Below, in pieces: positions 1 through 42,529 of a stretch of 42,529 nt of DNA; within the stretch, counting starts at the first letter, position 1; every line of letters starts with the position of its first letter. The DNA is from Chryseobacterium gleum (GTDB lineage: Bacteria; Bacteroidota; Bacteroidia; Flavobacteriales_F; PHOS-HE28). The position numbers were made by a program, and so were the translations under genes. The stretch is taken from assembly GCA_945872795.1 (NCBI GenBank), contig CAMCAZ010000031.1:1-42529 (forward strand), in the 5' to 3' direction. The notes under the pieces are model-generated. The model was not told the origin of the DNA. It saw only the letters and a program-made list of their open reading frames with translations, and made no database searches.

Positions 1-159
1 GAGAACGTGCGTGGCGATCCCAAGCACAACGACAGTTACCTGACCATGACCTTTACGTACAGCTACGTATTGCGCGGTCAGTCCAACTACTACCGCCAGC
101 GGTACAACTGGATACGCGGCACGAAGCGCGTGGGCCGCAAGTCACGGGCGAAATTCTGA
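1..159 (+). CDS. C-terminal fragment of a probable outer-membrane beta-barrel protein
   Basis: Only the last 52 codons are present; the gene begins before the window. The frame is open from base 1 to TGA at 157-159. The peptide alternates polar and aromatic residues in strand-like runs (SYLTMTFTYSYVLRG), then ends in a very basic tail rich in Arg, Lys and Tyr (SNYYRQRYNW, then KRVGRKSRAKF). An N-D-x-Y-L strand near the C-terminus is common in Bacteroidota outer-membrane barrel proteins such as the DUF6089 type, but the fragment is too short to fix a family. It converges on the polysaccharide locus and is separated from it by a strong terminator. Coding status is fairly secure; function is a guess. 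Confidence 0.55.
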   Translation, partial: ENVRGDPKHNDSYLTMTFTYSYVLRGQSNYYRQRYNWIRGTKRVGRKSRAKF

Positions 160-185
160 TCCGGTCGACCGGCACGATCGTTCAT

Positions 186-220
186 GAAGAAGGGTGGCCA
201 CAGGCCACCCTTCTTCGTTT
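186..220. terminator. Bidirectional intrinsic terminator between convergent genes
   Basis: A perfect 14-bp stem (186-199 pairs with 203-216) closes a 3-nt loop and is followed by GTTT on the plus strand, with the stem starting in GAAGAA so the minus-strand product also ends in a pyrimidine run. It lies between the stop at 159 and the stop of the minus-strand asparagine synthetase at 238, as expected for a shared terminator. Confidence 0.85.
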
Positions 221-237
221 CCACCTGCTCCGAAAGG

Positions 238-2114
<1,877 letters not shown>

Positions 2115-2115
<1 letters not shown>

Positions 2116-3038
2116 CAGGAAGCGCTGCCCCAGGCCTTCAGGATCTTCTCCAGGCCCTGTCGCAAGGGCAACGGCTCGCGGCCCAGCAACTCCCGCATGC
2201 GGCTGATATCGGGCATCCGCCGCGTCATGTCGCCTTCCTCCAAGGGCGCAAGGTGAACGATCTGGCTCCTACTGCCCGTTACGTCGATGATCACTTCCGC
2301 CAGTTCCTTGATGGTGATCTCCACATCGGAGCCGATGTTCACCACATCATTAATGACCTCGCCACGCCGGAACGCATTGAGGCAGGCTTCGGTGTTGTCG
2401 TCGATGTAGCAGAACGTGCGTGTCTGCAGGCCATCGCCAAAAAGGGTGATGTCCTCATGGGCCAGAGCCGCCCGGATGAACTTGGACACCACGAAATCGC
2501 GGCTCTGTTTAGGGCCGTAGGTATTGAAGAAGCGGAACACGGTGTAGGGTAGACCGTACTCCTTGTAATAACTGCGTAGGAAGGCCTCCCCGATGTTCTT
2601 CACAATGGCGTAAGGCAGCTTGCTGTTGAGCGGTGTGGTGCGTTCGTTCTGGGGGATCTCCACCGGCTCACCGTACACCTCACTGCTGCTGCTGAAAAGC
2701 ACCCGCTTCACGCCGGTGTTCTTCGAAAGGTCCAGCACATTGCGGATGCCGTCAATGTCGCGCAACACCATCACCGGATGGTCCGTGGTGCGCTTCACCC
2801 CCACCACGGCCGCATAATGGAATACGTGATCGAAGCGATGGGAATAGAACACGCCGCTGATGTCCTCGAAGCGGTTGACGTCACATTTGATGAACGTAAC
2901 GCCGTCGGGCACCTTGGACAGTTCACCGGTGAGGATATTGTCCACAACCACGACCTCGTTGGCAGGGTCGGCGGCCAATTTCTCCGCGACATCGCTCGCG
3001 ACGAATCCCGCGCCGCCGGTTATCAGTATCCGTCCCAT
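2115..3038 (-). CDS. NAD-dependent epimerase/dehydratase (UDP-sugar type)
   Basis: This 307-residue extended short-chain dehydrogenase has the NAD-binding Gly motif TGGAGFVAS at 7-15, a Ser run SSSSEVYGE at about 117-124, and the catalytic pair Tyr143 and Lys147 in YAIVK. RFFNTYGP and the later FCYIDD segment are typical of the UDP-glucose 4-epimerase / UDP-glucuronate decarboxylase / dTDP-glucose dehydratase group. The sequence resembles UDP-glucuronate decarboxylase-like proteins, but substrate cannot be fixed by reading. It would supply or modify a nucleotide sugar in the cytoplasm. It is first in a two-gene unit with the AsnB-like gene, coupled by TGATG, and has a TAGCTTTG promoter box 32 nt upstream of its ATG. 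Confidence 0.85.
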
Positions 3039-3069
3039 CAGCTACTTTGCCTTTTCACACTCGCCGAAG

Positions 3070-3077
3070 CAAAGCTA
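3070..3077 (-). promoter_or_regulatory. Bacteroidota -7 promoter box for the epimerase-asnB unit
   Basis: The minus strand reads TAGCTTTG, a full match to TAnnTTTG, 32 nt upstream of the epimerase ATG at 3038. No clear TTG at -33 spacing was seen, so the assignment rests on the -7 box and its position. Confidence 0.5.
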
Positions 3078-3154
3078 ATCGTTCGGTCGGGAGGATGAAT
3101 ACCCCACATGGTGAGGCGGTGCGGATAAACCAACCATGCACCGTGACAGGGCAC

Positions 3155-3166
3155 GATCGGCCGATC
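3155..3166. repeat. 12-bp perfect palindrome in the divergent intergenic region
   Basis: GATCGGCCGATC is a perfect 12-bp palindrome. Outside it CAC and, after one extra C, CGTG extend the pairing, so it could be a short stem or an operator. It lies in the 348-bp region 3039-3386 between the minus-strand epimerase and the plus-strand ligase/polymerase gene. That region otherwise holds two promoter boxes and no convincing gene. Confidence 0.4.
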
Positions 3167-3222
3167 CCGTGACCTGCGCCGCGATTAACGGCAGGATATG
3201 TCCGTTACACGTTCATACCGAA

Positions 3223-3230
3223 TAGATTTG
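3223..3230 (+). promoter_or_regulatory. Bacteroidota -7 promoter box upstream of the O-antigen ligase/polymerase gene
   Basis: TAGATTTG fully matches TAnnTTTG on the plus strand, 156 nt before the preferred ATG at 3387. No good -33 TTG was found. Because transcription would begin near 3235, an ATG at 3198 could not be used from this promoter, which supports a start at 3318 or 3387. Confidence 0.4.
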
Positions 3231-3386
3231 GGACGTCAACGATGCAACGAGCAAGGCTATACCGTAACCCCACACGTGGGCATCAGGCTGGAGGGGCGGA
3301 CCACCGCATGCGGATGCATGGTGGACCCATGGTCACAGGGGTACACCGGAACACCCTGGGCGAAATGCGCGCGCCGCACCTTCCAG

Positions 3387-4757
3387 ATGCTTGACTTCCT
3401 CCGCGACGAGCTCCAGTTCCTCCTCCTCATCCTGCTCTGGGTGGGGGTGGCAATCTACGGCGGACCCTTGCTGTTCGTTGTATTGCCGTTGTCGGTCTTC
3501 CTCATGCGCTCCAAGGAGCTATGGGCGGAAATGGTGTTCGGGTTCATCATCATCCTGGTGCTCTCCGACATGGAAAAAGATATGTTTCCAGGAATGCGGG
3601 TGATCAAGTCGGCGAAGAACACCTATCTGCTCTCCCTTGCCACCATACTTATCATTGATCAAAAGAAGTTCTTTCCCAGTTCCGGAATATTCACTATTTT
3701 CTTACCATTTTTCGCGTACAGCTTTTTTCCCATATTGTTCTCAAATAATATTTTTGTTTCAATTCAAAAGACATTATCCTATTCTTTGATGTATCTATTA
3801 ATTCCAAACTATATATTGTACAACTTCAGGATAAATGGTATTGATTTCATCAAAAATCTTGTTTGGTTTCTCACCACTATACTTTTTATTGGATTGGCTC
3901 TTTTCTATGGCAACGAATCCGGTTATGTTGGAGGTCGTTTCAGAGGGTTGTTCGGAAACCCCAATGCGCTGGGGATATTCTCCTTCTTGGTGATGATCAT
4001 CGCAACAACGGTCAACATCAATAACAGGTCCCTCTTCACCATTGGCCAGAAGATCCTCATCTACGCGGTGATCCTCCTCTGCATCGTGCTCACGGGATCG
4101 AGGACCTCGCTTGTCGCCACCGTGATCTTCCTGGTGTTCCAGCGTTTCTTCTCGCGCTCCCCCTTCCTGGCCTTCATCGCCCTGATTTCGGCCATCGGCA
4201 TCGGGGAGGCGGTCTCCTCCAATATCGAGGCCATTGTCAGCGCGTTGGGGCTTGAGGAGTACCTCAGGGTGGAGACACTCGAGGGGGGGAGTGGCCGCTA
4301 CTTTGCATGGCAGTTCGCATGGGGACACATCCAGGATTATTTCGTTTTCGGCGGTGGGTTCGCGAACGATGAGCACATTTTCGCAAAATGGCGCCTGTAC
4401 TTGGAGATGATGGGCCACCAGGGTGGAGCACACAGCACCTACCTGTCCATGTGGCTGAACGTGGGTATCGTGGGCCTGCTCATCTTCCTGCGCAGCCTGT
4501 TCCTGGTGTTCATCAAAGCGGCCAAGATCGCTCCTGTAAGCCTGGCCATCCTGTTCTCCGTGCTGTTCTCCATCACCTATGAATCATGGCTGGTGGGGTC
4601 CCTGAACCCCTTCACCATCCTGTTCATCATCATCATGACCTTGGTGACCGAACCGGAGATCGTGAACTGGCAGGAGCCGGCTGCAGCGGAAGACGCCCCC
4701 GGACCGGAACACGCAGACGGTGATATGCCACCCCAACCCTACGGAGCCACCAACTGA
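3387..4757 (+). CDS. O-antigen ligase / Wzy-like polymerase family membrane protein
   Basis: From ATG 3387 the product has 456 residues and consists of about ten or more hydrophobic segments starting at once (LQFLLLILLWVGVAIYGG). GLFGNPNALGIFSF in the middle and GAHSTYLSMWLNVGIVGLL near the C-terminus are hallmarks of the O-antigen ligase/polymerase (Wzy_C) superfamily; the loop His in GAHS is the expected functional residue. The frame is open upstream to 3198, but that leader is soluble and overlaps a promoter box; 3318 is an alternative start. Because the locus exports through Wzm/Wzt, a WaaL-type ligase role is as likely as polymerisation. Bases about 3640-3930 are conspicuously AT-rich (near 25-35% GC by eye) inside an otherwise GC-rich gene. 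The last 30 residues are acidic and Pro-rich. Confidence 0.8.
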   Translation: MLDFLRDELQFLLLILLWVGVAIYGGPLLFVVLPLSVFLMRSKELWAEMVFGFIIILVLSDMEKDMFPGMRVIKSAKNTYLLSLATILIIDQKKFFPSSGIFTIFLPFFAYSFFPILFSNNIFVSIQKTLSYSLMYLLIPNYILYNFRINGIDFIKNLVWFLTTILFIGLALFYGNESGYVGGRFRGLFGNPNALGIFSFLVMIIATTVNINNRSLFTIGQKILIYAVILLCIVLTGSRTSLVATVIFLVFQRFFSRSPFLAFIALISAIGIGEAVSSNIEAIVSALGLEEYLRVETLEGGSGRYFAWQFAWGHIQDYFVFGGGFANDEHIFAKWRLYLEMMGHQGGAHSTYLSMWLNVGIVGLLIFLRSLFLVFIKAAKIAPVSLAILFSVLFSITYESWLVGSLNPFTILFIIIMTLVTEPEIVNWQEPAAAEDAPGPEHADGDMPPQPYGATN

Positions 4758-4808
4758 TCGGTCGTGACACGGTGCCAACCATACCGCAACATGTGCACTG
4801 CCGCGATA

Positions 4809-4827
4809 AAGCATCCGGCTGATGCTT
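4809..4827 (+). terminator. Possible weak terminator hairpin after the ligase/polymerase gene
   Basis: A perfect 7-bp stem (4809-4815 with 4821-4827) encloses a 5-nt loop and ends in TTGTC. The T-run is short. It lies 51 nt after the stop at 4757 and before the methyltransferase start at 4882. Confidence 0.3.
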
Positions 4828-4881
4828 GTCACCGCATAGGATGACAACGAGGACCATGAACGCCCCACCCGACACTGCGCC

Positions 4882-5847
4882 ATGATGGACAACCTCCGCA
4901 CCAGGCTGACCTTTGCATACCGGTACCGCATCCAAAACATGCTGCGCAGACACTTGGTTCCGTTGCTGAACCGCCTGCCTTACGTGCGCGGATTGTACAG
5001 CGCGGTCAGGAACCTGCAGACAAACACCCGTTTTGAGCCGGGCCATTTCTACTCCACCATCATATCCGTGAAGGAGGTGGCCCAGCGCCAGCAGGAGCTC
5101 TGGCCTGAGCATGACAGGCCCCTGACGGGCATCAACCTGAACACGGATGCACAGGTGGCGCTTGTGGGGGAGCTGGAAGCCTACTACAACGAACTACCAT
5201 TCGCAGAGGCTCCGCAGGACCAGACCCGCTACCACTACGCGAACAACTACTTCGCCCACACGGATGCCATCCTGTTGTACGGGATCATCAGGCACTTCAG
5301 GCCGGCGCGCATCATCGAGGTGGGGTCGGGGTTCTCATCCTGCGTGATGCTGGATACCGACGAGCGCTTCAACAACAGCAGCATGTCACTGACCTGCATC
5401 GAGCCTCACCCTGAGCGACTCAGGAAATTGCTGCGGCCGCAGGACACCAACAGGTTGGCGCTGCTGGAGATGCAGGTGCAGGATGTACCCTTGAGCACCT
5501 TTGATGAGCTCGGCAAGGGGGATGTCCTGTTCATCGACAGCAGCCACGTGGTGAAGACAGGAAGTGATGTCCACCACCTGCTTTTCGAGGTATTGCCTCG
5601 GTTGAAGAGCGGCGTGCTCATCCACCTCCACGATATCTTCCATCCCTTCGAATACCCCAAGGATTGGGTGTTGGGCGGCTTCAACTGGAACGAGGACTAT
5701 TTCATCCGCGCCTTCCTGATGCATAACCAAGCTTACAGGATCAAGCTGTTCGCCAATTACCTGCACAAGGTGCATCCGTCGGTGTTCGCGAACATGCCGC
5801 TGTGCTACCGGAACCGCGGTGGAAGCCTGTGGCTGGAGAAGTGCTGA
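4882..5847 (+). CDS. Class I SAM-dependent methyltransferase
   Basis: The 321-residue protein has a basic, partly amphipathic N-terminal 45 residues followed by a Rossmann methyltransferase domain. SAM motif I is IIEVGSGFSS at 144-153; the acidic end of the second strand is in CIEPHPERL; DVLFIDSSHVVKTGSDV fits the fourth strand region of the Methyltransf_24 type, and LIHLHDIFHPFEYP carries a possible metal or acceptor His/Asp cluster. The family methylates small acceptors including sugars; a sugar O-methyltransferase for the surface glycan is inferred from position. The start may be either of two adjacent Met codons. It is on the plus strand and converges on the GT4 ending at 5867 with only 19 nt between. 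Confidence 0.75.
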   Translation: MMDNLRTRLTFAYRYRIQNMLRRHLVPLLNRLPYVRGLYSAVRNLQTNTRFEPGHFYSTIISVKEVAQRQQELWPEHDRPLTGINLNTDAQVALVGELEAYYNELPFAEAPQDQTRYHYANNYFAHTDAILLYGIIRHFRPARIIEVGSGFSSCVMLDTDERFNNSSMSLTCIEPHPERLRKLLRPQDTNRLALLEMQVQDVPLSTFDELGKGDVLFIDSSHVVKTGSDVHHLLFEVLPRLKSGVLIHLHDIFHPFEYPKDWVLGGFNWNEDYFIRAFLMHNQAYRIKLFANYLHKVHPSVFANMPLCYRNRGGSLWLEKC

Positions 5848-5860
5848 TCCACGGTGGATC
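5846..5860. terminator. Short palindrome at convergent gene ends
   Basis: GATCCAC, one base, then GTGGATC form a 15-nt odd palindrome overlapping the methyltransferase stop and lying just before the convergent GT4 stop at 5867. The loop is too small for a classical hairpin and there is no T-run, so a terminator role is only suggested by position. Confidence 0.25.
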
Positions 5861-5866
5861 GTAGGC

Positions 5867-6991
5867 TCAAACAGCCGTCGCGCGGAACAGGTTGATGAAG
5901 CCCTCTGTGACCACCGGCCATGTGAACCGTTCAAGCGCACGCAAGCGACCCGCTTCGCCCATCCGCATGCGCTCGGTGGCAGTGCGGTATTCCAGGGAGA
6001 GCAATGCCCGGTGAAGTTCGTCGGCGTCACCCGGTGGCAACAGGTAACCGTTGGCCTCATCCACCAGCTCAGCGGTGGCGCCCACATCACTGACGATGAT
6101 CGGCCGTGCGCGCACCATGGCCTCCAGCACTACGGTGGGCATGCCCTCGAAGCGGGTGGGAAGCACCAACACATCGCACGCACGATAGAGGGTATCGAGG
6201 CCCGTATCGTCCACGCGGCCCATCAATTCCACGTTGGCAGGCAAGCCCATCGCCCGGTAGTCGGCCAACAGCGGGCCATCGCCCACCAACTGGAAGCGGA
6301 AGTCGTCCGTGCGTCCCTCCTGCACCAACCGCCGGGCGACGGCCATCAGCACATCGATCCCCTTGTTGAACGCGAAGCGCCCCACGAACAAAACGCGCAG
6401 GGGGCGATGATCAGCCACCGGCAACGCCTTCGCATCCAACGCGTCCACCGCATTGGGGAGTACGACAACACGTGTCGTTGTTCCGCTAACGAGTCCCTCC
6501 AGGATGGTCGTGAGCTTCCCGCCCAGCGAGATCACGGCAGTGGATCGGCGCACCAGGTACCGCAGGACCAACCTGAACGGCAGCCCCAGCAACCGCTCCC
6601 TCCGCTCCAGCATCTGGAACATCTCCAGCCCGTGGGGATGGATGATGAGGCGGTCGCTGAAGGCGGCGATGTCCTGCCAAACGGTGAAGCCCTGTGCCAG
6701 GACCACATCAGGCCGGAGCCGCCGCAGTTCTGCCGCCACACGCCCGCTGTAGCGCCACAACTCACGCAGATAGAACCTGCTGGTATCGATGTCCGCGATG
6801 AAGACCTCTTCAATACCGAGCGCGGGCTCGAAGATCGGCGCCGTGTGCGGGTGTATGACCGTGAGCCGCACAGCGCCACTTCGCGCCAGGTGCTCTGCAA
6901 GAAGGCGCGAATGGCGCTGCATGCCACCCATGGCATGAGGGAACACACCATCGGTGCACAGCACCACATGGGGCCGTTCAGAACGCGACAT
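5867..6991 (-). CDS. Glycosyltransferase family 4
   Basis: From ATG 6991 the product has 374 residues with a GT-B fold. The N-terminal domain shows the Gly-rich acceptor-side loop MGGMQRHSRLLAEHL; the C-terminal domain has VGRFAFNKGIDVL (about 203-215), VGDGP, and the E-x7-E element FEGMPTVVLE (281-290), the retaining GT4 signature. It would add a sugar from a nucleotide donor to a lipid-linked glycan at the inner face of the cytoplasmic membrane. The frame is open to 7225, but the domain begins at MSRSERPH, so the shorter start is chosen. It overlaps the upstream epimerase by 14 nt (6978-6991), implying coupling. Donor and acceptor are unknown. Confidence 0.85.
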   Translation of the reverse strand: MSRSERPHVVLCTDGVFPHAMGGMQRHSRLLAEHLARSGAVRLTVIHPHTAPIFEPALGIEEVFIADIDTSRFYLRELWRYSGRVAAELRRLRPDVVLAQGFTVWQDIAAFSDRLIIHPHGLEMFQMLERRERLLGLPFRLVLRYLVRRSTAVISLGGKLTTILEGLVSGTTTRVVVLPNAVDALDAKALPVADHRPLRVLFVGRFAFNKGIDVLMAVARRLVQEGRTDDFRFQLVGDGPLLADYRAMGLPANVELMGRVDDTGLDTLYRACDVLVLPTRFEGMPTVVLEAMVRARPIIVSDVGATAELVDEANGYLLPPGDADELHRALLSLEYRTATERMRMGEAGRLRALERFTWPVVTEGFINLFRATAV

Positions 6992-7904
6992 CCTCGGTAA
7001 GCAGGGTGGCCACACCTTCATCGATGCTCCAGCGGGGCTCCCAACCCGTGACACGCTTGAGTTTGCCCACATCGGCCAGCAGGTGCATGCGCTCCACCTT
7101 GCGCACCCGCGCGGGGTCCACCACGATGTGCAAGGGCTCGCCCAGTTGCCGGGCGAACGCGTCCACGATCTCGCGCACGCTGTACTCGATACCCCGGCCG
7201 ATGTTGAAGACCTCCACCCCACCAAGCCCGGCGTTGAGCAATGCGGACATCGCCCTCCCCATATCCTCCGTGTGGATGAAGTCGCGCTTGGGGTCGAGGT
7301 TGCCCAGGTGCAGTGTACGCGCTCCGCTCCTCACCTGTTTCTGGATCTCCGGGATCAGGTGGGGGTTGGTCTCGTTGGGTCCGAACGCATTGAAGAAGCG
7401 GCCGATGATGACGGGGATGCCGGTGCGGTGGTGGAACTCACTGGCCAGCTTTTCCGTGGCCAGCTTGGTGATGCCGTAGATGTCCAATGGCCCCAGCGGA
7501 TGATCCTCATCGATAGATCCCTCAGCGATGGGGTACACCGCCGCGGTGCTGGCCACGAAGACCTGTGCAACGGAACCGGCTTGTTCGCACGCATCGAGCA
7601 CGTTGATGGTTCCGGTGATGTTGATGTCGGCCGCTTCCACCGGGTGCTGGTTGCAGTAGGGGATGAAGTGGATGGCGGCAAGATGGAGCACGCGCTCGGG
7701 CCGCACACGCTGCAACACGTCCATCACGGCGGTGCGATCGCGGATGTCCACACGATGAAAGTGAGCATCATCAACAGGCGCAAGCTCGCGTCGCCCGAAA
7801 CTGAGGTCGTCCACCACGAAGACCTCATGGCCCTGGCCCGATAGTTCACGGCACAAGGCCGAACCGATGAATCCGGCCCCGCCGGTGATGAGGACGCGCT
7901 GCAC
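6978..7904 (-). CDS. NAD-dependent epimerase/dehydratase (GalE-like)
   Basis: This 308-residue extended SDR has TGGAGFIGS at 7-15, the expected VDDLSFG second strand, a catalytic Thr/Ser region at 119-124 (STAAVY), and Tyr143/Lys147 in YGITK. RFFNAFGPNETNPHLIPE is typical of UDP-glucose 4-epimerase-type proteins. It likely interconverts or dehydrates a UDP-sugar. It heads a two-gene minus-strand unit with the GT4 that follows. The region 7905-8038 upstream is divergent with the plus-strand glycosyltransferase; no good TAnnTTTG box for this gene was seen there. The second epimerase at 2115-3038 has a different sequence, so they are probably not redundant. Confidence 0.85.
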   Translation of the reverse strand: MQRVLITGGAGFIGSALCRELSGQGHEVFVVDDLSFGRRELAPVDDAHFHRVDIRDRTAVMDVLQRVRPERVLHLAAIHFIPYCNQHPVEAADINITGTINVLDACEQAGSVAQVFVASTAAVYPIAEGSIDEDHPLGPLDIYGITKLATEKLASEFHHRTGIPVIIGRFFNAFGPNETNPHLIPEIQKQVRSGARTLHLGNLDPKRDFIHTEDMGRAMSALLNAGLGGVEVFNIGRGIEYSVREIVDAFARQLGEPLHIVVDPARVRKVERMHLLADVGKLKRVTGWEPRWSIDEGVATLLTEDVAF

Positions 7905-8019
7905 GATACTAAGAATAAGGCCACTAAACTACATGGTGACTTTCATCCATGTGGCATATCCATTGACATAATGCCAAGCCGATGGCAGGCGATGGGGTGT
8001 TCAATGCGCGTCTGGCCAC

Positions 8020-8027
8020 TATTTTCG
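8020..8027 (+). promoter_or_regulatory. Weak promoter-like -7 box before the plus-strand glycosyltransferase
   Basis: TATTTTCG differs from TAnnTTTG at one base and ends 11 nt before the preferred ATG at 8039, the short spacing seen at other promoters in the window. No -33 TTG was found. Confidence 0.25.
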
Positions 8028-8038
8028 CGGACCGACCG

Positions 8039-9316
8039 ATGGAAGCGCAGCACGTCCTGATCATCTGCCACACCTTTCCCCCAGCTCCTGGTGTGGGAGG
8101 AAGACGTTGGGCGAAGTTCGCCAAGGAGTTCGCCCGTCGCGGACATACGGTACATGTGATCTGCGCTGAACATGACCAACAGAAGGAAAGATCGCCATGG
8201 TCTTCGGACATTCTCTCTGAGAGAATAAAGACCTATCCACTACCGCGCAAATATCCTTCCGTGTTGAATCATTGGCCGCTCCAAAGCCTCCTGGAAAAGT
8301 TGGCCTATCGGTTCTGGCTGCGGATCCTTCCATTAGTCAGTAAGGGGAATTCACGGGACTCAACCGTATTCTGGAGTGGTCAGATCAACTCGATGGCTGG
8401 TCAACTCATTCGCGCTCACAATATCCGATTTGTTTTCGCCACCGGGGCTCCCTTCAGATTGCTTTACCATGCCGTGAATCTGAAAGATCACCACACTGGG
8501 CTGCACGTCGTATGTGACCTTCGGGATCCTTGGACCTGGTGGGACAATTATGGTCATGGCCTACTTTCAAAAAGCCGATTCGCAGAGGAGGGATCATTTG
8601 AGAGGACGGTGATCGAACGCAGTGATCGAATCATCAGCCCGAGCGCAAGTGTGCTTCAGCACCTGGCATCCGCCTACCCTGATCAAAGGGGTAAAATGGT
8701 TCGCATTCCCCACACCATCGATCCAGAAGAGTTGATGGTCGTGCGATCCCGCAATGAGGACCAGGGTTATCGGCTCATTTATGCAGGCACGTGGTATGGG
8801 GCTGAAGAAGCAGAGCGCTACTTCAGCGCAGTGATAGCTGCATTCAATGCCCTCAACGTGATGTCACCGGAACGATTCAAGCGTACGAGCTTCGACCTGT
8901 ATATCGCAGCGAACGATGCATCAAAAGCGCGTGAAATGACCCTTGAAGCAGGCCTGCAGGAACACATACGCTTCCACGCACCATTAACTCCAAAGGAGAT
9001 CGCGCACGAGCTTGTAAGGGCGGATGCGGCCCTGGTCTTCATACCATCGAAGAATAAGGATCTCATGGGCACGAAGTTCCACGAGCTTTTCCATCTCAAT
9101 GTCCCGGTCATTCACGTAGGTGAGCCGGGAGCCGTAGCGCGGACGATCGTTGAATACAGCATGGGCACCAGCGTGCCTGTCGATCAACTCAAAAAAGAGC
9201 TACCATTGATCGTTACCGGAACGCGACGACTGCCGGATTGTCCAACTTATGACACCCAGCAATACCTCTTGGAGCACGTCACGGAAGAGTTGCTCAACAC
9301 AACGATCGGTCGCTAA
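8039..9316 (+). CDS. Glycosyltransferase, GT4-like (GT-B fold)
   Basis: From ATG 8039 the product has 425 residues. The N-terminus LIICHTFPPAPGVGGRRW, with HTVHVICAE following, is the usual beta-strand and Gly loop of GT4-like proteins. CDLRDPWTWWDNYG in the middle and a C-terminal half with VRIPHTIDPEE, LIYAGTWYGAEE and a weaker E/D-rich donor region (PSKNKDLMGTKFHELFHLNVPVIHVG) fit a GT-B enzyme acting at the inner membrane face. The canonical E-x7-E is not clear. The frame is open to 7982, but a promoter-like box at 8020 and the domain boundary favour 8039. It is the only plus-strand gene inside a long minus-strand run and is somewhat less GC-rich than its neighbours, suggesting separate acquisition. 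Confidence 0.75.
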   Translation: MEAQHVLIICHTFPPAPGVGGRRWAKFAKEFARRGHTVHVICAEHDQQKERSPWSSDILSERIKTYPLPRKYPSVLNHWPLQSLLEKLAYRFWLRILPLVSKGNSRDSTVFWSGQINSMAGQLIRAHNIRFVFATGAPFRLLYHAVNLKDHHTGLHVVCDLRDPWTWWDNYGHGLLSKSRFAEEGSFERTVIERSDRIISPSASVLQHLASAYPDQRGKMVRIPHTIDPEELMVVRSRNEDQGYRLIYAGTWYGAEEAERYFSAVIAAFNALNVMSPERFKRTSFDLYIAANDASKAREMTLEAGLQEHIRFHAPLTPKEIAHELVRADAALVFIPSKNKDLMGTKFHELFHLNVPVIHVGEPGAVARTIVEYSMGTSVPVDQLKKELPLIVTGTRRLPDCPTYDTQQYLLEHVTEELLNTTIGR

Positions 9317-9349
9317 GCGATCAATTGAGTGAACGTGGTCTTACGCATC

Positions 9350-11488
9350 TTATTTGGTCAGGAGTTCGAAGAGGATCCGGTTCACCCCAGGCACCCGGTA
9401 GCCTCTCAGGTTGTACCACCGTGTAATGCTGAGCATGTAGCGTGCACCAGCTGACATATGCTCAGTGACCTCCGTTGGGAGCAACAGATTCTCCAGTTCG
9501 CGCAATTGGTGGCTGTTGATACGCTTGTCCCTGGCATGCAAAAGCACATGCAGGTAGGTGCGTTGGATGATCCCCCGGATCAAGTGGGGCCTGCCCAACC
9601 CACGCGCATCTTTGTGGAACTTCCGGTGGAAGCGCAGCGCGCTGTCGCAATACCGCTGGAGAGACCCGAACGCATCACCGACCTTTCGCTCTTCCGCGAT
9701 CCGGTAGTGGCAATCCGGTTCACCCGGGAATGCGCGCCAGACAATGGTGGGATGCAGCAAGGCCCGTGTATGCAGCTCCACGTCCTGATGGCGTGAGAAG
9801 TCCTCATCAAAGCCCCCGAGCGATCGCAGAAACACTCGGTCCCAAATGGGCTGCATGGTCTGCCACGGCAGTTCATGCCGCAGGAAATCGTGCAACGGCG
9901 TGGGGGATCCCGGCACCCAACGCTGCCCGTGATCGCCGATGGCGTTACGGAACACCTCCATCGTGAAGACGGCCATGTCCAGACCACTGCCGATCATGAT
10001 GGCAAGGCGTTCGGCAAGACAATGCGGTGCAAGCAGGTCATCGGCATCGAGGAAGATCACATACCGACCCCGTGCCTCCGCGATGCCTACGTTGCGGCAA
10101 TGGTTCGCTCCCCTGTTGACCTTCATGGGCAGCACGCGGATACGCTCGTCCGATGCAGCGAGGGACTGAAGCAATTCCACACTACCATCAGTGGAGCCGT
10201 CGTCAACCACCAACAGCTCCCATCGGTGATCGGACTGCTCCTGCACCGATCGGACCATGTCGCCGATGAACCGACCCTTGTTGTAACTGGGTACGATAAT
10301 GGAGACGAGGGGTCCGGTGACCGGATCATCCGTGCGGTTCCACTCCACATGCCCGGTGCCAAGTTGTGCGAGCATTGCCATGTAGGAAGCCGCGTTGGCT
10401 TCCTTGGTCAAGTGCTGTTGCGCATATGCTCGCAGACGATCCCGTTCCCGTGGAGGTGTTCGAACCAGGCCATCCGGTATGCCAGCGGAGACCACGTTGC
10501 CGAGGTCCTGTCCTTCGACCAATGCACTGAAGTCGCCCACGTCACTGGAGATGATCACAGGAAGTCCCGCCGAGAGATACTCCGCGAACTTGGTGGGACT
10601 GGCCACCCGGTTGGTGACACAGGGGTAGCGCACCAGCAGCCCATGATCACATTCCTCCAACACCGATCGGACCTCATCGTACGGTAGCCAATGCCGGGCC
10701 ACTTGGGCCGGAAATTCACGGAGCAGCTCATCGATGCTCAGGTGTGGATCGCAGAGGAACAGCATCCTCCGCCTCAGGTCCGTGGCGAGCCACGGTCGCA
10801 GGTAGGACACCATCAACTCGATGGACTGCCATCCAACACTGCTGCCCGAGTAGACCAGGACCGTATCCTCCGCACCCCACCCTGAACGCGAGCGAAAGCC
10901 CCCTGCAGCAGGCCGCTCCTCCCGTGAAGGACCCGATCCCATCGTGCACGGGATCACCACATGACGCTCTCCTTTGTACACGAATCGATGCCTCCAATGC
11001 TGCACCAATACATGGCTCACGCTCATTCTGACATCACTCAACTTGACCACCCGGTCCTCCAGCGCCGGCACTTCCCGGATCAGGTGCTCATCCTCCACAA
11101 GACGGAACTCCTCCCACTCCACGCCATAGGCTGCGCGGGCATCGAAGCACACCTTTTTCACCTGGCCCTTTTCACGGAGCTTCAGGGCCAGGTCAGTAGC
11201 GAAAACGCCCCGCGCAATGAAAGCGGTAGGCTTGAGCATCTGGCACAGGATGCGAAGCCAGAGGAAGTTGAGACGCCAATTGCGGGCCATGGGCACCATG
11301 GGAAGCACGATGGCATCGGAAGAGCTGGCCCTGATCGCGTTTCTGTTTTCCCGGAATCCACGTAGCGAGATCAAGGCCACCAAGCGTACCCGATCGGTGC
11401 CAAGCCCATTGAGATGGCGGACCACATCGGTGACCTGGCTCCAGTAAACGCCGGTGGGCTGATCGTTGTATGTGAGGTAGATGATCAC
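9350..11488 (-). CDS. Two-domain glycosyltransferase: GT-B N-terminal half fused to a GT2 domain
   Basis: The 712-residue protein joins two catalytic modules. Residues 1 to about 385 look like a GT-B enzyme (GVYWSQV near the start, LVYSGSSVGWQS, then YPCVTNRVASPTKFAEYLSAG as the donor-side region with a conserved Glu). From about 392, VSIIVPSYNKGRFIGDMV begins a GT2 (GT-A) domain with VVDDGSTDGS and the metal-binding FLDADD. Such fusions can add two successive sugars. Translation starts with GTG at 11486-11488 within a 4-nt GTGA overlap with the 2-epimerase gene upstream, so it is last in a coupled series and ends 33 nt from the convergent plus-strand glycosyltransferase. Sugar specificity is unknown. 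Confidence 0.8.
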   Translation of the reverse strand: MIIYLTYNDQPTGVYWSQVTDVVRHLNGLGTDRVRLVALISLRGFRENRNAIRASSSDAIVLPMVPMARNWRLNFLWLRILCQMLKPTAFIARGVFATDLALKLREKGQVKKVCFDARAAYGVEWEEFRLVEDEHLIREVPALEDRVVKLSDVRMSVSHVLVQHWRHRFVYKGERHVVIPCTMGSGPSREERPAAGGFRSRSGWGAEDTVLVYSGSSVGWQSIELMVSYLRPWLATDLRRRMLFLCDPHLSIDELLREFPAQVARHWLPYDEVRSVLEECDHGLLVRYPCVTNRVASPTKFAEYLSAGLPVIISSDVGDFSALVEGQDLGNVVSAGIPDGLVRTPPRERDRLRAYAQQHLTKEANAASYMAMLAQLGTGHVEWNRTDDPVTGPLVSIIVPSYNKGRFIGDMVRSVQEQSDHRWELLVVDDGSTDGSVELLQSLAASDERIRVLPMKVNRGANHCRNVGIAEARGRYVIFLDADDLLAPHCLAERLAIMIGSGLDMAVFTMEVFRNAIGDHGQRWVPGSPTPLHDFLRHELPWQTMQPIWDRVFLRSLGGFDEDFSRHQDVELHTRALLHPTIVWRAFPGEPDCHYRIAEERKVGDAFGSLQRYCDSALRFHRKFHKDARGLGRPHLIRGIIQRTYLHVLLHARDKRINSHQLRELENLLLPTEVTEHMSAGARYMLSITRWYNLRGYRVPGVNRILFELLTK

Positions 11489-12576
11489 AGTGAACCCATC
11501 AGTGCTTCAAAGACACGCTCCGTGGCATGTCCGTCCCATTTCGCGGGGATACGCCCCTTCTTGAAGGTGCCGTTCGCGATCCGACCCATGGCATCCGCAA
11601 CCTCGGCAAGGTCGAATGAGAGCAACTCATTCGTCCCCTCGGTGATGGTGACCGGGCGCTCCGTATTGCTGCGCAATGTGAGGCAGGGTATCCCACGATA
11701 GGTGGTCTCTTCCTGGATGCCACCGCTATCGGTGATCACGAACGCACTGGTGGAAACAAGGCGCTGGAACGCGAAATAATCCAGGGGGTCGCAGCGGTGA
11801 AATCCGGTGATGGCATCAAGCCCCTCCAACAACCCTGCGGCACCGAGCTTCTGCACCGTGCGCGGGTGCACGGGAAAGACCACCGGGTAGCGGGTGGCAA
11901 CGAATGCGATGAGTTCCACCAGCCGCTGGAGCTGCACTGCATTGTCCACGTTGGAGGGCCGGTGTATGGTCATCAGCACATGTCCGCCAGCGCCGAGCCC
12001 GAGCTCTTCCAATACGGCATCGGTACCGATGCGGTCATCGAACGCCACCAGCGTATCGATCATGGTATTTCCCACCATGTGGATGGCAGCGGGATCGGCA
12101 CCTTCGCGGAGCAGGTTCTCGCGTCCGCTTGGCTCCGTCACCAGGAAATGCCGGGTGATGCGGTCGGTAAGGATGCGGTTGATCTCCTCTGGCATGCCCA
12201 TGTCGCAGCTGCGAAGACCGCTCTCGAGATGCGCGATGGGGACCCCCATCTTATTGGCCGTGAGCGCAGCCGCAAGGGTACTGTTCACATCACCCACCAC
12301 CACGAGCAGGTCCGGAGAGGATGCGCGGATCACCGGTTCCAATGCCAGCATGATGTGCGCCATCTGGCTATTGGGCGTTCCCGGAGGGATGCCCAGCCAA
12401 TGGTCCGGACGCAGCCCGAACTGCTCGAAGAACACGGTGCTCATGCGGTCATCGTAGTGTTGACCCGTATGCACCAGTTCCACCTGGACATCGCCCCGCG
12501 CAGCGGCCACCTGCTTGAAACGGGTGACCTTCATGAAATTGGGGCGGGTGCCCACCACCACAAGGAACTTCTTCAT
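11485..12576 (-). CDS. wecB: UDP-N-acetylglucosamine 2-epimerase (non-hydrolysing type)
   Basis: At 363 residues the length fits WecB. Sequence hallmarks are GTRPNFMK at 8-15, HTGQHYDDRMS, VVGDVNST, HLESGLRSCDMGMPEEINR with the catalytic-site carboxylates, MTIHRPSN, HPRT and DSGGIQEE, all in family order. The enzyme interconverts UDP-GlcNAc and UDP-ManNAc in the cytoplasm. UDP-ManNAc can feed a ManNAc-containing glycan or, if hydrolysed, a nonulosonic acid route; a NeuB-like gene lies 9 kb away in the same locus. No wecC-type dehydrogenase is present in the window. Its ATG overlaps the acetyltransferase stop by ATGA (12573-12576), and its own stop overlaps the next start by GTGA. Confidence 0.9.
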   Translation of the reverse strand: MKKFLVVVGTRPNFMKVTRFKQVAAARGDVQVELVHTGQHYDDRMSTVFFEQFGLRPDHWLGIPPGTPNSQMAHIMLALEPVIRASSPDLLVVVGDVNSTLAAALTANKMGVPIAHLESGLRSCDMGMPEEINRILTDRITRHFLVTEPSGRENLLREGADPAAIHMVGNTMIDTLVAFDDRIGTDAVLEELGLGAGGHVLMTIHRPSNVDNAVQLQRLVELIAFVATRYPVVFPVHPRTVQKLGAAGLLEGLDAITGFHRCDPLDYFAFQRLVSTSAFVITDSGGIQEETTYRGIPCLTLRSNTERPVTITEGTNELLSFDLAEVADAMGRIANGTFKKGRIPAKWDGHATERVFEALMGSL

Positions 12577-13160
12577 GGGCGCACGTTCCTTGTGGCGATG
12601 ATGAATTCGTTGCTCGGCGTGTCGCTCACCTTGCGGGCCGGTGCTCCGGCGATGGTCATGCTGCCCTCTTGAAAGGAGCGGTTGACCACGGCGTTGGCAC
12701 CCACCACGAGGTTGTCACCCAGCACGATGCCTCCGTAGATCTTGGCACCCGGACCGATGTAGCAATTGTCCCCAATACGCGGAACCGGCTCCGGTGGTGG
12801 GCCCGGCCGTGTACCGATGACCACATCCACATGCAATCGGCAGTTGGCTCCCACACGCACATCCGGATGAACGATGATGGTACCCCGGTGGGCGATGGAC
12901 AGCCCCGGTCCAAACGTATTAGGCGGTATCTCGAAGCCGCAGCGTACGCTCTGCCGATGGAACAGGAACGAGGTGAACTTGAACCGGATCACGCGCAATG
13001 GCCCTGCCGATGCCCGGGTGTTCATCAGGTACTCCACCTGTCGCAACAGCCGTTGGAACCTCCAGACCTCGTCATAAAGCAAGGGCCGCGCCGTGGAGCG
13101 CCGGAGGGCGATCCGGTCGGCCTCCAGGTAGGCAGCAAGGTCGGCACGGCTCTGGATCAT
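12573..13160 (-). CDS. Serine O-acetyltransferase-like hexapeptide acetyltransferase
   Basis: This 195-residue protein has a helical N-terminal part (1 to about 75) like serine acetyltransferases, followed by left-handed parallel beta-helix repeats: IAHRGTIIVHPDVRVGANC, VPRIGDNCYIGPGAKIYGG, VLGDNLVVGANAVV, then the capping IAGAPARKV. His in IAHRG is the likely catalytic residue. The family transfers acetyl from acetyl-CoA to a hydroxyl or amino group. In this setting, between a GT2 gene and the UDP-GlcNAc 2-epimerase and overlapping both by 4 nt, a sugar or glycan acetyltransferase is more likely than a cysteine-biosynthesis CysE, which is inference. Confidence 0.8.
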   Translation of the reverse strand: MIQSRADLAAYLEADRIALRRSTARPLLYDEVWRFQRLLRQVEYLMNTRASAGPLRVIRFKFTSFLFHRQSVRCGFEIPPNTFGPGLSIAHRGTIIVHPDVRVGANCRLHVDVVIGTRPGPPPEPVPRIGDNCYIGPGAKIYGGIVLGDNLVVGANAVVNRSFQEGSMTIAGAPARKVSDTPSNEFIIATRNVRP

Positions 13161-14110
13161 GGGATGGGCGCTGTTCTGCGCGAGAAGGAACCCAACCGGG
13201 CGATCCGCTCCGCGCGTTCAAATCCGAACAGGCGATGTACAAGGCAATAACCGCTGGAAAGGCCCGGCGACCGTTGCGGGCGATAACCTTGCGGGAAGAG
13301 GCTCCTGAGCAGGTGCATCGCACGCTCCCGATCGTGCCTGTGGATCACCCGGATCAGCATGAACATCTGCTGCTTCAACCGTGCGATGAGCTGAACGTGA
13401 ACCGCACTGTGCAATGCCTCCAAGTGTTCCTTCACCCGGGCCCGGAGCAGAATGTACCGCTCCATGTTGCCGACCGTGTCACCTGCGGAGATGGACCCGT
13501 GCGGGCGCCTGTTGACGATGGTCCCCAGGGTATCATCCATGACGATGGTGCCGCCATGGATGAACAGCCTGTGGGCAAGCTCATAGTCCTGGCTGCTGGC
13601 CTGATCCTCCTTCCAGCCGCCTGCAGCTTGCAGCGCCTCCCGTTGCCACAGGTTGGCGCTCGTGGTGCCCAGCTGCAAGCCGACCCACGCGGACCATGCG
13701 TCGTCACCAGAAGGCAGCACCTCCTGGGTACGGCCATCGGGCCAGCACTTGCGATAGGCACCTACCACCATGACAGGTCTACCCGAGCGAACGGCCAACG
13801 CAGCCTGTCGCGCCAACTTCCCCGATAACAACCGGTCATCCGCATCCAGGAACTGAACGTATTCGCCGGAAGTCTCAGCAAGGCCCGCATTACGGGCTGC
13901 GTTCGCCCCGCGATTCGGCTGGGATAGCACCCGCAGGTGATGTGGGCGCTCGGCCACCAACTGTTCGAGTATCCGTGGGGTGGCGTCCGTGCTGCCATCA
14001 TCCACGGCCACTACATCGGGCTCGACGCCCTCCTGTGACCATACCGAACGGACCGCATCTTCCACGTACTTCTCGACGTTGTAACAGGGTATTACCACAG
14101 CTATCCTCAT
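13157..14110 (-). CDS. Glycosyltransferase family 2
   Basis: The 317-residue protein opens directly with the GT-A fold: VVIPCYNVEKYVEDAVRSV, VVAVDDGSTD, NRGANAARNAG and the divalent-metal motif FLDADD near residue 99. It is an inverting family 2 enzyme, probably adding one residue to the lipid-linked repeat at the cytoplasmic face. The C-terminal 100 residues are basic and helical, suggesting membrane association. The 122-bp region upstream (14111-14232) holds only a weak one-mismatch promoter box (TATCTTCG on the minus strand, 14150-14157). Its stop overlaps the acetyltransferase ATG by 4 nt. Confidence 0.85.
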   Translation of the reverse strand: MRIAVVIPCYNVEKYVEDAVRSVWSQEGVEPDVVAVDDGSTDATPRILEQLVAERPHHLRVLSQPNRGANAARNAGLAETSGEYVQFLDADDRLLSGKLARQAALAVRSGRPVMVVGAYRKCWPDGRTQEVLPSGDDAWSAWVGLQLGTTSANLWQREALQAAGGWKEDQASSQDYELAHRLFIHGGTIVMDDTLGTIVNRRPHGSISAGDTVGNMERYILLRARVKEHLEALHSAVHVQLIARLKQQMFMLIRVIHRHDRERAMHLLRSLFPQGYRPQRSPGLSSGYCLVHRLFGFERAERIARLGSFSRRTAPIP

Positions 14111-14232
14111 TCCTGCCGGCCTGTGCCGATCGATTCCTGAGCGGCCTTGCGAAGATAGGCCCAGACCGCGAACGGGAGCTGACGGAGCATGCAGGGGCCA
14201 TCACGATCTGCAGTGTTCCAGAAGGGCATGCC

Positions 14233-15234
14233 TCAGCGCAATACCCCGCGCGCCAGCAGCACCCGTGCTGCGTAATAGATGCGGGAAGGGGTCAGCCGGC
14301 CACCCGCGCGGAAATAGGCCCACAGCACGGACATGCCGAGGGCTGGAAGATGATGGTAAAGTTCCTCCCACGCTTTGCGCAAGCGCCGATCGAAGGCCGC
14401 TGCGGGAAAGGCACCGGCCTGTCCGTTCCAGTCGCGCAGGTGCCGGATCCAGTCGCGGAACGCGCCGACGGACGCGGCATCGGGTGGCTCCTTGAAATAC
14501 CGGTTGCCAAATGAATGCACCAGCAGTTCACCGGATAAAAGGGGCCTGTGCCCGAACCGCCCGAGCACCTGCTGATGCAATGCACAATGATCGGCCCATT
14601 TGTCGCGCCGCTGCACTGTGTTCTGTGCGCCTTCGCGGTACAGCACGGTGGCTGTCGGGAGGTTGGCCATGTGCAGCCCACGGTGGACCGCTTCCACCTG
14701 ATAAAGACGGTCCTCGCCGTAATACGGCCATTCCGGCAGGTACCGCAGTCCGGTGCGCTGCAGGGCGGCCCTGCGGATGACCATGGTGGGCTGGAAGATT
14801 CCCACGCTGAACGCCAGTTGGGCGAACACGTCGTCGTGCTCCTCCGGGAACCGCCACTGGACGGACGGGCTGTGCAAAAGTGCCGCTGCCGATCCGCAGA
14901 GGTCCACGTCGGGATGAGCTTCCAAAAAAGCGATCTGGTCAGCGATACGGTTGGGCAGCATGACGTCATCGGCATCCATGCGCACAATGAACTCCCCCCC
15001 AGCCAAGTCCATGGCATGTTGTGCGGCAAGGCCGGGGCCCATGTTGCTGGCCAGCCGCACCACCTTGAGCCGGGGATGCACATACGCGTCAAGCAAGGAG
15101 CCGCTGTCATCGGTACTGGCATCGTCCACCGCGATCACCTCATCCGGCAACCGGGTTTGTGCGAAAATGCTGTCAAGGCATTCCCGCAGGAAGGGCGCCT
15201 TGTCGTGTACCGGTATGATCACTGAGACCTTCAT
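14233..15234 (-). CDS. Glycosyltransferase family 2
   Basis: From ATG 15234 the product is 333 residues: VSVIIPVHDKAPFLRECLDSIF, VIAVDDASTDDS, NMGPGLAAQHA and the metal motif RMDADD near residue 92 define a GT2 catalytic domain. Later WPYYGEDRLYQVEAVHR carries the E-D pair usual for the catalytic base region. The frame is open to 15474, but that leader has no domain signal and would overlap the upstream gene by over 240 nt; the chosen start gives the ATGA overlap (15231-15234) typical of this operon. Acceptor and donor are unknown. Confidence 0.85.
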   Translation of the reverse strand: MKVSVIIPVHDKAPFLRECLDSIFAQTRLPDEVIAVDDASTDDSGSLLDAYVHPRLKVVRLASNMGPGLAAQHAMDLAGGEFIVRMDADDVMLPNRIADQIAFLEAHPDVDLCGSAAALLHSPSVQWRFPEEHDDVFAQLAFSVGIFQPTMVIRRAALQRTGLRYLPEWPYYGEDRLYQVEAVHRGLHMANLPTATVLYREGAQNTVQRRDKWADHCALHQQVLGRFGHRPLLSGELLVHSFGNRYFKEPPDAASVGAFRDWIRHLRDWNGQAGAFPAAAFDRRLRKAWEELYHHLPALGMSVLWAYFRAGGRLTPSRIYYAARVLLARGVLR

Positions 15235-16229
15235 CGGAAGCGATGCCACAGCGCCAACCGCAATCGGTGTGCGAACCACCCCGGAAGCCGCATCGCACGT
15301 TGCAGCTCCTTCCATTGCCGGCGCTGGGTTGCAGGAAGGCGCAGAGCGATATCCCCGGCGGTCCTGAGCAGGTGTCTCATCATGCGGTATTGGTCCCGTG
15401 TGAAGACGCCCCGGTCCCACTTCAACAGGAAATGAACGGTCATTTCCTCCACCAGCTCTCGATGGTGCAGACACACCGGCAACACGCGCACCCCTCCCAT
15501 GGGCTGGTATCCCATGGCGATGGTGCCTGCCAGGTCCGTCGCACTCACCTGCAGACAGGCAGCGTGGAGCAGGGTGGCCGTCTCACGCACGAACAAGGGC
15601 TGCGACAGGCTCGTCTTGCTGTCGGCATGGATGCGGAACACGCCCAGCGGTCGATCGGTGATATGCACCGCATCGGTTCCATGCAGGAACAGCAGCCGCC
15701 ACCAGAGCTCCAGGTCCATCACATAGTGCAGGCCCGCCTCCACGCCCCCCATGGAGCGCAGCGCGCTCATGCGCCAGAACGTCGCTTGCTGATTTACCTG
15801 GGGGGACACATACCAGGCATGCTGGTCACCTGGATCCTCGGTGGGCAGGAGCTCCTCCCCCCCATCGGGCATGCGCCTGATACGGGCTCCCGTGACCACC
15901 TGCACATGCGGATGCTGGGCGAAGATGGCGGCCACATGGCGCAAGGCTCCCGGCAGCAACAGGTCGTCCGAATTGATCCATCCGAACACCTCGCCGGTCG
16001 CATGGGCGAGCCCCTTGTTGAGCGCAGCCGCCTGTCCAGCATCCGGCTCGCTGCACCACCAGGCAAGGCTGTGCGCGTGGCGCGTGATGACTTCAACACT
16101 ACCGTCGGTGCTTCCTCCGTCCACCACGATGTGCTCCACGTCGGGATGGTCCTGGTCCGCAACGGACCGCAAGCAGTCCTCCAGGTACGTGGCCTGCTGG
16201 TAGCTTGGCGTGATGATGGAGATGCGCAT
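15231..16229 (-). CDS. Glycosyltransferase family 2 (WcaA-like)
   Basis: From ATG 16229 the 332-residue product begins ISIITPSYQQATYLEDCLRSV and has HIVVDGGSTDGSVEVI, DAGQAAALNKGLAHATG and WINSDDLLLPGAL. The variant N-S-D-D metal motif and the DAGQ element are typical of the GT2 subgroup found in exopolysaccharide and capsule clusters. MDLELWWRLL supplies the later acidic residues. The start is chosen at the domain boundary; a longer frame to 16292 would run into the upstream gene, whereas 16229 leaves 8 nt after its stop. The 3' end overlaps the next gene by ATGA. Confidence 0.85.
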   Translation of the reverse strand: MRISIITPSYQQATYLEDCLRSVADQDHPDVEHIVVDGGSTDGSVEVITRHAHSLAWWCSEPDAGQAAALNKGLAHATGEVFGWINSDDLLLPGALRHVAAIFAQHPHVQVVTGARIRRMPDGGEELLPTEDPGDQHAWYVSPQVNQQATFWRMSALRSMGGVEAGLHYVMDLELWWRLLFLHGTDAVHITDRPLGVFRIHADSKTSLSQPLFVRETATLLHAACLQVSATDLAGTIAMGYQPMGGVRVLPVCLHHRELVEEMTVHFLLKWDRGVFTRDQYRMMRHLLRTAGDIALRLPATQRRQWKELQRAMRLPGWFAHRLRLALWHRFR

Positions 16230-16237
16230 CGCCAAGT

Positions 16238-17425
16238 TCACTTTACCGTGGATAGGACGGAGCGGTACACCCCAAGGACCTCCTGCGCGCACCGTTCCAC
16301 ACTGAACCGCTCCTGTGCGGTCAAGGAGGCCGCATCACCCAACCTGCGCGCAAGGGCCGCATCCGCAACGAGCTGTATCATACGGTCCGCCAGGTCTGAA
16401 GCGCCACCGGTATAGAGCAGGCCGGTCACATCGTTCTCCACCAGTTCCGGGGTACCACCGGACGCATGGCCGATGACCGGAAGACCACAGGCCATGGCTT
16501 CCACGGTAACGCGGCCCATGGCCTCGTTGCGGGAGCACATCAGCATGGCATGGGAGCGGAAATATAGGGGAAGGACCTCTTCCACGAAGCCGAGGAGTTC
16601 CACCCTGTCGGCAATGCCCGAGCGCGCTATCCGCTCGCGCAGGTCCCGATCACGACCGCCACCAGCAATGACCAGCCTCACATCATACCCACGGTGGATC
16701 AGGATGGTCAGGGCTTCCACAGCCTCCAGCTGACCCTTTGATGGATGCAGGAGGCCCACCATCAGGAACGTGAACGGTTGCGTTGAGGACCACCGGTGAT
16801 GCGCCTGCTCCTGCAATCCCGGATACCGATCACCGCGCAGCACACCATTGGGGATGATGGTGATCCGGTCGTTCGGTCCGGTGTAGCGCTCGATGTCGGC
16901 ACGGACCGCTTCCGATATGGCAATGATCCTGTCCGCACTGCGCAGTGCACGCCGATAGGCATGCCTGCCTGCATCAAGATGGAAGCCAAAATGGCGTTCC
17001 GGCAGTTCACGCACATGCCAGACGAGGGGGAGGCCGGTGGCACCTGCGATCCGGTGCGCAACACTGACCGCAGCGCTGTTGGCATGGAGCAGTTGGATGT
17101 TCCACGCCCGGACCTGGGCAATAAGGCCGGGAACGGCCTTCCGGTTGGCGTGCGCACGTTCCATCGCCAGCCGGGTATTCCGCCAGTGCTGCAGCAACCG
17201 ATGATGCGGACGGCCGCTGTACTGGCGTTCGCTCATCCACGGCTCGAACGGGATCACTGCGGTGGGGATCGCCTGCCGGCGCAGCACCGAGGCAAGTTCA
17301 CCCTCCCGTGGAAGCAGCACGTGGGGCTGCACACCACCTCGATCACGCACTTCCAGCACGAGTTCGAGCAGGCTGCGGTTGGCGCCATAAAGCTCGCTGT
17401 AATGCGTAATGAACAGGACGCGCAT
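16238..17425 (-). CDS. Glycosyltransferase family 4
   Basis: The 395-residue protein has the GT-B layout: VLFITHYSELYGANRSLLELV at the N-terminus with the acceptor-side Gly/Asn loop, LLHANSAAVS, VWHVRELPE, IIPNGV at the domain hinge, then FLMVGLLHPSKGQLEAV, VIAGGGRDRD, and the retaining E-x7-E region SRNEAMGRVTVEAMACGLPVI. It should act at the cytoplasmic membrane on the growing glycan. It has its own well-formed promoter (17436-17465) only 10 nt upstream of the ATG, so it may head the run of genes down to about 14233. The nearest upstream gene ends at 17551, leaving 125 nt. Confidence 0.88.
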   Translation of the reverse strand: MRVLFITHYSELYGANRSLLELVLEVRDRGGVQPHVLLPREGELASVLRRQAIPTAVIPFEPWMSERQYSGRPHHRLLQHWRNTRLAMERAHANRKAVPGLIAQVRAWNIQLLHANSAAVSVAHRIAGATGLPLVWHVRELPERHFGFHLDAGRHAYRRALRSADRIIAISEAVRADIERYTGPNDRITIIPNGVLRGDRYPGLQEQAHHRWSSTQPFTFLMVGLLHPSKGQLEAVEALTILIHRGYDVRLVIAGGGRDRDLRERIARSGIADRVELLGFVEEVLPLYFRSHAMLMCSRNEAMGRVTVEAMACGLPVIGHASGGTPELVENDVTGLLYTGGASDLADRMIQLVADAALARRLGDAASLTAQERFSVERCAQEVLGVYRSVLSTVK

Positions 17426-17435
17426 ATGCTCCCGT

Positions 17436-17465
17436 CAAATGTAGTCCGCAAGCGCCATGGATCAA
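17436..17465 (-). promoter_or_regulatory. Internal Bacteroidota promoter of the glycosyltransferase sub-operon
   Basis: On the minus strand TTG (17465-17463), a 19-nt spacer and TACATTTG (17443-17436) match the TTG / TAnnTTTG pattern fully. The -7 box ends 10 nt before ATG 17425, giving a very short leader. Confidence 0.6.
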
Positions 17466-17550
17466 GCGGCCTTTGCTCCCGGTAGCGCATGTCAAGGCAG
17501 CAAAACATGTCCATTTGTCCAGACATAGACCAGTACTCTTTGCGGATGGC

Positions 17551-18726
17551 TCACTCGGCAGCTTGCCGACCCTGGACCGCAGCTTCCATAAGCACCTTCT
17601 GGAGACGGGAGAGCGTATCCTTCAATTGAAGGCGTGCTGTGATGGCCACCCTTCCCGCCGCTCCCATTAGGCCGGCCCGTTCGGGATCATCCAATAGGTG
17701 AATGACACCCTCGGCCAACAGGTCTACATCATGCTCCGGCGCCAGCCACCCAGTAACACCGTGCTGAACCACCTCCGGAATACCGGCATGTCTTGTCGCC
17801 ACCACGGGAAGCCCACTTGCCATGGCTTCCAATACCACCACGGGAGTGCCTTCCTGATCCCCGTCCGGCGCCAAGGCACTGGCTTGTAGCAGCAGCCTCG
17901 ACCGGCTCATCAGTTGCGCCACCTGTTCATGCGTGCAAACGCCGGCGAAGTTCACGGCATCCTTCAGCCCGGAAGCTGCCACGATCGCTTCCAAGGCAGC
18001 CCGGTCAGGGCCATCGCCTACAAGCGTTAACCGGGCCTCCGGGCGCAATGCATGGACTATCCGGAAAGCGTTCACCACATCCGCCATGCACTTCTTGGGC
18101 ACGAATCGCCCAACAGCCAGTAGATGAGGTCCATTTGAAGCAGGATCTACAGCTGCAAACCGCCGAAGGTCCACGCCACATGGGATGACATCTATCCTCG
18201 CCGACCCTGCACCAAGGGATACGAGGTGGTCCCGCATATGCGCACTGGGGGTGACCATGCGGGTTGCGGTGTGGAAGAACGATCGATAGTGGTCATGCTC
18301 AGCAAGGACCGCATGCTTGAATGCATCGAATCCGTGGAAATGGGCGACGAGCGGAATACCCGCAGCCCGGCAGATGGGTGCCATCCGGTCCGCTGTGGTG
18401 CCATACTCAGCGAGCACTACGTGGATGTTCCTTTCCACCAACGTACGTGCGATGCGATGGGCAAGCAGGTCGTTCAGTCCGCCACCGCGCATCAACGCCT
18501 CGAGCCGGTCGCAGAAGCGCCCCCTTGTTCCGTTGCGAAGAAATGGACCTTCCCCATGGACGAATAGCGGCAGGGTGCTCCCATGCAGCAGGAGCTCAAC
18601 TCGCCGTAGCCCACGGATGTGGGCGGCCACAAATGTCTCGCTATACAGGTCCACGAACGGGGTGGCTACCGCGATGCGCAATGCACCGCTTTCAGCAACA
18701 TCGCCCGCGGCTCCCGGCAGCGCCAT
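17551..18726 (-). CDS. Glycosyltransferase family 4
   Basis: The 391-residue product (ATG 18726; 399 residues if the ATG at 18750 is used, which overlaps the upstream gene by 19 nt) begins its domain at LRIAVATPFVDLYSETFV. The N-terminal half has HFHGFDAF and MVTPSAHMRDHL; the C-terminal half has VIPCGVDLRRF, LLAVGRFVPKKCMADVV, LTLVGDGPDR and the donor-site stretch DGDQEGTPVVVLEAMASGLPVV. It is a retaining GT4 of the type common in exopolysaccharide clusters. The sequence DQEGTPVVVLEA gives the E-x7-E pair. Coupling to the upstream methyltransferase gene is likely whichever start is used. Confidence 0.85.
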   Translation of the reverse strand: MALPGAAGDVAESGALRIAVATPFVDLYSETFVAAHIRGLRRVELLLHGSTLPLFVHGEGPFLRNGTRGRFCDRLEALMRGGGLNDLLAHRIARTLVERNIHVVLAEYGTTADRMAPICRAAGIPLVAHFHGFDAFKHAVLAEHDHYRSFFHTATRMVTPSAHMRDHLVSLGAGSARIDVIPCGVDLRRFAAVDPASNGPHLLAVGRFVPKKCMADVVNAFRIVHALRPEARLTLVGDGPDRAALEAIVAASGLKDAVNFAGVCTHEQVAQLMSRSRLLLQASALAPDGDQEGTPVVVLEAMASGLPVVATRHAGIPEVVQHGVTGWLAPEHDVDLLAEGVIHLLDDPERAGLMGAAGRVAITARLQLKDTLSRLQKVLMEAAVQGRQAAE

Positions 18727-18731
18727 GGCGA

Positions 18732-19376
18732 TCAAGCCGGTCGGATGCACTCCAATGCAAGTGCCCCGTTGAACCGGCTGGCATCCTCCACTGCGAGGAA
18801 GGCCTTGTTAGCACTATCGTTGAACCCGCAGCGGCGCACCTGTGTGAAACCGGATTTCAGCAAGGCATCCCTGAGCCCCGCTTCATCCCACATCCACAGG
18901 TGAAGTGAGTTGCCGAAATGGTGCTGGATGGCACCCTTCAAGCCCTTGGGCCGCTGCTCCATCCCAACAAGCGTGTTGCGCCCCATGAACCGGACGCCCG
19001 CTGTAACATCACCTTGATCAAGGGCTGCCACGTAATTGCGGGCAGCACGTTCCAGATCGGGCAACACGCAGCGAAAGACGCCACCCGGCTTCAGGATGCG
19101 GAACGTATTTGCAAGAGCCATCCGGCAATCCTCCAATGCAAGATGCTCAAGCACGTGGGAGCAGTAAACCGCATCACAGCTTGCATCCCGCACGGGCAGA
19201 CCCTTGACGATGTCCCCATAACGCACCGCAGGGGGGAACGCGACCCCCAGGCGACCGCGCAGGAACGCACCCACCAAAGGCATCCGTTGCACACGCAGGG
19301 TAGGCGAACTATCGAAATTGAGCCAGCCTTCAGGTGCGCTCAGTCCGCATCCGTATTGAACATTCATCTCCGCCAT
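18732..19376 (-). CDS. Class I SAM-dependent methyltransferase (Methyltransf_11-like)
   Basis: From ATG 19376 the product is 214 residues. MNVQYGCGLSAPEGWLNFD holds a degenerate SAM motif I (YGCG), a form seen in many cluster-associated methyltransferases. DASCDAVYCSHVLEHL is the motif around strand four with the family-typical HVLEH, and NTFRILKPGGVFRCVLPD is the post-motif strand five. The protein likely O- or C-methylates a sugar or a lipid-linked intermediate. The longer frame to 19499 runs into the upstream gene; 19367 is another possible start. A one-mismatch promoter box (TATCCTTG, 19388-19381) sits 4 nt upstream of the ATG in the 40-nt gap to the gene before it. Confidence 0.78.
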   Translation of the reverse strand: MAEMNVQYGCGLSAPEGWLNFDSSPTLRVQRMPLVGAFLRGRLGVAFPPAVRYGDIVKGLPVRDASCDAVYCSHVLEHLALEDCRMALANTFRILKPGGVFRCVLPDLERAARNYVAALDQGDVTAGVRFMGRNTLVGMEQRPKGLKGAIQHHFGNSLHLWMWDEAGLRDALLKSGFTQVRRCGFNDSANKAFLAVEDASRFNGALALECIRPA

Positions 19377-19416
19377 GGTGCAAGGATAATGGAAAGATAG
19401 GTCCGCGGAGCGTGCC

Positions 19417-20730
19417 TTAGCGGAATGCACCGCTCGCGAATGCTGCAGGATGACCCTGTACACGATAAGCATCGATCCCATTGGAAAGGAAGTAAGCATC
19501 TTCCTCCTGACCCAGTGTCTGCATGAGCAACCTTAGGAAGTCCGCCTCATCGTGAGCGATGATGTTGCGTATGGAACCGTTCATGAAGTAACCTGGAGCC
19601 ATGCCAGGTTGCGCGAAGACGCCCTTGTAGCCGGCATACAAGCGCTCGAACAATGCACTGCTGTACAACGCCACGGCCACATCCATCAGCTCCGGATGTG
19701 CAATACAACCCCGATCCGAGACGATATCGGCGGAAGGAATACCCAATGCCCCGTAGTGAGCCAATGAGCGGGCCAAGAGTGCCGCATCCTTCTTTTCCAG
19801 CGGATGCAGGAACACCCGCACAACAATGTCGGGCCTACTCCGCGCCAGCGCCAGACACCACATCAAGGCCTCATTCTCTGCCTCAACCCATGTGGGATCC
19901 AGTTGGTCCTTACCCAGTTCACGACGAAGCCAGTTGCCGCTGCTCAAGAAACCGATGACACCGCGTTGCACATTCCTTCCGGCAACCTCAAGCATGCGCT
20001 CATGGCCATAAGGCGGCCACCAGACACACTCCTTGTAAACCCATCCTTCGGCCAGCGCGGATTCCACCTCTTCCTGTTGGAAAGGAGCGGTGAGCACCAC
20101 CTTGTCCGCCACCACGTGGCGGTAGAAATTGCGAAGTGGGTTGGTGGATGGCACGATGGTGACCTCGATACCGCGATATCTGCGGAACCAATCGATGAGC
20201 AGTGGAGTGCCTTTCTCGAATGCACTGAACCATATGATGCGACGAACGGATGAACCCGCAACTGCGCTGTCCAACAAAAAAAGCACAATGAAATCATATA
20301 AGATCAATGAAAATGAAGCTCTTCGAGAGGATAAAAAAATAGCTGGTATGGCGATGACCAACAAAATAAGATAATTAACCAACAATACGACCTTTTCTAA
20401 TAATGAAATGGATCGAAGTGAATCAAATCCAATGAATGCAACATTCGATCCAAGTACTTCAGAAACATAAGCCACACGACCTCTTTCCTTCAAGGCAAGG
20501 TCGTCCACCACAAGCACCTCTCTGGTCAGTGAAAAGGAGCCATTCCTGTTGCGAAGGGCAAGCGCCAACGAATGACGCAACCAGCTGAACGCCTCCATAA
20601 AACTCGACGACCGGCCCCTGGGTATCCTGAAACTGAACGCCGACAGCGCACTTCGCCAAGCGACCACAGAGGACTTCCGCGCACCCAACAGATACTCCCA
20701 CCAACTACGTATGAAATAGATGAGGATCAT
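19417..20730 (-). CDS. Unrecognised 437-residue protein, possibly a GT-B-like transferase, after a nonulosonic acid module
   Basis: No family was recognised. The start at 20730 is fixed by an ATGA overlap with the phosphatase gene upstream. Residues about 105-150 form one long hydrophobic stretch (LLEKVVLLVNYLILLVIAIPAIFL and the following SLILYDFIVLFLL), so it is probably membrane-associated. The C-terminal half looks like the donor half of a GT-B enzyme: IGFLSSGNWLR, VVRVFLHPLEKKD and a final IVSDRGCIAHPEL with ALYSSALFERLYAGYKGVF, recalling polysialyl- or sialyltransferase-like and capsule transferase proteins. Because it directly follows the sugar-acid module, transfer of that acid is an attractive but unproven role. 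The 5' part (about 20270-20480) is noticeably AT-rich. Confidence 0.6.
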   Translation of the reverse strand: MILIYFIRSWWEYLLGARKSSVVAWRSALSAFSFRIPRGRSSSFMEAFSWLRHSLALALRNRNGSFSLTREVLVVDDLALKERGRVAYVSEVLGSNVAFIGFDSLRSISLLEKVVLLVNYLILLVIAIPAIFLSSRRASFSLILYDFIVLFLLDSAVAGSSVRRIIWFSAFEKGTPLLIDWFRRYRGIEVTIVPSTNPLRNFYRHVVADKVVLTAPFQQEEVESALAEGWVYKECVWWPPYGHERMLEVAGRNVQRGVIGFLSSGNWLRRELGKDQLDPTWVEAENEALMWCLALARSRPDIVVRVFLHPLEKKDAALLARSLAHYGALGIPSADIVSDRGCIAHPELMDVAVALYSSALFERLYAGYKGVFAQPGMAPGYFMNGSIRNIIAHDEADFLRLLMQTLGQEEDAYFLSNGIDAYRVQGHPAAFASGAFR

Positions 20731-21230
20731 TGCGATACATCCCAACGACGGACCAACTGTTCCAAGGCATCTTTACCAATAAGATGCTCCACGAACTCAC
20801 GGAAAGCACCCTCTCCTCCAGCCTTGACGGTGACATGCTTCACACGCGCCTTCACATAGTCGGGAGCGTTCGCAGGCGCCGCACTGAATCCAACGACCTG
20901 TAACAAGGCCAGGTCCATAAGGTCATCCCCGATGTAGGCACAGGCATCCAATTCCACACCAAGTTCTGCGCAGATGGACCGGGCCAGCGAAAGCTTGTCC
21001 TTGACCCCTTGGTGCAGGTGCGTTATGCCGAGCTTGGCGCAACGTCGAGCCACAATGGCTGTGTCTTCACCAGTGAGCACCACTACCGGCACCTCCAGCG
21101 CGCGGAGAAAGAGCACTCCGGCACTATCGCTGGTGTTGAACTTCTTCCACTCGTTGCCGGTCTGGTCGTAGTACATGCCCCCATCGGTCCAGACACCGTC
21201 GATGTCGGTGAATACGAGCTTTGTGATCAT
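20727..21230 (-). CDS. KdsC-like HAD-superfamily phosphatase
   Basis: The 167-residue protein fits KdsC length. Asp9 and Asp11 in FTDIDGVWTDG are the HAD nucleophile and general acid; LTGED (52-56) is motif II; KDK (78-80) and GDD (101-103) are motifs III and IV. KdsC-type enzymes dephosphorylate KDO-8-phosphate; close relatives act on nine-carbon sugar-acid 9-phosphates. Lying between a NeuB-like synthase and an unknown transferase, both overlapping by 4 nt, it probably removes the phosphate from a nonulosonic acid phosphate. That implies the synthase uses a 6-phosphorylated hexose or hexosamine, as in animal-type NeuAc and bacterial Kdn routes. The substrate is inferred. Confidence 0.82.
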   Translation of the reverse strand: MITKLVFTDIDGVWTDGGMYYDQTGNEWKKFNTSDSAGVLFLRALEVPVVVLTGEDTAIVARRCAKLGITHLHQGVKDKLSLARSICAELGVELDACAYIGDDLMDLALLQVVGFSAAPANAPDYVKARVKHVTVKAGGEGAFREFVEHLIGKDALEQLVRRWDVSQ

Positions 21231-22294
21231 GATGAAGTAACCGATTGCGTCACATCCGCCGCCAAGATCAACTCATCCATCGCCAGGTCGCGAACCGCGC
21301 AATTGCCGATCAGCAAATGACGCTCATGCCACTTTAGCCCACTCCCCGGGCTCAATAAATGCAGATCATCCTCGCCGATCGCTTCCCCGGCCTTGATGAG
21401 ACGCTTGGCCGCCACCGATCGCTCCAACTTGTTCTTGGCGGAGGTCACCGAAGGCTCAAGGAATAACTCATCCTTCCCGAAAGAACGTTCCAGCAAACGT
21501 ATATCCCTGACCATCCGTGTAACCCCATCGGGACCAAGCGAACCCGCCTGATCGGTGCCTTTCATCCGGCGGTCGATGGTGACATGCTTTTCAATGATAC
21601 GAGCTCCCATCGCGACAGCGGCCACCGGCGTTGATATTCCAATGGTATGGTCGGAATAGCCGATCGTGTACTGCGGGTACGTGCGCTGCAGGAACCGAAT
21701 GGTGAGCAGATTCGCGTGGTCCGGATGCGTGGGATACTCGCTCACACAGTGGAGAATGGAGATGTCTTCATGATGCCGGGTGATCACCGCCAGGGCATCA
21801 TCAAGGTCCCGCTGGTCCGCCATGCCCGTACTGAGGATGATCGGGATGCGCGTCTCAGCCAATGCAGCCAGCAGGGGCAGGTTGGTGAGGTCGCGGCTGG
21901 CCACCTTCAGCTTGTCCGGAGAGAAGTAGCGGAGCATGCCAAGACATCCCATGGCACAGAGGGTCTCAACGAACTCGAAGCCATGCGATTTGGCATGCCT
22001 GTATAGCTCGAAGTGCGCTTCATCGTCCAATTCCAGGAAGGCGCGGTGCTCTCCGTAGGTACTACCGAAGGAATGGGCGGACGTGTACGGCCGCTCCATT
22101 TCAGAGCGGCTCAACTCCTGCGCCAGGTCCCGCTTGGTGAATTTCACCGCATCCAGCCGCGGCAGTTCCAACCCGAAATGCTCCTCGCGCACGGGGCGCG
22201 AAAGCATGTCGATGATGAGCTTGGCGAGGTCGACCGAACCATTGTGGTTCTGGCCCACCTCACCGATCAGGTAAGTATGGCGTTCATTTGACAT
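21227..22294 (-). CDS. neuB: NeuB/SpsE-like nonulosonic acid synthase
   Basis: The 355-residue protein has the NeuB TIM-barrel: IGEVGQNHNGS near residue 11, DAVKFTKRD, LKVASRDLTNLPLL, ILSTGMAD, LHCVSEYPTHPDHANL and YSDHTIG, all in family order, then IEKHVTIDRRMKGTDQAGSL. The C-terminal SAF domain is present from about residue 290 (RSVAAKRLIKAGEAI). The enzyme condenses phosphoenolpyruvate with an acetamido-mannose-type sugar (or its 6-phosphate) to a nonulosonic acid. It overlaps the cytidylyltransferase gene by 11 nt and the phosphatase by 4 nt, so the three form a tight module. The exact acid (NeuAc, Kdn, legionaminic or other) cannot be told from sequence alone. Confidence 0.87.
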   Translation of the reverse strand: MSNERHTYLIGEVGQNHNGSVDLAKLIIDMLSRPVREEHFGLELPRLDAVKFTKRDLAQELSRSEMERPYTSAHSFGSTYGEHRAFLELDDEAHFELYRHAKSHGFEFVETLCAMGCLGMLRYFSPDKLKVASRDLTNLPLLAALAETRIPIILSTGMADQRDLDDALAVITRHHEDISILHCVSEYPTHPDHANLLTIRFLQRTYPQYTIGYSDHTIGISTPVAAVAMGARIIEKHVTIDRRMKGTDQAGSLGPDGVTRMVRDIRLLERSFGKDELFLEPSVTSAKNKLERSVAAKRLIKAGEAIGEDDLHLLSPGSGLKWHERHLLIGNCAVRDLAMDELILAADVTQSVTSS

Positions 22295-23054
22295 GGGCGC
22301 TCATGTTCGTTCGCATTTCCGTAATCAGATCCGGATGCGTGTCCAGGTAACCAAGAAGTTCACCGACCCCCATAGGCCGCTCATGGCCTATGCCCTTGAT
22401 GACACGCGTACAGATAGTAAGGTCGTCCTCTGTATCCACCGTTAGCCTCCATTGGCGCACCTTGTCCTCGTGCGGTACCGGCATCATGATGGTCCTGTAC
22501 TCATCGGGATGGCTGTAAAGGTAGTTGGTTACATGCTCGTGGTAGAGCGGATCATCGGTGGCTTCAGCCGCCCTGTCCAATGCTGCCAGCGAGGCCCATT
22601 CCGCGAACAGTCCACAATGCGACCGGATGGCGGGCAACCCATCGCGGAACCCCCACGATGCATAGTCTGCGCGGGCGGTAGTGGCTGCAGACACCAGGCC
22701 GGGCAACAGATCGACCTGGAGCAACGGATTGTCTGCGCAGACGCGGATGATATGATCCCATCCAGCGGAGCGTGCGGCCTCCCGGAAACGCAAGAGCACG
22801 TCCTGCTCGTTCCCCTGGAAGACCCCGACTCCCAACTTCCGGGCAACTTCTACCAGTGCATCATCCACCGATGCCGTAGTGGTGGCCAGCAGGATTTTCC
22901 CAGCAGGGAATACCGCCAGCAGTCGCCGCAGTACCCATTCCAGCAGGGTCGTGCCCGGCAGGATCTCGCGAAGCATCTTGTTCGGGAGGCGCGTGGAGCC
23001 CAAGCGGGCCTGGACGAGGATGCCCCATGTCGGTAATGAACCAGCCTTACTCAT
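22284..23054 (-). CDS. SpsF-like cytidylyltransferase (acylneuraminate cytidylyltransferase family)
   Basis: From ATG 23054 the product is 256 residues. QARLGSTRLPNK at about 15-26 is the nucleotide-binding signature of the SpsF/NeuA group; LLATTTASVDDALVEVA, GNEQDVLLRFREAA and RVCADNPLLQVDLLPGL follow in family order. It should activate the sugar acid made by the NeuB-like enzyme as a CMP derivative. The 23078 Met is an alternative start adding eight residues. SpsF- and SpsE-type proteins occur together in sugar-acid pathways of many bacteria, which supports the pairing. It heads the three-gene module; 87 nt separate it from the AT-rich acyltransferase gene upstream, with no clear promoter box. 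Confidence 0.8.
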   Translation of the reverse strand: MSKAGSLPTWGILVQARLGSTRLPNKMLREILPGTTLLEWVLRRLLAVFPAGKILLATTTASVDDALVEVARKLGVGVFQGNEQDVLLRFREAARSAGWDHIIRVCADNPLLQVDLLPGLVSAATTARADYASWGFRDGLPAIRSHCGLFAEWASLAALDRAAEATDDPLYHEHVTNYLYSHPDEYRTIMMPVPHEDKVRQWRLTVDTEDDLTICTRVIKGIGHERPMGVGELLGYLDTHPDLITEMRTNMSAHVK

Positions 23055-23141
23055 TCCTGATCGTGTTCTGGAAACCAAGCAAAGAAAACTGTTCAGCTCG
23101 CATTTTCTTTGAATGCTCCGGTCGCTGTAACCAAAAACACA

Positions 23142-24137
23142 TCAGGACAGGCCGAAGAGCACCCTTCTGAACAGCTTAAATCGATTGAGAAAAAAATAGG
23201 CGACAAAGAAACCGGCCAACGCAAGCGCCATCAAAGAATAGTACACTAGCATGTCCGTGAAATTAAAAAAGTATTTTATAATTATTATTGGCATTACATG
23301 CCATAAGTATATCCCCATGGAATTAATACCCAACCACTCAATCCAATATACCGAAGGAAAGGAACCTCTTTCGATGTTGTACAAAATCCAGCTGATCAAC
23401 ACAAAATTGAAAAAATAGTACAATATTGATTTCAGTACATCAACCGAAGATAAATTAAACATTAATAATCCGATCAGCAGGAATGTGAAAATAATTCTTC
23501 TACCCAATCCATCGAACCAGGCCATAATTGCCTTAAACTTTATTCCGAATACAAAAAAGATAAAATAATAGGGCCTAATAGTTTCATCCATAAATCTTAT
23601 TGAATTTTTATATTGATGAATAAAATCGATTGTGTAAACATTCTTAGAAATGACATATGTAACGAACGATAAAATTGCAGCTGTAAAGAGAAAGTAATTA
23701 GAAAAATACTCAGACCGACCGATCCATCTTGCCAGAATGACCCACGTAAGAAAACCTGGAATGAACCACAAATGATAAAAAGGGAAAAATAATTCGTCCA
23801 ATATGTCGTTTATAATGTTCACTTCGGATCGCTGAACTTCGTGAAAAACAAAATAAACAGATAACGCAGTTATCCATGGAATAATTATTCTATTTTTGTA
23901 CTTTTGTAATATTCCAAAAAATCCAATATTTATGAGAGATTGATAATTCAACAAGTAACCACTTACACCTATGAAAACCGGCATATGGAAGCTATAAATA
24001 AAATACCTCAAAGGATTCCCTTCGATGGAACCGGGAAGAACGTGACCTATAATTACAAGAATTATAAGCACACCTTTAACGATATCAATTGAATAATACC
24101 TTTTATTAGAGGCATTATTTTGAACAGAATTATTCAC
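23142..24137 (-). CDS. Acyltransferase family 3 (OafA-like) membrane protein, AT-rich
   Basis: The 331-residue protein opens with RYYSIDIVKGVLIILVIIGHVLPG, the N-terminal signature of acyltransferase-3 proteins with the catalytic His in the IGH motif, followed by YSFHMPVFIGVSGYLL, and about ten predicted membrane spans (for example FNLSSVDVLKSILYYF and LALAGFFVAYFFLNRF). The family moves acetyl or other acyl groups onto extracytoplasmic sugars. GC content is about one third by eye, against roughly 60% around it, and codons are A/T-ending, so the gene was probably acquired from an AT-rich relative. It would modify the finished or lipid-linked glycan together with the MBOAT/SGNH pair further upstream. 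Confidence 0.85.
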   Translation of the reverse strand: MNNSVQNNASNKRYYSIDIVKGVLIILVIIGHVLPGSIEGNPLRYFIYSFHMPVFIGVSGYLLNYQSLINIGFFGILQKYKNRIIIPWITALSVYFVFHEVQRSEVNIINDILDELFFPFYHLWFIPGFLTWVILARWIGRSEYFSNYFLFTAAILSFVTYVISKNVYTIDFIHQYKNSIRFMDETIRPYYFIFFVFGIKFKAIMAWFDGLGRRIIFTFLLIGLLMFNLSSVDVLKSILYYFFNFVLISWILYNIERGSFPSVYWIEWLGINSMGIYLWHVMPIIIIKYFFNFTDMLVYYSLMALALAGFFVAYFFLNRFKLFRRVLFGLS

Positions 24138-24162
24138 TTAAATGATGTTTGAAATTGTAGAT

Positions 24163-25407
24163 TTATTTTGAGTCCAATTCTTCGAAAAATTTATTATAAT
24201 TCGACGCAGCATCGAATTTGGTAGCCCATTCCTCACGGACCCTATTCCGAAACTCGGGTAGGTGAGAGTGACTTTTACCGAACCCCTCAATGATCCGCGC
24301 CACCTCCTCCACAGCTGTGTCCAGTGGTATGAGCATACCCGTCCGGTCGTTCACGATCTCCCTGCAACCACCCACATCGGTTGACAGGACCGGTATACCA
24401 AAGGAAATGGCCTCCATCATGCTTACGGGCAATCCTTCCGTGGAGGACATGCTAACGAAAAGGTCCACGGCATTGCTGGCATACCATTCCATGATCGCCT
24501 GGTTATCCATAAACCCCATCAGCTGAACCTCCATGTTCGGACGCTGACGCAGCCGGTCCACCGTTCGAATGAACTGGGCCACGGTCGGATCGCGCTCAGC
24601 GTTAGCAGTGCCGCCGAAATGGACCCAGCGCACATGGATCCCCTCCACCCGTTCAAGTGCCTCGCCGATCAGGTGTACGCGCTTGATGTTCCTGACCTTG
24701 GCACAGCTCACGATCACCCAAGGGTCAAGAGGGCCGCGCACGGGCCCCAAGCCATGATCTACCGTACCCATGTAGCTGGTACGGATCCTGCTGCGGTAAG
24801 TAGTATACCGCTCGTGCAGATACCGTGTGCCAGCTTCCGAAACGCTATACACGGCATCTATAGCGCTCAATTGAAAATGCCTGAATAGGCAGGGAACATC
24901 CAAGCTCCCACGTTCCTCATAGAGGTCCCCACCATGCGTTCGTGTGACCGCAATGGGAATGCCCCACTTTCGCTTCAACCACGCCAGATAAATACAATCA
25001 TACCACCAGAAGGAGTAGTGCACAGCATCCGTAACGCCGCGCTCCCTGCAGTTCCGCACCACTTCGGTTGCCCTGAACACGTTCGTGACAAGCTTTTTCA
25101 AAGCGGGCACCAGCGGAATCCAGCGCCGTGTGGCAGCAAGTTCGGACAGATAGATCCGGAGCAGGGCCGGAGCATGCGCGATAAATAACCATACCGGGCG
25201 ATAGCGCTTCCAATCCATGGCCGGCCAAACCACCTCTACATTGGGCAATGCACGTAACCGAGCTGAAGGCTCGATCGTGGTGAAGAGAAGTACCCTGTTG
25301 CAGTGCTTTGAGAACTGAACTATGTCTGCATGGACGAACGACATATTGGGGTCGTGTACATGATACGCGACCACATTCCACCGACCTCCTTTCCCGACCC
25401 GTGTCAT
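24163..25407 (-). CDS. Glycosyltransferase family 4
   Basis: The 414-residue product begins at ATG 25407, chosen because it makes an ATGA overlap (25404-25407) with the SGNH-like gene; seven more in-frame codons exist upstream to 25428. WNVVAYHVHDPNMSFVHADI and VLLFTTIEPSARLRAL form the N-terminal domain; YSVSEAGTRYLHERY and VDHGLGPVRG lead to the C-terminal domain with VSCAKVRNIKRVHLI, MGFMDNQAIMEWYASN and SMSSTEGLPVSMMEAISFGIPVLSTDVGG, which contains the retaining GT4 E-x7-E element. An inner-face glycosyltransferase of the same locus. Its 3' neighbour is the AT-rich acyltransferase 25 nt away, so a composition boundary lies at its 3' end. Confidence 0.85.
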   Translation of the reverse strand: MTRVGKGGRWNVVAYHVHDPNMSFVHADIVQFSKHCNRVLLFTTIEPSARLRALPNVEVVWPAMDWKRYRPVWLFIAHAPALLRIYLSELAATRRWIPLVPALKKLVTNVFRATEVVRNCRERGVTDAVHYSFWWYDCIYLAWLKRKWGIPIAVTRTHGGDLYEERGSLDVPCLFRHFQLSAIDAVYSVSEAGTRYLHERYTTYRSRIRTSYMGTVDHGLGPVRGPLDPWVIVSCAKVRNIKRVHLIGEALERVEGIHVRWVHFGGTANAERDPTVAQFIRTVDRLRQRPNMEVQLMGFMDNQAIMEWYASNAVDLFVSMSSTEGLPVSMMEAISFGIPVLSTDVGGCREIVNDRTGMLIPLDTAVEEVARIIEGFGKSHSHLPEFRNRVREEWATKFDAASNYNKFFEELDSK

Positions 25408-26402
25408 TTCACACGGCTTGAATAGCACTGTTCAAGCATCGCTCTACCCACAACCGGTCGATAGTGGTTGGGCTCGTAGAAGAAGATCGGCTTCCCGCAA
25501 AATGCGCTATCGGCCGAATGGTCATGGACATGCTCCTTGCCGAAAATGGATGTGAACGCCTCCACCACATCGGATGGCATGGCTGCACAATTGTACTCCG
25601 GTCCGAAGATGACATGATGGTCGCTCCCCGCCCGCACGAGCAACTCCTTAATGGCACGCAAATGTACCCGGTCCTTGGGGTGGAGAGTTACCGCCGAGCT
25701 ACCCGATGCGATCCGTGGTTGGGGGAAGGCTGCCACATAGGCGGCCGTATCCGCCATTAGTCGTTCCTCCATATCCGTACGAATGACCTCATTGGTGAAC
25801 GGCCCTGTGCCATCCGGGACCGATGTACCATCCGCATTCGACCTACGGCTATCCACGGAAGATACGCAGTCGGACCAATGTTCAAGGAAATAAGCGTCGG
25901 CAAGGTAGTACCGGAAGCCCTGGGCAAGTTGCTCAACGGCAGTCTGGTCCGAGGAGCGCAGACTCTTCATATACACCGGACCTTCGAAATGCGGATGAGT
26001 GTTCTCCACGTTCTGCAGCACCTTGTTGTCGACCAGCAGGATCACATGCTCAATGGAGGCACCGGTGGATGCGACATATTCGAGCTTGCGCCGCATGTTA
26101 AGCACGGATTCCCCAGGCGTACCCAGTTTAAAGAAGCGTTGCACACCGATGTGCTCAAACCAGTCCGAGCTGAGAATGGCCATCGTCTTTGAATTGCCCA
26201 GCAGGAACGTATTGTACCGCCATCGGCTGCGATACTCATCGTAGGCCCGCATGGTGCGACAATCGGTGCAACCATCCGCTGCAGCCGTGCGCGATGCCCA
26301 GCTCCACCCATAGAGCCCGAACGGATCGGCGACCACGAAGACCAGAAGGAGTGCGAGCACCGGAGAGAGGAACAACAGAACGCGCAGGAGGAACCGGGTC
26401 AT
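25404..26402 (-). CDS. SGNH-like (AlgJ/AlgX-type) partner of the adjacent MBOAT acyltransferase
   Basis: The 332-residue protein has an N-terminal membrane anchor (about 4-25, FLLRVLLFLSPVLALLLVFVV) and a periplasmic domain. NTFLLGNSKTMAIL puts a candidate catalytic Ser at 71, in the place of the GDS-type Ser of SGNH hydrolases, and FYEPNHYRP puts a His at 313 near the C-terminus as in the D/E-x-x-H element. Such proteins accept an acyl group passed through an MBOAT channel and place it on a polysaccharide, as in alginate acetylation. The MBOAT gene lies 16 nt upstream in the same direction. Sequence identity to AlgJ or DltD cannot be claimed by eye, so the family name is a judgement from motifs and neighbour. 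Confidence 0.68.
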   Translation of the reverse strand: MTRFLLRVLLFLSPVLALLLVFVVADPFGLYGWSWASRTAAADGCTDCRTMRAYDEYRSRWRYNTFLLGNSKTMAILSSDWFEHIGVQRFFKLGTPGESVLNMRRKLEYVASTGASIEHVILLVDNKVLQNVENTHPHFEGPVYMKSLRSSDQTAVEQLAQGFRYYLADAYFLEHWSDCVSSVDSRRSNADGTSVPDGTGPFTNEVIRTDMEERLMADTAAYVAAFPQPRIASGSSAVTLHPKDRVHLRAIKELLVRAGSDHHVIFGPEYNCAAMPSDVVEAFTSIFGKEHVHDHSADSAFCGKPIFFYEPNHYRPVVGRAMLEQCYSSRVK

Positions 26403-26418
26403 GTCTGACAGTGGGCGA

Positions 26419-27855
26419 TCAGAACTGGAAATAAATGAAACTCACTGTGGGTTGGCCGTATTGTAGGATGAGCATGAGCACCGCATAATAAGCAGGCCAG
26501 CGCAACCAGATCGGCCAGCAAGCCACGTCGAAGGTATGCTCGCGGTGGCGTTGCACCCACTCAACAAGCACCAGCAACGCGATGGCCCCAAGTGGTGCCC
26601 ACGTGAGCATGGGGTGCGTGGGAGCGGTGAACAAGCTTGGTGATGCCATGCCGCGCAGAAAAGCCATCGCATCCGTCATGCTGGCCGACCGGAAGAAGAC
26701 CCAGGTGATGCAGATGAGCAGGAAGGTCATGAGCATCGCGACCAACTCCCGGAGCGTTGGGAGATACCGCCCAGGGGCCACTGTGTCCATGTTTGCGCGA
26801 TTGCTGCCACGCAGCAGCAGCGGTATGAAGAAGAGCCCATTGAGGGCACCCCAAACGATGAACGTCCAGTTGGCGCCGTGCCAGAAGCCGCTCACCGTGA
26901 AGATGACAAGCACGTTCAGCACGTTACGCGTCACGCCACCACGACTGCCTCCAAGCGGTATGTAGAGATAATCGCGGAACCAAGTACTGAGGCTGATGTG
27001 CCAGCGACGCCAGAATTCAGCCACATCACGCGAGAAATAGGGTAACCGGAAATTGGTCATGAGCCGGAATCCCAGCAGGCGGGCCGTGCCGACGGCAATA
27101 TCACTGTAGCCACTGAAATCCCCGTAGATCTGGAATGCAAAGTAGACCATGCCCAGGAAGAGGATACTACCCGGCAGTTCGCCTTGTTGACCGAAGATGA
27201 CATCAACATGCGATGCACAGGTATCGGCCACCACCACTTTCTTGAAGAACCCCCAGAGTATCTGGCGTAAGCCGTCCACCGCATCGCGCCGGATGAAGAT
27301 GGAGGGCTGGCTGAATTGCGGCAAGAGATTGGTGGCCCGCTCGATCGGCCCCGCCACGAGTTGCGGAAAGAAACTCACGAACGTGAAGAAGTCGATCGGG
27401 TCCCGCGAAGGTTCGAGCTGACGGCGATATACGTCGATGGTGTAGCTCATCGTTTGGAACGTGTAGAAACTTATCCCTACGGGCAGGATCACCGCGAGCG
27501 AGGAGATGTGCGCCTCGAATCCGATAGCCGCGAGCAACTGGGCACATCCCTCGATGAAGAAATTGACGTACTTGAAATAGCACAGCAGACCGAGGTTGAT
27601 GACCATGCTGACAGCCAGATATAAACGCCGGCGGCCCATCGCAGGGGTGGCTGCTATAGCCCTTGCGATGGTATAGTCCACGACCGAACTGAAGGCCAAC
27701 AGCGCTAGGAATCGGACATCCCACCATCCGTAGAAGATGTAGCTGGCGAGCAGCAGCAGCGCGTTACGCATGCGGATGGACCGACCCGCGATGAGCCAGT
27801 GCAGGGCAAATACCACCGGGAAGAAGACGAGGAATATGCTGGAGTTGAAGAGCAT
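26419..27855 (-). CDS. MBOAT-family O-acyltransferase (AlgI/DltB-like)
   Basis: The 478-residue polytopic protein carries the family core: ILPVGISFYTFQTMSYTIDVYR, FFPQLVAGPIER, YGDFSGYSDIA, FWRRWHISLSTWFRDYLYIPLGG (His286) and SGFWHGANWTFIVWG with the invariant His326. These are the marks of AlgI-like acyltransferases, which pass acyl groups across the inner membrane for O-acylation of exported polysaccharide. It forms a pair with the SGNH-like gene just downstream. The 186-bp stretch upstream to 28042 contains no clear gene or promoter box and no strong terminator. Confidence 0.92.
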   Translation of the reverse strand: MLFNSSIFLVFFPVVFALHWLIAGRSIRMRNALLLLASYIFYGWWDVRFLALLAFSSVVDYTIARAIAATPAMGRRRLYLAVSMVINLGLLCYFKYVNFFIEGCAQLLAAIGFEAHISSLAVILPVGISFYTFQTMSYTIDVYRRQLEPSRDPIDFFTFVSFFPQLVAGPIERATNLLPQFSQPSIFIRRDAVDGLRQILWGFFKKVVVADTCASHVDVIFGQQGELPGSILFLGMVYFAFQIYGDFSGYSDIAVGTARLLGFRLMTNFRLPYFSRDVAEFWRRWHISLSTWFRDYLYIPLGGSRGGVTRNVLNVLVIFTVSGFWHGANWTFIVWGALNGLFFIPLLLRGSNRANMDTVAPGRYLPTLRELVAMLMTFLLICITWVFFRSASMTDAMAFLRGMASPSLFTAPTHPMLTWAPLGAIALLVLVEWVQRHREHTFDVACWPIWLRWPAYYAVLMLILQYGQPTVSFIYFQF

Positions 27856-28041
27856 GGGCTGTGTTCAGGTCCGGCCCCGCGAATCGGCGGACAGCAAGCC
27901 ACGCATGTCAAAAACCGGACTTAAAGCCAGCTCTGAGAACTGCTGTAGCACTGTCGACGTCATGCAAGCATTACAACTACAAAGCCTACGAACCATCGGC
28001 CATTCTAATGGACCCGACCGAGGGGTCAAAATACTTGTTAT

Positions 28042-29277
28042 TCATTGAATGAGCGGTGGTTCCAACCCAACTCTTATCACCTCTATCGATGATGCGTTCG
28101 GAAGGTATGGTATGGAAGATAGTGGCCTGAACCGGCTACTCACTTTAACCTCTCCTGCTCGGGTCAAATGAATCAGGTTCTCGATGGATTCCTGCCTGCG
28201 CATGCTCAGGTTCCATGTGTACAGGCCCTCGTGCAGAAGCAACGGATCGATGTGCAGGCGGATGAGCTGCTGACCTCTTTCAAGATCAATGGGAGTACCA
28301 CCCCGTTCGCTGCTCCAGCACATCACCGCACGATGCTGTTGATCAACAAGTGTGAAGGAGAACAATGCACCTGAAATAGCACGTTCACTGATGATATTCA
28401 ACTCCACGGACATCCGGCCTCCATACTCGATCGCACCTGGCTCCAACACGGTCGCCTCAATTGCCGTAACCGGTGGATAGAACATGTGTACCTGGCCATC
28501 ACGGAATGCTCCAGGGCCAGCTTCGTTCGCATCGAAATAAGCGGCAATACCATCCACGGTGTTCCGATAATGGGTGTGCCTGCCGTTCCGCATCATCAGT
28601 ACCGAACTGCAGATCGAACCGATGTGATCCATATTGTGCGAGACCAGTATCACCGCGGTATTCTCCATCATGCGGGCGATGCGTTGGTAGCATTTCACCC
28701 GGAACGCTTCGTCGCCCACGGCAAGCACCTCGTCCAGGATCAACACATCGGGCTCCAGGGTGGAGGCAATGGCGTACCCAAGGCGGACCGACATGCCCGA
28801 ACTGTAGCTCTGCACCGGACTGTCAATGAAATCGCCCAACCCGGAGAAATCAACGATCTCATCGAACCGTTCATCGATCTCCCGCTTAGAAAGTCCAAGG
28901 ACAGCCCCGTTCACGTAGATGTTCTCGCGCCCGGTCAACACACCGTTGAAACCGGCTCCAAGAGCGATGAGCGCACCAACCCTGCCACGCATGGTGATGC
29001 GTCCTTTATCCGGCTTGATGAGTCCGTTCAACATACGCAGCAACGTGGTCTTGCCGGCACCGTTACGACCGACCAGTCCGATGCATTCGCCGCGCCTCAC
29101 TTCGAAGGAAACATCCTGCACCGCCCAGAATTCCTTGGGCCGTAGCACACCCTCACTGAATCTGCCGGCGACCTGGCCGAAGAGGTCCTGCACCCCATAG
29201 CCCAACGAAGTCCTCAGGTCCTTGCAGAACTTCTTGGAGACCGCCTCCACACTGACCAGAACATCGCCACGCTGCAT
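28042..29277 (-). CDS. wzt: Polysaccharide ABC transporter ATP-binding protein (Wzt-like) with C-terminal cargo domain
   Basis: The 411-residue protein has an ABC domain: Walker A GRNGAGKTT at 70-78, signature YSSGM at 158-162, Walker B VLILDE at 178-183 followed by SHN of the switch region. Residues from about 250 form an extra beta-rich domain (AIEATVLEPGAIEYGGRMSVEL onward) like the Wzt C-terminal carbohydrate-binding domain that recognises a modified non-reducing end. The length is near that of cargo-binding Wzt proteins and well above that of capsule-type KpsT. It powers export of undecaprenyl-linked glycan through the permease encoded 2 nt upstream. A methyl or other cap recognised by this domain could come from the methyltransferases in the locus, which is inference. 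Confidence 0.9.
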   Translation of the reverse strand: MQRGDVLVSVEAVSKKFCKDLRTSLGYGVQDLFGQVAGRFSEGVLRPKEFWAVQDVSFEVRRGECIGLVGRNGAGKTTLLRMLNGLIKPDKGRITMRGRVGALIALGAGFNGVLTGRENIYVNGAVLGLSKREIDERFDEIVDFSGLGDFIDSPVQSYSSGMSVRLGYAIASTLEPDVLILDEVLAVGDEAFRVKCYQRIARMMENTAVILVSHNMDHIGSICSSVLMMRNGRHTHYRNTVDGIAAYFDANEAGPGAFRDGQVHMFYPPVTAIEATVLEPGAIEYGGRMSVELNIISERAISGALFSFTLVDQQHRAVMCWSSERGGTPIDLERGQQLIRLHIDPLLLHEGLYTWNLSMRRQESIENLIHLTRAGEVKVSSRFRPLSSIPYLPNASSIEVIRVGLEPPLIQ

Positions 29278-29279
29278 TC

Positions 29280-30125
29280 CTACATTCGTTCAATAAGTAC
29301 GGGGATGGTGACCCTGTAAAAGATCCAGCTGAACAAGAGCAGAACAGCGCTTAAAATGGTAACCAGCAAGAACTCATACGGCATGGAAGTGGCCGCTCCG
29401 GTCAGCCATTCCCTGGAACTGACTATGAGCGGGGTGGCAGGATTCCATTTGCAGACCAATGCCATCCAGCCGTCCGTGGGCATGGCGAAAACGACCGGGG
29501 TGAGGTACATGAGGAATTGTGAGACCAACGGTATCCCCCTTACCACATCGGTGTATAACAACCCCAGCGGGGTGATGAGCAGGCCGATGGAAAATCCCAA
29601 CATAACGATGGATAAGAGCCCTATCGGCAAAAGAAGGAAACCCATGTCAGGGCGTATTCCAAAGAGAAGAATGACCGGTATCAGCAAAACGAGCTTTATA
29701 CCTATGTTCGAAAAGATCTTAACCAAACCACTTAGAATGAGAGCCTCACGCGGAAAATTCAGTCGGGTGAGCATCGCTCGGGAGAGCCCGATCTGTTGCA
29801 GAGGACTTTGAACCGACTCTAGCAACACCTGCCAGAGCATGGTCCCACAAAAGACATATACGGGATAGGGAATGCCGGTGTTCGAAACACGAACAACACC
29901 CGAAACGTTCAAATAAACCCAGGTAACAGTAGTTATCAGCGGTGTGATAAAGGCCCATAAATAACCCAGATAACTCTGTCGGTATTGGGCCTTAATATCA
30001 CGCTGTGCGAGCCTCCATGCGAGCTCCCTGGAGCTGCGTACATCGCGCAGCATATTACGCAGCAAGAGGCCCGGCCGCCGGATCTCCGCTTCCGGGGAGT
30101 AGGTGGTAATGGCTTGGCTGCGCAT
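29280..30125 (-). CDS. wzm: Polysaccharide ABC transporter permease (Wzm-like)
   Basis: The 281-residue form starts at ATG 30125 (MRSQAITTYSPEAE). SRELAWRLAQRDIKAQYRQSYLGYLWAFITPL is the ABC-2 polysaccharide permease signature, followed by six hydrophobic segments such as IKLVLLIPVILLFGI and LLSIVMLGFSIGLLITPLGLLY. It forms the membrane channel for the Wzt ATPase. An alternative ATG at 30209 (309 residues) would overlap the FkbM stop as TGATG, but its extra 28 residues are Arg-rich with rare codons, so I prefer the shorter start; this choice is uncertain. The 83 nt 30126-30208 would then be a small gap with a one-mismatch promoter box (TACCTTCG, 30182-30175). Confidence 0.88.
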   Translation of the reverse strand: MRSQAITTYSPEAEIRRPGLLLRNMLRDVRSSRELAWRLAQRDIKAQYRQSYLGYLWAFITPLITTVTWVYLNVSGVVRVSNTGIPYPVYVFCGTMLWQVLLESVQSPLQQIGLSRAMLTRLNFPREALILSGLVKIFSNIGIKLVLLIPVILLFGIRPDMGFLLLPIGLLSIVMLGFSIGLLITPLGLLYTDVVRGIPLVSQFLMYLTPVVFAMPTDGWMALVCKWNPATPLIVSSREWLTGAATSMPYEFLLVTILSAVLLLFSWIFYRVTIPVLIERM

Positions 30126-30208
30126 GATACCCGGTCTCCTGTTTGCGTTGCGCAAATAGGCACAATCCGCGCGGCGAAGGTAATCACTGGATCGTAGCGA
30201 GAACCTCA

Positions 30209-31084
30209 TCAACCTTGGATCGCCATCGTAGCGGACCGCGCCATCACAAATCCCCTGCCGGGCCGGTCCAACTGGAGCAATTGGACCGCATAGCCCAACG
30301 GCTGCAGGATGTTGCACACCGCGAGCATGCACGCTACGGAATGGACCTCGATGAAGAGCAACGGCCGATCCCTCCTCAGGAGTTCCAATGCACCGGTCAA
30401 TACCAGCTGCTCCGCACCTTCCACGTCGATCTTGATGAGTGCCACGGGACCCCATCCGTGCTCAAGGACCACGCCATCCAAGCGCCGTACCGCAACGGTT
30501 GACCCAACAAAGCCGGACCGCTGGTAGACACTATCGTCCAAGGGTGGGGCGACCCCTTGCAGATAGCCGCCGGAACTGGTCTGGTCATCCACGTTGGTGG
30601 AAGCGTTGAAACCGGTTAGGCCATCGTGGTCACCGAGCGCAACCGGGAACAACCGGACACGGGCAGCAGGACTGGCGTTCAGGTCCAGGTTATGCTGCAG
30701 TCGTTCGCAGTTCGCCGGGTTCGGCTCGAAGGCGAACACCCGCCGGTCGGGATACAATACTGCAAAGGAAAGTGCGTGGTAGCCGATGTGTGCGCCCACA
30801 TCGAGGATGCACCCCTCGCCCAGCTGAGTCGGCAGGGCGCGCCAGAGGAAGTCATCATAGACCCCTGCGACCATTTCGCCGAACGCAGAGCGTTTAGCAT
30901 CCACCAGCAGCGAGTATCCCTTCAGTGGCCCACCCTGAACGACCTGCTCGCCGGCAGTTGCCGGGGCAGCGGGCACAACAGGTGCGGGGCGCAACCATCG
31001 CACGAGAAGGGGTGGCACCAGTTCCCGCGCGACCGACCTCCATCCATTGCATTTGACTGGAACGCTCCTGTTGTCAGTGCTCAC
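30209..31084 (-). CDS. FkbM-family methyltransferase
   Basis: The 291-residue protein has SAM motif I LDVGAHIGYHAL at about 94-105, acidic loop VFAFEPNP (117-124), VALGDHDG and the family hallmark LIKIDVEGAEQLVL, then LLFIEVHS. FkbM proteins O-methylate sugars or sugar-like acceptors. The first 60 residues are Pro/Ala-rich and poorly conserved-looking. It lies between the Wzc kinase (ATGA overlap at 31081-31084) and the ABC permease, a place that suits a chain-capping or repeat-modifying methyltransferase read by the Wzt cargo domain; this link is inference. Confidence 0.88.
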   Translation of the reverse strand: MSTDNRSVPVKCNGWRSVARELVPPLLVRWLRPAPVVPAAPATAGEQVVQGGPLKGYSLLVDAKRSAFGEMVAGVYDDFLWRALPTQLGEGCILDVGAHIGYHALSFAVLYPDRRVFAFEPNPANCERLQHNLDLNASPAARVRLFPVALGDHDGLTGFNASTNVDDQTSSGGYLQGVAPPLDDSVYQRSGFVGSTVAVRRLDGVVLEHGWGPVALIKIDVEGAEQLVLTGALELLRRDRPLLFIEVHSVACMLAVCNILQPLGYAVQLLQLDRPGRGFVMARSATMAIQG

Positions 31085-33498
31085 GCGGAGGTGGATGGCT
31101 TCGACTCCTTGTCCTTCTTCCTGGAGCGGCGCCCGTACCCATAGCCATAGCCGTACCCATAGCCGTAGCCATAGGCGTAGCGGTAGCCGTAGCCGTAGTT
31201 GGTGTTGTAGTAGTACTTGCTCTTCTTCAACCGCACACCGTTGATGATGAAGCCCACGTTCCTGCCAGGGTTGGCCTGAAGTACTTCGAGGGCGTTATTC
31301 ACGTGGTCCTTGCTGGCAAAGCGGGTATTGAGCACGAACAGGGTCGCATCCGTGTAGCGCATCATGAGCAGCGCATCCGTGATGAGGCCCACCGGTGGGG
31401 TATCCACGATGATGTAGTCGAACTCCTGCCGCGCTTCGGTGAAGATGCGCTCCAGATGCTTGCTCAAGATAAGTTCCGAGGCGTTGGGGGGGGTGGGCCC
31501 TGCGAGGATGACCGAGAAGTGCTCGAACTGGGTGGGAATCACCACCTGCCGCCAGTCCACCTTGCCGATGAGCACGTTGCTGAGGCCCACATCGCTCTGC
31601 ATGCCCAGGCCAGTGGCCACCTTCGGCTTGTGCAGGTCGAATTCGAGCAGCAGCACCCGCTTGCCGGCCTTGGCCAGGATGGCGCTGAGGTTCACGCTGC
31701 AGAAGGTCTTTCCTTCGTTGGGTCGGTAGCTGGTGACCATCACCACCTTGCCACCCACCTCGGGACCGGGGATGTACTCCATGTTGGTACGCACGGTCCG
31801 GAAGCTCTCGGTGATCGCCGCCTTGGGGTCGCTGTCCACCACTACGTAATTCAGCACCGCCTTGTCGCTGGCGATGATCTCCCCGTAGACGGTGAGGGGA
31901 GCGACTTCCTTGAGCTCATCGGCGTTCTCGATGCGGTCGTAGAACATGATGCGGATGAAGATGAAGATGGCGGCCACCAAGGCACCACCCAGCAGGAACG
32001 TGTAGACCACCTTGGTCTTGTCCGGGCGCACCACGCCAAGGCTGCGGGCGCTTTCGATGACCTTGCTCTGCGGCACGATACCGGCCCGTGCGATGACGGT
32101 GGTGGCCCGCTTTTCCAGCAGGAATAGGTACATCTTCTCATTGACCTGCATGCGGCGCTGGATGTTGAGGATGTCGCGCTCGCTCTTTGGCATTTTTCGG
32201 ATCCTACCCTCATAAGAAGTGATCTGGGCCCTAACATCGGACATCTTGGAGCGCACCGCCCCGCGGCTGTTGTCCAGGTAGGTGAGCACGTTCAGGCGGT
32301 CCATCTGCATGGCTGAATCGAGCTGCTGGATGGCACCGTGTGCCGGCCGCGCCTCGTAGAGCATGGCGTTCCGCTCCATCTGCCGCTTATAGATCTGCTC
32401 CAAACTCGTGAGCAGGAATTCATCCTCCGCAATATATAGGGCCGGTGGAAGCAGGGTCTGGTCATTACTGGTAAGCAGGTAGTCCTCCAACGCATCGAAG
32501 GACTGCATCCGCATCTCGAGCATTCGTAACTGGCGCTCGTATTCAGCCAGTTCCATGAAGGACGAGGACTCCTCCCGGGATAGGTCCAGGATGTCCTTCT
32601 GCTCCTGGTACTGCTGCATCTCATCCTCGTGCTGACCAAGGATGACGCTGACCTCATCGAGCTGATTGTCAATGAACTCGAGGGTGTTCTCGTTGATGTC
32701 GAACTCGCTCTGCAGGGAATACCCGATGTACACCTTGGAGAGGGTGTCCAGGAACATCTTGGCCCTGGACTCGACCTCGTCCTCCACGGTGATGCCCAAG
32801 ATGGTGGTGTAGTCCTGGTTCTCCACCTGGATGCGATTCTTGTACTGGCCTACCAACCGGTTGCGGTGGTGGCGCTTGAACTGGTAATCCGAAGCGGCAA
32901 AGGTGGACACGTTGGCGTCAGTCATCCATGGCGTGCGCTTCACCGTGAGCAGGTAGAGGGGATCACGCACCTGCTCATCGAACCGGTGCACCCGCTTCTG
33001 CACCGTGCCATTGTATTCAAAGCCAAGCTCGTACCGGTCCGCATCCAACACACGCAGGTCGAACGTACGCTCGAACAACTGCGGCTGCAGGGGTTCAATC
33101 TGAACGGTGAACGGCAAAGTGCCGTGCACCTGGCTTGTCTTGAACCGCCCGACGATGAAGTAGCTCACATCGAAGTCGAGCCTCTCGAGCACATCGTTGA
33201 TGAGATCATAGGATAGCAGCACCCGCTTCTGGTTGACGACATCGCTGTAGAGGCCTGCGTAACCCAGGTTCTGGTACATTTGGGACTGGTAGTCGTAGGA
33301 CTCCTGGTCCTTGATAAGGATCTGCGTGCTGGCCCCGTAGATGTTGGGGAGTTTGTATGAGTAGAGGTAGGAGAGCACCAAGGCCAGCAACATGGTGATC
33401 ACCACCACGTACCAACTTTTCGATACCAACCTGGCGAAATAGCGCAGGTCCTTTGCATCGATGATGCCGCCGCGTTGGGAACTCTTGTTGGATGTCAT
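31081..33498 (-). CDS. Wzc-like polysaccharide co-polymerase with tyrosine-kinase domain
   Basis: The 805-residue protein has TM1 at about 29-46, a Wzz-type periplasmic region with coiled coil near 275-400, TM2 at about 497-518, and a cytoplasmic BY-kinase domain. ESFRTVRTN is the usual lead-in; Walker A is TSYRPNEGKTF (589-599), Walker A' VLLLEFDLHKP (615-625), and DYIIVDTPPVGLITDALL the Walker B region. A C-terminal tail (about 762-789) carries 14 Tyr, the autophosphorylation cluster. Such proteins set chain length and control assembly of exported polysaccharide. It is the first gene of the long minus-strand operon, with a TATATTTG box upstream. No Wza outer-membrane gene is beside it, which is unusual. 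Confidence 0.92.
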   Translation of the reverse strand: MTSNKSSQRGGIIDAKDLRYFARLVSKSWYVVVITMLLALVLSYLYSYKLPNIYGASTQILIKDQESYDYQSQMYQNLGYAGLYSDVVNQKRVLLSYDLINDVLERLDFDVSYFIVGRFKTSQVHGTLPFTVQIEPLQPQLFERTFDLRVLDADRYELGFEYNGTVQKRVHRFDEQVRDPLYLLTVKRTPWMTDANVSTFAASDYQFKRHHRNRLVGQYKNRIQVENQDYTTILGITVEDEVESRAKMFLDTLSKVYIGYSLQSEFDINENTLEFIDNQLDEVSVILGQHEDEMQQYQEQKDILDLSREESSSFMELAEYERQLRMLEMRMQSFDALEDYLLTSNDQTLLPPALYIAEDEFLLTSLEQIYKRQMERNAMLYEARPAHGAIQQLDSAMQMDRLNVLTYLDNSRGAVRSKMSDVRAQITSYEGRIRKMPKSERDILNIQRRMQVNEKMYLFLLEKRATTVIARAGIVPQSKVIESARSLGVVRPDKTKVVYTFLLGGALVAAIFIFIRIMFYDRIENADELKEVAPLTVYGEIIASDKAVLNYVVVDSDPKAAITESFRTVRTNMEYIPGPEVGGKVVMVTSYRPNEGKTFCSVNLSAILAKAGKRVLLLEFDLHKPKVATGLGMQSDVGLSNVLIGKVDWRQVVIPTQFEHFSVILAGPTPPNASELILSKHLERIFTEARQEFDYIIVDTPPVGLITDALLMMRYTDATLFVLNTRFASKDHVNNALEVLQANPGRNVGFIINGVRLKKSKYYYNTNYGYGYRYAYGYGYGYGYGYGYGRRSRKKDKESKPSTSA
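31132..31215 (-). repeat. Tyr-Gly dipeptide repeat in the Wzc C-terminal tail
   Basis: The 84-bp stretch encodes YYYNTN followed by eleven Tyr-X pairs (nine YG, one YR, one YA), giving 14 Tyr in 28 residues. At the DNA level it is a degenerate 6-bp tandem repeat made of GTA/ATA alternating with GCC/CCC on the plus strand. It could expand or contract by slippage. Confidence 0.9.
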
Positions 33499-33560
33499 GG
33501 ATGAAAGAAGCGGCCAACACGGATCCGACGAACTGGCCTGAAAACCCCATGCAGGGTGGG

Positions 33561-33568
33561 CAAATATA
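33561..33568 (-). promoter_or_regulatory. Promoter -7 box of the main polysaccharide operon
   Basis: The minus strand reads TATATTTG, a full match to TAnnTTTG, 62 nt upstream of the wzc ATG at 33498. A -33 TTG at the usual distance was not seen. It is the only good candidate for the operon in the 193-bp divergent region 33499-33691. Confidence 0.55.
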
Positions 33569-33631
33569 GCCGACCAACGCTACCGGGCAGCATTTCATGG
33601 GGTATCAGGACGGGTGAACGCCCAACACGGC

Positions 33632-33663
33632 TTGCATCGATCATTTGGAATGGCATACCTTTG
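33632..33663 (+). promoter_or_regulatory. Promoter of the PID-CTERM/exosortase module
   Basis: TTG at 33632-33634, a 21-nt spacer and TACCTTTG at 33656-33663 match the Bacteroidota pattern on the plus strand. The box ends 28 nt before ATG 33692 and lies downstream of or over the alternative upstream ATGs at 33614 and 33650, so it also decides the start of the small gene. Confidence 0.65.
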
Positions 33664-33691
33664 GGGCGGACGACAATCTCCGAGAGCGAAC

Positions 33692-33898
33692 ATGTTGCGC
33701 ATCATCCTCACGCTAATCGCTGTCATAGTTCCGTACGCAGCGGTGCTCATTGCTCAGCCATTGGGCGGCCCTGCCCCTTGCTGGCCCCCACCTTGCATCC
33801 CCATCGACGGAGGTCTTTCGGCGTTGATCGTTGCCGGTGCGTTGTACGGAGCGAAACGGGTACACGGCTCCCGGAACGCATTCAAGCGACCGCTCTGA
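33692..33898 (+). CDS. 68-residue PID-CTERM-like mini-protein, probable exosortase substrate
   Basis: The protein is almost only sorting signals. Residues 1-21 form a signal peptide (MLRIILTLIAVIVPYAAVLIA). Residues 22-36 are a Pro-rich linker with Cys30 and Cys35 (PCWPPPC). PIDGG at 37-41 is followed by a short hydrophobic helix (LSALIVAGALYG) and a basic tail (KRVHGSRNAFKR). Motif, helix and basic tail form a tripartite exosortase-type C-terminal signal, and PIDGGL resembles the PID-CTERM type of Bacteroidota. If cut near PID, the mature product would be only about 15-20 residues. The stop overlaps the exosortase ATG (TGATG at 33896-33900), so the two are co-translated. ATG 33692 is chosen because the promoter overlaps the longer frame. 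The substrate role is inference. Confidence 0.75.
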   Translation: MLRIILTLIAVIVPYAAVLIAQPLGGPAPCWPPPCIPIDGGLSALIVAGALYGAKRVHGSRNAFKRPL

Positions 33899-34449
33899 TG
33901 TCCGCTACGCCCTCTGTACAGGGGGCTCTGCGCGACCCTGTCATCCGTTTCCTTGCCGCAGGTTCCCTGGGCTATGGGATGTGGTATTTCCTTTACGAAT
34001 TCTGGTTGCATCCGCTGGGATGGTTGGATGCGGCTGTGATCGGCCACCTGATCCGTTCCAGCGGTACTTTGCTGGAGGGACTCGGCTACACCCTGATACC
34101 GGAACCGGCGAACGCAGAGAACATTCGGACCATCGGCGTCCAGGGTGGGCATCTGCTCTGGATCGGCGACCCCTGCAACGGTCTCGGCCTCTTTGCGGTC
34201 TTCAGCCTTTTCGTGCTGGCCTATCCCGGTCCATGGCGCCACAAGGCGTGGTTCGTTCCGATGGGCCTGCTCACCATCCACTTCATCAATGCGCTGCGCA
34301 TCGTGGCGCTGTGCATCGTGGTCACCATCGACTACGAACTGCTCAACTTCAACCATGACTATACCTTCTACGTGGTCATCTATGGATGGGTGTTCCTTCT
34401 CTGGTGGGTGTGGGTGAGGTTTTTCCCGAACAGGCCTGCCACTGCGTGA
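33898..34449 (+). CDS. xrtF: Exosortase family protein, XrtF type
   Basis: At 183 residues it is a short exosortase with about five membrane spans. The transpeptidase-like triad is visible: Cys93 in GDPCNGLGL, Arg134 in INALRIV, and His153 in NFNHDYTFY. The context W-I-G-D-P-C-N-G-L and the length fit the compact exosortases (XrtF) of Flavobacteria-type genomes. Exosortases cut CTERM sorting signals at the outer face of the inner membrane and pass the protein on for surface release or attachment, normally in genomes making exopolysaccharide. It is coupled upstream to the PID-CTERM-like mini-protein and is followed 2 nt later by its usual partner protein. The polysaccharide locus lies directly on the other side of the promoter region. 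Confidence 0.88.
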   Translation: MSATPSVQGALRDPVIRFLAAGSLGYGMWYFLYEFWLHPLGWLDAAVIGHLIRSSGTLLEGLGYTLIPEPANAENIRTIGVQGGHLLWIGDPCNGLGLFAVFSLFVLAYPGPWRHKAWFVPMGLLTIHFINALRIVALCIVVTIDYELLNFNHDYTFYVVIYGWVFLLWWVWVRFFPNRPATA

Positions 34450-34451
34450 CC

Positions 34452-34907
34452 ATGCGACGCCGGACGCTGCTTGCCCTGCTGATGCTGGCCGCCATGCTGT
34501 TGGGGGCTGTACGAGAGTTCCTGTTCATCAACCTCAACTACCAGCTGGATGCATTGACCTACAAGCGTCCGGTGTCCTATGCCCATTCGCTGTTCCGCGG
34601 GTGGACCGACGGGCTGGACCTGTCCGCCCTGGTGATGTTGAAGTGGGTGCTTGCCCTGCTCTTCATCGGCCTCATGCTCCTGCTCAGCATGGCCGTGGCA
34701 CGCATCGTGTTCGGCGACCACCGCTACCGTGGTGCGCTGGTGGCCGGCTTTGTGCTCATCGGCGCAGTGGCCCTTGCCCTGCATGCGTTCTCCGGCAGCG
34801 TACCTGCACTCTACGGCGTATCGGTGAAGCTGTTGCACCTGCTGCAATACCCGGTGTTGCTCTTCTTCATCTGGGCGGCATCGCTCCTGCCCGCGAGCAG
34901 GCCATAG
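34452..34907 (+). CDS. Exosortase F system-associated membrane protein
   Basis: This 151-residue protein has about four hydrophobic segments: LLALLMLAAMLLGAV near the start, then ALLFIGLMLLLSMAV, GALVAGFVLIGAVALALHAF and LLQYPVLLFFIWAASLL. REFLFINLNYQLD after the first segment is a conserved-looking block of the small proteins encoded directly after XrtF in Flavobacteria. Its biochemical role is not known. Start ATG 34452 lies 2 nt after the XrtF stop and excludes a longer frame overlapping XrtF. It ends the module; no strong terminator was seen before the glyA promoter. Confidence 0.8.
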   Translation: MRRRTLLALLMLAAMLLGAVREFLFINLNYQLDALTYKRPVSYAHSLFRGWTDGLDLSALVMLKWVLALLFIGLMLLLSMAVARIVFGDHRYRGALVAGFVLIGAVALALHAFSGSVPALYGVSVKLLHLLQYPVLLFFIWAASLLPASRP

Positions 34908-34937
34908 CCAGCAAGATGCAGGAAGGTGCGTGATATG

Positions 34938-34970
34938 TTGAGCCGCTCCTGACCGCTTCAGCTACCTTTG
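34938..34970 (+). promoter_or_regulatory. glyA promoter
   Basis: TTG at 34938-34940, a 22-nt spacer and TACCTTTG at 34963-34970 match the Bacteroidota promoter pattern. The box ends 32 nt before the glyA ATG at 35003. Confidence 0.65.
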
Positions 34971-35002
34971 GCCATCGTCCATCAACGGATACTTCGCAGT
35001 CC

Positions 35003-36280
35003 ATGGAACAGCAACGCGACAACGCGCTCTTCGACCTCATCGACCAGGAGAAATGGCGGCAGACGAAGGGTCTGGAGCTGATCGCCAGCGAGAACTACGT
35101 GAGCGAACAAGTGCTGTCGGCCATGGGTTCCGTGCTCACCAACAAGTACGCCGAGGGACTCCCTGCCAAACGTTACTATGGCGGTTGCGAGTTCGTGGAC
35201 CAGGTGGAGAACCTCGCCATCGACCGGGTGAAACGCCTGTTCGGCGCCTCCTGGGCCAACGTGCAGCCCCACAGCGGTGCACAGGCCAACGCGGCGGTGA
35301 TGCTGGCCTGCCTGAAGCCCGGTGACACCATCCTGGGCTTCGACCTGAGCCACGGCGGGCACCTCACGCACGGCAGCCCGGTGAACTTCAGCGGCAAGCT
35401 TTACCGCGCCACCTTCTATGGCGTGCGCCAGGAGACCGGTCGTGTGCACCTGGAGGACGTGGCCGAAATCGCCCGCAAGGAGCGCCCGAAGATGATCATT
35501 TGCGGCGCCAGTGCCTATAGCCGCGACTGGGACTATGCCGGCTTCCGCGCCATCGCCGACGAGGTGGGCGCCATCCTGCTGGCCGATGTGAGCCACCCCG
35601 CCGGCCTGATCGCCGCCAAGCTGCTGAACGACCCGCTGCCCCATTGCCATGTGGTGACCACCACCACGCACAAGACCCTGCGCGGTCCGCGCGGTGGCCT
35701 CATCATGATGGGCCAGGACATGCCCAATCCGTGGGGACTGACCACGCCCAAGGGCGAGGTACGCATGCTGAGCGCCCTGCTGGACAGCGCCGTGTTCCCC
35801 GGCACCCAGGGCGGACCGCTGGAGCACGTGATCGCCGCCAAGGCCGTGGCCTTCGGCGAAGCGCTGGACCCTGCCTTCAAAGCTTACGGCGAGCAGGTGA
35901 TCCGCAACGCGCAGGCCATGACCAAGGCCTTCACCGAAAAGGGCTACCAGGTGATCAGCGGTGGAACGGACAACCACAGCATGCTCATCGACCTGCGCAA
36001 CAAGGACCTCACCGGCAAGGAGGCCGAACGGGTGCTGGGAATCGCGGACATCACCGTGAACAAGAACATGGTCCCTTTCGACACCCAGAGCCCCTTCGTC
36101 ACCAGCGGCATCCGCATCGGCACCGCCGCCACTACCACGCGGGGCCTGAAGGAGGCCGAATGCGCCCAGATCGTGCAGCTCATCGACGCCGCCCTGATGC
36201 ACAAGGACGACAAGGCTGAACTGGACCGCATCCGCTTCCAGGTCAATGGGATGATGCGCTTGAGGTCCTTGTATCCTTAG
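35003..36280 (+). CDS. glyA: Serine hydroxymethyltransferase
   Basis: The 425-residue length is normal for bacterial [24 protein letters not shown] at the N-terminus, [41 protein letters not shown] and the PLP-lysine motif [15 protein letters not shown] are all present and in order. The cytoplasmic PLP enzyme converts serine and tetrahydrofolate to glycine and 5,10-methylenetetrahydrofolate. It is a single gene with its own promoter, followed by a 328-bp intergenic region (36281-36608). Codon use is strongly GC-rich, as for a highly expressed native gene. Confidence 0.97.
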
Positions 36281-36406
36281 GCGATTCGAATTCCGGACCC
36301 AGCCTCCGGCACAAGCCCAGGCCAGGTCTTCACCGACGGTGACGAGGCCTGTTCATCATACACCCTGACCTGACAAACGTCAGACCCTGGCCGGCAGGCG
36401 GGTCCA

Positions 36407-36508
36407 CACGGATGGGCACGGATCGAGATACGAGAGCATGCCTCCAACAGTTCATACAGCAGAGCCGCTGTGGACCTAGTTATCCATGTAGATCGGTGTC
36501 CATCCGTG
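36407..36508. repeat. Imperfect inverted repeat in the glyA-thioesterase intergenic region
   Basis: Arms 36407-36424 and 36491-36508 match at 16 of 18 positions as reverse complements (CACGGATGG-CAC-GATC type), separated by 66 nt. The intergenic region 36281-36608 otherwise contains only the thioesterase promoter and an untidy GC-rich possible stem near 36320-36352, with no T-run. Confidence 0.45.
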
Positions 36509-36567
36509 GTTGAGACCTTACCCACTAACGTGCCCGCAGGGCAGGCGAGACCCGTCAGCCCTGCGCA

Positions 36568-36602
36568 TTGGACAACTGCTCCCCCGCCCCGCGCTACCTT
36601 TG
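36568..36602 (+). promoter_or_regulatory. Promoter of the thioesterase/barrel-protein pair
   Basis: TACCTTTG at 36595-36602 is a perfect -7 box ending 6 nt before ATG 36609; TTG at 36568-36570 is a possible -33 element with a slightly long 24-nt spacer. The transcript would be nearly leaderless. Confidence 0.55.
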
Positions 36603-36608
36603 CGCCCC

Positions 36609-37052
36609 ATGTCCGACACCTCTCCGTTCCGCACGCGGCTGCACATGCGCTGGGCGGATATCGATGCCAATTTCCACCTGCGCCATTCGGTGTATTACGA
36701 CCTCTGCGCACAACAGCGCATGGAGGCCTTGGAGACCGTGGGCATGACCATGGGCATGATGAAGGAGCAGCACTTCGGGCCGGTGCTCTTCCGGGAGGAA
36801 TGCACCTTCCGACGCGAGATCAAGCTGCACGATGAGATCTTGGTGGACCTTGCCATGCGCCACCTGTCCCAGGACCATTCGCGCTTCTCCTTCGCGCACA
36901 CCTTCCACAAGGCCGATGGCACCTACTGCGCCACGCTGATCGTGGAGGGCGCGTGGATGGACACCAAGCTGCGCAAACTCACCACCCCGCCTGCCTTGGC
37001 GGTGGACGCGCTGGACCATCTGCCCCGGACCGACGACTTCACCTGGCTCTGA
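36609..37052 (+). CDS. Acyl-CoA thioesterase, 4HBT hotdog family
   Basis: From ATG 36609 the product is 147 residues, the normal size of a YbgC/4HBT hotdog protein. RWADIDANFHLRHSVYYDL at about 14-32 is the signature block, with the catalytic-site Asp18 where most 4HBT proteins have Asp (xDxDxxxHxxN). LFREECTFRREIKLHDEILVDL and HTFHKADGTYCATLIVEGAWMD are the central and final strands. It hydrolyses an acyl-CoA thioester; the acyl group is unknown. The frame is open upstream to 36510 but crosses the promoter box, so that start is rejected. Its stop overlaps the next ATG as TGATG. Confidence 0.85.
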   Translation: MSDTSPFRTRLHMRWADIDANFHLRHSVYYDLCAQQRMEALETVGMTMGMMKEQHFGPVLFREECTFRREIKLHDEILVDLAMRHLSQDHSRFSFAHTFHKADGTYCATLIVEGAWMDTKLRKLTTPPALAVDALDHLPRTDDFTWL

Positions 37053-37864
37053 TGCGCAGCCTCCTCCTGACCTTTTTCTTCCTGCCCGCCCTGGCCCTGA
37101 CCGCGCAGGATAGCAGCGCCACGTACAACTACAAGGGACGTCTGTTCCTCTACTGGGGCTACAACCGCTCCGCGTTCACCAGCAGCGACATCCATTTCGA
37201 GGGTCCGGGTTATGACCTCACCATGCAGGACGTCACGGCCGCCGACCGACCGCACCGATTCAGCACCGACACCTACCTCAACCCGAAGTACGTGTGGTAT
37301 CCCCAGTACAACTACCGCCTGGGCTGGTATATCCGGGAGGACTGGTCCATCTCCATGGGACTGGACCACATGAAATACGTGGTGGATGCGGGCCAGGAAG
37401 TGAACTGGGAGGGCGAGCTCGGCGTGCTCACCGATGAGCGGCCCGCCACCCTGGTGCTGGACAGTGCCGTGCTGCAGTACGAACACACCGACGGCCTGAA
37501 CCTGGTGAGCGTGGACGTGGACCGCTACTGGAAGCTATGGCGCTCAGCGAACGCCCGCACGGACCTGCGCATGTACACCGGCGTGCATGCCGGACCGGTG
37601 ATCGCCCGCAGCGATGTGCGGCTCTTCAGCGAGGGGATGAACAACCGCTTCAACCTGGCCGGCTACGGCCTGGGCGTGCAGACCGGCCTGCACTTCACCT
37701 TCCTCCAGCACTTCTTCGTGCGCAACACCCTGCGCGCCGGATACATCCACATGCCCAACGTGCTCACCACCGGCAATGCCGACGAACAGGCCAGCCAGCA
37801 CTTCGGCTTCCTGCAGCACGCCATCGTGGCCGGCGGGTGTTTCCGGATCGGCGGGAAGAGGTGA
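37052..37864 (+). CDS. Secreted, probably outer-membrane beta-barrel protein
   Basis: The 270-residue product starts at ATG 37052 inside the thioesterase stop (TGATG). MRSLLLTFFFLPALALTAQDS is a clear signal peptide with cleavage near residue 19. The mature part is made of aromatic-rich amphipathic stretches (GRLFLYWGYNRSAFTSSDIHF, NYRLGWYIREDWSISMGLDHM, GLGVQTGLHFTFLQHFFVRNTL) and ends in a short strand before the basic GGKR end, consistent with a small barrel similar to Bacteroidota outer-membrane proteins. No enzyme motif is visible. Function and specific family are unknown. Confidence 0.7.
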   Translation: MRSLLLTFFFLPALALTAQDSSATYNYKGRLFLYWGYNRSAFTSSDIHFEGPGYDLTMQDVTAADRPHRFSTDTYLNPKYVWYPQYNYRLGWYIREDWSISMGLDHMKYVVDAGQEVNWEGELGVLTDERPATLVLDSAVLQYEHTDGLNLVSVDVDRYWKLWRSANARTDLRMYTGVHAGPVIARSDVRLFSEGMNNRFNLAGYGLGVQTGLHFTFLQHFFVRNTLRAGYIHMPNVLTTGNADEQASQHFGFLQHAIVAGGCFRIGGKR

Positions 37865-37872
37865 ACGACCGC

Positions 37873-38691
37873 TCAGCCTGGTGATGAGGTCCGCAGGACC
37901 TTGTGCCGCATGGTCAAGAACCACCCGGCTTCTTTCTCGTCCAGCCAGCTGGCATAGGCCACGAGGAAGGCCAGGCCCATCTCGGGAATGTCCATCCAGA
38001 GCGCGGTGCCCAGGTGGAAAGCGATGCCGAAGAGCATCCAGGGCACCCTGGTGCGGCGCCACCACACGGCGAAGGGGAAGGTGAGCTGGAAGAGAAGGAC
38101 ACTGTAGGTGAGCGCCACGGCCAGGACGGGCATGGTGGCGATCCAGGCCGGCCCGAAGGCCGGGTCGGTGACCACGATGCCCAGAGCTGTTCCGTCGGTC
38201 CACTGTGCGCCGGTGAGCTTGTGCAGGCCGGTGACCGCATAGGCCAACAAAAGCTGCCCCCGGATGACCCATAAAGCGAGCGTGGAAAGCCATTCCGTGA
38301 GCAGGCTGGTGAGCGGCAGGCTCAGCAGGATGTTCCAGAACAGGAGGTTCGCCATCAGCTGCTGGCCGCCGCTGCCAGCCATCCAGGCCGTGTGCATCAG
38401 GTTCACGAAGATGAACCAGAGAACTGCGGCGCTCCACCAGCGGGCGGGCCTGAACAGCCCACGCAGGCAGAGGACGATGGCGATGGCCACACCCGGCAAC
38501 ACCGCCACCTGAGGCAGCCAGCTCCCCAGCGCATGCGTGACCGCAGTGAAGGGTCCGGGTGGGCGAAGCACAGGCGAGATCGGGTGGAGCCACAGATCGC
38601 CCATGGCAGGCAGCGCGCTCAGCAGGAAGCCCAGCAGCCACAGGTGGACCCCCAACTGGAACAGGCGGACCGCGGTGCTCCGCTCCTTCAT
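37873..38691 (-). CDS. HTTM-like polytopic membrane protein
   Basis: The 272-residue protein has about six to eight hydrophobic segments. LLLAYAVTGLHKLTGAQWTDGTAL is the conserved block of HTTM (vitamin K-dependent carboxylase-like) membrane domains, and MLFGIAFHLGTALWMDIPEMGLAFLVAYASWL fits the later H-x-G region. The catalytic activity of bacterial HTTM proteins is mostly unknown; the soluble carboxylase part seen in true gamma-carboxylases is missing. It overlaps the small upstream gene by ATGA (38688-38691), so the two are a pair. It converges on the barrel gene ending at 37864 with 8 nt between and no visible terminator. Confidence 0.65.
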   Translation of the reverse strand: MKERSTAVRLFQLGVHLWLLGFLLSALPAMGDLWLHPISPVLRPPGPFTAVTHALGSWLPQVAVLPGVAIAIVLCLRGLFRPARWWSAAVLWFIFVNLMHTAWMAGSGGQQLMANLLFWNILLSLPLTSLLTEWLSTLALWVIRGQLLLAYAVTGLHKLTGAQWTDGTALGIVVTDPAFGPAWIATMPVLAVALTYSVLLFQLTFPFAVWWRRTRVPWMLFGIAFHLGTALWMDIPEMGLAFLVAYASWLDEKEAGWFLTMRHKVLRTSSPG

Positions 38692-39146
38692 GGCAGGCGC
38701 AGTTCGGTGTGATGCAGGGAGCGTTGTGCAGGGTGCTGCGGATCGTCCACACAGCGCTCCTCGAGGCGGACATGCATTGCTTCGTCACCGGCCATGTTGC
38801 GCAGGGCCTGTGCGACCGGTGCGCTCAGTACCTCGGCCCCACCCGACAGCTCACGCTGCACGTTCCAGGCGATACCGCGTGCCATGCGCCGGTACAGGTA
38901 GTGACCGTGATCATCGCCCAGCGTGGTCCAATCCTGTGCGTCGCGCTTCACCTGCACCTGGCAGGAACAGAGCGGCGGGTCCGGTGCGAAGAGCATCCAT
39001 TGCTGGTGGAACAGTCCGCGGACCATCACGGTGCTGAGCACCCGCAGTGGTTCGGGCACAACGACCGCTGGCAAGGTGTAGCACGCCAGCAGCCCCAGGT
39101 GAAGGCAGGCGACGAACACGAGCAGTAGCCGGGCGGTACGGGGCAT
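38688..39146 (-). CDS. Small membrane-anchored protein with FAPDP motif, partner of the HTTM-like protein
   Basis: The 152-residue protein begins with one membrane segment (RLLLVFVACLHLGLLACYTL) then a soluble domain that opens with HQQWMLFAPDPPLCSCQVQVK. The W-x-x-FAPDP block is typical of the DUF5819-like proteins that accompany HTTM membrane proteins; that name is from memory. Three Cys lie in the domain. It overlaps the HTTM-like gene by 4 nt, so they are co-translated. A one-mismatch promoter box (39157-39164) lies just upstream. Function unknown. Confidence 0.6.
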   Translation of the reverse strand: MPRTARLLLVFVACLHLGLLACYTLPAVVVPEPLRVLSTVMVRGLFHQQWMLFAPDPPLCSCQVQVKRDAQDWTTLGDDHGHYLYRRMARGIAWNVQRELSGGAEVLSAPVAQALRNMAGDEAMHVRLEERCVDDPQHPAQRSLHHTELRLP

Positions 39147-39156
39147 GATGCGTGGA

Positions 39157-39164
39157 CAAGGTTA
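39157..39164 (-). promoter_or_regulatory. Weak promoter-like -7 box of the FAPDP/HTTM pair
   Basis: The minus strand reads TAACCTTG, one mismatch from TAnnTTTG, 10 nt before ATG 39146. No -33 element was seen. Confidence 0.3.
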
Positions 39165-39197
39165 CGATGGGGGATGTTACGACCCGCCTACCCTTCG

Positions 39198-39205
39198 CAC
39201 CTTTG
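39198..39205 (+). promoter_or_regulatory. Promoter-like -7 box of fumarylacetoacetase
   Basis: CACCTTTG differs from TAnnTTTG only at the first base and ends 4 nt before ATG 39210, giving an essentially leaderless transcript if used. Confidence 0.4.
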
Positions 39206-39209
39206 CCCC

Positions 39210-40484
39210 ATGAACGTCCCCGCCAACGACCCGGCCCTCCGCTCCTGGATCGCAGTATCCGCCGATAGTGACTTCCCCATCCAGAACCTGCCCCTAGGCG
39301 TGGGCAGTTGGAACGGCGAGCCACCGGTGCCGCTGACGCGTGTGGGCGATGTGATCGTGGACTTGAGCATCCTGGCGGACAGCGGGCTGCTGGACGCAAC
39401 GGGCATTCCCCGTGAAGCCTTCCTGGCGCCGCACCTGAACGAACTGATGAAAGGCGGTACGCCCTCCGTGCGGGCCCTGCGTGCGCGGCTGAGCGAACTG
39501 CTGCGCCACGACAACGCCGAACTGCGGGATGACAGCACGCTGCGCGAGGATGCCCTGCTGCCCCCGGACCAGGTGACGATGCACCTGCCCGTGACCGTGG
39601 GCGACTACACGGACTTCTACAGCAGCCGCGACCACGCCACCAACGTGGGCACCATGTTCCGCGATCCGGCCAACGCGCTCCTCCCCAACTGGCTGCACCT
39701 GCCCGTGGGCTACCACGGCCGCGCCAGCAGCATCATCCCCAGCGGGGTGCCCGTGCGCCGTCCCATGGGACAGACCCGTCCGGACCCCAACGCCCCCCCG
39801 GTGTTCGGCCCCACCAAACAACTGGACTTCGAACTGGAGGTGGCCTTCATCACCTACACCGGCAAGCCTTTGGGCGAGCGCATCAGCACTGCCGAGGCCG
39901 AGGACCACATCCTTGGCCTTGTGCTCTTCAACGACTGGAGCGCACGCGATATCCAGGCGTGGGAGTACGTGCCGCTGGGGCCTTTCCTGGCCAAGAACTT
40001 CGCCAGCAGCATCAGCCCCTGGGTGGTGCTGCTCGACGCCCTGGAACCTTTCCGGGTGCCCGGCCCTGTGCAGGACCCCGAGCCCCTGCCCTACCTGCAG
40101 ATCGAGCGCGACGGCTGCTACGACATCGCGTTGGAGGTGCTGATCACCCCCGAGGGCGGAAAGGCCAACAGCGTCTGCCGGAGCAACTTCCGGCACATGT
40201 ATTGGAACATGGCCCAGCAGCTGGCGCACCACACGGTGAACGGTTGCAACATCCGCTGTGGCGACATGATGGCGAGCGGCACCATCAGCGGGCCGGCGCC
40301 CGGCAGCTACGGCAGCATGCTGGAGCTGAGCTGGCGGGGCACCAAGCCCCTGACGCTGGCCGATGGCAGCGAACGCACCTTCATCCTGGACGGTGACACG
40401 GTGATCATCCGTGGGCATGGTGAGCGCAACGGCGTTCGCATCGGCTTCGGGGAAGTGGCGGCGAAGGTGCTGCCTGCGGTGTGA
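39210..40484 (+). CDS. fahA: Fumarylacetoacetase
   Basis: From ATG 39210 the product is 424 residues, the expected length. The N-terminal SH3-like domain (FPIQNLPLGVGSWN) is followed by the catalytic domain: GDYTDFYSSRDHATNVGTMFR with the metal Asp and catalytic His, LHLPVGYHGRASSI, LDFELEVAF with the metal-binding carboxylates, and FNDWSARDIQAWEYVPLGPFL. It hydrolyses fumarylacetoacetate to fumarate and acetoacetate, the last step of tyrosine catabolism. No other gene of the pathway is beside it. The longer frame from 39174 is rejected because the promoter-like box lies between it and 39210. Confidence 0.95.
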   Translation: MNVPANDPALRSWIAVSADSDFPIQNLPLGVGSWNGEPPVPLTRVGDVIVDLSILADSGLLDATGIPREAFLAPHLNELMKGGTPSVRALRARLSELLRHDNAELRDDSTLREDALLPPDQVTMHLPVTVGDYTDFYSSRDHATNVGTMFRDPANALLPNWLHLPVGYHGRASSIIPSGVPVRRPMGQTRPDPNAPPVFGPTKQLDFELEVAFITYTGKPLGERISTAEAEDHILGLVLFNDWSARDIQAWEYVPLGPFLAKNFASSISPWVVLLDALEPFRVPGPVQDPEPLPYLQIERDGCYDIALEVLITPEGGKANSVCRSNFRHMYWNMAQQLAHHTVNGCNIRCGDMMASGTISGPAPGSYGSMLELSWRGTKPLTLADGSERTFILDGDTVIIRGHGERNGVRIGFGEVAAKVLPAV

Positions 40485-40491
40485 CACTCCG

Positions 40492-40920
40492 ATGGTCCAG
40501 CGCTTCGTCAACAGGCTTGCCTCCCCGCTGAAGTGGGGGCTCATGGTCGTTGGGCTCGTGTTCATCCTACTGCTGATCGATGTTGCGCTCGACCTCTATA
40601 CGAACCCTCCCATCGATGCACGTAACGCGCATTTCCGCAAGGATGAGCGGACCTTCCCATCTCCTGATGGAACAAAGTCCGTCACACTGGTCGTGTACCA
40701 AACGGAACCGAGATATACGACCATGATGCTCGACCTAGGACGATCGGGCTGCGGGATCTTCCATTATCCCGATACAGGCTTGGCGCTGACAGTCCTTTGG
40801 CCAGACAATGAACACGTGAAGATCATTGGGCCCGACTCCCTCCGATCCGGCCTGAACATGGTCAACGATACTTGCCAGAGCTCTCAGCGCAAGGTCTACA
40901 TCAGTTTTGAAGCGCATTGA
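40492..40920 (+). CDS. Small single-pass membrane protein, unknown function
   Basis: The 142-residue protein has one N-terminal membrane segment (about 15-34, WGLMVVGLVFILLLIDVALDL) and an extracytoplasmic domain of about 105 residues with FPSPDGTKSVTLVVY, GCGIFHYPDTGLALTVLWPDNEHVKIIGPD and two Cys that could pair. The style SPDGTKSVTL / VLWPDNEHVKI recalls DUF5412-like small membrane proteins, but this is only a resemblance. It starts 7 nt after fahA and may be read through from it. Codons are less GC-biased than in fahA, hinting at recent arrival. A 6-bp TTGATC/GATCAA hairpin overlaps its stop. Confidence 0.6.
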   Translation: MVQRFVNRLASPLKWGLMVVGLVFILLLIDVALDLYTNPPIDARNAHFRKDERTFPSPDGTKSVTLVVYQTEPRYTTMMLDLGRSGCGIFHYPDTGLALTVLWPDNEHVKIIGPDSLRSGLNMVNDTCQSSQRKVYISFEAH

Positions 40921-40958
40921 TCACCGGATCAAGTGGTGTCCGGGAAAGTCGATCTAAC

Positions 40959-41142
40959 ACCGGCTGCGACACCCTCCGGGGTCGTAAACCCGTCATCCCA
41001 TCCCTGTTCAACATGCTGTGACCCCTCTGGGGTCATGAAACCCCGTGCATACAGGGATGACCCCCTAGGGGTCACAGCATATAGCCCGAAGGGCGTTGAC
41101 GCATGTTGTGCGCTCTCGACCCCGAAGGGTGTCGCAGCCGGT
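40959..41142. repeat. Nested palindromic repeat array (REP-like)
   Basis: Outer arms 40959-40984 and 41117-41142 are reverse complements at 25 of 26 positions. Inside them 41013-41026 and 41067-41080 pair perfectly over 14 bp, and 40999-41007 pairs with 41051-41059. Two local hairpins of the form TGACCCC-3 nt-GGGGTCA lie at 41019-41035 and 41058-41074, with related GACCCC..GGGTC units at both outer ends and GCCCGAAGGGC at 41084-41094. This fills most of the 432-bp non-coding stretch 40921-41352. The remaining part, 41143-41336, shows nothing recognisable. Confidence 0.8.
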
Positions 41143-41336
41143 ATTCAGGTCAGCATAGCCCAAGCAAGTCCTTGGTACACGACCCCTTCAATTTTCGCTG
41201 ATGGAAGGCCCTTTCAGAACATCTCCAGTGTATTCCTCGGAAACCAGTGATCACAGAATACTACGTTCCCAGCCCACCGCCCTTCCTTACTGAAGCCCAA
41301 AGAACAGAGGCCCGAACAGACGGTGCTTCGACCTGC

Positions 41337-41344
41337 TAACTTTG
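41337..41344 (+). promoter_or_regulatory. Promoter -7 box of the RelA/SpoT-family gene
   Basis: TAACTTTG is a full TAnnTTTG match ending 8 nt before ATG 41353. No convincing -33 TTG was seen. Confidence 0.5.
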
Positions 41345-41352
41345 ACCGTCGC

Positions 41353-42529
41353 ATGGACAAAGGCCCCTCACACGCCACACAGCCCGCTTCCGCTGCGGAG
41401 AACCCCGCCAGACCGGTGATCGACCTGGTGGCGGAGAAGGCGGAGATCCTGCGCCGCTACCGGGGACTGCTGCGTTCCATCAAGGGGCAGCGCACCGCCG
41501 AGGAGAGCCGCCAGATCCGCAAGGCCTTCAACATCGCCGTGGAGGCGCACAAGGACCAGCGCCGCAAGAGTGGCGAGCCCTACATCTACCACCCCATCGC
41601 CGTGGCACGCATCTGCGCCGAGGAGATCGGGCTGGGTGCAACCAGCGTGGTGGCCGCGCTGCTGCACGACACGGTGGAGGACACCGACCTGACGCTGGAC
41701 GATGTGAAGGATCTCTTCGGCCCCACGGTGACCACCATCATCGACGGGCTCACCAAGATCAGCGGCATGCAGTTCAGCACGGACAGCATCCAGGCGGAGA
41801 ACTTCCGCAAGGTGCTGCTGACCCTGGCGCAGGACGTACGCGTGATCCTGGTGAAGCTGGCCGACCGCCTGCACAACATGCGCACGCTGGACAGCATGGC
41901 GCGCGACAAGCAGCTGAAGATCGCCAGCGAGACCATCTACCTCTACGCGCCCATGGCCCACCGGCTGGGGCTCTACAGCATCAAGAGCGAACTGGAGGAC
42001 CTCTCCCTGAAGTTCAAGGAGCCCACCATCTACGCGGAGATCAGCCAGAAGCTGAAGAAGGGCGAGGCCGTGCGCAAGCGCTTCATCAGCCGTTTCACCC
42101 TACCCATCCGCGGATCACTGGACCGAGAGGGCTTCAGCTACGAGATCAAGGGGCGGCCCAAGAGCGTGCACAGCATCTACAATAAGATGCTCAAGAAGCA
42201 CGTGACCTTCGAGGAGGTCTATGATGTGTTCGCCATCCGCATCATCATCGACTCGCGGCCCGAACTGGAGAAGGCCGATTGCTGGAAGGTGTACTCCGTG
42301 GTGACCGATTTCTACCAGCCCAGTCCGGACCGTCTGCGCGACTGGATCAGCCTGCCCAAGGCCAACGGCTACGAGAGCCTGCACACCACCGTGATGAGCC
42401 CCGGCGGCCGCTGGGTGGAGGTGCAGATCCGCAGCAGGCGCATGGACGAGATCGCCGAGATGGGCCTGGCCGCGCACTACCGCTACAAGGACGGCGAGGA
42501 GCCCTCGTCGGCGCTGGACAACTGGCTGA
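41353..42529 (+). CDS. RelA/SpoT-family (p)ppGpp synthetase/hydrolase, 3' end beyond window
   Basis: The first 392 codons are present and the gene runs off the window. The hydrolase HD domain is intact: YIYHPIAVA, ALLHDTVEDT with His105/Asp106, and LVKLADRLHNMRTL. The synthetase domain shows GRPKSVHSIYNKM, YDVFAIRIII, and NGYESLHTTV with RWVEVQIRS and AAHYRYK. With both sets of residues conserved it should be bifunctional, making and degrading the stringent-response alarmone. TGS and ACT regions would lie beyond 42529. It has its own near-leaderless promoter downstream of the palindrome array. Confidence 0.95.
   Translation, partial: MDKGPSHATQPASAAENPARPVIDLVAEKAEILRRYRGLLRSIKGQRTAEESRQIRKAFNIAVEAHKDQRRKSGEPYIYHPIAVARICAEEIGLGATSVVAALLHDTVEDTDLTLDDVKDLFGPTVTTIIDGLTKISGMQFSTDSIQAENFRKVLLTLAQDVRVILVKLADRLHNMRTLDSMARDKQLKIASETIYLYAPMAHRLGLYSIKSELEDLSLKFKEPTIYAEISQKLKKGEAVRKRFISRFTLPIRGSLDREGFSYEIKGRPKSVHSIYNKMLKKHVTFEEVYDVFAIRIIIDSRPELEKADCWKVYSVVTDFYQPSPDRLRDWISLPKANGYESLHTTVMSPGGRWVEVQIRSRRMDEIAEMGLAAHYRYKDGEEPSSALDNWL

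Follow-up and report, generated by a model that had tools for sequence, protein, structure and literature searches.

A PID-CTERM miniprotein encoded with an XrtX exosortase: a probable dedicated substrate whose relatives often lie beside type IX secretion cargo

The stretch of DNA analysed here (42,529 nucleotides; the window) encodes a 68-residue protein that is nearly all sorting signal and is followed immediately by the gene for an exosortase, XrtX. That this miniprotein is the dedicated substrate of XrtX, which would cleave it, is well supported: the two genes are present one-to-one, the small gene sits next to xrtX, its core is invariant, and the arrangement recurs in other families. But what could an enzyme gain by sorting a protein with almost nothing to sort? 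We lean towards the reading that the short peptide matured by XrtX serves RemA-type adhesins, giant cargo of the type IX secretion system (T9SS), or their polysaccharide. The features on which the argument turns are these, in window coordinates:

31081 to 33498, minus strand: divergent Wzc-type polysaccharide tyrosine autokinase, outside the operon
33656 to 33663, plus strand: TAnnTTTG box, TACCTTTG, 36 bp 5' of the miniprotein start
33692 to 33898, plus strand: 68-residue PID-CTERM miniprotein (NF046080, 35.6 bits; cut-off 26)
33776 to 33814, plus strand: codons of the invariant core, PCWPPPCIPIDGG, residues 29-41 (core in 39/39 genus sequences)
33898 to 34449, plus strand: exosortase XrtX, 183 residues, C93/R134/H153 (NF046081, 171.1 bits; cut-off 170)
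34452 to 34907, plus strand: XrtX-partner membrane protein, 151 residues, ATG at 34452 (NF046082, 27.5 bits; cut-off 75)

The miniprotein, MLRIILTLIAVIVPYAAVLIAQPLGGPAPCWPPPCIPIDGGLSALIVAGALYGAKRVHGSRNAFKRPL, begins with a signal peptide (approximately residues 1-21, placed by eye), which is followed by a proline-rich linker with CWPPPC (22-37), the PIDGG motif (37-41), a helix and a basic tail; the NF046080 match covers residues 37-57 (E = 5.9e-09). The initial annotation, made from the sequence alone, had described a 68-residue frame with C30, C35, PIDGG and a basic tail, translationally coupled to the exosortase through TGATG; all of this holds, including the match to a PID-CTERM profile that it had proposed to look for, and the TGA of the small gene has one base in common with the exosortase ATG at 33898. 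Among the 39 genus loci, the junction is a 1-base overlap in 19, a 4-base overlap in nine and a gap of 3-12 bases in 10, with one locus lacking a determined value. Of 37 genus loci tested, 35 carry a TAnnTTTG box, which we take to be the -7 element of Bacteroidota promoters, in the 120 bp before the miniprotein (mononucleotide shuffles predict 0.8), at 26-59 bp from its start; the small gene is thus probably the first of the operon. A second PID-CTERM protein in the same genome was sought and rejected: the sole further match (E = 0.34) is chance-like, and the profile built on the genus finds no other miniprotein there better than E = 0.195. Five genus genomes have a second match, at E = 0.004-0.008 in every one.

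The genus sample comprises 45 genomes and, among the genomes examined, the same set makes up the entire family and order. XrtX is matched in 40 and PID-CTERM in 39 (E ≤ 0.001; 37 pass the cut-off), with exactly one PID-CTERM match per positive genome at that E value. In all 39 loci with both, the miniprotein lies directly 5' of xrtX. Six genomes lack it: five have neither match (four of them 73-85% complete, one 97%), and in the sixth xrtX is truncated at the contig start. The core, PCWPPPCIP(I/V)DGG, with I or V at residue 38, is kept in 39 of 39 miniproteins and is encoded by 38 distinct DNA versions, which rules out a chance frame or conservation at the DNA level. Summed pairwise pN/pS is 0.008 for the 13 core residues, 0.41 for the helix, 0.66 for the tail and 0.92 for the signal (the last from a rough alignment): the core is under strong purifying selection. 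The alignments hold 34 of 39 miniproteins (A1, without L128, with a TTG start; L138, identical to L136; L143, cut; L158, with a CTG start; and L159, with a doubtful start), 38 of 40 enzymes (A2, without L138 and L161) and 27 of 39 partner loci (A3, the window, after correction of its start, plus 26 others; the omissions are mostly loci for which a script chose a wrong frame or start). Loss of the small frame beside the enzyme in relatives, a substitution pattern free of selection and lack of a profile match had been named in advance as grounds for abandoning the substrate reading; what was found instead is conserved placement, a selected core and a profile match.

One part of that reading did fall. 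The enzyme had been called XrtF, yet it scores 83 bits on the XrtF model TIGR04128, under the cut-off of 90, and passes that of XrtX; the name XrtF is therefore wrong, and the peptide stands, by placement, selection and profile match, as the probable dedicated substrate of XrtX. The margin is thin (171.1 bits against 170), and 27 of the 45 genus genomes exceed the XrtX cut-off. C93, R134 and H153, presumably the exosortase catalytic triad, had been correctly picked out: they are unchanged in 38 of 38 aligned genus enzymes. By sequence, XrtX has no relative among solved structures (best E = 1); its named relatives (15 loci) come from Flavobacteriales and other Bacteroidetes MAGs, Hymenobacter and Bacteroidales MAGs. 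The partner was also announced beforehand, and a membrane protein that is predicted to be all-helical (pLDDT 94.9) does follow the exosortase; it falls well under the cut-off of the XrtX-associated model NF046082, with a score taken on a version with a longer start at 34386, and its predicted structure matches no PDB fold at E ≤ 0.001. Since position and size fit, it is likely, at best, a diverged relative of the XrtX-associated protein.

Upstream, the Wzc homologue is divergent in 36 of 36 genus loci with enough upstream sequence (of 39; in L149 it is 2.4 kb off), and several modules outside the genus likewise have a Wzc homologue no more than a few kb away. A divergent Wzc-type kinase fits a polysaccharide link, and it also suits an alternative that we consider unlikely, in which XrtX only joins the peptide to exopolysaccharide (EPS) or a lipid carrier and has no direct role for T9SS cargo; a precedent is the EpsH model proposed for PEP-CTERM in Haft 2006 (PMC1569441). 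The evidence against this alternative comes from the genes that precede the miniproteins outside the genus (below). The window also carries a set of cell-surface polysaccharide genes at about 21227-31084: a NeuB-like synthase, a cytidylyltransferase, an acyltransferase, a glycosyltransferase, a DltB-like MBOAT, a Wzm/Wzt-like ABC transporter and an FkbM methyltransferase. Of the 39 genus loci, 21 have a serine hydroxymethyltransferase gene 3' of the module (35003-36280 in the window), and some others end too early to tell; the gene is also found at L287, L288 and L294, and near miniproteins without an xrtX match at L290 and L293.

Is a substrate that is nearly all signal peculiar to this genome? 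Among 395 genomes sampled across the phylum, 62 hold PID-CTERM proteins and 116 an Xrt-like gene, which is present in all 62 PID-CTERM genomes as against 54 of the 333 others; of 46 genomes over the XrtX cut-off, 44 hold PID-CTERM. Outside the genus, 115 PID loci were read among the matches listed. Estimated miniprotein lengths at these listed loci are at most 80 residues in 103, 81-100 in seven and more than 100 in five; the estimate prefers a start about 38 residues before PID and so favours short values. Because 103 of the 115 are estimated at 80 residues or fewer, a substrate with almost no cargo is, as judged from predicted frames, common in the PID-CTERM family and no peculiarity of one genome. 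Open frames longer than 100 residues occur at 26 of the 115 listed loci, and one PID-CTERM match ends a frame of 995 residues, which may be a larger protein. Several loci show further variations. At L172 (G033:C1:4120520-4120591), the miniprotein signal ends in LLFSC, which resembles a lipoprotein lipobox; a short protein with a lipid at its N terminus and a sorting signal at its C terminus would suit an anchor. Longer PID-CTERM proteins with a linker motif (L/V/I)PxWA (variants include WAEP, WAQP and WASS, in the GTDB families f37 and f45) are found at L180, L222, L223, L224, L230, L231 and L235-L237. At L184, L187, L206, L215 and L228, the frames extend 5' of the likely start through a CxxC stretch (CQSCHRK, CQGCYRK, CVICRLD and similar), which could either belong to a longer protein or reflect an upstream feature that overlaps the frame.

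The linker varies between lineages, and this variation bears on what the peptide may be. The invariance of CWPPPC in the genus, together with its recurrence, exact or changed, in other families, could point to a free peptide released as a signal or as a metal-binding or redox peptide. Only four of the 115 listed miniproteins outside the genus, however, have a cysteine within 18 residues before PID, the other 111 showing the same anatomy without one, and the module is surrounded, as far as seen, by genes for polysaccharide and housekeeping functions; we rate a free peptide as the least probable of the readings weighed here. Nor do we expect that the miniprotein stays uncleaved as a hairpin of two helices, occupying or regulating the enzyme, and is no substrate at all, a quite improbable arrangement even though the overlapping genes, the one-to-one presence in the genus and the shortness of the loops elsewhere (median of about 12 residues from 70 rough estimates among the 115 listed loci), from which little would be released, all agree with it. 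The up to nine scattered miniproteins per genome outside the genus, among the matches listed, suit a class of substrates better, and PIDGG stands ahead of a helix and a basic tail, the order that other CTERM signals also follow.

The cysteine-proline core of the proposed substrate is not confined to the genus. The genus profile was run on 58 relatives, and 15 loci in other families of the class were read: CWPPPC is present in five (G458, G454, the first locus of G443, G444 and G451), CWPAPC in G457 and CWPPNAC in G445; two-cysteine linkers of other kinds occur in G455 and at the second G443 locus, and the remaining six have no linker cysteine. Seven genomes thus have CWPPPC, CWPAPC or CWPPNAC, and in all of them but G443 xrtX and the partner gene lie directly 3' of the miniprotein. 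As these six genomes represent six GTDB families, the core tracks the xrtX-linked form and not one species.

What lies next to the miniproteins elsewhere suggests whom the peptide may serve. A co-oriented open frame precedes 104 of the 115 listed PID loci (103 distinct frames), and 83 of the 103 carry a T9SS type A tail at the C terminus (TIGR04183, E up to 0.01); a tail profile of our own, scored separately, likewise gives 83 of 103. The forty genomes counted carry from 17 to at least 110 such tails each and, set against the several thousand genes expected, chance would account for only a few of the 103 pairings. By our own profile, the T9SS-linked PID loci number 84, with 109-511 bp between the upstream stop and PID; they fall into nine GTDB families but 58 come from one, and they are therefore not independent. 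Twenty longer cargo frames, of 636-3207 residues (the 5' end of one is open), have in common a region of about 380 residues close to the T9SS tail. Ten examples of this domain have no Pfam match and a single, chance-level NCBIfam match (E = 0.069). A profile (A6) was made from 19 of the twenty cargo C-termini (L302-L321), L307 being omitted for poor alignment by eye, although this cargo still scores with the finished profile. A6 finds the domain in 83 of 83 T9SS-linked upstream frames and in none of the 20 other upstream frames; 63 of the 83 lie outside the twenty used for the domain study, many being close relatives. Against PDB sequences at E ≤ 1, A6 finds only RemZ (8gl8, 5.4e-32) and RemA (8gl6, 1.3e-30), the T9SS type A proteins of F. 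johnsoniae with which the PID-linked cargo thus has this domain in common; a structure predicted for the domain (pLDDT 75.8) has no Foldseek match in PDB at E ≤ 0.001. The domain may deserve a family of its own. In the 103 listed cases with an upstream frame, then, 83 sister miniproteins follow RemA/RemZ-type cargo, and it is this pairing that speaks against a mere EPS attachment unit.

The reverse check does not bear out a simple rule: among the domain matches listed in Xrt-like genomes, at least 75 of 134 have a listed PID miniprotein within 1.2 kb downstream. A strong domain match also occurs in genomes without an Xrt-like gene (24 of 120), and 20 of the 116 Xrt-like genomes have no strong domain match, including two PID genomes, G273 and G391. 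In the genus of the window, 42 of 45 genomes have the domain, with at least one to four matches each, some of them partial (copy numbers are lower bounds, as at most four candidates were scored per genome). RemA/RemZ-type proteins are thus encoded in the genus, outside the window, and the miniprotein itself is no member of their family. The genome of the window has at least four domain matches, two of them near full length, all on contig C22, and the miniprotein is on C31; throughout the genus, wherever both are present, the domain genes are on another contig or more than 200 kb away, many assemblies being fragmented. The link to RemA-type proteins in this genus is therefore drawn by analogy with the sister miniproteins and, if real, the peptide would act on them in trans. 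One region of the same genome (L332, C22:14500-34499) is a RemA-type cluster, with a frame of 2579 residues that carries the domain and a weak T9SS tail, two 562-residue frames with partial domains, and the start of another that reaches into L333.

XrtF genomes offer a parallel. Ten exosortases of the class with low XrtX scores all exceed the XrtF cut-off (109-243 bits), two of them (G146 and G186) scoring equally on XrtX. Thirty domain loci were read in 12 genomes, five with a convincing miniprotein directly downstream. A PI(D/N/S/H/T) profile built on ten small proteins, five of them chosen because they follow RemA-like genes, matches at E below 1e-4 in 27 of 32 Xrt-like genomes without a PID-CTERM protein over the cut-off (21 of 26 when the six seed genomes are excluded) and in none of ten genomes without an Xrt-like gene. 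Among the best 30 loci, 26 were readable and nine lie 3' of a domain gene, four of these (G049, G146, G331 and G095) having been chosen without regard to a RemA-like neighbour; in the GTDB family f5, presumably Flavobacteriaceae, the best miniprotein is mostly not 3' of a domain gene. These small proteins are candidate XrtF substrates, by resemblance and genomic context.

How might the preferred reading work? The operon would encode the exosortase XrtX with its partner and a single dedicated substrate. The miniprotein would cross the inner membrane through Sec by way of its signal peptide, and its C-terminal helix and basic tail would keep it tethered; XrtX would cleave it near PIDGG and transfer the peptide of about 16 residues, with its CWPPPC core, to an acceptor that is probably a glycan or lipid of the envelope. 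Once matured, the peptide would serve the giant RemA/RemZ-type T9SS adhesins as a surface anchor, a ligand or an assembly factor, in this genus presumably including the unlinked RemA-type proteins. RemA is reported to work through a galactose-containing EPS, and its overexpression to aggregate cells (PMC8481357); in Flavobacterium johnsoniae, zorbs are lost when xrtF or its partner gene is deleted, and likewise on deletion of porU, porV or sprA (PMC10936215). We tentatively extend this to a broader scheme, which may well prove wrong: XrtX, XrtF and T9SS could form a two-part surface assembly in which peptides joined to glycan or lipid dock RemA/RemZ-type adhesins, with one peptide per adhesin in some lineages and a single universal CWPPPC peptide in the genus studied here.

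Since the PID-CTERM and XrtX models exist in NCBIfam, the parts of the module are of known kinds: the miniprotein and the enzyme of the window pass the curated cut-offs of NF046080 and NF046081, unlike the partner on NF046082. Many other PID-CTERM branches have several scattered miniproteins per genome, whereas this one has a single copy with an invariant CWPPPC within the xrtX operon. The XrtF system of F. johnsoniae (TIGR04128, Fjoh_1448/1449) likewise pairs an exosortase with a small membrane partner, and XrtF genomes likewise hold PI(D/N/S)-type miniproteins, some directly after RemA-like cargo; the enzyme of the window falls below the cut-off of the XrtF model. With PEP-CTERM/EpsH (XrtA), the module has in common a signal peptide, a CTERM helix, a basic tail and nearby EPS genes. 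PEP-CTERM targets normally bear cargo domains, whereas this substrate is almost entirely signal and the linked partner of its relatives is T9SS cargo.

XrtF substrates were left to future work in 2024 (PMC10936215) and XrtF targets were described as not yet known in 2025 (PMC12188702). In the open-licence literature, no paper was found on PID-CTERM or on XrtX with exosortase; four combine exosortases with type IX secretion, and one of these (PMC10936215) also mentions RemA. Small PID-type substrates next to genes of the RemA type do not come up in the consulted excerpts of that literature, so that the CWPPPC form, the 380-residue domain and the pairing with RemA-type cargo may be unpublished. 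The tiny PI(D/N/S)-CTERM proteins provide concrete candidates for the targets of Bacteroidota exosortases, and RemA/RemZ-type T9SS cargo provides a candidate partner; both can be tested in a tractable species in which an xrtF deletion with a clear phenotype already exists. If true, the proposal would explain a sorting enzyme whose substrate has almost no cargo.
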